From an uncultured Bacteroidota bacterium (lineage in GTDB: Bacteria; Bacteroidota; Bacteroidia; Flavobacteriales_D; Sanyastnellaceae), in assembly GCA_903932685.1 (NCBI GenBank), contig CAIZGX010000061.1:1-41090 (forward strand): 41,090 nt of DNA. Direction: 5' to 3'. Position numbers and translations under genes: made by a program. The number at the start of each line of letters is the position of its first letter. Position 1 is the stretch's first letter. Of this stretch, positions 1-41,090 are shown in pieces. Under the pieces are notes generated by a model. That model made no database searches and was not told where the DNA came from. It saw only the letters and a list, made by a program, of their open reading frames with translations.

Positions 1-40
1 ACTACTGCACTAGTTGATGCCGGAGGATTAAAATTTTTTC

Positions 41-1051
41 ATGGTGATCGTGATAAACGATACCCAACAGGTAGAAAAAGGGAAGCTTACTGAAGAGAGG
101 AAAACCGCGCTTGTTTCGCATGTTAGTTTTGTTAGATACATGAGTGACTTAGCCGATTGCGATTGGGTCATAGAGGCCATTGTGGAAGACCTTGCGGTGA
201 AGAAAGCCGTATTTGCTGAGCTCGATGCCTTGCTACCTAAGACCAGTATTCTAGCAACCAACACTTCCAGTCTATCCGTTACGGCTATTGCTTCGGCATG
301 CAAACACCCGGAGCGTGTTTGGGGAATTCATTTTTTCAATCCAGCATTTTTAATGCCTTTGGTTGAAATTATTCCTGCTCTTCAAACCGATAAAAACAGA
401 TTAGAAGAAATTCAAACTACAATTAGCAACTGGGGCAAGACTCCGGTTGTGACAAAGGACTTACCGGGTTTCATTGTGAACCGCTTAGCTCGTCCGTTCT
501 ATTCGGAAGCGCTTCGCATATACGATGAAGGCATGGCGACTTATTTGGAAATTGATGAAGCCATGAAGACTTTGGGATTCAAGATGGGGCCGTTTGAATT
601 GATGGACCTTATAGGTAACGACGTTAACTACGCCGTGACTGAAAGCGTCTTTGCTGCCAATTATTTCAATCCGAGATACACTCCAAGCACAACGCAGAAG
701 CGACACGTAGAAGCAGGCTGGTTCGGAAGAAAAAGCAAAAGAGGATTCTATTCCTATGAGGAAGGAGCAACGAACGCTTCTGAATCGCTCAATATCTTAA
801 GTCAAGAAGAAATAGGCAAGCGAATCTTAAGCATGCTTATCAATGAAGCTTATGAAGCGCTTCGAACAGGACTTGCTAGCGCTGAAGATTTGGATTTAGC
901 TATGACCAAAGGAGTGAATTACCCGAAGGGGCTTATTGCTTGGGGAACAGAGTTGGGTCTCGATCAAGTTGCTTGGGAAATGAAGAAATTGGCAAGTAAA
1001 TATGGTGAAGACCGCTATAGACTCTCTCCGGCTCTTAATGATTCGTTGTAA
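41..1051 (+). CDS. 3-hydroxyacyl-CoA dehydrogenase (PaaH/HbdA-like), N-terminus missing or frameshifted
   Basis: NAD-dependent oxidation of 3-hydroxyacyl-CoA, as in phenylacetate (3-hydroxyadipyl-CoA), fatty acid or butyrate metabolism. Seen: VIEAIVED (43-50), NTSS (74-77), HFFNP (97-101), then the 3HCDH segment LPGFIVNRLARP near 140 and a second C-terminal 3HCDH-like repeat with NYPKG near 293, an arrangement like E. coli PaaH. The GxGxxG dinucleotide-binding strand that should open the protein is absent: the frame is closed by stops at 11-13 and 29-31. Frame 1 over bases 1-40 reads something like an AGH-type Rossmann tail (VDAGG, LKFF), so a frameshift near base 42-60 or a poor contig edge is likely, and the ATG at 41 is probably not the real start. 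The family is secure; the exact substrate is not. Confidence 0.82.
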   Translation: MVIVINDTQQVEKGKLTEERKTALVSHVSFVRYMSDLADCDWVIEAIVEDLAVKKAVFAELDALLPKTSILATNTSSLSVTAIASACKHPERVWGIHFFNPAFLMPLVEIIPALQTDKNRLEEIQTTISNWGKTPVVTKDLPGFIVNRLARPFYSEALRIYDEGMATYLEIDEAMKTLGFKMGPFELMDLIGNDVNYAVTESVFAANYFNPRYTPSTTQKRHVEAGWFGRKSKRGFYSYEEGATNASESLNILSQEEIGKRILSMLINEAYEALRTGLASAEDLDLAMTKGVNYPKGLIAWGTELGLDQVAWEMKKLASKYGEDRYRLSPALNDSL

Positions 1052-1134
1052 AAAAAGGCAAGAATATTTTGATATGTGAGTATTTTTTTTATTTTTGGTA
1101 CACTTAACCAAATTGAACGAAAACTTTAACAGCT

Positions 1135-1539
1135 ATGGCAGAAGGCAGTAACTACCGTGACGATGTATTTTCTAGAGAGGTACGCGCGGGTAAACGCAAG
1201 TATTTCTTCGATGTGAAAACGACGAGAGGTAACGATTTATTCATGACTATCACGGAAAGCAAGCGTTCCGGATTTTCAGATAGCGGTCAAGCCAGCTACG
1301 AAAAACACAAGATTTTCTTATACAAAGAAGACTTTGATAAATTTATTGAAGGCTTGGAAGACACCGTTAATCACATTCGTCAACTTCAGGACACAGGAGA
1401 CTTCCGCTCTTCAGAATTCGAAACATCGGAAAACGAACATTCGGAATCAGAGAGTGAGTATATAGCTCCAGCAGCTGAATCAAATTCGGAAGAACCAACA
1501 GCTTCTTCGTCTAGTGACATTTCATTCGACGATTTATAA
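1135..1539 (+). CDS. DUF3276 / PUR-domain nucleic-acid-binding protein
   Basis: 134 aa. The first ~85 residues match the DUF3276 family of Bacteroidota, a PUR-alpha-like fold related to the Borrelia regulator BpuR (FSREVRAGKRKYFFDV, then an ESKRSG turn and a helix ending HIRQLQ). The last ~40 residues are a low-complexity Ser/Glu-rich acidic tail, probably disordered. The known PUR fold binds single-stranded nucleic acid; the cellular role in this phylum is not settled. It is a single gene with its own strong terminator directly downstream. Confidence 0.85.
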   Translation: MAEGSNYRDDVFSREVRAGKRKYFFDVKTTRGNDLFMTITESKRSGFSDSGQASYEKHKIFLYKEDFDKFIEGLEDTVNHIRQLQDTGDFRSSEFETSENEHSESESEYIAPAAESNSEEPTASSSSDISFDDL

Positions 1540-1557
1540 TTTTTTAAACTGAAAGAG

Positions 1558-1584
1558 AAGACAGCTACGGCTGTCTTTTTTTTT
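1558..1584 (+). terminator. Rho-independent terminator
   Basis: Perfect 8-bp stem AAGACAGC / GCTGTCTT with loop TACG (1558-1577), followed by an unbroken T run to 1584. It lies 19 nt after the stop of the DUF3276 gene. It is one of only two canonical intrinsic terminators I see in the window. Confidence 0.92.
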
Positions 1585-1610
1585 GTTTTAAGGGGCAACT
1601 AATGTTGCTG

Positions 1611-1618
1611 TACCTTTA
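1611..1618 (+). promoter_or_regulatory. Candidate -7 element TACCTTTA
   Basis: Close to the Bacteroidota consensus TAnnTTTG and placed after a terminator. It would give a leader of about 30 nt for the methyltransferase gene at 1652. Confidence 0.45.
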
Positions 1619-1651
1619 CGCACGCAAAAAATATCACTTCGATATACGCTT

Positions 1652-2374
1652 ATGTCTAAAATAAATCCAGGTACGCTTTACCTTTTTCCTACACCAATTG
1701 GAGATCTTCATCAGATGGAACTTGTTCCTTTCAACAACGAATTAATGTTAGAATTGGACATTTTCTTTGTGGAAGAATTGAAAACAGCACGTCGGTTTTT
1801 ACGCAAAAACGGATACACCAAAGCTTTTGAAGAAATTACTTTAAACATTATAAACGAGCACAGTAAGGAACTCGGTTACGATGATTGGTTGAAGCCAATT
1901 TTAGAAGGAAAGAACGCCGGACTCATGAGTGAAGCGGGCATGCCTTGCATTGCAGACCCTGGAGCAGTGATTGTTGCCGAAGCGCACCGCATGGGTATTC
2001 CTGTGGTTCCATTGACTGGCCCCTCCTCTATTCTGCTCACTCTTGCAGCTTCTGGATTGAATGGACAGTCCTTCACTTTTCACGGATACCTACCACGTGA
2101 GCGAGGTGAGCGTATGAAGAAGATAAAAATGTTAGAAAGACAATCTTCAGAATTCAGAGTGACTCAACTCTTCATGGATGCACCCTATCGCAGTCATCAC
2201 GTATACGACGATTTGCGCGAGCACCTTCAACCAACAACGTTACTTTGTATAGGCTGCGACGTTCACAGCCAGAATGGTTATGTGATCACCAAGTCTATTG
2301 CTGAATGGCGCGAAATGAACTGGGACTTCAACAAACGAAATGTCATTTTTGCAATCGGAATTGAGAAGAAATGA
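1652..2374 (+). CDS. Tetrapyrrole-methylase-family SAM methyltransferase (RsmI-like)
   Basis: 240 aa, a single TP-methylase domain. Seen: N-terminal LYLFPTPIGDL, the RsmI-type signature SEAGMPCIADPG (93-104) and PLTGPSS (120-126), followed by FHGYLPRERGER. RsmI 2'-O-methylates C1402 of 16S rRNA. This protein is a shorter, divergent relative of the kind found beside normal RsmI in Bacteroidota, so the substrate is uncertain. It overlaps the next gene by 4 bp (ATGA at 2371), indicating translational coupling with the phosphatase. Confidence 0.85.
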   Translation: MSKINPGTLYLFPTPIGDLHQMELVPFNNELMLELDIFFVEELKTARRFLRKNGYTKAFEEITLNIINEHSKELGYDDWLKPILEGKNAGLMSEAGMPCIADPGAVIVAEAHRMGIPVVPLTGPSSILLTLAASGLNGQSFTFHGYLPRERGERMKKIKMLERQSSEFRVTQLFMDAPYRSHHVYDDLREHLQPTTLLCIGCDVHSQNGYVITKSIAEWREMNWDFNKRNVIFAIGIEKK

Positions 2375-2814
2375 AACAAGTTCTCTGCGTTTGTCTAGGT
2401 AATATTTGTCGCTCGCCCTTGGCCGAAGGAATTTTAAAGGCTAAGGCGCAAGAGCTTCAGGTTTCTGTTGGCATTGCCAGTGCAGGTACTGCTGGATATC
2501 ACATTGGCAGTCGAGCAGACAAGCGTTCTGAGAAAGTTGGGAAACAATATAACGTAGACATTTCCAATCATAAGGCTCAGAAATTTAAGGCCGAACATTT
2601 CGATGAGTTCGATATTATTTTGGTCATGGATCAAATGAACTACAACGATGTTTCCTCTTTGGCCCGAAACTCAGAGGATCTTAAGAAAATAAAATTATAC
2701 CTTATTGAAGAGGATGTGGAAGATCCGTATTACGGTGAGGAAGACGGATTCGAAAAGATGTATCACATCTTAGAATCGAAAGCCGAACATTGGATTAGAA
2801 CAGCACTTCAATAA
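2371..2814 (+). CDS. Low-molecular-weight protein tyrosine phosphatase
   Basis: 147 aa, complete for the family. The catalytic P-loop CX5R is present at the N-terminus (C8-LGNIC-R14-S15), and the general-acid DP loop is D118-P119 followed by two tyrosines (DPYY). It should dephosphorylate phosphotyrosine in cytosolic proteins, and in some bacteria it controls polysaccharide kinases. It is coupled to the upstream methyltransferase by ATGA overlap. Its last codons overlap the promoter of the arginase gene. Confidence 0.93.
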   Translation: MKQVLCVCLGNICRSPLAEGILKAKAQELQVSVGIASAGTAGYHIGSRADKRSEKVGKQYNVDISNHKAQKFKAEHFDEFDIILVMDQMNYNDVSSLARNSEDLKKIKLYLIEEDVEDPYYGEEDGFEKMYHILESKAEHWIRTALQ

Positions 2815-2815
2815 C

Positions 2816-2823
2816 TATCTTTG
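2816..2823 (+). promoter_or_regulatory. -7 promoter element TATCTTTG
   Basis: Exact TAnnTTTG. Only four bases (CATT) separate it from the ATG at 2828, so the expected transcription start falls at or next to the start codon. There is no Shine-Dalgarno; TTGG at 2790 is a possible -33 box. Confidence 0.7.
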
Positions 2824-2827
2824 CATT

Positions 2828-3793
2828 ATGATTAACAAAAAAGCGAAAAACATTCGAATTATCGAAGTTCCGAGTGAAGTTGGAGCAGGAACACGCGGAT
2901 CTAGTCTTGGAGTAGATGCTTTGAAAATTGCAGCTCTTGACTTTCGTTCAGGCTTTTTCAAGAAATACAGAAGCATTGTCATTCCGAATGACAATGCCGC
3001 TTTGCACAACAATCCGGGAAGCCGCTACGCGAAGCACATTCGCAGCGTGCTGAAAATGTATGAGCGCATTGGTGCTGCAGTTAGAGATACCATTCGCGAC
3101 AATCGTTTCCCACTTCTTTTAAGCGGTGACCACAGCAATGCTGGTGGAACACTTGCTGGAATTCGCATGGCCTACCCTGAATCTCGTGTGGGAGTTATCT
3201 GGATCGACGCGCATGCCGATTTACACAGTCCATATACTAGTCCGAGCGGAAATCTTCATGGAATGCCATTGGCCGTAGCCTTAAACGAAGACAACATTGA
3301 AGAAAAGGTAAATGACCTCGACTATGAGACCATTGATTTGTGGGAAATGTTGAAGAATGTGGGTGATATCTGTCCAAAGATTGAATACCGCGATCTTGTC
3401 TACATCACCCTTCGCGACTTCGAAGAGCAAGAAGCTGCTTTAATCAAACAGAACAAAGTGAAGGTTGTTTCAACCAACGAACTTCGTAAAACCGGTATTA
3501 CTAAATTGAGCCGCGAGATACTTCGTTACTTGAGCGCTTGCGACAAGATCTATATCAGTTTCGACGTAGACTCAATGGACCCTGCTGTCTCTAGAGGAAC
3601 AGGAACACCTGTAAAGGGAGGAATTAACGAGCGTGAAGCAGCCGACTTAATCTTAGAGTTACTTCAAAACGAAAGAATCTGTTGTTTGGAATTCACGGAA
3701 ATCAATCCAACCCTCGACAGTGAAAACGTCATGGCGGAGACCGTTTTCGAGATTCTTCAAAAGGTCGCTCGTCAGTTGGAAATGATTCAATAA
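2828..3793 (+). CDS. Arginase-family ureohydrolase, probably arginase
   Basis: 321 aa. Manganese ligands typical of ureohydrolases are all visible: GDHS (H102), DAHAD (D127, H129, D131) and SFDVDSMDP (D246, D248). GNLHGMP (141-147) just after DAHAD is the pattern of arginases rather than agmatinases, so L-arginine to ornithine plus urea is the best guess. Agmatinase or formimidoylglutamase is less likely. The gene appears leaderless (see the -7 element). Confidence 0.85.
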   Translation: MINKKAKNIRIIEVPSEVGAGTRGSSLGVDALKIAALDFRSGFFKKYRSIVIPNDNAALHNNPGSRYAKHIRSVLKMYERIGAAVRDTIRDNRFPLLLSGDHSNAGGTLAGIRMAYPESRVGVIWIDAHADLHSPYTSPSGNLHGMPLAVALNEDNIEEKVNDLDYETIDLWEMLKNVGDICPKIEYRDLVYITLRDFEEQEAALIKQNKVKVVSTNELRKTGITKLSREILRYLSACDKIYISFDVDSMDPAVSRGTGTPVKGGINEREAADLILELLQNERICCLEFTEINPTLDSENVMAETVFEILQKVARQLEMIQ

Positions 3794-3832
3794 ATCATCG
3801 ATTGAAATTCGAAAGTTTCACATATGCTTTCG

Positions 3833-3840
3833 TAACTTCG
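3833..3840 (+). promoter_or_regulatory. Candidate -7 element TAACTTCG for etfBA
   Basis: TAnnTTCG variant 18 nt upstream of the etfB ATG. A weak inverted repeat TGAAA/TTTCA sits just upstream at about 3803-3820. Confidence 0.5.
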
Positions 3841-3858
3841 CAGCCTTAAAACTGCAAC

Positions 3859-4599
3859 ATGAAAATTTTAGTCTGTGTGAGTAAGGCGCCCGACACTACG
3901 TCGAAGATTGCCTTCACCAACAACAACTCTTCATTCGATGAAACTGGAGTAAACTTCATAGTTAATCCGTATGACGAGTGGTACGCCCTTGTTCGTGCGT
4001 TAGAATTGAAAGAAGCTCAAGGTGGAAACGTTACTGTTCTGAGCGTTGGTGGATTAGACTACGAACAAATTATTCGCAAGGCACTAGCCATAGGTGCAGA
4101 CGATGCTGTTCGCATTGACGCTCCTGAGTCAGATGCGTTGAGTGTTTCTACTCACATTGCGAATTACGCCAAAGACAAAGGATTCGATTTAATTTTATGT
4201 GGAAAGGAAACCATTAACTACAACGGATCTGTTGTACCCGGAATGGTTGCTGAATTGTTAGACCTTCCATTGGTAGCGTTGGCTGCGAAGCTTGATGTTG
4301 CCGAGGGTGTTGCGACTTGCGAAAGAGAAGTAACTGGAGGAATGGAAGTGTTGGAAGTGAATCTTCCAGCAGTTATAAGTGCTGCAAAAGGAATGGCTGA
4401 GCAGCGTATTCCAAACATGCGTGGCATTATGGCGGCACGCACAAAAGCATTAGAAGTCGTTTCTGTTGAGAATACAACCGCAACTACTTCCGTAAGCAAT
4501 TACGAATTGCCACCTGCAAAGAGTGCTTGCAAATTTGTAGATCCAGCTAACGCTGCAGAATTAATCACATTGTTGCATCAAGAGGCGAAAGTCATCTAA
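3859..4599 (+). CDS. etfB: Electron transfer flavoprotein beta subunit
   Basis: 246 aa, full length. The N-terminal KILVCVSKAPDT and the adenine-nucleotide alpha-hydrolase-like fold (DLILCGKETINYNGSVVPGMVAELL, about 112-136) are typical of EtfB. With EtfA it accepts electrons from acyl-CoA dehydrogenases and passes them to ETF-quinone oxidoreductase, which fits the acyl-CoA dehydrogenase at the window start. etfA follows after 13 nt in the same operon. Confidence 0.96.
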   Translation: MKILVCVSKAPDTTSKIAFTNNNSSFDETGVNFIVNPYDEWYALVRALELKEAQGGNVTVLSVGGLDYEQIIRKALAIGADDAVRIDAPESDALSVSTHIANYAKDKGFDLILCGKETINYNGSVVPGMVAELLDLPLVALAAKLDVAEGVATCEREVTGGMEVLEVNLPAVISAAKGMAEQRIPNMRGIMAARTKALEVVSVENTTATTSVSNYELPPAKSACKFVDPANAAELITLLHQEAKVI

Positions 4600-4612
4600 T
4601 ACCGAACTGAAC

Positions 4613-5560
4613 ATGAAAACAATCGTATTCGCAGAACACCTCAACGGTAAATTCACGAAGTCCTCATTAGAGGCCGTTTCATACGCATCAGCTTGGTCTG
4701 CAAGCGTTGGAGGAACTTGTATCGCTATTACTTACGGAAGCATTGACGCTTCTGTTTTAGGAACCGCGGGTGCCAATGAAGTTTGGAAAATGGATGCATT
4801 GAGCGCGGCAGACGGTGAACAAATCACCAAGCTTATGCTCGCTGCTCAAAAAGAAAGTGGAGCTACTGCCATTGTTCTTTCTCAAGATTTAATTGGAAAA
4901 TCGGTTGCCCCTCGCCTGTCTGTTCGTTTGAACGCAGGATTGGTTTCAGGAGCTTCTTTCCTTCCAACTGGAAATATCGTTAAGAAAAATGTATTCTCGG
5001 GTAAGGCCATTGCGCACGTTACCGTGAGTTCTGAATTAAGCATTGTTACCGTTCTTCCAAATTCATACGGTGTGAACGTTTCAGGCGCAGCATGTCCAGT
5101 TACCGCATTCAGCGCTGAAGTTGGAACTGCACGCGTTCGTGTGAAAGAAGTTCGCATTGAAGAGAGTGAGTCTATTCCATTGCCTGAAGCAGACAAAGTT
5201 GTTTCTGCGGGAAGAGGAATGAAAGGCCCTGAGAACTGGGGAATGATTGAAGAACTAGCAAAGGAACTCGGAGCAGCAACTGCATGTTCACGTCCGGTTT
5301 CCGACATCGGATGGCGCCCTCACCACGAGCACGTAGGACAAACGGGAATTGCCATTCGTCCGAATTTATACATTGCTGTGGGAATTAGTGGAGCTATTCA
5401 ACACCTTGCGGGAGTAAACGGATCGAAGGTTATTGTTGTGATAAACAAGGATCCAGAAGCAGCCTTCTTCAAGGCGGCTGACTATGGAATTATTGGCGAT
5501 GCGTTCGAAGTGGTTCCTCAATTGATTGCTGCAGCAAAAGCGTTCAACGCGACAAAATAA
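4613..5560 (+). CDS. etfA: Electron transfer flavoprotein alpha subunit
   Basis: 315 aa. The C-terminal FAD-binding domain carries the signature region GQTGIAIRPNLYIAVGISGA followed by IQHLAGVNGS and INKDPEAAFF; the N-terminal half is the less conserved ETF domain. It holds the redox FAD of the heterodimer. The stop codon overlaps the next start (TAATG at 5558-5562), so the nuclease gene is co-translated. Confidence 0.96.
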   Translation: MKTIVFAEHLNGKFTKSSLEAVSYASAWSASVGGTCIAITYGSIDASVLGTAGANEVWKMDALSAADGEQITKLMLAAQKESGATAIVLSQDLIGKSVAPRLSVRLNAGLVSGASFLPTGNIVKKNVFSGKAIAHVTVSSELSIVTVLPNSYGVNVSGAACPVTAFSAEVGTARVRVKEVRIEESESIPLPEADKVVSAGRGMKGPENWGMIEELAKELGAATACSRPVSDIGWRPHHEHVGQTGIAIRPNLYIAVGISGAIQHLAGVNGSKVIVVINKDPEAAFFKAADYGIIGDAFEVVPQLIAAAKAFNATK

Positions 5561-6144
5561 TGGCCGATAAAATTCAGCTTGACCTGGTAGACATTACCCC
5601 GAGCAGCAGCTCAAACGGGGCCTATGTCATGGCGCTTACCGAAATTGCGGGTGCACGCAGCTTGGCTATTGTTATTGGTCCTGCCGAGGCACACAGCATT
5701 GTTATTGTCATGGAAAAAATGCCAATCACTCGACCGCTTACACACGACCTTTTCGTTTCTCTTGCCGAGAATTTTGAAATTCATGTGGAAGAAGTTTTCA
5801 TTTATCAAATGATCGATGGCATTTTCTATGCGCGTATTATTGTGAGAGGCAATGGAAAAACGATTGAAGTGGACTCACGCACGAGCGATGCTGTGGCCAT
5901 AGCTATTCGCTTTGGAGCGCCTATCTTTTGTGCCAAGGAAGTTATGGATGAAGTTGGAAGAGATATGCGTGCATTGACGGAAGGAGACGACTTGGATTTC
6001 GACCTTGACATAACAGAAGAAGATTTGGAAGAAGTATTGACTCCGGAAGAAATCTTGAAGAAACTCGATGAGGCCTTGTTGAATGAAGATTACGAGTTAG
6101 CTTCGAAGCTTCGCGACGAATTAGATAAAAGAAACAAAAAGTAA
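5560..6144 (+). CDS. Bifunctional nuclease (BFN/DUF151) with C-terminal UVR motif
   Basis: 194 aa. Residues ~1-130 are a BFN (DUF151) domain (IVIGPAEAHSI, RPLTHDLF, DSRTSDAVAIAIRFGAPIF). Residues ~155-194 form a UVR (UvrB/UvrC interaction) helical hairpin, LDEALLNEDYELASKLRDEL. Plant BFN proteins have RNase and DNase activity; the bacterial role is little studied, and the UVR motif suggests docking to a partner. Start overlaps the etfA stop. Confidence 0.88.
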   Translation: MADKIQLDLVDITPSSSSNGAYVMALTEIAGARSLAIVIGPAEAHSIVIVMEKMPITRPLTHDLFVSLAENFEIHVEEVFIYQMIDGIFYARIIVRGNGKTIEVDSRTSDAVAIAIRFGAPIFCAKEVMDEVGRDMRALTEGDDLDFDLDITEEDLEEVLTPEEILKKLDEALLNEDYELASKLRDELDKRNKK

Positions 6145-6165
6145 TCTCTGATCCATAGGATTTGA

Positions 6166-6681
6166 GTGACAACACAAACAATAAAGACTATGGTAGGAAT
6201 TATAATGGGAAGTAAGAGCGACTTGCGCATTATGCAAGAAGCTGCAGATGTTCTTTCCCTGTTGAACGTCCCCTTTGAAATTAGTGTTGTAAGCGCGCAC
6301 CGCACTCCGGACCGTATGTTCGAGTATGCTAAGGGCGCCGCCAGTAGAGGTGTTCAGGTAATTATAGCCGGAGCCGGTGGGGCGGCGCATTTACCAGGAA
6401 TGACCGCTTCTCTCACTCCCCTTCCTGTTATTGGTGTTCCAATTAAATCTTCGAATAGCATAGACGGTTGGGACAGTGTGTTAAGCATTCTTCAAATGCC
6501 AGCTGGTGTTCCCGTTGCAACCGTTGCCCTCGATGGTGCGCGTAATGCCGGAATTCTCGCCGCACAAATTGTAGCCGTTGCCGACGCGCAATTGATGCAA
6601 CGCATAGCGCAATTCAAAGATGAATTGAAGAAAAAAGTCATGGACTCTGTTTCCGAAGTGGAAGCGCTTTCAAAAAAATAA
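6166..6681 (+). CDS. purE: N5-carboxyaminoimidazole ribonucleotide mutase
   Basis: 171 aa class I PurE, converting N5-CAIR to CAIR in purine synthesis. Seen: GSKSD (15-19), catalytic SAHRTP (43-48), GGAAHLPGMTA (71-81). The GTG at 6166 has AGGA five bases upstream. An in-frame ATG at 6190 (MVGIIMGSKSD) is an equally reasonable start and fits the family length well. purK is not in the window. The next gene begins 1 nt after the stop. Confidence 0.95.
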   Translation: MTTQTIKTMVGIIMGSKSDLRIMQEAADVLSLLNVPFEISVVSAHRTPDRMFEYAKGAASRGVQVIIAGAGGAAHLPGMTASLTPLPVIGVPIKSSNSIDGWDSVLSILQMPAGVPVATVALDGARNAGILAAQIVAVADAQLMQRIAQFKDELKKKVMDSVSEVEALSKK

Positions 6682-6682
6682 T

Positions 6683-7573
6683 ATGGCCACATTTATTCCC
6701 GGTGAAATTCCCGTTGGGAAATTGCATCAACTTCTTTTAGGCAGCGTTGCTCCGCGCCCCATTGCATGGGTGAGCACCGTTGATGAAAACGGAACGCCGA
6801 ACCTTTCTCCGTTCAGTTTCTTCAATGTCTTTTCAGCGAATCCACCTATTGCTATTTTCTCTCCAGCGAGAAGAGGCCGCGACAACACGACCAAACACAC
6901 CTACGAAAATGTGAAGCGCGTTCCTGAATGCGTGATCAACATTGTGAATTACAGCTTGGTTCAACAATGCTCGTTAAGCAGCGTTGAATACGCAGCCGGA
7001 GTAAATGAATTCATTAAAGCCGGAGTGACTGAATTGGCTTCTGAGGCTATCAGCGTTCCTCGCGTTGCAGAATCTCCGATTCAGTTGGAATGTAAAGTGA
7101 AAGAAGTCATTGAACTCGGAACCGAAGGCGGAGCGGGTAATTTGGTGGTGTGTGAAATCGTTCGTGTGCACATCAACGATTCCATTCTCGATGAAAATGG
7201 AAGAATAGACATGCTGAAGGCAGATCTTGTAGCACGTGCAGGAGGAGACTATTATGTTAGAGCTATTGACGGATTGTTTGAAGTTCCCAAACCGAATGAA
7301 AAAATTGGAATTGGGATCGATGCTTTGCCCGAAGACATTCGCTTTTCAAAGATTTTAACGGGAAATGATTTGGGCATGTTGGGCAATCTGCAAGCCCTTC
7401 CGAACGAGACCGATGTGAATGAATATAAATTGATAGAGCTTTCTGACCTATTTTTAGAACATGAAGGAAATGCAGAAGCGTTGGAAATATCGCTTCATGC
7501 CCGTGCAGCTGAATTATTAAAAAACAAAAATGTTATAGAAGCGGCATGTACGCTTTTAGCCTTTAACAACTAA
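6683..7573 (+). CDS. Flavin reductase-like (FMN-binding split-barrel) protein
   Basis: 296 aa. Residues ~10-170 form the flavin-reductase-like split barrel (SVAPRPIAWVSTVDENGTPNLSPFSFFNVFSANPP is the typical opening; the catch phrase NIVNY follows). The C-terminal ~100 residues are an extension with no recognised domain. The family reduces or binds FMN. The substrate is unknown. The gene is one base downstream of purE and probably in its transcript. Confidence 0.88.
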   Translation: MATFIPGEIPVGKLHQLLLGSVAPRPIAWVSTVDENGTPNLSPFSFFNVFSANPPIAIFSPARRGRDNTTKHTYENVKRVPECVINIVNYSLVQQCSLSSVEYAAGVNEFIKAGVTELASEAISVPRVAESPIQLECKVKEVIELGTEGGAGNLVVCEIVRVHINDSILDENGRIDMLKADLVARAGGDYYVRAIDGLFEVPKPNEKIGIGIDALPEDIRFSKILTGNDLGMLGNLQALPNETDVNEYKLIELSDLFLEHEGNAEALEISLHARAAELLKNKNVIEAACTLLAFNN

Positions 7574-7584
7574 ACTCATTCATC

Positions 7585-8844
7585 ATGATTAAGCAACGTC
7601 TGACCGCATTAAGTTTTCTTCAGTTTTTCATTTGGGGATGTTGGTTAATTACTATTGGTGCATTCTGGTTTGAAACAAAGCAATGGGGTCCAGATGAATT
7701 CGGAGTGATCTTCTCTACCATGGGAATTTCTGCGTTGTTCATGCCGGCCATTGCCGGAATACTTTCCGACCGATACATCAATGCTGAAAAGCTATACGGA
7801 ATACTGCACATCTTGGGTGGTGTTTGCTTATTCTTTGTTCCCTCGTCGTCAACTCCTGATGAAATGTTCTGGAGAATATTATTGACCATGATATTCTATA
7901 TGCCAACCATCTCTCTTTCTAACACCGTCGCCTATGCCATTTTATCTCGCGAACCCGGAATAGATGTGGTGAAAGTCTTCCCTCCTATTCGAGTTTGGGG
8001 TACCGTTGGATTTATTGTTGCCTTGTGGACCGTTAGTTTAACTGGAAATGAGACCCATGAATTTCAATTTTATCTAGGGGGAATTGCATCTTTGATCTTA
8101 GGTGTTTACTCCTTCTCGCTGCCGGCTTGTCCGCCTTTAGGAAAGAATATGGAAAGCAAAGGATACTTGCAAGCTTTTGGTTTGCACGCCTTTTCAATGT
8201 TTAAAAATTATCGCTATGCTATTTTCTTTTTGTTCGCCATGTTGTTGGGTGCAGCATTGCAATTGACCAATGCATACGGAGATGTTTTCTTGCACAGTTT
8301 CGACAGTCTTTATTCTGACCCAAAACCCCTAGCTGTTCAGTATCCGGCTATAATTTCAAGCATTGCTCAAATCTCTGAAACCCTGTTTATTCTGGCCATC
8401 CCATTTTTCATGAAGCGCTTTGGTATTAAGCAAATCATGATCATAAGTATGGTCGCGTGGGTTCTTCGTTTTGCTCTCTTCGCTTTTGGTGATCCTGAAG
8501 GTGGATTGTGGATGATTGTATTGTCGTGCATTATTTATGGAATGGCCTTCGATTTCTTTAATATCTCAGGTTCATTATTCATTGAAAAAAGCGTTGAGCC
8601 CGGCATACGCGCAAGTGCTCAAGGACTCTTCACCATGATGGTAAACGGCGTGGGAGCTGTTTTCGGAAGTCGCGCAAGCGGATGGGTCATGGAAAAATAT
8701 TTCACGACCTACATTCCCGTTGAAAACGGCCATCACATTGCTAAAATCGATTGGCACAGCACCTGGCTTTGTTTCGCTGGTTATTCATTTGTTGTGCTTA
8801 TCTTATTCGTGATCCTCTTCCGCGAAAAGAAGAATGTTGGCTAA
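7585..8844 (+). CDS. Nucleoside:H+ symporter family MFS transporter (NupG/XapB-like)
   Basis: 419 aa, the same length as E. coli NupG (418 aa), with about 12 membrane segments. It opens with LSFLQFFIWGCWLITIGAFW and has IAGILSDRYINAEKLYG, the family's cytoplasmic loop. Predicted to import nucleosides across the inner membrane. It follows the flavoprotein gene by 11 nt. Its TAA stop (8842-8844) is exactly the 3-nt loop of the first hairpin of array A, so the repeat array begins inside the coding sequence. Confidence 0.9.
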   Translation: MIKQRLTALSFLQFFIWGCWLITIGAFWFETKQWGPDEFGVIFSTMGISALFMPAIAGILSDRYINAEKLYGILHILGGVCLFFVPSSSTPDEMFWRILLTMIFYMPTISLSNTVAYAILSREPGIDVVKVFPPIRVWGTVGFIVALWTVSLTGNETHEFQFYLGGIASLILGVYSFSLPACPPLGKNMESKGYLQAFGLHAFSMFKNYRYAIFFLFAMLLGAALQLTNAYGDVFLHSFDSLYSDPKPLAVQYPAIISSIAQISETLFILAIPFFMKRFGIKQIMIISMVAWVLRFALFAFGDPEGGLWMIVLSCIIYGMAFDFFNISGSLFIEKSVEPGIRASAQGLFTMMVNGVGAVFGSRASGWVMEKYFTTYIPVENGHHIAKIDWHSTWLCFAGYSFVVLILFVILFREKKNVG

Positions 8845-9085
8845 GCCAACGAATGTCTTCGACGAATGCCCAAGGGCGAATGTTGGTTTCACCAACGAAT
8901 GTCGAAGACTATACTTCGTAAGATTAATTTAAGTCGCCTGACATTCGCCTCCGGCATTCGTTGACAGAGTCAACATTCGTCCTTCGGACATTCGTGCTTT
9001 TGCACATTCGTTGGCTCTGCCAACATTAGTCCTTCGGACATTCGTGCTTCGCACATGAGCCTCCGGCGAATTGTTCATAACAATT
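8836..9085 (+). repeat. Mini-hairpin array A (GAAT/ATTC linkers)
   Basis: About 16 small perfect hairpins in 250 bases. The left half uses GAAT linkers: 8836-8850 (GTTGGC-TAA-GCCAAC), 8855-8863 (GTC-TTC-GAC), 8868-8877, 8882-8896 (GTTGGT-TTC-ACCAAC), 8901-8909 (GTC-GAA-GAC). The right half uses ATTC linkers: 8947-8955 (GCC-TCC-GGC), 8960-8974 (GTTGAC-AGA-GTCAAC), 8979-8989 (GTCC-TTC-GGAC), 8994-9005, 9010-9024, 9029-9039, 9044-9054 (GTGC-TTC-GCAC), 9059-9067. The halves therefore have opposite polarity and the whole locus is a large inverted array. It ends with AATTGTT-CAT-AACAATT (9069-9085). No T run, no ORF. It fills most of the gap between the transporter and the DUF3127 gene. Confidence 0.9.
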
Positions 9086-9139
9086 ACTTTCGAATCCTAA
9101 CAAGACTTCCGATATTCGTACCTACTAAACAATTGTATT

Positions 9140-9526
9140 ATGTCATTAGAATTAACCGGAACTTTAGTCAAGTTCTACGAAACAAAATCATTCCCTAGCG
9201 GATTCAGTATTCAAGAATTTGTGGTTCGCACAGACGAGCGTTACCCGCAAGAAATCCTTGTTCAAGCAGCAAAAGAAAAAATTGATGTCCTGAAAAATTT
9301 CAAGGAAAACGATGTGGTAAAAGTGAAATTCAATCTTCGCGGAAGAGAGTACAACGGAAGACACTTCGTTTCATTGGATATGTGGACAATGGATATTGCT
9401 GCTGCTGGAAACACTTCTGCAAGCAATCCTTCAACAATGGGTAATTCAGCTGCGCCAGCGCCTGCTCCTGTGATGAACGACAACCCATCGAACAACGACG
9501 CAGACGGAGACGATTTGCCATTCTAA
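9140..9526 (+). CDS. DUF3127 protein, SSB-like OB fold with acidic tip
   Basis: 128 aa. Residues 1-90 match DUF3127 (LELTGTLVKFYETKSF, then RDE-like VVRTDERYPQE, and FNLRGREYNGRHFVSLDMW), predicted to be an OB fold. A Ser/Pro/Asn-rich linker leads to a C-terminus ending DGDDLPF, which resembles the acidic DDIPF tip by which SSB recruits repair proteins. A role in single-stranded DNA binding is inferred from this shape, not known. The WYL gene follows after 7 nt. Confidence 0.85.
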   Translation: MSLELTGTLVKFYETKSFPSGFSIQEFVVRTDERYPQEILVQAAKEKIDVLKNFKENDVVKVKFNLRGREYNGRHFVSLDMWTMDIAAAGNTSASNPSTMGNSAAPAPAPVMNDNPSNNDADGDDLPF

Positions 9527-9533
9527 TTAAAAA

Positions 9534-10553
9534 ATGCCGGCCAATAAATACGCACTTCTTCGCTACCGAATCATTGATCGTTGTTTAACGAACAAAGGGA
9601 AATCCTTCCCCAGTAGAGAAGATTTGCGTGAGGCCTGTGCAGATGCGTTATACGGCTCTGGAGCCGATCAGATTTCATTGAGCACCATAGACAAAGACAT
9701 ATGGGCCATGAAGAACGAAAGTGAGCTCGGGTATTATGCTCCTATCGAATACAACAGAACCCACAAAGGTTATTTCTACTCCGAAGAAGATTATTCGATC
9801 AACGAATTAAATCTTGTAGACGAGGACATTGAAGCCATTCGCTTCGCTGCGGCTATCTTGAATCAGTTTCGACATGTACCTCTTCTTTCTCAATACGAAA
9901 GCGCCGTTGACAAGATTATTCAACGTGTAAACTTGAATTCTTCCATTGAAGAGGAAAAACACAAAGCGTTAATTCAATTTGAAACAAGCACGGTAAGTCA
10001 AGGAAACGAATTCCTTGGCCCATTGCTTGAAGCGGCAAAATCAAAAACGGCCTGCACGCTGTTTTATCAGAGCTTCAAAGAGAACGAAGTGAAGCAATAC
10101 ACGATTCATCCGCTTCTCTTGAAAGAATATTTGAACCGTTGGTACTTGGTGGCATTTGTTCCAGAGCGCGAAAAGACTTTAACGTTCGGATTGGAAAGAA
10201 TCGTTTCCACTGAAGTCTCAAAAAATAAATTTACAGTCCCAAAAGGATTTTCTCCGGAAACGTTTTTTCAGTACAGCATGGGAATCTCGGAGAGCACCGG
10301 CAAGCCCGAGAAAATTGAACTTCGATTTTCAACGGTTGCTGCTAAGTTGGTAGAAACGCAACCCCTTCATTCTTCACAAAAGAAAATAAAAGAATCGAAA
10401 GTCGGAACAGATTTTCAATTTGAATTGCATCCGTGTCAAGAGCTTTACAATTTCATTCTCAGTTATGGAAATGAAGTTGAGGTCTTGAAACCCGCTTCCC
10501 TTCGAAAAGAAATTTTACGTCGCTTAAATCTCGCGATGAAAAATTACAAATAA
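9534..10553 (+). CDS. WYL-domain transcriptional regulator
   Basis: 339 aa. N-terminal helical region (1-80) with the look of a winged HTH (SREDLREACADAL, STIDKDIWAMK), then a WYL domain (about 165-270) with the name motif RWYLVAF (202-208), and a C-terminal WCX-type extension. WYL proteins sense nucleic acid or nucleotide ligands and often regulate defence or DNA-damage genes. It is paired with the SSB-like DUF3127 gene 7 nt upstream, which suggests a DNA-metabolism context. Confidence 0.9.
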   Translation: MPANKYALLRYRIIDRCLTNKGKSFPSREDLREACADALYGSGADQISLSTIDKDIWAMKNESELGYYAPIEYNRTHKGYFYSEEDYSINELNLVDEDIEAIRFAAAILNQFRHVPLLSQYESAVDKIIQRVNLNSSIEEEKHKALIQFETSTVSQGNEFLGPLLEAAKSKTACTLFYQSFKENEVKQYTIHPLLLKEYLNRWYLVAFVPEREKTLTFGLERIVSTEVSKNKFTVPKGFSPETFFQYSMGISESTGKPEKIELRFSTVAAKLVETQPLHSSQKKIKESKVGTDFQFELHPCQELYNFILSYGNEVEVLKPASLRKEILRRLNLAMKNYK

Positions 10554-10590
10554 TTTCACCTCGTAAATCCATTACAATGTGAAGGGTGTG

Positions 10591-10609
10591 CTTTGAAGAA
10601 AATTCAAAG
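10591..10609 (+). promoter_or_regulatory. Inverted repeat abutting the start of the small ORF
   Basis: CTTTGAA, 5-nt spacer, TTCAAAG: a perfect 7-bp inverted repeat ending 2 nt before the ATG at 10612. It could be an operator, or an RNA hairpin limiting ribosome access. No T run follows. Confidence 0.4.
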
Positions 10610-10611
10610 CC

Positions 10612-10854
10612 ATGCAAAACCTAACACAAATTCAAGATGTTAAAATGTACATCGAATCCTTCCTTCAACCACAAGGATTGAACACCTATGCTTGGGAGAA
10701 TACCAAGCGCACAGCAATGGAAGTGTGGGAGTGTCATTTAAAGAACAGACCCGTTCGCAGAAACTTAAATTTTCTTTGCAAGGAATTCTATCAAATGATT
10801 CGCAAGCCAAACGGAGAATACATTGTGCCTCGCAGTTCTTTTCGAACCATGTAA
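10612..10854 (+). CDS. Small unknown protein, 80 aa
   Basis: No family recognised. 80 residues, basic and soluble (VKMYIESFLQPQGLNTYAW near the start, a cluster NRPVRRNLNFLCKEFYQ in the middle), no signal peptide or membrane segment. It lies between the WYL gene and ccmB, with a perfect inverted repeat next to its start. The codon pattern looks like its neighbours, so I think it is real. Confidence 0.55.
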   Translation: MQNLTQIQDVKMYIESFLQPQGLNTYAWENTKRTAMEVWECHLKNRPVRRNLNFLCKEFYQMIRKPNGEYIVPRSSFRTM

Positions 10855-10876
10855 TCTGCTTTCACCTCGTTGCTCT

Positions 10877-10884
10877 TATCTTCG
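10877..10884 (+). promoter_or_regulatory. -7 element TATCTTCG of the ccm operon
   Basis: TAnnTTCG variant, four bases before the GTG at 10889. It implies a near-leaderless ccmB mRNA and supports GTG 10889 over upstream starts. Confidence 0.55.
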
Positions 10885-10888
10885 CAAC

Positions 10889-11551
10889 GTGAAAGCTGTT
10901 TATATACTTTTTAAAAAAGAGTTTCAACTCGACATGCGTAAAAAGCAATTGCTTTTCGGCATCTTACTTTTTGTGCTTTCAACCGTTTTCACTTGCTACC
11001 TCTCCCTTGAAACGATTAAGGATTCTAAAGTCCTCGCAGCATTGTTCTGGATTGTCGGACTCTTCGCGGCATTCAACGCCATGCAGAAATCGTTTCAACA
11101 AGAACAAAACGGAACAGATAAGCTCTTATACACTCTCGCTTCTCCTCGACAAGTTTGGATTGCTAAAGCGGCCTATTACGCGCTTTTGATTTTAGTCTTG
11201 AATCTTCTTTCAATCTTACTTTTCTCTCTCTTCTTTGGATCTGACATTTGGTCGAGAACATCTATGGGATTGCTTCTGTTGGCGGTTTCTCTTGGAAGTA
11301 TTGGATTGGGAACTGCGTTAACTTTTTTATCGGCTCTTTCATTCAAGGCGAATGGTTCAGCTTCACTTACCGTAGTGCTTGGCTTTCCTGTTCTTATGCC
11401 TTTCCTCTTTGCTTTAACATCGGTAACACTTAACATTCTTGATGGCGCCTCGTGGCAAGTGGCTTCCTTCGGAATGATGCTTCTTGCAGGATTGTTTTTA
11501 ACCACCACGATTATGTCGTTATTCTTGGTTCCTTTCTTTTGGAAGTCTTGA
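10889..11551 (+). CDS. ccmB: Heme exporter permease CcmB
   Basis: 220 aa from GTG 10889 (VKAVYILFKKEF); the longer frame from 10823 overlaps the previous gene and adds residues that look non-coding. Six hydrophobic segments, first LLFGILLFVLSTVFTCYLSL; conserved CcmB features LASPRQVWIAKAAYY and LGFPVLMPFLFALT. With the ATPase CcmA it forms the ABC unit that drives release of holo-CcmE in cytochrome c maturation. ccmA is not adjacent. First gene of ccmB-C-D-E-F. Confidence 0.93.
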   Translation: MKAVYILFKKEFQLDMRKKQLLFGILLFVLSTVFTCYLSLETIKDSKVLAALFWIVGLFAAFNAMQKSFQQEQNGTDKLLYTLASPRQVWIAKAAYYALLILVLNLLSILLFSLFFGSDIWSRTSMGLLLLAVSLGSIGLGTALTFLSALSFKANGSASLTVVLGFPVLMPFLFALTSVTLNILDGASWQVASFGMMLLAGLFLTTTIMSLFLVPFFWKS

Positions 11552-11594
11552 TAATTCGCACCTTTTTTTTCATCTGTTTGCCGTCATTCGTGCT

Positions 11595-11602
11595 TAATTT
11601 CG
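11595..11602 (+). promoter_or_regulatory. Candidate internal -7 element TAATTTCG before ccmC
   Basis: TAnnTTCG variant 23 nt upstream of the ccmC ATG, in the 74-nt gap after ccmB. It may give the C-D-E-F genes their own promoter. Confidence 0.4.
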
Positions 11603-11625
11603 CACGTGAACAATTCCATTCTTGA

Positions 11626-12672
11626 ATGAAGCATTGGTATAAAATTTTAGGAAGTATTTCTCTCTTGTACGCCTGTACATTTTCGTTGTATCAAGCATTG
11701 GATCCAGCGTTAGTGGTTGCTGATACGACTCAACTCAGATCTGGCTATAACCGAATTGAACTTGCAGGACATTACACGCATTTCAAAGACGCTCAAACCA
11801 CTGCCGGAATTCGTGTGGGAGAATATTATTTTCAAGGAGATGTTCAGCCCATTGCAAATGGAAAAATAGCTATTACGCTTGATCTGCCCGACACTCTTCC
11901 TTCCAATGCCATACTCTTCAAAGCTTACAACAGCGTCGATGGTGAATTAATCTTGAATCAAGCATGCTCACTCGGAGACATTGTTTTAGACACTGCAGCT
12001 GTGGATTCGTCTTGGGTAAAAAATAGTAAGCTAGAGAAATTTACCGGTGTCGGCTTTCCGAATTTACCCATCTTAAATGAAACCATTCGCAACCTCATGT
12101 GGCACGTACCAATGTGGTTCACGATGTTCTTCATTATGATTCTCTCTTTCTCGAATAGCCTTCGCTTATTGAACTTGAAAGAATCTTCAAACCGATTGGA
12201 GAAGATGTTAAAATTCGATATGCGTTCAACGTTATTGAATGAAGTGGGTGTGTTGTTCTGCGTTCTTGGACTTTTGACCGGTTCGTTGTGGGCACGCTAT
12301 ACATGGGGAGATTGGTGGACGAATGATCCGCAGCTTAACGGCGCGTTGGTTGTCTTTTTGGTTTACTCGGGATACTTCATTTTGCGTGCATCTATTGACG
12401 ATGAAGACAAACGCGCACGCATTTCAGCTGTGTTCAACATCTTTGCATTCGTACTCATGTTTATATTATTGATGATCATGCCTCGCTTCGCGGCTGGACT
12501 TCATCCGGGGAAAAGCGGAAATCCAGCCTTTTCACAATACGACTTAGACAGCTCTTTGCGTGCGGTATTCTATCCTGCGGTATTCGGATGGATCTGCCTA
12601 GGCTATTGGCTATACAGCGTTCGCATTCGTGCGAAGCGCATCAAAGAAGAACTTAAAATTACAGAAGATTAA
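11626..12672 (+). CDS. ccmC: CcmC-type heme-handling protein with large periplasmic insertion
   Basis: 348 aa, about 100 longer than E. coli CcmC. TM1 (1-25) is followed by a ~110-residue soluble domain (about 30-145) that resembles a small beta domain. After that come the usual CcmC elements: MWHVPMWFTMF with the first heme-ligand His, the tryptophan-rich GDWWTNDPQL, and a second His in AAGLHPGKSGNP. CcmC presents heme to CcmE. ccmD follows at once. Confidence 0.88.
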   Translation: MKHWYKILGSISLLYACTFSLYQALDPALVVADTTQLRSGYNRIELAGHYTHFKDAQTTAGIRVGEYYFQGDVQPIANGKIAITLDLPDTLPSNAILFKAYNSVDGELILNQACSLGDIVLDTAAVDSSWVKNSKLEKFTGVGFPNLPILNETIRNLMWHVPMWFTMFFIMILSFSNSLRLLNLKESSNRLEKMLKFDMRSTLLNEVGVLFCVLGLLTGSLWARYTWGDWWTNDPQLNGALVVFLVYSGYFILRASIDDEDKRARISAVFNIFAFVLMFILLMIMPRFAAGLHPGKSGNPAFSQYDLDSSLRAVFYPAVFGWICLGYWLYSVRIRAKRIKEELKITED

Positions 12673-12673
12673 T

Positions 12674-12820
12674 ATGGACTATTTTCAACATTTCGGAAAG
12701 ATGCCTGTTGTGATTGGTGTAGTAACACTTATCCTAGCAGGAATTATTGTCTACCTCGCACGTCTTGATATTAAAGTTTCAAGATTAGAGAAGAAAATGA
12801 AAGAACAAAATCAAAAATAG
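12674..12820 (+). CDS. ccmD: CcmD-like small membrane protein
   Basis: 48 aa from ATG 12674 (MDYFQHFGKMPVVIG), one base after the ccmC stop. One membrane helix (about 10-30) and a charged cytoplasmic tail rich in Lys/Glu, the CcmD pattern. CcmD stabilises CcmC-heme-CcmE and helps release holo-CcmE. The ATG at 12629 would overlap ccmC and is rejected. Confidence 0.82.
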   Translation: MDYFQHFGKMPVVIGVVTLILAGIIVYLARLDIKVSRLEKKMKEQNQK

Positions 12821-13213
12821 ATGAGCAAACTTCAGATTGTTTTATTGATTTTAGTGGCTGTTGTATTCGGTATCATCATTGCCACTTATGCGCAAAGTAC
12901 CAACTCTGCAACCTTCGGAGAAGCGGCAGAGCACGTGGGAGAGAAATATAAAATTGTGGGGACGTTAGATAAAAACGTTGCCATTCTAAACGATCCAATT
13001 GTAGATGCGAATCTTACCATTTTCAACGTTATTGACGCAAATGGAAAATCGCAAGTGGTTTATCTGCATCAAGATTCTGGCCGTCCCCTCGGATTGGAGC
13101 GTTCAGAAAATGTAACCTTAGAAGGAAAAATGAATGCGGAAGGAATCTTCCACAGCGATCACCTTCAAATGAAATGTCCAAGTAAATACAACGAAGAGAA
13201 GCACGAAATGTAA
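12821..13213 (+). CDS. ccmE: Heme chaperone CcmE, Cys-type (CxxxY)
   Basis: 130 aa, starting directly after the ccmD stop. An N-terminal anchor (4-23) precedes the OB-fold heme chaperone domain. The covalent heme-binding site is not the HxxxY of E. coli: it reads MKC-PSK-Y with C119 and Y123, the CxxxY variant known from Desulfovibrio and archaea. Such systems are established to work without CcmH and CcmG, which matches the genes seen here. Confidence 0.92.
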   Translation: MSKLQIVLLILVAVVFGIIIATYAQSTNSATFGEAAEHVGEKYKIVGTLDKNVAILNDPIVDANLTIFNVIDANGKSQVVYLHQDSGRPLGLERSENVTLEGKMNAEGIFHSDHLQMKCPSKYNEEKHEM

Positions 13214-13220
13214 TTGGTGA

Positions 13221-16067
13221 ATGAACAATATTGAATACCTCAACGAACATCTTTTGCCCGGTCAAATCGGGCATTTTGCTGTTATCCTAGCCTTTATTGC
13301 TGCCGCCTTTTCCGCAGTGACTTATTTCCTTTCTGTTCGAAACAACGAAGATGCTTCTTGGAAGAAACTCGGACGCATTGGATTCTTTATCCATTCGGGA
13401 GCCGTGCTGGTTGTCATCACCACCCTGTTCTACATTCTTTTCAGTCACTACTTCGAATACAAATACGCCTTCGATCACCTGAACACAGAAATGCCCATGA
13501 AGTACATCTTCTCGTGCATGTGGGAAGGACAAGAGGGTAGTTTTCTATTGTGGGTATTTTGGCAGATGGTGCTGGGACTTTTTGTTCTCTTCACCGCGAA
13601 AAAATGGGAAGCAAGCGTTATGGCAGTTATTGCACTTGTTCAAGTGTTCTTGGCTTCCATGCTCTTGGGTGTTTATTTCGGTGACTTCCAATTCGGTTCT
13701 TCTCCTTTCGGATTGTTGCGTGAAGCAACAGTTAACATTGGACTTCCTTGGACGCAAAAAGCAGATTACTTAAGTCTTCCTTTGTTCCAAAATGGAAAAG
13801 GATTGAATCCGCTTCTTCAAAACTATTGGATGACTATTCATCCGCCTACGTTATTCCTAGGCTTCGCCTCTACCCTCATTCCATTTGCGTACGCCATTGC
13901 TGGATTGTGGAAAGGAGAGCGCTCTGCATGGATGAAACAAGCGGTGCCATGGGCATTTTTCGGAGTCATGATTTTAGGAACAGGAATCCTTATGGGTGGA
14001 GCTTGGGCCTATGAAGCACTCGGTTTTGGAGGATTCTGGGCATGGGATCCAGTTGAAAACGCATCGCTTGTTCCGTGGTTGACTTTGGTTGCAGCTGCAC
14101 ACCTTTTAGTCATTAATACAAAAAGGGAAACTTCTCTTTTCAGCACGCTTATTCTAACTCTGAGCAGTTTTGTCCTGGTTGTTTATTCCACTTTCTTAAC
14201 GCGCAGTGGAGTTCTAGGAGACAGCAGTGTACACAGTTTCGTAGACAGTGGTATTCTTGCGCAGTTGCTGGTTTACTTGCTGGTGTTCGTTGCCCTTTCT
14301 ACATATTTAATTGAAAACACGAAAGTGTGGAAGAACATCTATGCAGCCGCAAGTGGTGTTCTATTGCTTATTGCCATTGGACATTTGGCAACTGGCACAT
14401 TCCCTGAACCTGCTGAAGGAGAAAAACTTTTGCCTGGTGAAGGCACTTGGATTCCCGCTCTAACGCTCATCTTCATTGTTCTTTCAGCAGTGTACTTACT
14501 GGTGGCCTACAACAAGAAATACAAAACGAAAAAGGAAGACGAAGAAGAATTGTGGAGCCGTGAGTTTTGGATGTTCCTTGGAACCTTGGTGCTCTCGCTT
14601 TCCGCTATTCACATCACTTTCGTGACGTCTATCAATGTGTGGAATATCTTCTTGGTTCCTATGGAAGGAATGTTCAATTGGATGCACACTTCCTTCAATT
14701 GGGAATTTGCGAAGTCCTTGGCTGACCACAATTTCTCAGCGGCTTCGGGCGATGATCGATTCACGCAGTTTCATCAAGTTCAAATTCCATTGACGATTGT
14801 GCTTCTGTTAATCATTGCCATCGGACAATGGTTGAAATACAAGAAAACTGACACGAAAAAATTCTTTAAGTCGTTGATTTATTCTTTCGCCGCGGCACTC
14901 ATTCTTACTGTCGTTTTTGTTGCATTCCAAGAGAAGTATCCATTGCCGTTAGGCATTCTGTTTTTTGCAGGAATGTGGGCTTTGTTTGCCAACGCCGATT
15001 ATGCTATTCGAATGATCAAAGGAAAACTCGATCACATTGGTGCCAGCATTGCGCACATTGGATTTGCTATGCTGTTAATTGGTGCCCTTATTAGCACAGG
15101 TAACAGTTATTTCATTTCAAGAAATGTGAATGGAGACATTACGCAAGTGAACAAGGAATTCAAGAACAACGAAGACCTTTTAATTCTTCAAGGCGACACG
15201 TTGCGCATGGGTGAGTATTTTGTTTCGTTTCGAAAGAAGTACAAGGAAGGTTCACACATTTATGCCATCGTAGACTATTTCGAAGTCACTCCTGCTAATT
15301 ATACCGAAGGGACAAAGGTCAAGATGAACGGAGATATTTTCCGCTGCAAGAAAGGACATACTGCTACAGACAACTTCCTAAAAGACTGGTCCGAAGATTC
15401 CTTGTGGACGCTTGTCCCTGCGCCTACTCCAGATGAATTATTAACTGCTGCCAATTGGAATTCAGGAAAAGCTGGAAAACTTCTATTCACGCAGCAACCA
15501 AGCGTGCTTATGAGTCCGAAAGGAAACAGCCGCGAACCCGATGTCCTTCACGGATTAGGCGAGGACTTGTATTCCTACATCAAGTACATTGATCTGGAGG
15601 AAAAGAAAGCCGAAGGAGAATTTAGCGAAGCCAAAACCGGAACCATTCAAATGGGTGAAGAAGTTTTGTTAACTGAATCTATTTCGTTGGTGCTCGATAC
15701 GTTGATTGAAGTTGCTGACTTACCTGCTAGCCTCCCTGCTGGAACCAAAGCGAAAAAAGGAATGTTGTATTTGCAGGAAGGAAACAAGCGCGACTCCATT
15801 GAAGTGATGAGTGTCTTGGTGAAGGACAGCCTTGCCTTCCCTGTTCCAGATGTGGAAAGTACGGTGTTCAATATGCGCTTCGCCATTCAAGAAACGAGGG
15901 AAGGAATAGATCTTTCTGTAAAAGAAGGCGGCAGCAACAAACGCGAAATGCTTATTCTTTCTGCAGAAATCTTCCCAATGATAAACTTACTTTGGTTGGG
16001 ATGTTTGGTGATGGTTGTTGGAACTATTCTAGCGATTCGACATAGATACAAGTTACACCGGAGATAA
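13221..16067 (+). CDS. ccmF: Cytochrome c heme lyase subunit CcmF
   Basis: 948 aa, larger than the usual ~650. About 14 membrane segments. It carries WEGQEGSFLLW, the heme-handling WWD-type motif GGFWAWDPVENASLVPW (about 270-286) and FLTRSGVL. After the last core helices (near 640) comes a ~270-residue soluble periplasmic region and a final TM (about 918-938). CcmF ligates heme from CcmE to apocytochrome CXXCH. It is last in the operon, 7 nt after ccmE. The stop is followed at once by hairpin array B. Confidence 0.95.
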   Translation: MNNIEYLNEHLLPGQIGHFAVILAFIAAAFSAVTYFLSVRNNEDASWKKLGRIGFFIHSGAVLVVITTLFYILFSHYFEYKYAFDHLNTEMPMKYIFSCMWEGQEGSFLLWVFWQMVLGLFVLFTAKKWEASVMAVIALVQVFLASMLLGVYFGDFQFGSSPFGLLREATVNIGLPWTQKADYLSLPLFQNGKGLNPLLQNYWMTIHPPTLFLGFASTLIPFAYAIAGLWKGERSAWMKQAVPWAFFGVMILGTGILMGGAWAYEALGFGGFWAWDPVENASLVPWLTLVAAAHLLVINTKRETSLFSTLILTLSSFVLVVYSTFLTRSGVLGDSSVHSFVDSGILAQLLVYLLVFVALSTYLIENTKVWKNIYAAASGVLLLIAIGHLATGTFPEPAEGEKLLPGEGTWIPALTLIFIVLSAVYLLVAYNKKYKTKKEDEEELWSREFWMFLGTLVLSLSAIHITFVTSINVWNIFLVPMEGMFNWMHTSFNWEFAKSLADHNFSAASGDDRFTQFHQVQIPLTIVLLLIIAIGQWLKYKKTDTKKFFKSLIYSFAAALILTVVFVAFQEKYPLPLGILFFAGMWALFANADYAIRMIKGKLDHIGASIAHIGFAMLLIGALISTGNSYFISRNVNGDITQVNKEFKNNEDLLILQGDTLRMGEYFVSFRKKYKEGSHIYAIVDYFEVTPANYTEGTKVKMNGDIFRCKKGHTATDNFLKDWSEDSLWTLVPAPTPDELLTAANWNSGKAGKLLFTQQPSVLMSPKGNSREPDVLHGLGEDLYSYIKYIDLEEKKAEGEFSEAKTGTIQMGEEVLLTESISLVLDTLIEVADLPASLPAGTKAKKGMLYLQEGNKRDSIEVMSVLVKDSLAFPVPDVESTVFNMRFAIQETREGIDLSVKEGGSNKREMLILSAEIFPMINLLWLGCLVMVVGTILAIRHRYKLHRR

Positions 16068-16069
16068 TC

Positions 16070-16260
16070 ATCTGACTTTGCCAGATCAATTGCTGCGCAA
16101 TCAATCACCTGCGGTGATCAATCCTCCGGATTTATCGGAACGATTGATCGCAACGCGATTGATTCGAAGAATTGAACGGTGATCAATCCTTCGGATTTAT
16201 CGGAACGATTGATCGTAGCGTGATTGATTCGAAGAATTGAACCGAAGGTTTTTCCCCATT
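16070..16260 (+). repeat. Mini-hairpin array B (TTGA/TCAA linkers), 65-bp tandem duplication
   Basis: Hairpins: 16089-16101 (ATTGC-TGC-GCAAT), 16104-16118 (ATCACC-TGC-GGTGAT), 16121-16131 (ATCC-TCC-GGAT), 16135-16143 (TCG-GAA-CGA), 16148-16158 (TCGC-AAC-GCGA), 16163-16171 (TTC-GAA-GAA), then a second copy 65 bp further on: 16186-16196 (loop TTC), 16200-16208, 16213-16223, 16228-16236, ending with 16241-16249 (ACC-GAA-GGT). Linkers are TTGA or CA/TCAA. In the second copy stem changes are paired or G-T wobble. It occupies the convergent gap between ccmF and the acyltransferase gene. Confidence 0.88.
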
Positions 16261-16290
16261 CTTCCCCTCTCTTAACCTCTCTTACCTTCT
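16261..16290 (+). repeat. Polypyrimidine decamer tract (3 units)
   Basis: Three exact 10-nt units: CTTCCCCTCT, CTTAACCTCT, CTTACCTTCT. It ends 5 nt from the stop of the minus-strand acyltransferase, so in that mRNA it is a polypurine 3' UTR. Confidence 0.85.
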
Positions 16291-16295
16291 AAAAG

Positions 16296-18038
16296 CTATC
16301 TGTTCAGCTTGGCCGACTTCTCACTTGGAAGGTTCTGAATATCCAAAATCATAAACGCATCAATAGCGTCATTGAATTTCCGATCGCGATTAAAGGCTAG
16401 GATTTTCGCGTTTTGAGCAAGATACTTTTTATACAAAATAGGCATGGTCTTACCCATGGGCTCTATCTCAGCCAGTAACTTATCGAACTTTCGAATCTCT
16501 CCTCTTGAAGTAAGAATTAAAGCCTCACGGTCCTCTTGACTTATGGTATTCTTAATTTTCGTTCTTGGGCGAACCAACTTTGATAAAACGGGATCTCCAT
16601 AATTCGCTTGAACAAACTCAATTACCAACTCTTTCGACAAGGTTTGATAATCGTTACTCATGGAAACGGGACCAATTATGTATTTGGTTTCCTTGAAATT
16701 GCTTAACAACTGAATAATTCCTTCCCACAACAAGAACAACGGTAAACGTTGACGCTGGTACTCTACAGAGACGAAAGATCTTCCTAATTCCATACTTATG
16801 TATAAATACGGATTGAAATCATCTTTAAACTTAAATAAGGTTTGTGTGTAAAATCCATGCTTACCGTAAAACTCCATTATCTCAGCGCCTCTTCCAACAC
16901 GATAGGCGCCAGCGAGCTTGCTATTCGCATGATCCCACAAAACAAGATGGTAGTAATAGTAATCGAACTCATCGATATCGCGCGAGTTATTGCTTCCCTC
17001 GCCAACATTACGAAATGCAATTTCTCGTTCACGGCCAATCTCCAACAACAAATTCGGAATGGAAGAAGCCTTCAATGCGTAACATGAAAAGTTGCTGTTA
17101 TCAAACAACTTTGAATCTTCATTTGCATCTATTTCACCTTGAAGAATTTTCGAATCAATCGGTAAAGCTATTTCCTTGACATCCTTAAACTTCTCTCTCA
17201 AATTTTGAAACAACTTCTTCTTTACTTGAAGCTCAGAACCCAAAGAATACACTTTCGCTCGTAAGAACCTACCTAGTAATTCCGGATCTGAAATTAAATG
17301 AATATCCTCAGCTGAAATCGCTTTTCCTATGCGCATTTTAATTTCATCGCCTTCCTTCTTAAACAACTCTGATGGCAAGGCCATGGTGCGAAGTTGTGCA
17401 TTAACCTTTCCCAACAAATGAAACATACGGGAATTCCTTCCATCGAAAAAGACAGGAACAACAGGACATTCAGCGCGCTGAATAAGCTTCATAACAGATC
17501 GCTGCCATTTCTTATCCGAAACATTACTCCATTTATTTTGAAACGTGCTCACTTCTCCCGCAGGAAAGATCGCTAGACAACCACCAGCCGCAATGTGCTC
17601 TATGCAACGCTTCAATCCGCGTTCACTTTTGAGTTGAACCACATTTTTATCGAACGGATTTACGCTAAAAAAGTAAGAGGCAATTTCCGGAATTTCTTCC
17701 AAAAGAAAATTCGCCATGACCTTAATATCGGGTCTGCGTTTTTCTATTTGTTGAATTAATGCTAACCCGTCAATGGCTCCAAATGGGTGATTGCATACAA
17801 TGACACACCCTCCTTCTGCCGGAATATTCTCTAAATCGTGTTCATTGAGTTGAACGGTAATGTGAAGCTCTTGAAAAAAAGATTCGATGAAAGACGTTCC
17901 TTTGTTCGCGCGAATACGATCGTACAAGGCGTTGATTTTATTGAGTTTCGTCACAGAACTAAGCAAGGTTAGTAAGGGATTGTTTTTGTTCAATCCTACC
18001 GCTTTTGCCAATGCCTCCTTTGGAACCAATTTTTTCAT
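16296..18038 (-). CDS. olsF: Bifunctional acyltransferase (PlsC + GNAT), OlsF-like
   Basis: 580 aa from ATG 18038; a TTG at 18128 would add 30 residues lacking family character. N-terminal PlsC-type O-acyltransferase with NHPFGAID (83-90; His and Asp spaced HX5D as in this hemolysin-like clade) and IFPAGEVSTF. The C-terminal half (about 340-500) is an OlsB-type GNAT N-acyltransferase (GAYRVGRGAEI, MELGRSFV, FLLWEGI). This order is that of OlsF of Flavobacterium johnsoniae and Serratia, which makes ornithine lipid from ornithine in two acylations. A related aminoacyl lipid is also possible. Confidence 0.82.
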   Translation of the reverse strand: MKKLVPKEALAKAVGLNKNNPLLTLLSSVTKLNKINALYDRIRANKGTSFIESFFQELHITVQLNEHDLENIPAEGGCVIVCNHPFGAIDGLALIQQIEKRRPDIKVMANFLLEEIPEIASYFFSVNPFDKNVVQLKSERGLKRCIEHIAAGGCLAIFPAGEVSTFQNKWSNVSDKKWQRSVMKLIQRAECPVVPVFFDGRNSRMFHLLGKVNAQLRTMALPSELFKKEGDEIKMRIGKAISAEDIHLISDPELLGRFLRAKVYSLGSELQVKKKLFQNLREKFKDVKEIALPIDSKILQGEIDANEDSKLFDNSNFSCYALKASSIPNLLLEIGREREIAFRNVGEGSNNSRDIDEFDYYYYHLVLWDHANSKLAGAYRVGRGAEIMEFYGKHGFYTQTLFKFKDDFNPYLYISMELGRSFVSVEYQRQRLPLFLLWEGIIQLLSNFKETKYIIGPVSMSNDYQTLSKELVIEFVQANYGDPVLSKLVRPRTKIKNTISQEDREALILTSRGEIRKFDKLLAEIEPMGKTMPILYKKYLAQNAKILAFNRDRKFNDAIDAFMILDIQNLPSEKSAKLNR

Positions 18039-18143
18039 ACTCGAATAAAGGTTACTTAAGTTACTCCTCTGTTTAGGTAAAGTTAACTTTTTCAGAGTAA
18101 AAGTAAAAGTCGAGTTTCGAACAACCAAAACTGCCTTTACTCC

Positions 18144-18151
18144 TATATTTG
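18144..18151 (+). promoter_or_regulatory. -7 promoter element TATATTTG
   Basis: Exact TAnnTTTG with only ATT between it and the ATG at 18155. It supports 18155 as start, and the mRNA is predicted leaderless. Confidence 0.7.
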
Positions 18152-18154
18152 ATT

Positions 18155-19048
18155 ATGCTCAAACAATTTCCCTTCACTCCTATTCTCGGCTGGTCAGTTA
18201 GTAGATTCGATACGTTTTCTTATTGCAAAAGAAAATACTTTTATACCTATTACGGAAAATCAGACCGTGAATTTCCACTCGCGAAAATTACGCAACTTCG
18301 AAACTTAACTTCTGAAGCCCTTACCATTGGTAGCCTTGCGCATGATGTCATTGAAGCCATTCTCAAGAGACTCCAAAAATCGACAGATGTCATCGACGCT
18401 GATCGAATGAAAAATTTCGTAAAGCAACAGGTTCAGAAATACATGCTCGACAAAGTGTTTTCTGAAGTCTATTACAAGGAAAAAGAATCTATCGATGAAA
18501 ACCACATCGCTGAAAGTGTTTTCAACGCCGTTATGATATTTATTAATTCAGAGCGATTTGAATGGGTAAAACAACTGCCCGAATCTTCGAAAAAGCAATG
18601 GATCATAGAACCTGGCGGATATGGGGAAACACGCATTCAAACCGATCGTGGTGAATTGAAGGCTTATTGTAAAGTTGACTTTATGCTTCCCGACGGGAAG
18701 GATATTTACATTCTAGATTGGAAAACCGGAAAAGCCGATGAATACAAGCATCGCAAACAATTGATCGGGTATTCCCTATTTGCTTCCTTTCATTTCGAAA
18801 ATAAATTCGACCGAATCATTCCTATTCTCGCCTATTTGAAAGGAGAATACAATGAAGTTGTTCCGGAAATTTCGCAAGCAGATATTGAAAATTTCAAAGA
18901 CGACATGTACGCTGAAACAAGAGCTATGCAGCAATTGAATCGCGACATAGAGAACAATACACCTGTAGGAAAAGATGAGTTCACTCAAACCGAAAGTGAG
19001 AGCAAATGCAAATATTGCGAGTTCAGAGAATTATGTGGAAGGAATTAA
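18155..19048 (+). CDS. PD-(D/E)XK (RecB-family) nuclease with probable 4Fe-4S cluster
   Basis: 297 aa. The nuclease motif is D175, then D188-W-K190 (ILDWKTGK), followed by a QLIGYSLFA helix (motif QxxxY). Cysteines are placed as in iron-sulfur AddB/Cas4-type nucleases: C24 in FSYCKRKYFY near the N-terminus and C285-x2-C288-x5-C294 at the C-terminus. It probably resects or trims DNA in repair. There is no helicase partner or cas gene nearby. The 5' end opposes olsF across a short divergent promoter region. Confidence 0.88.
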   Translation: MLKQFPFTPILGWSVSRFDTFSYCKRKYFYTYYGKSDREFPLAKITQLRNLTSEALTIGSLAHDVIEAILKRLQKSTDVIDADRMKNFVKQQVQKYMLDKVFSEVYYKEKESIDENHIAESVFNAVMIFINSERFEWVKQLPESSKKQWIIEPGGYGETRIQTDRGELKAYCKVDFMLPDGKDIYILDWKTGKADEYKHRKQLIGYSLFASFHFENKFDRIIPILAYLKGEYNEVVPEISQADIENFKDDMYAETRAMQQLNRDIENNTPVGKDEFTQTESESKCKYCEFRELCGRN

Positions 19049-19060
19049 CCTTCCTCCCAA

Positions 19061-20041
19061 TTACGCTTTGTAACAAACTTCTTTCGCAGCGCGAACAACA
19101 TCATGCACTCCAGGAAGAGCCGCATCTATTAATGAAGTTGCGAATGCAAACGGAGTATCTGTTTGTGTAACTCTGCGAATTGGCGCATCCAAGTAATCGA
19201 ACGCATTACGCTGAACACGATAAGAAATCTCAGTAGAGATACTCGCCACTGGCCAGCTCTCTTCCAAAATAATTAAGCGGTTCGTTTTCTTAACACTGTT
19301 AATGATGCAATCAATGTCAAGCGGACGAATGGTGCGCAAGTCAATCACTTCAACCGAAATTCCTTCCTTCGCTAATTCTTCAGCAGCCAATAAAGCTGTC
19401 TTCATAATCTTCCCGAAAGAAACCAATGTTACATCTGTTCCTTCACGCTTGATATCTGCCACTCCAATTGGAATAATATACTCACCATCTGGAACCATTC
19501 CTTTGTCGCCATACATCTTTTCAGACTCCATGAAAACTACAGGATCGTTATCGCGAATAGCGGCCTTCAACAAACCTTTTGCATCATACGGATTCGAAGG
19601 CGTAATTACTTTCAAACCAGGTACGTGCGCGTACATAGATTCAAAGCTTTGGCTGTGTGTTGCAGCTAATTGTCCAGCTGTTCCATTCGGACCACGGAAA
19701 ACGATTGGCACATTGTATTGTCCACCACTCATTTGTAACATCTTGGCTGCAGAGTTAATGATTTGGTCAGCCGCAAGAATGGCGAAGTTCCAAGTCATGA
19801 ATTCAACAATCGGACGAAGTCCATTCATTGCAGCACCAACTGCAATACCAGAGAATCCTAATTCAGCAATTGGCGTATCAATCACACGCTTAGCGCCAAA
19901 CTCATCGAGCATACCCTTCGAAGCCTTGTAAGCCCCGTTGTATTCTGCTACTTCCTCTCCCAACAAAAACACAGTTTCGTCTCTGCGCATTTCTTCTGAC
20001 ATGGCCTCACAAATGGCCTCACGGAATTGAATTTCTCTCAT
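19061..20041 (-). CDS. pdhB: Pyruvate dehydrogenase E1 component, beta subunit
   Basis: 326 aa, full length. It matches E1-beta from REIQFREAICEAMSEEM through FLLGEEVAEYNGAYK, RVIDTPIAELGFSGIAVGAA and the C-terminal transketolase domain (VEVIDLRTIRPLD). With the alpha subunit it decarboxylates pyruvate using thiamine diphosphate. The alpha and E2 genes are not here. Upstream on the minus strand TAAATTCG (about 20064-20071) is a plausible -7 element, giving a short leader. Confidence 0.95.
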   Translation of the reverse strand: MREIQFREAICEAMSEEMRRDETVFLLGEEVAEYNGAYKASKGMLDEFGAKRVIDTPIAELGFSGIAVGAAMNGLRPIVEFMTWNFAILAADQIINSAAKMLQMSGGQYNVPIVFRGPNGTAGQLAATHSQSFESMYAHVPGLKVITPSNPYDAKGLLKAAIRDNDPVVFMESEKMYGDKGMVPDGEYIIPIGVADIKREGTDVTLVSFGKIMKTALLAAEELAKEGISVEVIDLRTIRPLDIDCIINSVKKTNRLIILEESWPVASISTEISYRVQRNAFDYLDAPIRRVTQTDTPFAFATSLIDAALPGVHDVVRAAKEVCYKA

Positions 20042-20116
20042 GGTTCGTTTTATTACGATTGCGAATTTAACTATAAATGTTGTTTACAAAAATATTAGTG
20101 TACTTTTCACACTAAC

Positions 20117-20848
20117 TCACCAGTTTCTCGCTTGTAAGCGTAAACGGGTCAAAACAATAAAAAATGCGCTTACTCCTACAAAGTAGAGAACGTCGCGCGA
20201 ATCAATTAATCCAATACTCATTCCTGAATAGTGGTCTTCCATTCCCAAGCGAATAATGAATCTATCTAACGATCCGAATAAGTTGAAGGTTCCCAACGAT
20301 TGGAATCCTGAATACATCACAAAACTTATAAGCGCCGCAATTAAGAACGCCACAATCTGATTCTTAGTTAAGCTCGAAGCGAAGATTCCAATGCTCACAT
20401 AAACGCTCGCCAAGAAGATGAGTCCCAAATAAGAACCCCAAGTTGCGCCTGCATCAATGTTTCCAACCGGACTTCCCAATAAATACACCGACAGGAAATA
20501 AACCAACGTCGGGAAAATGGCAATCACCACAACCAACAATCCGGCTAAGTACTTCGCTAAAATAATTTGAAGATCCGTGATTGGTTTTGTCATCAACAAT
20601 TCAAGCGTTCCTTCCTTCTGCTCTTCCGCCAATGATCGCATGGTAATAGCTGGAATAAGAAACAAGAAAACCCATGGAGCAATGTAGAACAAGGTGTCCA
20701 AGGTTGCATATTCAGCATCCATAACATTCATAGCGCCAGGAAAAACCCACATGAACAAGGAAGTCACAATCAAGAACACTGCAATAACAATGTACCCGAT
20801 TAACGATGTTAAAAATGAGCGAATCTCTTTTCTAAGTAGTGCTAACAT
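20117..20848 (-). CDS. gldF: Gliding motility ABC transporter permease GldF
   Basis: 243 aa from ATG 20848 (MLALLRKEIRSFL), 4 nt after the exporter stop; the upstream start at 20875 would overlap that gene. Six membrane segments. Family signatures LWVFPG-type MWVFPGAMNVMD, ATLDTLFYIAPWVFLFLIPAITMRSLAEE, GTLELLMTKP and LLGSPVGNIDAGATWGSYLG. GldF works with GldA and GldG in flavobacterial gliding. gldG, which normally follows, is not present: pdhB comes next. Confidence 0.9.
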   Translation of the reverse strand: MLALLRKEIRSFLTSLIGYIVIAVFLIVTSLFMWVFPGAMNVMDAEYATLDTLFYIAPWVFLFLIPAITMRSLAEEQKEGTLELLMTKPITDLQIILAKYLAGLLVVVIAIFPTLVYFLSVYLLGSPVGNIDAGATWGSYLGLIFLASVYVSIGIFASSLTKNQIVAFLIAALISFVMYSGFQSLGTFNLFGSLDRFIIRLGMEDHYSGMSIGLIDSRDVLYFVGVSAFFIVLTRLRLQARNW

Positions 20849-20852
20849 AGTC

Positions 20853-22652
20853 TTATAATTCTTGCATTTCAACAAGGGTCTTGTACAACCCTTCTTGCGA
20901 AATTAGTTCTTTGTGTGTTCCGCGCTGCACAATTTCTCCAGCCTGCATCACCAAAATTAAATCGGCTTGCTGAATAGTGCTCAATCGATGAGCAATCACC
21001 AGCGCCGTGCGATTCTCCATCATTTTCGAAATGGCATCTTGCACATACTTCTCGCTCTGAGTATCTAACGCTGACGTGGCCTCGTCTAAAATCAAAATAG
21101 ACGGATTTTTATAGATCGCGCGTGCAATAGACAAACGCTGTCTTTGTCCGCCCGACAAACGCATTCCACCGTCACCAATATTCGTCTCGAATTTATTTTC
21201 CAATTCATCAATGAATTCAAGTGAATTGGAAACACGCGCAGCTTCCATAAGCTTTTCATTCGTATGCGATTCCGAAAGAACAATGTTGTTCGCAACGGTG
21301 TCGTTGAACAACAAAGCATCTTGCGTCACCATGCCCATCTGCGCACGAACCGATTTCGTTTTCAAATGCGTTATGGCAACACCGTCAATGTTTATACTTC
21401 CTGAAGTGGGATCGTAAAAACGCGCCAATAACATAGCCAACGTAGTTTTTCCACTTCCTGAAGATCCAACCAACGCAACCGTCTGTCCTTTTTCAATGTT
21501 GAACGAAACGTTCTTTAACACTTCCTCTTCACCATACTTGAAACTTACACCTTCAAATGATATGCGCTCGCTGAAAGTGGAAAGTTCCACTGCATCTGAT
21601 TTATCTAAAACAGTTTCTTCGGCATGCAAGACTTCGCGTATGCGCTCCAGACTTGCCATTCCCTTGTTCACTTTGAAAATCGCATCGCTGAATTGTTTCG
21701 CGGGTTGAATAATCTGCGAGAAGACAACCAAATATCCGATGAGCAATTCGCCACTTATTTCACCACTGAAAACAATTGTTCCTCCAACATAAAGCAAAAC
21801 ACTAATAACCATGAGCGAAATAAATTCCGACATCGGCGAAGCCAAGTATTCGCGATTGTACAACTTGTGCATGAGGCGAGAATATCCTTCGTTGGTCTCG
21901 TCGAATTTCTTTTCGAAATGATCTTCGGCGTTAAAAACTTTAATGACACGAATACCGGTTAAACTCTCATCGAGCAACGCAATTAAATCTCCGAGATTCG
22001 ACTTGCTGCGTTTCGCTGCGTTCTTCAGACTCTTCGCAATACGTGCAATCAGATACCCACTTACTGGAAGGAAAATGAACGCGAACAACGTGAGCTTCCA
22101 ACTCATTAACACCAAAGTAATGAGCGAAAAGAAAACCAACACAGGCGACTTCAACAACGCTTCCAAAGCGCCTATAACCGAGAACTCAATTTCATTCAAG
22201 TCGTTCGTCATGCGTGAAATCAAATCGCCTTTTCTTTCATTCGAAAAGAAAGCCAATTGAAGACGAAGAACTTTTTGATACATCTTCTTCCGAAGATCTC
22301 TTGATACACCTGTTCGAATTCTAGCAATACTCAAAAGAGAAATGTAATTCACGGTGTTCTTCAGCAAAGCGAGAGCTACAATGAACAAACACATAAGCAG
22401 AAGAACATGCGGCTTTCCATGCTCGAGAATAGATCCATTCAACTGATCTTTGAACTGATCCCACAATCCTTTGGCTTGAGAGATCGGTGCACTTCCACCT
22501 TGATTCACTTCGAACAACACATACAAAAACGGGACAACGCTCAAGAACGTGAACAACGAAAAAATAGCGTTGAGTATGTTGAAGAAAAAATTCCACACCA
22601 ACGATCCTTTGTAGTCGCCTAGCAATGAGAATATGGCGCGGAATGACTTCAT
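20853..22652 (-). CDS. MsbA-like ABC exporter (fused permease-ATPase)
   Basis: 599 aa. The N-terminal six-helix ABC exporter domain (about 20-330) has SRMTNDLNEIE. The ATPase contains Walker A GSSGSGKTT (about 394), signature LSGGQRQRLSIARAI (about 494) and Walker B ILILDEATSALD (about 515), plus the switch His in IAHRLSTI. Probably a homodimeric flippase for lipid A precursor or other amphiphiles. Coupled to purB by ATGA overlap and followed 4 nt later by gldF, making one minus-strand operon. Confidence 0.9.
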   Translation of the reverse strand: MKSFRAIFSLLGDYKGSLVWNFFFNILNAIFSLFTFLSVVPFLYVLFEVNQGGSAPISQAKGLWDQFKDQLNGSILEHGKPHVLLLMCLFIVALALLKNTVNYISLLSIARIRTGVSRDLRKKMYQKVLRLQLAFFSNERKGDLISRMTNDLNEIEFSVIGALEALLKSPVLVFFSLITLVLMSWKLTLFAFIFLPVSGYLIARIAKSLKNAAKRSKSNLGDLIALLDESLTGIRVIKVFNAEDHFEKKFDETNEGYSRLMHKLYNREYLASPMSEFISLMVISVLLYVGGTIVFSGEISGELLIGYLVVFSQIIQPAKQFSDAIFKVNKGMASLERIREVLHAEETVLDKSDAVELSTFSERISFEGVSFKYGEEEVLKNVSFNIEKGQTVALVGSSGSGKTTLAMLLARFYDPTSGSINIDGVAITHLKTKSVRAQMGMVTQDALLFNDTVANNIVLSESHTNEKLMEAARVSNSLEFIDELENKFETNIGDGGMRLSGGQRQRLSIARAIYKNPSILILDEATSALDTQSEKYVQDAISKMMENRTALVIAHRLSTIQQADLILVMQAGEIVQRGTHKELISQEGLYKTLVEMQEL

Positions 22653-24013
22653 TCGTGATCAGACATTAAGTCTATTCCAGTATAATTTTCAGGACGTATC
22701 TTTTTCAATTCAGCTTTAATGGCATCGGAAACCTGAAGAATATCAATGAATGCATGAATGTCTTGTTCTTCCACACGATCTTTTCCGCGCGTTAAATTCT
22801 TCAATGCTTCGTAAGGAGCTTCGTATCCTTCTCTGCGAAGAACAGTTTGAATTCCTTCCGCAACTACCGCCCAATTGTTTTCCAAATCAGCGGCAATTTT
22901 GGCTTCGTTCAATTTCAATTTACCTAATCCTTTCAAGATTGAATTCAACGCAATTAACGTATGCGCCATCGGCACACCCACGTTGCGAAGAACAGTACTG
23001 TCTGTTAAATCGCGCTGAAGTCGGCTTACAGGAAGCTTCGCAGCCAAGTGTTCAAACAACGCATTCGCAATTCCTAAATTTCCTTCAGCATTTTCGAAGT
23101 CAATTGGATTCACTTTGTGCGGCATGGCAGAAGAACCTATTTCACCTTCCTTCACAATCTGACGGAAGTAATCCATGCTGATGTACGACCAGATGTCGCG
23201 AGACAAATCCATAAGGATTGTATTCAATCTTTTCAACCCATCGAACGAAGCAGCCATGTGGTCGTAGTGTTCAATTTGTGTGGTGTATTGCGAGCGCGAC
23301 AAGCGAAGCTTTTCACCCAAAAAATCATTGGCGAATTCAACCCAATCTACTTGCGGGTAAGCAACATGATGTGCGTTGAAGTTTCCTGTTGCGCCACCGA
23401 ATTTCGCTGCTACTGGAATGTTTTCCAATTGCTGCAACTGCTCTTCCAATCTTTCAACGAAAACAAAAAACTCTTTTCCTAAACGGGTTGGAGAAGCCGG
23501 CTGACCATGGGTTCTTGCCAGCATTGGAACGTCTTTCCACTCCTTGCTTCTCTCGACCAAGTGATGCATAACCTCGTCAATTTTCGGAATGTATACATTC
23601 TCTAACGAGTCGCGGAACGAAGCCGGAATAGCTGTGTTATTGATATCTTGAGAAGTCAAGCCGAAGTGAACAAATTCTTTCACTGCGCCTAACTGCAATT
23701 CATCCATTTTATGTTTAATGAAATACTCAACGGCCTTCACGTCGTGATTCGTAATTTTCTCTTTGTCCTTGATCCACTGAGCATCTTCTTGCGAGAAATT
23801 CGCGCAGATATCACGCAAGTGCACGAATGTATCAGGTGTAACGCTGGTCAATTGCGGCAGCGGAAGTTCGCAAAGTGCAATGAAGTATTCCACTTCCACC
23901 CAAACTCTGTATTTGATGAGGGCGAATTCTGAAAAGTATTGTTGCAGGTCTTCTGTCTGATGGCGGTATCTGCCATCGATAGGAGAAATACTGAATAACG
24001 ACGTATGATCCAT
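22649..24013 (-). CDS. purB: Adenylosuccinate lyase
   Basis: 454 aa, full length. It carries the fumarase/aspartase superfamily signature GSSAMPHKVNPIDFENAEGN (about 290) and the catalytic His region ARTHGQPASPT. It acts twice in purine synthesis, on SAICAR and on adenylosuccinate. First gene of the purB - exporter - gldF operon; it overlaps the exporter by ATGA. TACCTTTG on the minus strand (24038-24031) is its promoter element. Confidence 0.96.
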   Translation of the reverse strand: MDHTSLFSISPIDGRYRHQTEDLQQYFSEFALIKYRVWVEVEYFIALCELPLPQLTSVTPDTFVHLRDICANFSQEDAQWIKDKEKITNHDVKAVEYFIKHKMDELQLGAVKEFVHFGLTSQDINNTAIPASFRDSLENVYIPKIDEVMHHLVERSKEWKDVPMLARTHGQPASPTRLGKEFFVFVERLEEQLQQLENIPVAAKFGGATGNFNAHHVAYPQVDWVEFANDFLGEKLRLSRSQYTTQIEHYDHMAASFDGLKRLNTILMDLSRDIWSYISMDYFRQIVKEGEIGSSAMPHKVNPIDFENAEGNLGIANALFEHLAAKLPVSRLQRDLTDSTVLRNVGVPMAHTLIALNSILKGLGKLKLNEAKIAADLENNWAVVAEGIQTVLRREGYEAPYEALKNLTRGKDRVEEQDIHAFIDILQVSDAIKAELKKIRPENYTGIDLMSDHE

Positions 24014-24030
24014 GTTTAGTTTCTAAGGCG

Positions 24031-24038
24031 CAAAGGTA
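24031..24038 (-). promoter_or_regulatory. -7 promoter element TACCTTTG of purB
   Basis: Exact TAnnTTTG on the minus strand, 17 nt before the purB ATG. It is arranged back to back with the element at 24065 in a 63-bp divergent gap. Confidence 0.7.
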
Positions 24039-24064
24039 CAAATGGAACGCGAGACAATCGCTAT

Positions 24065-24072
24065 TACATTTG
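24065..24072 (+). promoter_or_regulatory. -7 promoter element TACATTTG
   Basis: Exact TAnnTTTG, four bases (CACC) before the ATG at 24077: predicted near-leaderless mRNA. Confidence 0.7.
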
Positions 24073-24076
24073 CACC

Positions 24077-24928
24077 ATGAAACTACATGTTATAGACACT
24101 GGATTTTTCAAATTAGACGGCGGTGCCATGTTCGGCGTTGTGCCGAAACAGCTGTGGCAGAAGACCAATCCGGCCGACGAGCTGAACCTTTGCACCTGGG
24201 CCATGCGTTGTTTGTTGGTGGAAGACGGTGATCGTCTGACCCTTATAGACACGGGCATTGGCGGCAAGCAAAGTGAAAAATTCTTTTCGCACTATCATTT
24301 GCAAGACACCCTCACCATTGACCAATCGCTTGCCCTGAGAGGGTTTCATAGAAACGACATTACCGATGTGCTGCTCACGCACTTGCACTTCGACCATTGC
24401 GGCGGAAGCATTGAGTACAATTCCACCCGCGAACATTTTCAACCTGCTTTTCCAAATGCGAAATTCTGGAGCAACGAAAACCACTGGAAGTGGGCCACAG
24501 AGCCTAATCCTAGAGAGAAAGCCAGTTTCCTTTCAGAAAACATATTGCCTATTCAAGAAAGCGGACAATTGAATTTCATTGAACGCGTGAACAACGTCTC
24601 GCCCACTCCGCTTGGCTTCGACGTCTTGTTTGTAGACGGACATACCGAAAGCATGATGATTCCGCACATTTCCTACAAGGGAAAAACAGTGGTCTTCATG
24701 GCCGATCTTTTGCCGTCTGTCGGACACATTCCACTTCCTTACGTTATGGGCTACGACACCCGTCCGCTTTTAACCATGACTGAAAAAGAGCTCTTCCTCA
24801 ACACCGCAGCCGACAATGGTTACGTTCTCTTCTTCGAGCACGACAGTGTGAATGAGTGTTGTACTTTGCAGCATACGGAGAAAGGAGTTAGACTTTTGGA
24901 AGCCGGAAGATTTGCGGATTTTTTCTGA
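24077..24928 (+). CDS. Metallo-beta-lactamase-fold hydrolase
   Basis: 283 aa. The zinc motif HLHFDH (about 101-106) follows the strand DVLLTH, with FVDGHTE and FMADLLPSVGHIP as later metal-site strands, and a final FEHDS. The long N-terminal region and the pattern DTGIGGKQ resemble the AttM/YtnP-like lactonase group, so a lactone or ester hydrolase is possible, but the substrate is not known. The stop TGA runs into the first AACTGCGTT unit of array C. Confidence 0.88.
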   Translation: MKLHVIDTGFFKLDGGAMFGVVPKQLWQKTNPADELNLCTWAMRCLLVEDGDRLTLIDTGIGGKQSEKFFSHYHLQDTLTIDQSLALRGFHRNDITDVLLTHLHFDHCGGSIEYNSTREHFQPAFPNAKFWSNENHWKWATEPNPREKASFLSENILPIQESGQLNFIERVNNVSPTPLGFDVLFVDGHTESMMIPHISYKGKTVVFMADLLPSVGHIPLPYVMGYDTRPLLTMTEKELFLNTAADNGYVLFFEHDSVNECCTLQHTEKGVRLLEAGRFADFF

Positions 24929-25011
24929 ACTGCGTTGTGAGAACTACGTTGTTTGAACTACGTTGTTTGAACTGCGTTGTTGGAACTGCGTTGTTGGAAC
25001 TGCGTTGTTGG
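24928..25011 (+). repeat. Mini-hairpin array C (GTTGG/GTTTG linkers), 14-nt period
   Basis: Six tandem 9-nt hairpins AAC-TRC-GTT at 24928, 24942, 24956, 24970, 24984 and 24998, exactly 14 nt apart. Loops are TGC or TAC only; linkers are GTGAG, GTTTG or GTTGG. The first unit shares the final A of the upstream stop codon. It is on the mRNA strand of the MBL gene, and no T run follows. Confidence 0.9.
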
Positions 25012-25098
25012 CTATTAGAAAAGAAAGAAATTAAATTATTTGGTTAAATCATGAATTTAAATAGAGTTAGTTTAGTCGAAATAACCTGAACAATTCAG

Positions 25099-25995
25099 AT
25101 GAAAAGACTCCTAATTCTTCTTATCATTTTCATATCAATCGCACCGTCGGGAACAAATGCTCAAAGTGCTCTAACAATAGGTGAAATATTCGACTTCAAT
25201 GTTGGCGATGAATTTCATCATCTAATCGGAGGTCCTGAAGATTCAATTGTTAAGAATTTAAAAAGAGTTGAAATTGTAGATAAATTCTACTCAGCGAACA
25301 ATGACACTTTGTTTTATGTGCAACATAATTTCGGCTACATAAAAACAAATACATCAAACGGGATATTTTTTGAGTTTGACAATTTCATAGACACTGTTGC
25401 TTACACCAATTTAAATAACTTTTTAGATCCGTTCTGCCCTTATCAATTCCAGCCTCTTTCGGCCAACATGGGGCCATTTTATTTTCAAATAAATCAAGAT
25501 ACAATCCGACAAGATTACAATGGTGTACTAGCCTATCAATGCTCAATGTATAACGCTCCCACATTCAATTCAGCCGATTATTGGTCAGAGTCTTGGGGAG
25601 TGGGAATTGGAATTATTTATTCAGGGTATTTCCCATTAATGAATACATCTTCATTCTACTCCTACGGATTAGTTTATTACAAAAAGGGTCTAAACTTATT
25701 CGGCATCCCTGACACCCTCGATTCAACGGACATTGGCGTGCAAGAACTTTACCCTTCAACAGCTTCAATCGTTACAGTATATCCAAACCCTTCTTCTGAT
25801 TTTGTGAATTTCGACTGGAAGAACAATGCTTATTTAGACCTTCGAGTAATCTCGCTCGATGGACGAATTGTTATGGACAGAAGGCGGATCTACAGAGGTA
25901 ACAATTTAAATATTTCTGAACTGACTAACGGTAGTTACATCATTGAATTCAATGGCGTAAATGGCACATCCCAATCGCTTTTCTTGAAACAGTAA
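25099..25995 (+). CDS. Secreted protein with T9SS type A sorting domain
   Basis: 298 aa. A signal peptide (1-21, ending TNAQS) is followed by a ~190-residue domain I do not recognise. The C-terminal ~75 residues form a type A T9SS sorting domain: VYPNPSSDFVNF, then LRVISLDGRIV and ISELTNGSYIIEF. It is exported by the Sec pathway and then across the outer membrane by T9SS. Single gene between array C and array D. Confidence 0.87.
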   Translation: MKRLLILLIIFISIAPSGTNAQSALTIGEIFDFNVGDEFHHLIGGPEDSIVKNLKRVEIVDKFYSANNDTLFYVQHNFGYIKTNTSNGIFFEFDNFIDTVAYTNLNNFLDPFCPYQFQPLSANMGPFYFQINQDTIRQDYNGVLAYQCSMYNAPTFNSADYWSESWGVGIGIIYSGYFPLMNTSSFYSYGLVYYKKGLNLFGIPDTLDSTDIGVQELYPSTASIVTVYPNPSSDFVNFDWKNNAYLDLRVISLDGRIVMDRRRIYRGNNLNISELTNGSYIIEFNGVNGTSQSLFLKQ

Positions 25996-26008
25996 TTGCG
26001 TTGTTGGA

Positions 26009-26183
26009 ACTACGTTATTGGAAAACCGAAGGTTTTATTCCTACTACGTAATAGGAAAATCGAATATTTTATTCCTCCCGATAGCTATCGGGATTCGTAA
26101 TTGGAACTAGTGTTTTTTTTTGATTAACAGTCGAAGACATTCGCCGCAGGCATTCGTTGAAAACATTCGCCCGAAGGGCATTC
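26009..26183 (+). repeat. Mini-hairpin array D (mixed classes) with 18-bp palindrome
   Basis: ATTGG/ATTCC-linked part: 26009-26017 (AAC-TAC-GTT), 26023-26037 (AAAACC-GAA-GGTTTT), 26043-26051 (TAC-TAC-GTA), 26057-26071, then the palindrome TCCCGATAGCTATCGGGA (26076-26093). ATTC-linked part: 26130-26138 (GTC-GAA-GAC), 26143-26151 (GCC-GCA-GGC), 26156-26164 (GTT-GAA-AAC), 26169-26179 (GCCC-GAA-GGGC). It lies in a convergent gap. A T run (26112-26121) sits between the two parts. Confidence 0.88.
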
Positions 26184-26199
26184 TTACTTTCTGTATAGC

Positions 26200-27405
26200 T
26201 TACTCCGACTGACCAACGAAAACCCATTCGTAAGTTCCATTATTGTTTTGCAATCCCCAAAAATCAAATACGCCGTTGGAACGATCGCCATTTGCATCTA
26301 GGGTAATGAGTCCTGTAGCACCCAAGAATGAATTCGCTGATGCTTGAAACGCAGATTGCTTAGCTTCAGCGTTCGAGGGAACTGTGTTGTAATCTCGAAC
26401 CATTTTTCCGAATACACTCATTATGTCATAAGCACACATAGTCGCAGCAGCGCCTTGAATACCTGTTGTGCTGTAAATATTTGCGAGCAGAGGCTCCCAA
26501 ACGTTTTGTTCAGAGAGAGGCAAACTAAATCCTGGACTATAAAACTGAGTATTCACAGCAAATTGAGCGGCGATTGGATCATTCATAAGAGCTTCATTTT
26601 TAAAGAATCCAACTCCACCGAACCAATTCACAGTTGAAAGAATTGGATCAGAAGCAGCCTGATTAAATATCAATGTTGTTTCATCAAAAGATGACGTTAC
26701 AACGCCAATTTGTGCATTACTATAAGTTGACGATAAATTCAAAATTTGAGTTTTCACTTCAGCCAAGACAGTAGAAAAATCAGTATCGCTACCGTTGAAG
26801 AAACCCGCCTCTATTACCACACCTCCAGCATTGGTGAAATGGCTGGCCAGAGCCGTTTGAAGCCCAGTACTTCCGGCGTCGTTTCTAGCAATCATAATTA
26901 AGGCTTGTTTTCCTTGATTGATATATGACTGCGACATGGCGGCCGCTAAAATCGTCTGTCCGGGTGAAAACCGAAACACCATATCGTTCGGAATTGCCAG
27001 AGAGGCCGATGTGCTTGTAGGACTAACTACTAAAATACCTAAGCTATCCGCGAAAGATTTTATTGCTAGAAGCTCCGAACTCGTCTGCGGGCCAATGACT
27101 AGTTTACATCCGCTTGCGGCTATGCTATTCATTGCAAGAATAGCTTTGTCTGGATCAAGTTGTGTATCGTAAGATGTCAATTCGAAACGATAAAGTACAC
27201 CCTGACTTTCAAAATCGTCATTAATTCGATCAATCGCAATTTGAATTGCGGCTTCAGATGTCAATCCCCAGTTAGATAACCCTCCTGTTTCAGAAAATAG
27301 TCCGGCAATTTTTATGACTTCGACTTGACAATTTGCCACTTCATCTTTTTTGCAACCCGCAAACAATAGGACCGATAAGGCACTCCAGAAAATTAGTTTT
27401 TTCAT
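26200..27405 (-). CDS. LivJ-like periplasmic-binding lipoprotein, copy 1
   Basis: 401 aa. Lipobox LLFAGC (C18) marks a lipoprotein. The rest is a Peripla_BP_6 (leucine/amino-acid receptor) fold: IKIAGLFSETGGLSNWG, LVIGPQTSSELLAI and ILVVSPTSTSASL. No ABC permease or ATPase genes are nearby, so it may be a receptor or a binding protein without a transporter. It is a clear paralog of the protein at 32776-33987 and ends with the same VFVGQSE. TAAATTTG on the minus strand (27425-27418) is its -7 element. Confidence 0.88.
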   Translation of the reverse strand: MKKLIFWSALSVLLFAGCKKDEVANCQVEVIKIAGLFSETGGLSNWGLTSEAAIQIAIDRINDDFESQGVLYRFELTSYDTQLDPDKAILAMNSIAASGCKLVIGPQTSSELLAIKSFADSLGILVVSPTSTSASLAIPNDMVFRFSPGQTILAAAMSQSYINQGKQALIMIARNDAGSTGLQTALASHFTNAGGVVIEAGFFNGSDTDFSTVLAEVKTQILNLSSTYSNAQIGVVTSSFDETTLIFNQAASDPILSTVNWFGGVGFFKNEALMNDPIAAQFAVNTQFYSPGFSLPLSEQNVWEPLLANIYSTTGIQGAAATMCAYDIMSVFGKMVRDYNTVPSNAEAKQSAFQASANSFLGATGLITLDANGDRSNGVFDFWGLQNNNGTYEWVFVGQSE

Positions 27406-27417
27406 GAGCTCAATTTA

Positions 27418-27425
27418 CAAATTTA
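27418..27425 (-). promoter_or_regulatory. -7 promoter element TAAATTTG
   Basis: Exact TAnnTTTG on the minus strand, 12 nt upstream of the ATG of LivJ-like copy 1. Confidence 0.65.
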
Positions 27426-27448
27426 TTTTTCTTATTGCTTAATAATTC

Positions 27449-27489
27449 GTCGCAGACATTCGTGCTGCACATTCGCCCGTAGGGCATTC
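27449..27489 (+). repeat. Mini-hairpin array E (ATTC linkers)
   Basis: 27449-27457 (GTC-GCA-GAC), 27462-27470 (GTG-CTG-CAC), 27475-27485 (GCCC-GTA-GGGC), each followed by ATTC. The last linker merges into the polypyrimidine tract. It sits between two minus-strand genes. Confidence 0.85.
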
Positions 27490-27519
27490 TTCCCCCTTTC
27501 TTACCTTTTCTTACCTTCT
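27489..27519 (+). repeat. Polypyrimidine decamer tract (3 units)
   Basis: Units CTTCCCCCTTT (11 nt), CTTACCTTTT and CTTACCTTCT, ending 4 nt before the stop of the minus-strand T9SS gene. Confidence 0.85.
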
Positions 27520-27523
27520 TTTA

Positions 27524-29869
27524 TCAGTCTCTCTTAATCATCAAATCGCTTTCAATCTGCTGTCCTTCATTCACATAAAGTGTATAGAAATAAGTGCCAT
27601 CAGAAAGTTCCGAGGCGTTCCAATTATTCAAATAAGGAGAAGCTTCAAAAACCTTTTTTCCCCATCGGTTGAAGACTTCCAAGCGGTTGCTCAAATAAAA
27701 ATCCAAGTATTGAAATTCAAGAACATCATTGAAATTATCTCCGTTGGGAGTGATAATGTTTATGGGAGTTATTGTGGCGGGTACAACAAGAAAATCCTGA
27801 CAATATTCGACCGAGCAATTGGCATCTGTTGTTGTTGTGAGACAAACATTGTAAACGCCAGGAACAGGATAGGAATAAACTACCGAAGAACCCGAACTTG
27901 AATTTCCATCTCCAAAATACCATAACGATCCAACAATATTCGAGACGTAGGCATTCGACACATCGGTGAACTGCACGTCGTTATAAACCACAACCGGATT
28001 CGGATTAGCCATATAGCCCGCATCAATAGTCGGTTGAACATTCACCAAATATTGTATCGTATCTGAGAAACAACCATTCAATTCCGCAAAGGCGCTGTAT
28101 GAAACATCAACACTCGTTGTGTCCGAAACAAAGAACTGAGAAGTGAAAGAGCTGCTCCCCACTTGTCCATTTCCTGCCCAGGTAATCGTTGCATTGGGAA
28201 GGCAAGATTGAACGGTAACATCAAAGGGTTCATTGTTACAAACCACTAAGTTCGCAGGTAAGAAGGATACATCCGGAGCCGGCTTTCTATTTAATACCGC
28301 AGGCGTTACTCCAATAATTTGAGAACCACAGGCGTCCAATACGAGGGGAGTTGGGATGTCTAATGTCGGATCTGTGTTGCAGAAGTCGGGACAATTAGGA
28401 ATACTCAATTGCAATTGCTTCGATGAGTTTCCGATGTTACAAGGTACCGCAGTACCTGTGACAATATTACCTGTCATCCAAGGATGAGTTATGGTATAAG
28501 GAGGAACGCCGTATTTCATGCGAATCGTTCCTGTTACTTCGCAGTTGCTCGTGCATGTGGCGGTGCTAGGGACTGACCATTCACTTCCAAACGTTTCAAC
28601 CGTATGCCCTTCAACGTAAGCCATAAATGGCCACAGTGAAAACTGATCGTAGTAGATATAATTGATATTGCAGCCATCGTTCATAAACGATCTTCCCAAA
28701 TGCATGCGCAAATAAAAATTCTGATCGGCACATGTTGGGACGTAGCAACACATCAACGGATTTCGCATGTCGTAGTCCTCAAGGTACGCTGTTCCAGCCA
28801 AATTCGCGTTGGCCCCTGTTACAGTAAATTCCGTTGTTTGTCCGCATTCTGTGCTGAAGTACATAGACCCATCAGACATCCACGCTGCCGAAAAAGGGTC
28901 TGCATAATAACTTGCTTGAACCAACAGTCCTGTCACGGTCACGCCTCCAGGAACGTTGACTAGCAAGCTGTCCACATTGTATTGCGGCATAAAGCAAGAA
29001 GGCATGTACCCGACATTCCAAACAGAAGTTGGACCTGTAACAAGCGGATCAATTTCCACAGGGTAAGACCTTGAAGTTGCTGTTAACCATTGTTCTTCAA
29101 TGTGTATGCTCACTTTAATTATGTTATTCCGAATGGGGCTAAACGAATAACTCGCCAAAAAGAACTCCTTTTGATCGTCAATACAAATGGCGCCGCCTAA
29201 TGTCGAAATAACTTCATTTTTTTCATTGAGAATTTCAACGCTTCCTTTCCACCATCCGTTTATCCATTTTCCTTTTTCTGAATTGAAATTCAATTTGGAA
29301 CCGCTCGGAACCATCAATTCCTCATTGACAATAAATTCACCTTTCTCGCAAGAAGGCGCACTCTCGATGAATAGCGAAGACTTCACGGCATTATTTCGAA
29401 CATCTATTTTTTGAAGGAAACCTTCCGTGCGGTATTCCAACACGCCATCTTTTCCAACTAAATTATTTAGGTTGAAATTATTCTGAAACAAGCTCGGTCT
29501 GTACGATACAGACTCCGTGCTTTTGGAATTCAGTTCAATGAATCCGGCCGTTGAGATTTCAATGGGAAGCTGCTGTTCGTTGAACGAAATTGAATTTTCA
29601 TTTCGTTGAAACGATCTTGTTATGGGCATCCACTCTCCATTTTCATTTTTGAAATGAATAGGACTCAGTGAATTTTGGGTAATTATTCTTCCGTCGGGAA
29701 ATTTAAATACTGCAGACCTCTCTTTGCGCGAATAAAGATCTTCTTCAGCCTCAGATAAATCTAATTTCGATTCACTACCCAAGTTGGTGTTTTGGAATAG
29801 ATTCTTCTGCGCGAACAAAGTCTGCGACAGGCACAAAAAACACAAGAAGAGAATTTGTGGCTTGTTCAT
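27524..29869 (-). CDS. Large secreted protein with PKD domain and T9SS type B (gliding-motility CHU_C) domain
   Basis: 781 aa. A signal peptide (1-20, LFAQ) is followed by a long beta-rich region. A PKD-type domain near 640-700 carries WYFGDGNSSSGS and YPVPGVYNVCLTTTTD. The C-terminal ~80 residues are the type B sorting domain: ITPNGDNFNDVLEF, then LEVFNRWGKKVFEA and LSDGTYFYTLYV. It probably acts as a cell-surface or secreted adhesin. About 14 cysteines in the middle region suggest disulfides. Confidence 0.9.
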   Translation of the reverse strand: MNKPQILFLCFLCLSQTLFAQKNLFQNTNLGSESKLDLSEAEEDLYSRKERSAVFKFPDGRIITQNSLSPIHFKNENGEWMPITRSFQRNENSISFNEQQLPIEISTAGFIELNSKSTESVSYRPSLFQNNFNLNNLVGKDGVLEYRTEGFLQKIDVRNNAVKSSLFIESAPSCEKGEFIVNEELMVPSGSKLNFNSEKGKWINGWWKGSVEILNEKNEVISTLGGAICIDDQKEFFLASYSFSPIRNNIIKVSIHIEEQWLTATSRSYPVEIDPLVTGPTSVWNVGYMPSCFMPQYNVDSLLVNVPGGVTVTGLLVQASYYADPFSAAWMSDGSMYFSTECGQTTEFTVTGANANLAGTAYLEDYDMRNPLMCCYVPTCADQNFYLRMHLGRSFMNDGCNINYIYYDQFSLWPFMAYVEGHTVETFGSEWSVPSTATCTSNCEVTGTIRMKYGVPPYTITHPWMTGNIVTGTAVPCNIGNSSKQLQLSIPNCPDFCNTDPTLDIPTPLVLDACGSQIIGVTPAVLNRKPAPDVSFLPANLVVCNNEPFDVTVQSCLPNATITWAGNGQVGSSSFTSQFFVSDTTSVDVSYSAFAELNGCFSDTIQYLVNVQPTIDAGYMANPNPVVVYNDVQFTDVSNAYVSNIVGSLWYFGDGNSSSGSSVVYSYPVPGVYNVCLTTTTDANCSVEYCQDFLVVPATITPINIITPNGDNFNDVLEFQYLDFYLSNRLEVFNRWGKKVFEASPYLNNWNASELSDGTYFYTLYVNEGQQIESDLMIKRD

Positions 29870-29920
29870 AATTAGTTAAGGTTGAATAAAGATATTCAAT
29901 TTTCACTAAAAACTCAAGAC

Positions 29921-30424
29921 TTATTTATTCGGAATGGGCTCGTCGCTTTCTGCAATGATTCGAATATTCTCCAACACTTGCTTCATGTATTTCTTCCAAA
30001 AAAGATGCGTGAACACCCCGTTAAGTGGATACAAAAAAGGCGTTTTGAAATACTGAGTATATGTGTAATCGATTTGAATTGTATTTGGCGATAGTTCTAT
30101 AGTTCGCCATTCGCCTTCAAATTTGTAAAAGCCAAGCATCCAACTCTGAAAATCGCTGACTTCAATTTTCCAGTATACATTTTCAATACGCTCAAGAACC
30201 TTGTCCATAGAGGCGTATCCAGCTTTTGAAGCTATGGATATAGCCGCATAGACTTTCTTCGTCGAACCGGGTACTCCCCAACCTTCATCATCAGAAGAAT
30301 GAGTAATTGCTGGCATAACACCCATTCCCGTGTGAACTCTTGAAACATCTATAAGCATGGGTGTTTTAAAAGCCCGTTCCAGGGAACAACGATAAACTGT
30401 AGAAACTGAAACTTTGGTAAACAT
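29921..30424 (-). CDS. SRPBCC (START/polyketide-cyclase-like) family protein
   Basis: 167 aa. The pattern of a Bet v1-like fold is visible: VSTVYRCSLERAFKTPM at the start, KIEVSDF and GEWRTIELSPNTIQIDYTY as middle strands, and a long C-terminal helix FWKKYMKQVLENIR. The family binds hydrophobic ligands; function unknown here. Divergent from the Pycsar-effector-like gene. Confidence 0.7.
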   Translation of the reverse strand: MFTKVSVSTVYRCSLERAFKTPMLIDVSRVHTGMGVMPAITHSSDDEGWGVPGSTKKVYAAISIASKAGYASMDKVLERIENVYWKIEVSDFQSWMLGFYKFEGEWRTIELSPNTIQIDYTYTQYFKTPFLYPLNGVFTHLFWKKYMKQVLENIRIIAESDEPIPNK

Positions 30425-30514
30425 GGATTGTTGATTAGTTGTGGTGAAGGTAGATGGGGTTCAGAAAAATAGTTAACTTCAAATAAAATTAACATTAAGT
30501 TCACTTTGAGAAGT

Positions 30515-30522
30515 TATATTCG
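30515..30522 (+). promoter_or_regulatory. -7 element TATATTCG
   Basis: TAnnTTCG, five bases (CTGCC) before the ATG at 30528; another near-leaderless start. Confidence 0.55.
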
Positions 30523-30527
30523 CTGCC

Positions 30528-31052
30528 ATGAGTAACGAGAATCACGACAACACGAATTGGATGTACATGTTGCGCACAACGCAACAACACCATGTGCAAC
30601 TGAGTTCATTTGCAGATCAGAAAGCAAATATTATTATTGCTAGTAACTGTATTATTTTCTCAATTACATTGGGGCGATTGGAGACCGCGGTTGAGTATTG
30701 GGGAGTTTGGTCCTTGTTAGCTACTTCAACATTATGCATTATTACTGCAATTTTTGTTGTGGCTCCTTTGTCTTTGCCTCAGAAACGTCCAGCATTTAGC
30801 TCTAAAAATTTCAATCCGCTTTTTTTCATGCATTTCGTTGCATATTCCCACGATGAATATCAGAGTAATATGATGCACATTATGTCAACGAAAGAAGGTG
30901 TTCAGGAAGCCATGGTGAGAGATATATACCAAATTGGAAGAGTACTTGCCACACGAAAATACCCTTTCCTAAAATTAAGCTCAGCTCTTTTTATCGTTGG
31001 AATGATTTTAAGTCTTGTCCTTTTCGCAATTCAAGCTGCAATGCTATCATAA
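30528..31052 (+). CDS. Pycsar-effector-like membrane protein (PycTM/DUF5706 family)
   Basis: 174 aa. It opens with a soluble helix ending in HHVQLSSFADQKANIIIASNC, the D-x-K-A segment typical of DUF5706/PycTM, then two close membrane helices (about 34-52 and 62-84), a loop, and a third helix (about 150-172). In Pycsar immunity such proteins damage the membrane when cyclic pyrimidine nucleotides are made. No cyclase gene is adjacent, so this is an orphan and may have another role. Confidence 0.72.
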   Translation: MSNENHDNTNWMYMLRTTQQHHVQLSSFADQKANIIIASNCIIFSITLGRLETAVEYWGVWSLLATSTLCIITAIFVVAPLSLPQKRPAFSSKNFNPLFFMHFVAYSHDEYQSNMMHIMSTKEGVQEAMVRDIYQIGRVLATRKYPFLKLSSALFIVGMILSLVLFAIQAAMLS

Positions 31053-31064
31053 TAATCTTACCCA

Positions 31065-31084
31065 GGTCGAATGATATTTCGACC
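31065..31084 (+). repeat. GGTCGAATGAT hairpin repeat, copy 1
   Basis: GGTCGAA, 6-nt loop, TTCGACC: perfect 7-bp stem in the convergent gap between the Pycsar-like gene and the hydrolase. It may act as a bidirectional terminator, although no T run follows. The same sequence recurs at 32160 and 32181 on the other side of the hydrolase gene. Confidence 0.7.
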
Positions 31085-31094
31085 CTATGTCTTG

Positions 31095-32132
31095 TTATTG
31101 ATTTGAAATTTCGTGAATAAACGAAACAACACCATTCATAAAAATCTGCTGATCGTCCCACATGGAAAGGTGACTTCCATTCGGGCAGTATAAAAACTTT
31201 CCTTTTTTAACCAGCTTGCTTTGTTCTTCCATAGCGGCCGGATCCATGGTGTCGTACTTCGCTCCGATCATTAGTGTTGGAACGGTAATTTCATGCAATC
31301 GATTTTTAATGTCCCATGTTGCCAAACGACCACTAATGCCGAATTCGCTTGGCCCTTGCATAAGCGTATAGATTGTATTGTTGGCGTGTTTAATGGCGCG
31401 ATTCAATCCGTCTGGCCATTCTTTCAAACGGCAGATGTGCTCATTGTAATAATTCGGAATTAACAACTCCATGTATCGCGGATTCACGAAATCCTTTTTC
31501 GATTCAAGTGCTCGTATTTCTGCAAGAACTTCGGGGTTCATTTGTTTCGCTAAAACTTCGTCGGCATACTTTCCATATTCTGGAGCACTGGCCACCATGT
31601 TTGCAACAATGAGTCCTTTCAAATTATTCTGATATTTCAAAGCGTACTCCATGGCTAGTATTCCGCCCCAAGAATTTCCAAGCACATAGAAATTCGATTG
31701 GTCTGCTCCTATTGCTTTTCGAACTTGCTCCACCTCTTCAACAAACCGCGCGGTGGTCCACAAGCTGCTGTCTGTTGGCTGATCGCTGTAATACGAACCC
31801 AGCTGATCGTATTCATAAAACTCGAATCCTTCGCGAAGAAAAAACGTCTCGAAGCATTCCATGTATTCGTGCGTCATAGCAGGACCTCCGTGCAAAAGTA
31901 AAATCTTAATCTTCGGATTATTCCCAAACCGTTTCGTCCAAACGTTAAACGTTCCAACCGGAGTTTCAATTGGAATCATCTTCACTCCACCGCCTTCTAC
32001 TTCATTTGAGTAAGTGAAATATTCAGAAAAACTTTTTTGATTTGGAACGCTCAACTTCTCCCCATTTCCACATCCAAAAAAAACAGCAGCCATTGTCACT
32101 ACTGAAATAATATTCACGAAATTCAATTTCAT
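31095..32132 (-). CDS. Proline iminopeptidase-like alpha/beta hydrolase lipoprotein (S33)
   Basis: 345 aa. Lipobox AVFFGC (C21) indicates outer-membrane or periplasmic anchoring. The alpha/beta hydrolase core shows oxyanion motif LLLHGGPAMTH, nucleophile elbow GNSWGG (Ser), a late Asp in GAKYDTMDP and the catalytic His in NGSHLS. The HGGP plus GNSWGG pair is typical of prolyl aminopeptidases (family S33). Single gene bracketed by GGTCGAATGAT repeats. Confidence 0.88.
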   Translation of the reverse strand: MKLNFVNIISVVTMAAVFFGCGNGEKLSVPNQKSFSEYFTYSNEVEGGGVKMIPIETPVGTFNVWTKRFGNNPKIKILLLHGGPAMTHEYMECFETFFLREGFEFYEYDQLGSYYSDQPTDSSLWTTARFVEEVEQVRKAIGADQSNFYVLGNSWGGILAMEYALKYQNNLKGLIVANMVASAPEYGKYADEVLAKQMNPEVLAEIRALESKKDFVNPRYMELLIPNYYNEHICRLKEWPDGLNRAIKHANNTIYTLMQGPSEFGISGRLATWDIKNRLHEITVPTLMIGAKYDTMDPAAMEEQSKLVKKGKFLYCPNGSHLSMWDDQQIFMNGVVSFIHEISNQ

Positions 32133-32159
32133 CCTAATTTCATTTTTACAAATATCGTT

Positions 32160-32201
32160 GGTCGAATGATAATTCGTGTCGGTCGAATGATTATTCGATC
32201 C
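32160..32201 (+). repeat. GGTCGAATGAT hairpin repeats, copies 2 and 3
   Basis: Two direct copies 21 bp apart (32160 and 32181), each a short hairpin of type CGAAT-GATW-ATTCG. They lie just upstream of the hydrolase start and match copy 1 downstream of it. Confidence 0.7.
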
Positions 32202-32327
32202 TATAAGTCATCCGATGCGATGACAATTGTTTGTTCATTCCGAACATTGAAAGATTAGGTTTACCTGCAACAAAGGCTTTCTATCTGTACCCGTTGCAAT
32301 CATTCAAAAGAATCAAATTATCCAAAA

Positions 32328-32597
32328 ATGGAATTGTCTAACGCACCTTTTTACATTCGCTGTATGGACGAGGATAAAGAGAAGTATGGCAATACAGAAT
32401 TACATTCAACAATAACGCATTACGCCATTGGCGACACATACATTAACATTTGGTTTGGCGGATTAAACCATCCGAAGAAGTACAGTTTTAAATCGGCAAC
32501 GGAGTCAACGGTTTTAAAAATGATTAATCTTGCTCAATCGGGAAAAGGACTGAATAGATACATTGTCACGAAGGCGAAGGGGCTTTATGAACGATGA
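32328..32597 (+). CDS. Small unknown protein, 89 aa
   Basis: No family recognised. Soluble, mixed alpha/beta look: ITHYAIGDTYINIWFGGLNHPKKYSF suggests two or three strands, followed by a helix TVLKMINLAQSGKGLNRYIV. No signal peptide or membrane segment. It starts after a 195-nt gap and its stop is 3 nt from the first unit of array F. Confidence 0.55.
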   Translation: MELSNAPFYIRCMDEDKEKYGNTELHSTITHYAIGDTYINIWFGGLNHPKKYSFKSATESTVLKMINLAQSGKGLNRYIVTKAKGLYER

Positions 32598-32600
32598 AGG

Positions 32601-32722
32601 AACTACGTTGTTGGAACTACGTTGTTGGAACTGCGTTGTTAGAACTACGTTGTTAGAACTAGGTTGTTGGAACTTCGTTATTCCTCCCGATAGCTATCGG
32701 GATGTGTAATGGGAACTTCGTT
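32601..32722 (+). repeat. Mini-hairpin array F (GTTGG/GTTAG linkers) with palindrome
   Basis: Six 14-nt units starting at 32601, 32615, 32629, 32643, 32657 and 32671 (AAC-NNN-GTT; loops TAC, TAC, TGC, TAC, TAG, TTC), then the palindrome TCCCGATAGCTATCGGGA (32685-32702) and one more AAC-TTC-GTT (32714-32722). Convergent gap between the 89-aa gene and LivJ-like copy 2. Confidence 0.9.
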
Positions 32723-32728
32723 TTAAAT

Positions 32729-32768
32729 CTTCCCCTTTCTTACCTTTTCTTAACTTCTCTTAACTTTT
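32729..32768 (+). repeat. Polypyrimidine decamer tract (4 units)
   Basis: Four exact decamers: CTTCCCCTTT, CTTACCTTTT, CTTAACTTCT, CTTAACTTTT, ending 7 nt before the stop of the minus-strand lipoprotein gene. Confidence 0.88.
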
Positions 32769-32775
32769 GTAACAA

Positions 32776-33987
32776 TTACTCCGACTGCCCTACGAACACC
32801 CATTGGTATGTTCCGTTCACATTTTCAAGTCCCCAGTAGTTAAACGATCCGCTTGAGCGATCTCCGTTATCATTCAAGGAAATAACTCCGGTGGCTCCTG
32901 AATAACCATTCGATGCATTCAAAAAAGCAGTTTGTAAAGAAGTTGCGCTAGCGGGAATTCCATCTTCATTTTCCACCAATTTCGAAATTACATACATCGC
33001 ATCGTAAGCCGCTAGAGTGTAAGCGTCAGATTGAATACCCGTCATTCCATCTATGGTGGAAATTATGGCAGACCATAAGTATTCTGTGGAAAGGGGCAAA
33101 CCAAAATCTGGACAAAAGAAATTCGTCGCTACTGCGAATTGAGAAGCTAACGGATCTTGCAAAAGCGCTGAATTTTTCACAAATCCATCTCCACCGTACC
33201 AATTCACTCCGAATAAGATTGGGTCTGAACTTGCCTGATTGAACATCGCAACTGCTTCATCGAAAGATGCCAAATACACAGCAATTTGATCGTTTGTGTA
33301 TGTTGAATTCAAACCGATAATTTGGCTCTTCACATCTGCTAAAACCGTTGTAAAATCAGTGGTTGTGGTTTCATAATTTCCAACAGAAATAACGCTACCG
33401 CCTAAGTTGGTGAAATTATTTCCAACTGAACTTTGTAGTCCAAGGTTTCCTGCATCGTTGCGAGCTAAGGTCACAAGCGCTTGTTTGCCTGCATTCTTGA
33501 TTGAGTTCGCGAGAGCGGCTCCTTCTATTTGATCACCTGGAACAAAGCGAAAGACCATGTCATTCGCAATGGCTAGGCTGCTTGCGGTGCTGCCTTGGCT
33601 CACAACAAGTATTCCTAAACTATCTGCAATGGGTTTCACCAAAGCGAGCTCTGCGCTTGATTGTGGACCAATGATAAACTTGTATCCGCTTGAAGAAATA
33701 TTCTCTACTGTTTGCGCTGCGATGATTGGATCTAACTGCGTTTCGAAAACGGTTAATTCAAATCGAAAAGGAATATGTCGGCTCTTAAAATCAGCATTTA
33801 TTTCATCGACTGCAATTTCTAACGCTGCCTTAGAGGTCATTCCCAAATTCGACCATTCGCCTGTTTGAGAAAGCAAAGCCGCAACTTTGATTTGTTGAAA
33901 ATCTTCATAATCATCATGATCGTCGTGATCCTTTTCACAAGAAACAAAAGTGACAACGCAGAAAAACAAAACCAATAATTTCTTCAT
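32776..33987 (-). CDS. LivJ-like periplasmic-binding lipoprotein, copy 2
   Basis: 403 aa. Lipobox TFVSC (C17) is followed by a His/Asp-rich stretch (KDHDDHDDYED) that could bind metal, then Peripla_BP_6: VAALLSQTGEWSNLG, FIIGPQSSAELALV and LGILVVSQGSTAS. Paralog of the protein at 26200-27405, aligning over the whole length, with the same GTYxWVFVGQSE end. No transporter partner. CATCTTTG lies about 20 nt upstream of the start on the minus strand. Confidence 0.88.
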   Translation of the reverse strand: MKKLLVLFFCVVTFVSCEKDHDDHDDYEDFQQIKVAALLSQTGEWSNLGMTSKAALEIAVDEINADFKSRHIPFRFELTVFETQLDPIIAAQTVENISSSGYKFIIGPQSSAELALVKPIADSLGILVVSQGSTASSLAIANDMVFRFVPGDQIEGAALANSIKNAGKQALVTLARNDAGNLGLQSSVGNNFTNLGGSVISVGNYETTTTDFTTVLADVKSQIIGLNSTYTNDQIAVYLASFDEAVAMFNQASSDPILFGVNWYGGDGFVKNSALLQDPLASQFAVATNFFCPDFGLPLSTEYLWSAIISTIDGMTGIQSDAYTLAAYDAMYVISKLVENEDGIPASATSLQTAFLNASNGYSGATGVISLNDNGDRSSGSFNYWGLENVNGTYQWVFVGQSE

Positions 33988-34023
33988 GTTCTTTTCAATT
34001 TTGGCAAAGATGCCACTTTATTC

Positions 34024-35019
34024 TCAATCTTTCAAAAATCCAAACTTCCCTGCATTGTAATCTTCAATGGCCTCGCGAATCTCTTGTTCGGTGTTCATAA
34101 CGAACGGGCCGTATGCCACGAAGGGCTCATTCAAGGGTTCACCGCTGAGGACAAGAATGATCGATTTTTTCTTTGCTGAAATGTGAATGGCTCCGGATTC
34201 GTTTTTGAATTGCAAGTAATGGTTCTCTGTTACAGCTGTTCCGTTCACTTCCAACTCGCCGTCTACCAACAACAATCCCGAATTGTAATTCGCTGGTAAT
34301 TCGAAATCAACAAATCCGCCTTCGTTCAAATGCACATCGTACATGTGAATGGGTGAAAAGGTTGAAGCAATTCCATTCACTCCTTTGTACTCTCCGGAAA
34401 CCACATGCACTTCACCACCGTTGTTAGCCAACGCAAATTTCGGTTTATCTGAATGAACAATGCTCTGGTATTTCGCTGGAGCAAACTTGTGTTTCTTCGG
34501 AAGATTAATCCACAACTGAATCATTTCAAATGCTCCACCCGACCGATTGAAGGTTTGTTCGTGATATTCTTTGTGAAGCACCCCTCCTCCGGCTGTCATC
34601 CATTGAATATCGCCCGGACCAATAATTCCGTGATTGCCTTTGCTGTCGTGATGTTCCACCGATCCTTTGTAAGCAAAGGTCACAGTCTCAATTCCTCTAT
34701 GCGGATGAACACCCACACCTTGCGAAATTTCCGAAGGAGGAAAATCAACTTCCGCGTTGAAGTCTAACAAAAAGAATGGCGACATGCGTTCTTCGAATCC
34801 CTTTCCATTCGGATAAAAATTCATCACCTTAAACCCATTTCCAACCATGTGTCTGTTGGTCGGCGAGAACACTCCTTCCACCCCTCTCATTCCAAAACCC
34901 TCATTCCCATTCTGTTTCTCATTCTCACTCTTCTCGCTATCGTTACCACTAATCTTCGAAACAAAAAAAGCACCTACTGCTGCAAGCGCTGTGCTGACGA
35001 TGAATTTCTTTCTGTCCAT
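34024..35019 (-). CDS. Pirin-family protein with N-terminal signal/anchor
   Basis: 331 aa from ATG 35019 (MDRKKFIVSTALAAVGAFFV). The longer open frame to 35247 runs through array G and is rejected. The N-terminal ~25 residues look like a signal peptide or membrane anchor, unusual for pirins. Bicupin metal ligands are present: HPHRGIE, EHHDSKGNHG, then GGGVLHKEYHE. Some bacterial pirins (YhhW) are quercetin dioxygenases; the activity here is unknown. TATTTTCG on the minus strand (about 35037-35044) is a possible -7 element. Confidence 0.88.
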   Translation of the reverse strand: MDRKKFIVSTALAAVGAFFVSKISGNDSEKSENEKQNGNEGFGMRGVEGVFSPTNRHMVGNGFKVMNFYPNGKGFEERMSPFFLLDFNAEVDFPPSEISQGVGVHPHRGIETVTFAYKGSVEHHDSKGNHGIIGPGDIQWMTAGGGVLHKEYHEQTFNRSGGAFEMIQLWINLPKKHKFAPAKYQSIVHSDKPKFALANNGGEVHVVSGEYKGVNGIASTFSPIHMYDVHLNEGGFVDFELPANYNSGLLLVDGELEVNGTAVTENHYLQFKNESGAIHISAKKKSIILVLSGEPLNEPFVAYGPFVMNTEQEIREAIEDYNAGKFGFLKD

Positions 35020-35063
35020 TTTCTTTGAGTTTAAGCGAAAATAACAAGAATGTACATTCACAA

Positions 35064-35193
35064 TCGAAATTTCATTTCGATCAATCACTTCGTGATCAAT
35101 TGCGCTGCAATCAATCGCTTTGCGAGAAAGCAAATCCGTCGAAGACATTCGCGAAGTATTTGCCTGAAAGGCATTCGTTGCTCCGCAACATTC
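35064..35193 (+). repeat. Mini-hairpin array G (TCAA class joined to ATTC class)
   Basis: TCAA-linked part: 35064-35080 (TCGAAAT-TTC-ATTTCGA), 35084-35096 (ATCAC-TTC-GTGAT), 35099-35111 (ATTGC-GCT-GCAAT), 35115-35125 (TCGC-TTT-GCGA). ATTC-linked part: 35138-35146 (GTC-GAA-GAC), a degenerate unit near 35151, 35162-35172 (GCCT-GAA-AGGC), 35177-35189 (GTTGC-TCC-GCAAC). It lies between two divergent genes, so this array is not a 3' UTR on either side. Confidence 0.87.
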
Positions 35194-35228
35194 TTCCCCT
35201 CTCTTCCCCTCTCTTAACTTTTCTTCCC
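35193..35228 (+). repeat. Polypyrimidine decamer tract (3-4 units)
   Basis: CTTCCCCTCT twice in a row, CTTAACTTTT, then a partial fourth unit CTTCCC. It is joined to array G by the shared ATTC. Confidence 0.88.
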
Positions 35229-35273
35229 GCATAAATACGCATAACATATTCTAAAACTTCTCTAAGGACTTCG

Positions 35274-35281
35274 TAATTTCA
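35274..35281 (+). promoter_or_regulatory. -7 element TAATTTCA
   Basis: Variant of TAnnTTTG placed four bases (CACC) before the ATG at 35286, the same geometry as the other leaderless starts. Confidence 0.5.
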
Positions 35282-35285
35282 CACC

Positions 35286-35921
35286 ATGCCAATCGCATCT
35301 GAAATAGCTCAAAAAATGCCTCAAGTATATGACCTACTCGAAAAATTCGAGGTAAGTGATGCTTGGGTGTTTGGTTCTGCGCAATCGGAAAAATTCACAA
35401 AGAATAGCGATGTCGATATTATGGTTCAGTTCAAAGAGAAACTAACTCCGCTTAGACTCGGGATGAATATGAACGATCTGAACTTCTCTCTTCAAAAACT
35501 TTTTGAACGAGAGGTCGATTTGGTAAGCTACAGTCATATTAAAAACCCGGCATTCTTTTCACAGGTAAGCGAGAACAGCACGCGCATATACGGAGAAGAA
35601 AATCCAAGACTTTATGTGCGACACATGATGAATTGCATTGTGAAAATTCAAACATTCATGCGTCCATGCAAATCTTTTCATGCTTATAAAAAAGACTTCT
35701 TAATTCAAGCCGGAGTTGAATGGAATCTCACCATCCTCGGCGAAGCTGCAAAAAGATTAAAAAACGTTTCTCCAGATATTGCAATAACTGACATTGACAA
35801 AATCATAGGCACTCGCAACAAACTCATTCACGGTTACGACGACATTTCGCATGAAGAAGTTTATGCCACTGTTCGGAAGAATCTTCCCGAGTTGAAGAAG
35901 GAGTTGAAGAAACTGATTTGA
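35286..35921 (+). CDS. Fused minimal nucleotidyltransferase-HEPN protein (MntA-HepT fusion)
   Basis: 211 aa. Residues ~1-95 are a minimal nucleotidyltransferase with GS (30-31), D42 and D44 in SDVDIMV, and a third Asp D78 (EVDLV). Residues ~105-211 are a DUF86/HepT HEPN domain with R177-NKLI-H182-G-Y184, the RX4HXY motif of HepT ribonucleases whose Tyr is AMPylated by the partner MntA. Normally these are two genes of a type VII toxin-antitoxin; here both active sites look intact on one chain. The stop TGA overlaps an AACTTCGTT unit. higBA follows. Confidence 0.87.
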   Translation: MPIASEIAQKMPQVYDLLEKFEVSDAWVFGSAQSEKFTKNSDVDIMVQFKEKLTPLRLGMNMNDLNFSLQKLFEREVDLVSYSHIKNPAFFSQVSENSTRIYGEENPRLYVRHMMNCIVKIQTFMRPCKSFHAYKKDFLIQAGVEWNLTILGEAAKRLKNVSPDIAITDIDKIIGTRNKLIHGYDDISHEEVYATVRKNLPELKKELKKLI

Positions 35922-36079
35922 ACTTCGTTGTTTATTCTTACCCTCTCTTCCCTTTTCTTACCTTTTCTTACCTTTTCATATCGTCGAAGACATTCGCGAA
36001 GCATTCGCCCAACGAGCATTCGTGCTTGCACATTCGCCTGAAAGGCATTCGTGCTTGCACATTCGCCTGAAAGGCATTC
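35921..36079 (+). repeat. Mini-hairpin array H (ATTC linkers) around a decamer tract
   Basis: 35921-35929 (AAC-TTC-GTT, sharing the A of the stop codon), then the decamer tract, then 35983-35991 (GTC-GAA-GAC), 35996-36002 (GC-GAA-GC), 36007-36017 (GCCC-AAC-GAGC, one mismatch), 36022-36031 (GTGC-TT-GCAC), 36036-36046 (GCCT-GAA-AGGC), 36051-36060 (GTGC-TT-GCAC), 36065-36075 (GCCT-GAA-AGGC), all with ATTC linkers. Confidence 0.9.
35937..35976 (+). repeat. Polypyrimidine decamer tract (4 units)
   Basis: CTTACCCTCT, CTTCCCTTTT, CTTACCTTTT, CTTACCTTTT: four exact decamers inside array H. Confidence 0.88.
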
Positions 36080-36160
36080 TGGCATATTCCCGCATAACAA
36101 GTTTTAGTTTTTCCATTCCCACCAACCTAATTTTATTTCTGAAAATCAAAATCAATTACC

Positions 36161-36168
36161 TACCTTTG
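36161..36168 (+). promoter_or_regulatory. -7 promoter element TACCTTTG of higBA
   Basis: Exact TAnnTTTG. Its last G is the first base of the operator-like palindrome, so the transcription start should fall inside the palindrome. Confidence 0.7.
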
Positions 36169-36191
36169 ACGTTAGTAACGTCACGCGTTAC
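36168..36191 (+). promoter_or_regulatory. Probable HigA operator (overlapping GTTA/TAAC inverted repeats)
   Basis: GACGTTA-G-TAACGTC (36168-36182) is a perfect 7-bp inverted repeat. GTAACG, 5 nt, CGTTAC (36175-36191) is a second that shares its left half, giving three alternating half-sites right before the toxin ATG at 36193. The placement fits autorepression by the antitoxin. Confidence 0.65.
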
Positions 36192-36192
36192 C

Positions 36193-36477
36193 ATGATTAA
36201 ATCATTTGGAAATAAAAACACTGAACGTATCTGGAGAGGAGAATACTCAAGAGCTTTCGCAAAGGAAATCCAAGAGACTGCTCGCAGGAAACTTCGAATG
36301 CTGAATAGTTCTACAGATATTATTGATCTTAGAGTTCCTCCTTCTAACATGTTGGAAAAACTCAAAGGAAATCTAAAAGAATACTATTCCATTAGAGTAA
36401 ATAATCAGTGGCGAATAATTTTCAAATGGCAAGGGAACAATGCTTATCAAGTTGAATTAATTGATTATCACAAATGA
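36193..36477 (+). CDS. higB: HigB-type (RelE superfamily) toxin
   Basis: 94 aa from ATG 36193 (MIKSFGNKNTERIW). The frame runs back to 36022 but those codons lie in array H and the operator. Family pattern: ARRKLRMLNSS, DLRVPPSNMLEKLKGNLKEYYSIRVNNQWRI and a final VELIDYHK. RelE/HigB toxins cut mRNA on the ribosome. Toxin-first order and ATGA overlap with the antitoxin are typical of higBA. Confidence 0.93.
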   Translation: MIKSFGNKNTERIWRGEYSRAFAKEIQETARRKLRMLNSSTDIIDLRVPPSNMLEKLKGNLKEYYSIRVNNQWRIIFKWQGNNAYQVELIDYHK

Positions 36478-36761
36478 AAAAACTAAGGAACATACATCCT
36501 GGAGAAATCCTACTGAAAGAGTTTTTAGAACCTTTGAAGATCAGCAGCTACCGTTTAGCGAAAGATTTATCTATACCACAAACGAGAATTTCTTCAATAG
36601 TGAATGGCACAAGACGTATTACAGCTGACACAGCTCTTCGCTTATCACTTTACTTTGGCAACTCTGCGAAATTCTGGCTAGCCCTCCAAGACGACTATGA
36701 CATTGAAGAAGAGCTTCGCTTGAAGAAGAAAGATTTCGGATTGATTAAACGATGTGAATAA
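36474..36761 (+). CDS. higA: HigA-type antitoxin, XRE-family HTH
   Basis: 95 aa. HTH of the VapI/HigA type: HPGEILLKEFLEPLKIS, then YRLAKDLSIPQTRISSIVNGTRRITADTALRL, followed by FGNSAKFWLALQDDYD. It neutralises HigB and probably represses the operon through the palindrome at 36168-36191. Overlaps higB by 4 bp. Confidence 0.95.
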   Translation: MKKLRNIHPGEILLKEFLEPLKISSYRLAKDLSIPQTRISSIVNGTRRITADTALRLSLYFGNSAKFWLALQDDYDIEEELRLKKKDFGLIKRCE

Positions 36762-36770
36762 GGCAATTGG

Positions 36771-36990
36771 AAAACCTTCGGTTTTACTCCTCCCGATAGC
36801 TATCGGGATGTGTAATTCCTACTGCGTAATTGGAACTTCGTTGTTAGAACTTCGTTGTTAGAACTTCGTTGCTGGAACTAAGTTGTGATTAAACAGTCGA
36901 AGACATTCGTTGCGATGCAACATTCGCCCAACGGGCATTCGTTCTTAGAACATTCGTTGCTTTGCAACATTCGTTGCTTCGCAACATTAG
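36771..36990 (+). repeat. Mini-hairpin array I (both linker classes) with palindrome
   Basis: First part: 36771-36785 (AAAACC-TTC-GGTTTT), palindrome TCCCGATAGCTATCGGGA (36791-36808), 36820-36828 (TAC-TGC-GTA), AAC-TTC-GTT at 36834, 36848 and 36862 (14-nt period), 36876-36884 (loop TAA). ATTC part: 36896-36904 (GTC-GAA-GAC), 36909-36921 (GTTGC-GAT-GCAAC), 36926-36936 (GCCC-AAC-GGGC), 36941-36951 (GTTC-TTA-GAAC), 36956-36968 (GTTGC-TTT-GCAAC), 36973-36985 (GTTGC-TTC-GCAAC). The last linker is ATTA, and its TTA is the stop of the minus-strand gene. Confidence 0.9.
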
Positions 36991-37883
36991 TCCTCCGTCA
37001 ACTTCTTCTCGAATTTATTGTATATGAAAAACATTAGAAGTCCAAAGACAACCGCCGCAATAATCAATACCGTATTCATTAATCCTGTTACAGAAAAAGA
37101 TAAGCGAATGAGTATCGTTGATATAATGAATCCTGAATTCCGTATGACCTTGTGGAACTCGTCTGTGTGAAAAAACGAAAACAACAAAAGAAAGACATCC
37201 ACGATAATCAAGACCGTAAAGAACTGCTCGAAGAACACGTTGTTCAAGTTCTGAAAAGCCACATCAGCCGAGGCCGACGGAGATAACGTCCCTAGAAGCC
37301 ACGTGGAAAATGAATAAATTGAAAGTGCTAACAAAATTGGAACAAGTGCCAAAGCCATAAGTTTTTTAATCTTAATGAAGCGAGCTGTTCCATCTTGTTT
37401 GTTACTATCAGATTCTTCCAACAAAACCCGTCTCTTACTTTGTTTGTAGAACAGATAAATCAGAAAAAACATAATAACTGACGCCAAAATATCATACGTG
37501 AATTGCAAGTCATACTTCTGACTAAACCAATCTGGAGAGAGAGACAATGCCGAAAGATCTTTAAAAATTCTCCGAATGATAATCAGCGTTATAATCTCGT
37601 ATTGCTTACCGATATAAGTTGTTATTGATCGAGGCAAATAATAGATTAGCAAATACACCTCGTAAACCAGGATAAACGAAAATGGAGTATATATCGCTGC
37701 AATTGGATTCTCAAAAAGAGACGTGCCGCTTTCAATTTTTATCACTCCCAAATCCACCAGAAAGATGAGCGATAGGTGAATAAAGAAACTCGCTATGGCA
37801 ATAATAAGAATGATACGCTCACTCTTTTTTCGTGTTTCGTTCGAGAGAAACGTATTGTAAATAGAACTAGTGAGTTGATTCAT
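36987..37883 (-). CDS. Unknown polytopic membrane protein, 298 aa
   Basis: I do not recognise a family. About seven hydrophobic segments (near 24-46, 62-84, 128-148, 175-198, 216-238, 250-268, 270-291). A basic cytoplasmic loop (KQSKRRVLLEESDSNKQDG, about 146-164) follows segment 3, and a charged tail ends KKLTED. No cofactor or transporter motif is visible. Its stop codon is part of array I, and array J lies upstream of its start. Confidence 0.8.
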   Translation of the reverse strand: MNQLTSSIYNTFLSNETRKKSERIILIIAIASFFIHLSLIFLVDLGVIKIESGTSLFENPIAAIYTPFSFILVYEVYLLIYYLPRSITTYIGKQYEIITLIIIRRIFKDLSALSLSPDWFSQKYDLQFTYDILASVIMFFLIYLFYKQSKRRVLLEESDSNKQDGTARFIKIKKLMALALVPILLALSIYSFSTWLLGTLSPSASADVAFQNLNNVFFEQFFTVLIIVDVFLLLFSFFHTDEFHKVIRNSGFIISTILIRLSFSVTGLMNTVLIIAAVVFGLLMFFIYNKFEKKLTED

Positions 37884-37924
37884 AACTACATAACAAGACT
37901 AAGGAAACAATGTTCAAAGGTTGG

Positions 37925-38049
37925 AAAACCTTCGGTTTTATTCCTACTGCGTAATTCCTATTTCATAATTCCTACTTCGTAATTTGAACTGCGTTGCTAG
38001 AATCGTCGAAGACATTCGCCTGAAAGGCATTCGTTGCTCCGCAACATTC
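37925..38049 (+). repeat. Mini-hairpin array J (both linker classes)
   Basis: ATTCC part: 37925-37939 (AAAACC-TTC-GGTTTT), 37945-37953 (TAC-TGC-GTA), 37959-37967 (TAT-TTC-ATA), 37973-37981 (TAC-TTC-GTA), 37987-37995 (AAC-TGC-GTT). ATTC part: 38005-38013 (GTC-GAA-GAC), 38018-38028 (GCCT-GAA-AGGC), 38033-38045 (GTTGC-TCC-GCAAC). All eight loops are TNC or GNA. Between the membrane protein gene and the end of the feo operon. Confidence 0.9.
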
Positions 38050-38088
38050 TTCCCCTCTCTTCCCTTCTCTTAATTTTTCTTACCTCTT
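38049..38088 (+). repeat. Polypyrimidine decamer tract (4 units), overlapping a CDS end
   Basis: CTTCCCCTCT, CTTCCCTTCT, CTTAATTTTT, CTTACCTCTT. The last unit contains the stop and final Arg/Lys codons of the small feo protein on the minus strand. Confidence 0.88.
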
Positions 38089-38187
38089 ACCACACTCTTG
38101 ACAAGAAGAACTCTTCTTAAAAAAGAAACGCTTCACAACATACGCCAAAGCCAAAACAAGAACTGCTATGGTAAGTGCGATTTGCAT
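38080..38187 (-). CDS. FeoB-associated small Cys-rich membrane protein
   Basis: 35 aa from ATG 38187, which overlaps the feoB stop by one base (TAATG). One membrane helix (MQIALTIAVLVLALAYVV) then a basic, Cys-containing tail KKSSSCQECGKR (CxxC). It resembles the small FeoB-associated proteins that follow feoB in many genomes and may fill the FeoC position. A longer frame from 38313 lies inside feoB and is rejected. Confidence 0.75.
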   Translation of the reverse strand: MQIALTIAVLVLALAYVVKRFFFKKSSSCQECGKR

Positions 38188-40079
38188 TAGCTGAATAAAT
38201 TGAATGTGAGAAGCGCGAGCGTGTATGCCATGAAGCCCATGTAGCCCATTTGAATGAGCGGCCACTTCCACGATTTGGTTTCGCGTTTTACTGCGGCAAA
38301 GGTGGCCATGCACTGCATTGCGAAGACGTAGAACACCATGAGTGATAGTCCAGATGCGAGAGAGTATGCTGGCTTTCCGGTTTGAAGGTTTATGTCTTCG
38401 CGCATGCGTTGAAGAAGCGATTCGTCTTCCTCATAGTTTTCTCCAGCGCTATACAACGTTGCCATGGTTCCAACGAATACTTCTCGCGCTGCGAAAGAGG
38501 TCAACAACGAAACGGTCATCTTCCAGTCGTATCCTAACGGCGCGAAAACCGGAGCGATTGTTTTTCCAGCTTGACCCAAATACGATTCTTCTATTTGTGT
38601 TTTTCCTTGAGCCACTTGCTCTTCGTTTATTTTCGGGAAGGCAGCAAAAGCCCACAGGACAATGGATATGGCCAAAATAATTTTTCCTGCATCGAAAACA
38701 AACGCTTGAACTTTTTCCTTCAGATGAAGCAAAATATTCTTCCATCGCGGCCAGCGGTATTCCGGTAATTCAAGCAATAAAAAACTCTTCTCTTTCGAGC
38801 GAATGAATTTGTTCATGACCATGGCTACCAACAGAGCGCCTATGACACCCAAGGCATACATGGCAAAGAGAACAGTTCCTTGAAGACCTATAAATCCGTA
38901 CATGTATGTATTCGGAATCACCAAGTAAATGAGCAAAACGAAAACGGGAATTCGCGCTGAGCAACTGATCAGCGGAGAAACAAGAATCGTGATTAAGCGC
39001 TCTTTCGGATTTCCAATTACTCGCGTTGAAAGAATTGCCGGAATGGCGCATGCAGCGCTGGATACAAGGGGCACAATGCTTCTTCCGTTCAAACCAAACG
39101 GACGCACCAATCGATCCATAATGAAGACCACGCGCGTCATGTAACCAGTCTCTTCCAAGACGCCTAAAAAGAAAAATAGAATGGCAATTTGCGGAACGAA
39201 GATGAGCACACCTCCTACCCCAGGAACAATGCCTTGGGTAATAAGATCTGTGAATATGCCTTCAGGCATTTTCGTTTGAAGGTATTGACTAAAATTCAGA
39301 AACACGCTATCGATCCAATCCATGGGAATAGCAGAAATGCTGAACATGAATTGAAAAATGAGGAACAACACAATGCCGAAAAAGGCGTAGCCTAAAATCG
39401 GATGCACCAATAGTTTATCCACTTTCGTGGTGAATGAATGTCGAGTTACTCCAACAAACGAAGGAACCTCTTTCAATCGGTTTACAATGGTTGTCTTTCT
39501 ACTTTCCGCATCTCTTCTGGCTTCCGCGATGTTCAGATTTTCTTTCAGTGGGAAGGAAATAAATTTCTCAACGGGTTGAATGTTACATGCTGAAATGAAA
39601 TCGATCAGCGCTTGCTTCCCCTCGCCTGTTCTTCCGTTGATTTTCAAAAACGGAATTTGATTGAAGGCGTTGGTTAGTTCTTGCGGACTGACTGACTTCC
39701 CAATGAGCATGTCGTTCATGGTAAGGACGCCAATAACGGGAATATCGAGGTCGCTGATTTGTGTAAGGATAACCAGGTTCCGTTCAAGGTTTGTGACGTC
39801 TACCGTCACGACAACCAGTTCAGGAAAGTCAGCGTGTTGTTTGTTGTGAAGAATTTCCGAAACAATTTTCTCTTCTTCGGAGTATGCGTTCAGGCTGTAT
39901 GCACCGGGAAGATCGAGCAGTTCAGCCACTCTTCCATCGGGTAGATTGAATTTCCCCCAATGTTTTTCCACGGTCACCCCGGGGAAGTTTCCCACTTGTT
40001 GATTCATGCCTGTAAGCAGGTTGAACAACGAGGTCTTGGCTGTATTCGGGCTGCCGACTAGGGCAATTTTAGTACACAT
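38187..40079 (-). CDS. feoB: Ferrous iron transporter FeoB with atypical G-domain
   Basis: 630 aa, on the short side for FeoB. N-terminal G domain (1-165), linker, then membrane core with about ten helices including two Gate repeats (GVGGVLIFVPQIAILFFFLGVLEETGYM; CSARIPVF). G3 DLPG (56-59) is normal. G1 reads GSPNTAKT (9-16), Ala replacing the Gly before Lys, and G4 reads TMND (120-123) instead of NxxD, so GTP handling may differ. It imports Fe(II) across the inner membrane. 6 nt after feoA. Confidence 0.93.
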   Translation of the reverse strand: MCTKIALVGSPNTAKTSLFNLLTGMNQQVGNFPGVTVEKHWGKFNLPDGRVAELLDLPGAYSLNAYSEEEKIVSEILHNKQHADFPELVVVTVDVTNLERNLVILTQISDLDIPVIGVLTMNDMLIGKSVSPQELTNAFNQIPFLKINGRTGEGKQALIDFISACNIQPVEKFISFPLKENLNIAEARRDAESRKTTIVNRLKEVPSFVGVTRHSFTTKVDKLLVHPILGYAFFGIVLFLIFQFMFSISAIPMDWIDSVFLNFSQYLQTKMPEGIFTDLITQGIVPGVGGVLIFVPQIAILFFFLGVLEETGYMTRVVFIMDRLVRPFGLNGRSIVPLVSSAACAIPAILSTRVIGNPKERLITILVSPLISCSARIPVFVLLIYLVIPNTYMYGFIGLQGTVLFAMYALGVIGALLVAMVMNKFIRSKEKSFLLLELPEYRWPRWKNILLHLKEKVQAFVFDAGKIILAISIVLWAFAAFPKINEEQVAQGKTQIEESYLGQAGKTIAPVFAPLGYDWKMTVSLLTSFAAREVFVGTMATLYSAGENYEEDESLLQRMREDINLQTGKPAYSLASGLSLMVFYVFAMQCMATFAAVKRETKSWKWPLIQMGYMGFMAYTLALLTFNLFS

Positions 40080-40085
40080 GTTTTC

Positions 40086-40313
40086 TTAGCAATCGATGGT
40101 CTCTATGAGCGAGGCCTCGTCTTCGCGCAGCGAAAGTACGGCGCCACCGGCATCAATTGCAAATGGTCCACGGAAAGGGGCTCTGAAGAGCACTTGCACG
40201 CGCTTCCCTGGGTAAAAACCCATCTCAATGAGTTTCGCTCCCATGGCATGTTCGGCCACACTCACAATTTGTGCGTATTGTCCGGGTAGGTATTGCGCCA
40301 ACGTCTTTTTCAC
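40086..40313 (-). CDS. feoA: FeoA, SH3-like iron transport accessory protein
   Basis: 75 aa from GTG 40313. Typical FeoA: LAQYLPGQYAQIVSV, then MGAKLIEMGFYPGKRVQVL and a C-terminal LSLREDEASLIET. It is thought to bind and regulate FeoB. First gene of feoA-feoB-small protein. A TAAATTTG element ends 4 nt before the GTG. Confidence 0.94.
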   Translation of the reverse strand: MKKTLAQYLPGQYAQIVSVAEHAMGAKLIEMGFYPGKRVQVLFRAPFRGPFAIDAGGAVLSLREDEASLIETIDC

Positions 40314-40317
40314 CTTA

Positions 40318-40325
40318 CAAATTTA
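40318..40325 (-). promoter_or_regulatory. -7 promoter element TAAATTTG of feo
   Basis: Exact TAnnTTTG on the minus strand, four bases before the feoA GTG: near-leaderless start. Confidence 0.65.
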
Positions 40326-40346
40326 CTTTATCGGTAAGGAAGGGCT

Positions 40347-40364
40347 ATACCTTAAAAAAGGTAT
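40347..40364. promoter_or_regulatory. Candidate operator upstream of feoA
   Basis: ATACCTT-AAAA-AAGGTAT, a perfect 7-bp inverted repeat 21 bp upstream of the feoA -7 element, where an activator or the -33 region would lie. It could bind an iron-responsive regulator; this is inference from position only. Confidence 0.4.
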
Positions 40365-40382
40365 TTGGAGCTTCGCAATTGG

Positions 40383-40742
40383 AAAACCGAAGGTTTTATT
40401 CCTACTTCGTAATTGGAACTCCGTTATTGAAAATCCTTCGGATTTATTCCTACTACGTAATTGGAAAATCGGAGATTTTATTCCTACGATGTAATTGGAA
40501 CTACGTTATTGGAAATCCTCCGGATTTATTCCTACTACGTAATTGGAAAATCGGAGATTTTATTCCTACGATGTAATTGGAACTACGTTATTCTCAATCC
40601 ACGAATTAACTGATACGCGAAATCAATTGTGAAACAGGAATTACGAAGTAGGTATTACAAAGTAGGAATTATGAAATAGGAATAAATCCGACGGATTTCC
40701 CATTACGTAGTAGGAATAACGTAGTTCCAATAACGAAGTTCA
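40383..40742 (+). repeat. Mini-hairpin array K (ATTGG/ATTCC linkers), two opposed arms
   Basis: This fills most of the 465-bp gap between feoA and the tRNA. Left arm 40383-40589: 13 hairpins, including AAAACC-GAA-GGTTTT (40383), TAC-TTC-GTA (40403), AAC-TCC-GTT (40417), AAATCC-TTC-GGATTT (40431), AAAATC-GGA-GATTTT (40465) and TAC-GAT-GTA (40485). Bases 40431-40507 are repeated at 40513-40589 (82-bp period) with one loop change, TTC to TCC. Right arm 40642-40740: seven hairpins with inverted polarity, loops GAA, AAA, GAA, GAC, GTA, GTA, GAA and GGAAT linkers. Bases 40590-40641 between the arms are unstructured. Confidence 0.92.
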
Positions 40743-40753
40743 ACCATCCTCCG

Positions 40754-40761
40754 TATATTTG
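40754..40761 (+). promoter_or_regulatory. -7 promoter element TATATTTG of the tRNA
   Basis: Exact TAnnTTTG, 17 nt before the mature tRNA 5' end. Confidence 0.7.
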
Positions 40762-40778
40762 CCTCTCTCTTTGAGGAA

Positions 40779-40852
<74 letters not shown>

Positions 40853-40861
40853 CTTAAAATT

Positions 40862-40905
40862 CCCGTAAGTTATTCATTTTGAACTTCTTACGGGTTTTTA
40901 TTTTC
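40862..40905 (+). terminator. Rho-independent terminator after tRNA-Ala
   Basis: CCCGTAAG (40862-40869) pairs with CTTACGGG (40887-40894), followed by TTTTTATTTT. The long loop contains a further AAGTT/AACTT pairing. Confidence 0.88.
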
Positions 40906-41090
40906 AGTTTATGCCACATTTATGCCACATTTTCGGGGTTTGGATTGAAAAACCATTTCCATTTAACGCTTCTTTGTTTTGATATTTCGATCTGAAAATT
41001 CACTTTTGAAAATCGCCTTTCATTCTTGAGACAAGATAATCATTCCGTCTGGAATTTAAAAATTGGGAATATCTTTCTTCGGTCTCACTG
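40906..41090. other. Tail of window: tandem 11-mer and no recognised gene
   Basis: ATGCCACATTT occurs twice in perfect tandem (40911-40921, 40922-40932). On the minus strand this region reads KMWHKCGIN then stop, a peptide style I associate with the ends of tyrosine-recombinase genes next to tRNAs, but the open frame is short. A minus-strand frame open from 41089 to a TGA at 41000-41002 (containing NSRRNDYLVSRMKGDFQK) might be the 3' end of a gene outside the window. I cannot identify either. Confidence 0.3.

Follow-up and report, generated by a model that had tools for sequence, protein, structure and literature searches.

Several described repeat systems resemble the array studied here. In the organelles of Volvox and green algae, short palindromic repeats are intergenic, present in many copies, divided into several families, found in both orientations and thought to be selfish; they form hairpins with loops of 3-5 nt of preferred sequence (PMC2670323). 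These palindromes measure 11-77 nt, carry mostly TAAA or TTTA loops and are often nested by insertion (PMC2670323). Bacterial REP, BIME and REPIN elements are also intergenic, dispersed palindromes (PMC3733652, PMC3116915). They are sometimes oppositely paired, and their units measure 20-40 bp and have tagged ends, with GTAG or CGTC at the foot. In the LIMP repeats of Lobosphaera mitochondria, which are linked to rearrangement, inverted arms of tandem short units surround a loop found in both orientations, and each arm is a plain pentanucleotide repeat forming one long stem (PMC4524435). Finally, the GNA loop closed by a C-G pair is known from synthetic DNA mini-hairpins used as stabilising elements, with at least two G-C pairs (PMC4686876); the melting temperature of d(GCGAAGC) is 78 C (PMC4686876).

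The window considered here is a stretch of 41,090 nucleotides from an uncultured Bacteroidota bacterium. Between feoA and tRNA-Ala it contains an array of mini-hairpins, a real and fast-evolving member of a mini-hairpin repeat system that is apparently specific to one genus. Like the organelle selfish repeats, these arrays are intergenic, dispersed, hairpin-forming and lineage-restricted. In contrast with the Volvox repeats, they are bacterial, consist of small tandem units with a constant spacer, often have GNA/TNC loops and are sometimes arranged in opposed arms. Their units are far shorter than those of REP, BIME and REPIN elements (at the feo locus, palindromes of 9 or 15 bp, below the 20-40 bp range, plus 5-bp spacers) and have no consistent Y1 transposase. 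REP, BIME and REPIN elements have a RAYT partner. Unlike in LIMP arms, each unit is itself a hairpin; unlike the synthetic GNA mini-hairpins, the units are natural and their stems are often AT-rich. In kind, the arrays come nearest to the palindromic repeats of organelles and bear a looser resemblance to bacterial REP elements; their unit size, their loop preference, their division into multiple families and their turnover set them apart. A literature search covering mainly open-access papers returned no description of them.

Structure of the array between feoA and tRNA-Ala

The array spans from just beyond a putative feoA operator up to the tRNA promoter region (Table 1). Judging from its sequence, the palindrome in the feoA promoter region is the probable feoA operator. 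The array start adjoins it in 5/5 array-bearing genomes read, the boundary being the same, AAATACC, in L021, L022, L023 and L026; the palindrome is present in the array-less L025 as well. On the other side, TATATTTG is what we take to be the probable -7 element of the tRNA-Ala promoter. In the region 40725-40761, the last right-arm units occupy the site at which a -33 element of this promoter would be expected; in the array-less L025, TTTTG lies there, 19 nt before TATATTTG. The array is located between two gene starts, that of feoA on the minus strand and that of tRNA-Ala on the plus strand, so that this gap holds no 3' UTR, as the initial annotation had stated.

Table 1. Features of the feo locus (window coordinates).
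Feature	Position	Strand	Basis or remark
feoB, after feoA	38187-40079		FeoB Pfam domain
feoA coding part (GTG start presumed; stop excluded)	40092..40313	-	FeoA Pfam domain
Palindrome ATACC-TTAAAAAA-GGTAT, feoA promoter region	40347..40364	no strand	sequence
Degenerate first unit of left arm, AGC-TTC-GCA	40369..40377	+	sequence
Left arm, 13 perfect hairpins, pointing right	40383..40589	+	
82-bp copy A	40377..40458	+	9 differences from B
82-bp copy B	40459..40540	+	
82-bp copy C, partial	40541..40592	+	same as B over those 52 bases
First near-identical 77-bp block	40431..40507	+	
Second near-identical 77-bp block, one loop substitution	40513..40589	+	
Centre between arms, 38 bp	40590..40627	no strand	
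Right arm, 8 in-register hairpins, opposite polarity, pointing left	40628..40740	-	
TATATTTG, putative -7 element of tRNA-Ala promoter	40754..40761	+	sequence
tRNA-Ala (GGC)	40779..40853	+	ARAGORN, Rfam

Units mostly consist of an ATTGG or ATTCC spacer and a palindrome of 9 bp (3-bp stem) or 15 bp (6-bp stem). In the left arm, the hairpins are all in register, with stems of 3 or 6 bp, loops of 3 nt and ATTGG, ATTCC or ATTGA spacers. The earlier count of 13 hairpins stands for this arm, whereas the right arm has eight instead of seven, TGT-GAA-ACA at 40628-40636 having been missed; owing to this additional in-register hairpin, the centre, previously given as 52 bp, shrinks to 38 bp. The inverted polarity of the arms is confirmed by two 67-nt segments, 40396-40462 and 40667-40733, which are 76% complementary and lie 204 nt apart. 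As for the proposed TNC loop rule (GNA on the other strand), it holds for most left-arm loops and has exceptions in both arms: GAT in 2/13 loops on the left, AAA and GAC among the 8 on the right, where two more hairpins are closed by T-A and not by C-G. C-G-closed TNC/GNA loops amount to 11/13 on the left and 4/8 on the right.

The longest chain contains 13 hairpins, against a maximum of 4 among 2000 Markov resamplings. Single-strand DNA folding gives z values of about -10 on both strands, with 0/100 shuffles equally good on either strand. In an Rfam scan of the window, the tRNA is the one match, the array being below the gathering score for any known RNA family, and scans for sigma-70 promoters and terminators found nothing beyond the tRNA. 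One long cruciform, as formerly imagined for the locus, is weakly supported by folding models. A single strand could pair arm to arm, with a predicted DNA minimum free energy of -73.7 kcal/mol (versus -43.7 once the right arm is turned to the polarity of the left, and -26.3 if pairing is restricted to local hairpins), but the arms are imperfect and the interval between them is long. Opposed arms of one family are, moreover, not peculiar to the feo locus.

The two 77-bp blocks are indeed identical save for one loop base, TTC in the first and TCC in the second. This near-identical repeat is real, but it belongs to a larger one with a period of 82 bp and 2.6 copies (40377-40592, 93% matches). Among the nine sites that differ between A and B, the two older copies, six are in loops, two form one compensated stem pair (AAAACC/GGTTTT versus AAAATC/GATTTT) and one is in a spacer; the concentration of differences in loops and the compensated pair fit the reading of a structure-driven repeat. 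Recent growth by block duplication, suggested from the window, is supported by a relative (G006), the one other genome found to have this ATTCC/ATTGG layout in the gap, which lacks the 82-bp period, carries a 34-bp duplication of its own and has fewer units.

The feo gap and other gaps in related species

For the feoA/tRNA-Ala gap, sequences from six different genomes were compared, the source included and the incomplete L024 uncounted; three genomes of the genus gave no FeoA match. In the five relatives, the array in this gap is either shorter and marked by a 34-bp duplication, or of another kind, or lacking. G006 has the ATTCC/ATTGG kind in the layout of the source, with seven right-arm units (one with a broken stem), seven left-arm hairpins and the 34-bp duplication in place of the 82-bp one. 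G005, G004 and G002 have the GTTGG variant, AAC-GNA-GTT with CCAAC-type spacers (read towards feoA), together with hairpins of other families; TAC and 6-bp family-1 units are absent from these three gaps. In G007, the array is absent, and the operator palindrome and the tRNA promoter motif are kept. In the G002 gap (L026:1652-2388), the array has two genes next to it, one for a HigB-type toxin (by Pfam) and one whose HTH matches are weak and below the cut-off.

Array content also turns over between species elsewhere. The gap after gene 7585-8844 contains family 2 in the source, G006 and G001, and family 3 in G004 and G002, while G005 has almost nothing there. The gap that follows gene 24077-24928 contains arrays of several kinds in the source, G004, G006, G001, G003 and G002, and G007 has no array in it; for G008 and G005, the fragments end before this gap can be read. 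Between orthologous arrays, changes are concentrated in loops: 8/332 stem sites, 11/231 spacer sites, 11/86 loop ends and 10/43 loop middles differ, in six hand-chosen pairs of which one is two contigs of a single assembly (G006) and another, the feo pair, includes a left arm with uncertain unit-by-unit homology. Stems differ significantly from loops and not significantly from spacers (p = 0.16).

Genomes carrying the arrays

Pattern searches across genomes covered family 1. A two-hairpin pattern matches 8/399 genomes of the order, all eight among the nine genomes of the genus, with 0/390 in the others; its reversed control has no match in the 399 genomes. A one-hairpin pattern is found in 8/9 genomes of the genus and, at a single site, in 1/51 others. 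In 20 samples from other genera (344 kb), no array chain was detected. G007, the genus member without the pattern, has one short chain in 40 kb that, judged by eye, is no array. From these sequence searches, the mini-hairpin array system seems confined to a single genus.

Related genomes that have names are Flavobacteriales assemblies, and we read a freshwater origin from their isolate names. Two assemblies titled Chryseobacterium gleum (L023 and L026) have FeoB sequences 96% and 100% identical to that of the source genome (over 94 residues only in L026); the two assemblies are probably mislabelled. SbcD has no match in 9/9 genomes of the genus. Among 40 genomes searched, any match occurs in 10 and one above the cut-off in 4; loss of SbcD as a permissive cause was rejected, the protein being missing from most relatives too.

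Array families in the source genome

BLAST of the array against the source genome gives at least 60 matches on at least 17 contigs, a lower bound with 40/51 candidates scored. Moreover, a 178-kb sample taken from this genome without selection contains 14 arrays, which, if the sample is representative, extrapolates to some 186 (roughly 190) arrays per genome. They are mostly intergenic (8/56 overlapped ORFs from a home-made gene caller). Families differ by their spacers and stems, with ATTSS and its variant GTTGG in family 1, ATTC in family 2, ATGA in family 3, AGA in family 4, and others.

Over the whole window, hairpins of the C(TNC)G or C(GNA)G type number 93 against 15 expected, and form nine chains against none in 10 shuffles. 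In 63 arrays, 288/430 hairpins show, on one of the two strands, a GNA loop with C-G as the closing pair; this share is partly built in, the array finder taking 3-nt loops only and at least two C(TNC)G/C(GNA)G loops. The one unselected test of loops is the ranking of closing-pair and 3-nt-loop types by excess over a Markov model (stems of at least 4 bp, 219 kb of the genome's own DNA), in which CGAAG, CGGAG and CGTAG come top and CGCAG eighth; none of these four is in the top list in 15 samples from the family. The rule has no simple dependence on stem length (188/278 for stems of 3 bp, 44/67 for 4, 13/27 for 5 and 43/58 for 6 or more), and is weak in family 2 (12/29, counting the loop alone with any closing pair). 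Among family-1 units in arrays, stems are perfect in 62/67 six-bp and 194/242 three-bp candidates. Loop orientation differs between the two: the 194 perfect 3-bp stems have 163 TNC and no GNA loops, the 62 perfect 6-bp stems 23 TNC and 30 GNA (Fisher 1e-22).

Two differently labelled blocks meet in 46 rows. In 26 of these, family 1 stands beside family 2 in a constant relative order (12 rows and 14 in mirror image, at least two being one place fetched twice). Opposed arms of one family account for nine rows (family 1 in four, families 3 and 4 in two each, family 2 in one), and two of the four family-1 rows are the feo gaps of the source genome and of G006. The outward (reverse) arrangement of same-family arms occurs in 0 of the 46 rows; in the other 11 rows, blocks of family 3 or 4 adjoin those of other families and no clear rule emerges. 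A dispersed feo centre was considered and rejected: its 31-base core (40598-40628), with up to three mismatches, is found once in the source genome and once in G006, both times at feo. For family 2, the centre after gene 7585-8844 is inverted at the sister locus of G001 relative to the source genome and G006, as recombination between opposed arms would give, and a near copy exists at a second locus of the source genome (L083, on contig C26).

Some side observations concern the window itself. The first hairpin after gene 7585-8844 (8836-8850) includes the stop codon, TAA being its loop. On the minus strand at 9033-9112, ARAGORN calls a tRNA-His that overlaps a family-2 hairpin array and is absent from the Rfam output; this call is probably a false tRNA created by the hairpins. 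A second tandem repeat, the decamer TTCTTACCTT, is present at 27498-27517, 32727-32766 and 35935-35984; its two-unit pattern (up to three mismatches) has eight matches, all on the plus strand, against none in shuffles. TCTTCCCCTC repeats are located at 35192 and 38048, the latter directly after an array.

Position and orientation of arrays with respect to genes

With gene positions from the home-made gene caller, contacts within 25 bp number 24 with called stops and 5 with starts among the 63 arrays. Where an array has a called gene on either side (47 arrays), it is adjacent to a stop in 21 cases, against 8.3 expected, and to a start in 5, against 3.9. Family-1 arrays are in sense orientation at stops (14/14) and antisense at starts (2/2), and in convergent gaps 13/13 blocks point inward. 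In tandem gaps, six family-1 blocks are antisense and two sense, one of the antisense blocks (window 32601) becoming sense if an 89-aa ORF ending at 32597 is a gene. Polarity set by transcription, which the 14/14 sense arrays at stops suggested, is thus not borne out in tandem gaps. In a hand count of the 22 family-1 blocks with both gene distances of at most 600 bp, 19 point away from the nearest gene edge, a description that fits better than orientation along transcription.

Discussion

It can be proposed, with about an even chance of being correct, that the array is structure-maintained repeat DNA shaped by template switching and block duplication, probably neutral or selfish and not a cruciform switch or an RNA element. 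Transient single-stranded DNA would fold into mini-hairpin units. Polymerase template switching within a unit, one stem arm being templated by the other, would then yield perfect stems and could invert the loop. Whole blocks, such as the 82 bp at feo, would be gained or lost through slippage or through unequal exchange between units, and exchange between arrays would substitute one kind for another in the same gap. The feo array would in that case be repeat DNA maintained in the interval that separates the feoA operator from the tRNA-Ala promoter. We infer the folding, the template switching, the exchange between arrays and the lack of function from the patterns described above.

Arm homogenisation is a reported product of template switching, and loop inversion by this route needs longer arms, flips in yeast having been seen only with arms of more than 9 bp (PMC8604942); one-step creation of perfect stems by template switching is also described (PMC8794818). 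The loop changes, the perfect stems and the distribution of TNC and GNA loops by stem length fit template switching without proving it: similar stems could also result from common descent or from exchange among units, and the argument from flipped loops is drawn from one family, family 1. The 3-nt loop is most often TNC, that is, a C-G-closed GNA on the other strand, an exceptionally stable DNA mini-hairpin; DNA energies of AT-rich 3-bp units are +0.5 to +1.4 in a model without a bonus for GNA loops. As regards neutrality, the enrichment next to stops and the presence of a feo-gap array in 5/5 array-bearing genomes read could mean selection.

A bolder reading, possible though doubtful, takes the arrays for a genus-specific repeat system that follows a grammar of its own and is multiplied by a dedicated, hairpin-directed copying process; they would then be no REP variant but a new class of mobile or self-renewing DNA encoded by structure. 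The grammar would consist of several unrelated-looking families with a preference for C(GNA)G loops, set in a fixed order or in opposed arms about a short centre and interchangeable between species within a given gap.

It is unlikely that the arrays work at the RNA level, by terminating transcription as clustered hairpins or by stabilising 3' ends, with the feo copy a bystander or an insulator. Clusters of hairpins after stop codons have been proposed as terminators (PMC8355165), and the enrichment of arrays at stop codons, together with the single orientation of family-1 arrays there, agrees with such a role. However, polarity in tandem gaps, the feo location and the positive predicted RNA energies (+2.1 to +2.8 kcal/mol for AT-rich 3-bp units) argue against it. 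The feo array stands between two gene starts and not, as an intrinsic (clustered) terminator would, in sense orientation downstream of a transcribed gene, and no terminator-like site was found in 40300-40900. A G.U-asymmetry test of RNA versus DNA selection was discarded in its loose form, which was dominated by non-array matches; restricted to the few one-mismatch stems, it gives 3 G.T, 2 A.C and 13 others.

We regard it as quite improbable that the arm-centre-arm arrangement is a mobile element of REPIN or MITE type moved by a Y1 transposase or another recombinase. Families 1 to 4 all have opposed same-family arms, one family-2 centre occurs at two loci (L083 of the source genome, and the gap after 7585-8844 in G006 and G001), and the source genome has a Y1_Tnp gene. 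Nevertheless, Y1_Tnp (PF01797) is present in 4/9 genomes of the genus and absent from the array-rich G003 (96% complete), and the feo centre is found at feo only. Mobilisation by Y1/RAYT was set aside, no consistent partner gene being found in the nine genomes of the genus.

Were the array to act on feoAB and tRNA-Ala at the DNA level, as a control or boundary element (either a protein-binding array or a supercoil-absorbing cruciform), this would account for the presence of an array in this gap in 5/6 genomes read, abutting the putative feo operator in those five, and for the predicted ability of a single strand to fold arm to arm. This too has little probability, given that array content is largely different between species, that G007 has kept the operator palindrome and the tRNA motif without the array, that periods of 14 and 20 bp lack helical phasing and that similar arrays occur at many other genes. 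Lastly, although the genome is a draft in 84 contigs, an assembly artefact is a far-fetched explanation of the 82-bp duplication, since its 77-bp copies carry one substitution between them, copies A and B carry nine, and other arrays have separate duplications, one of 34 bp in G006 and another with a spacing of 48 bp at G006:C1:48608-48866.

If structure-maintained repeat DNA is the right reading, these genomes record the birth, perfecting, flipping and multiplication of bacterial hairpin DNA, with close species serving as a time series. The arrays would also let the GNA-loop mini-hairpin be followed across a whole genome in a natural setting, and would caution that compensated changes in stems do not by themselves prove a function in RNA.
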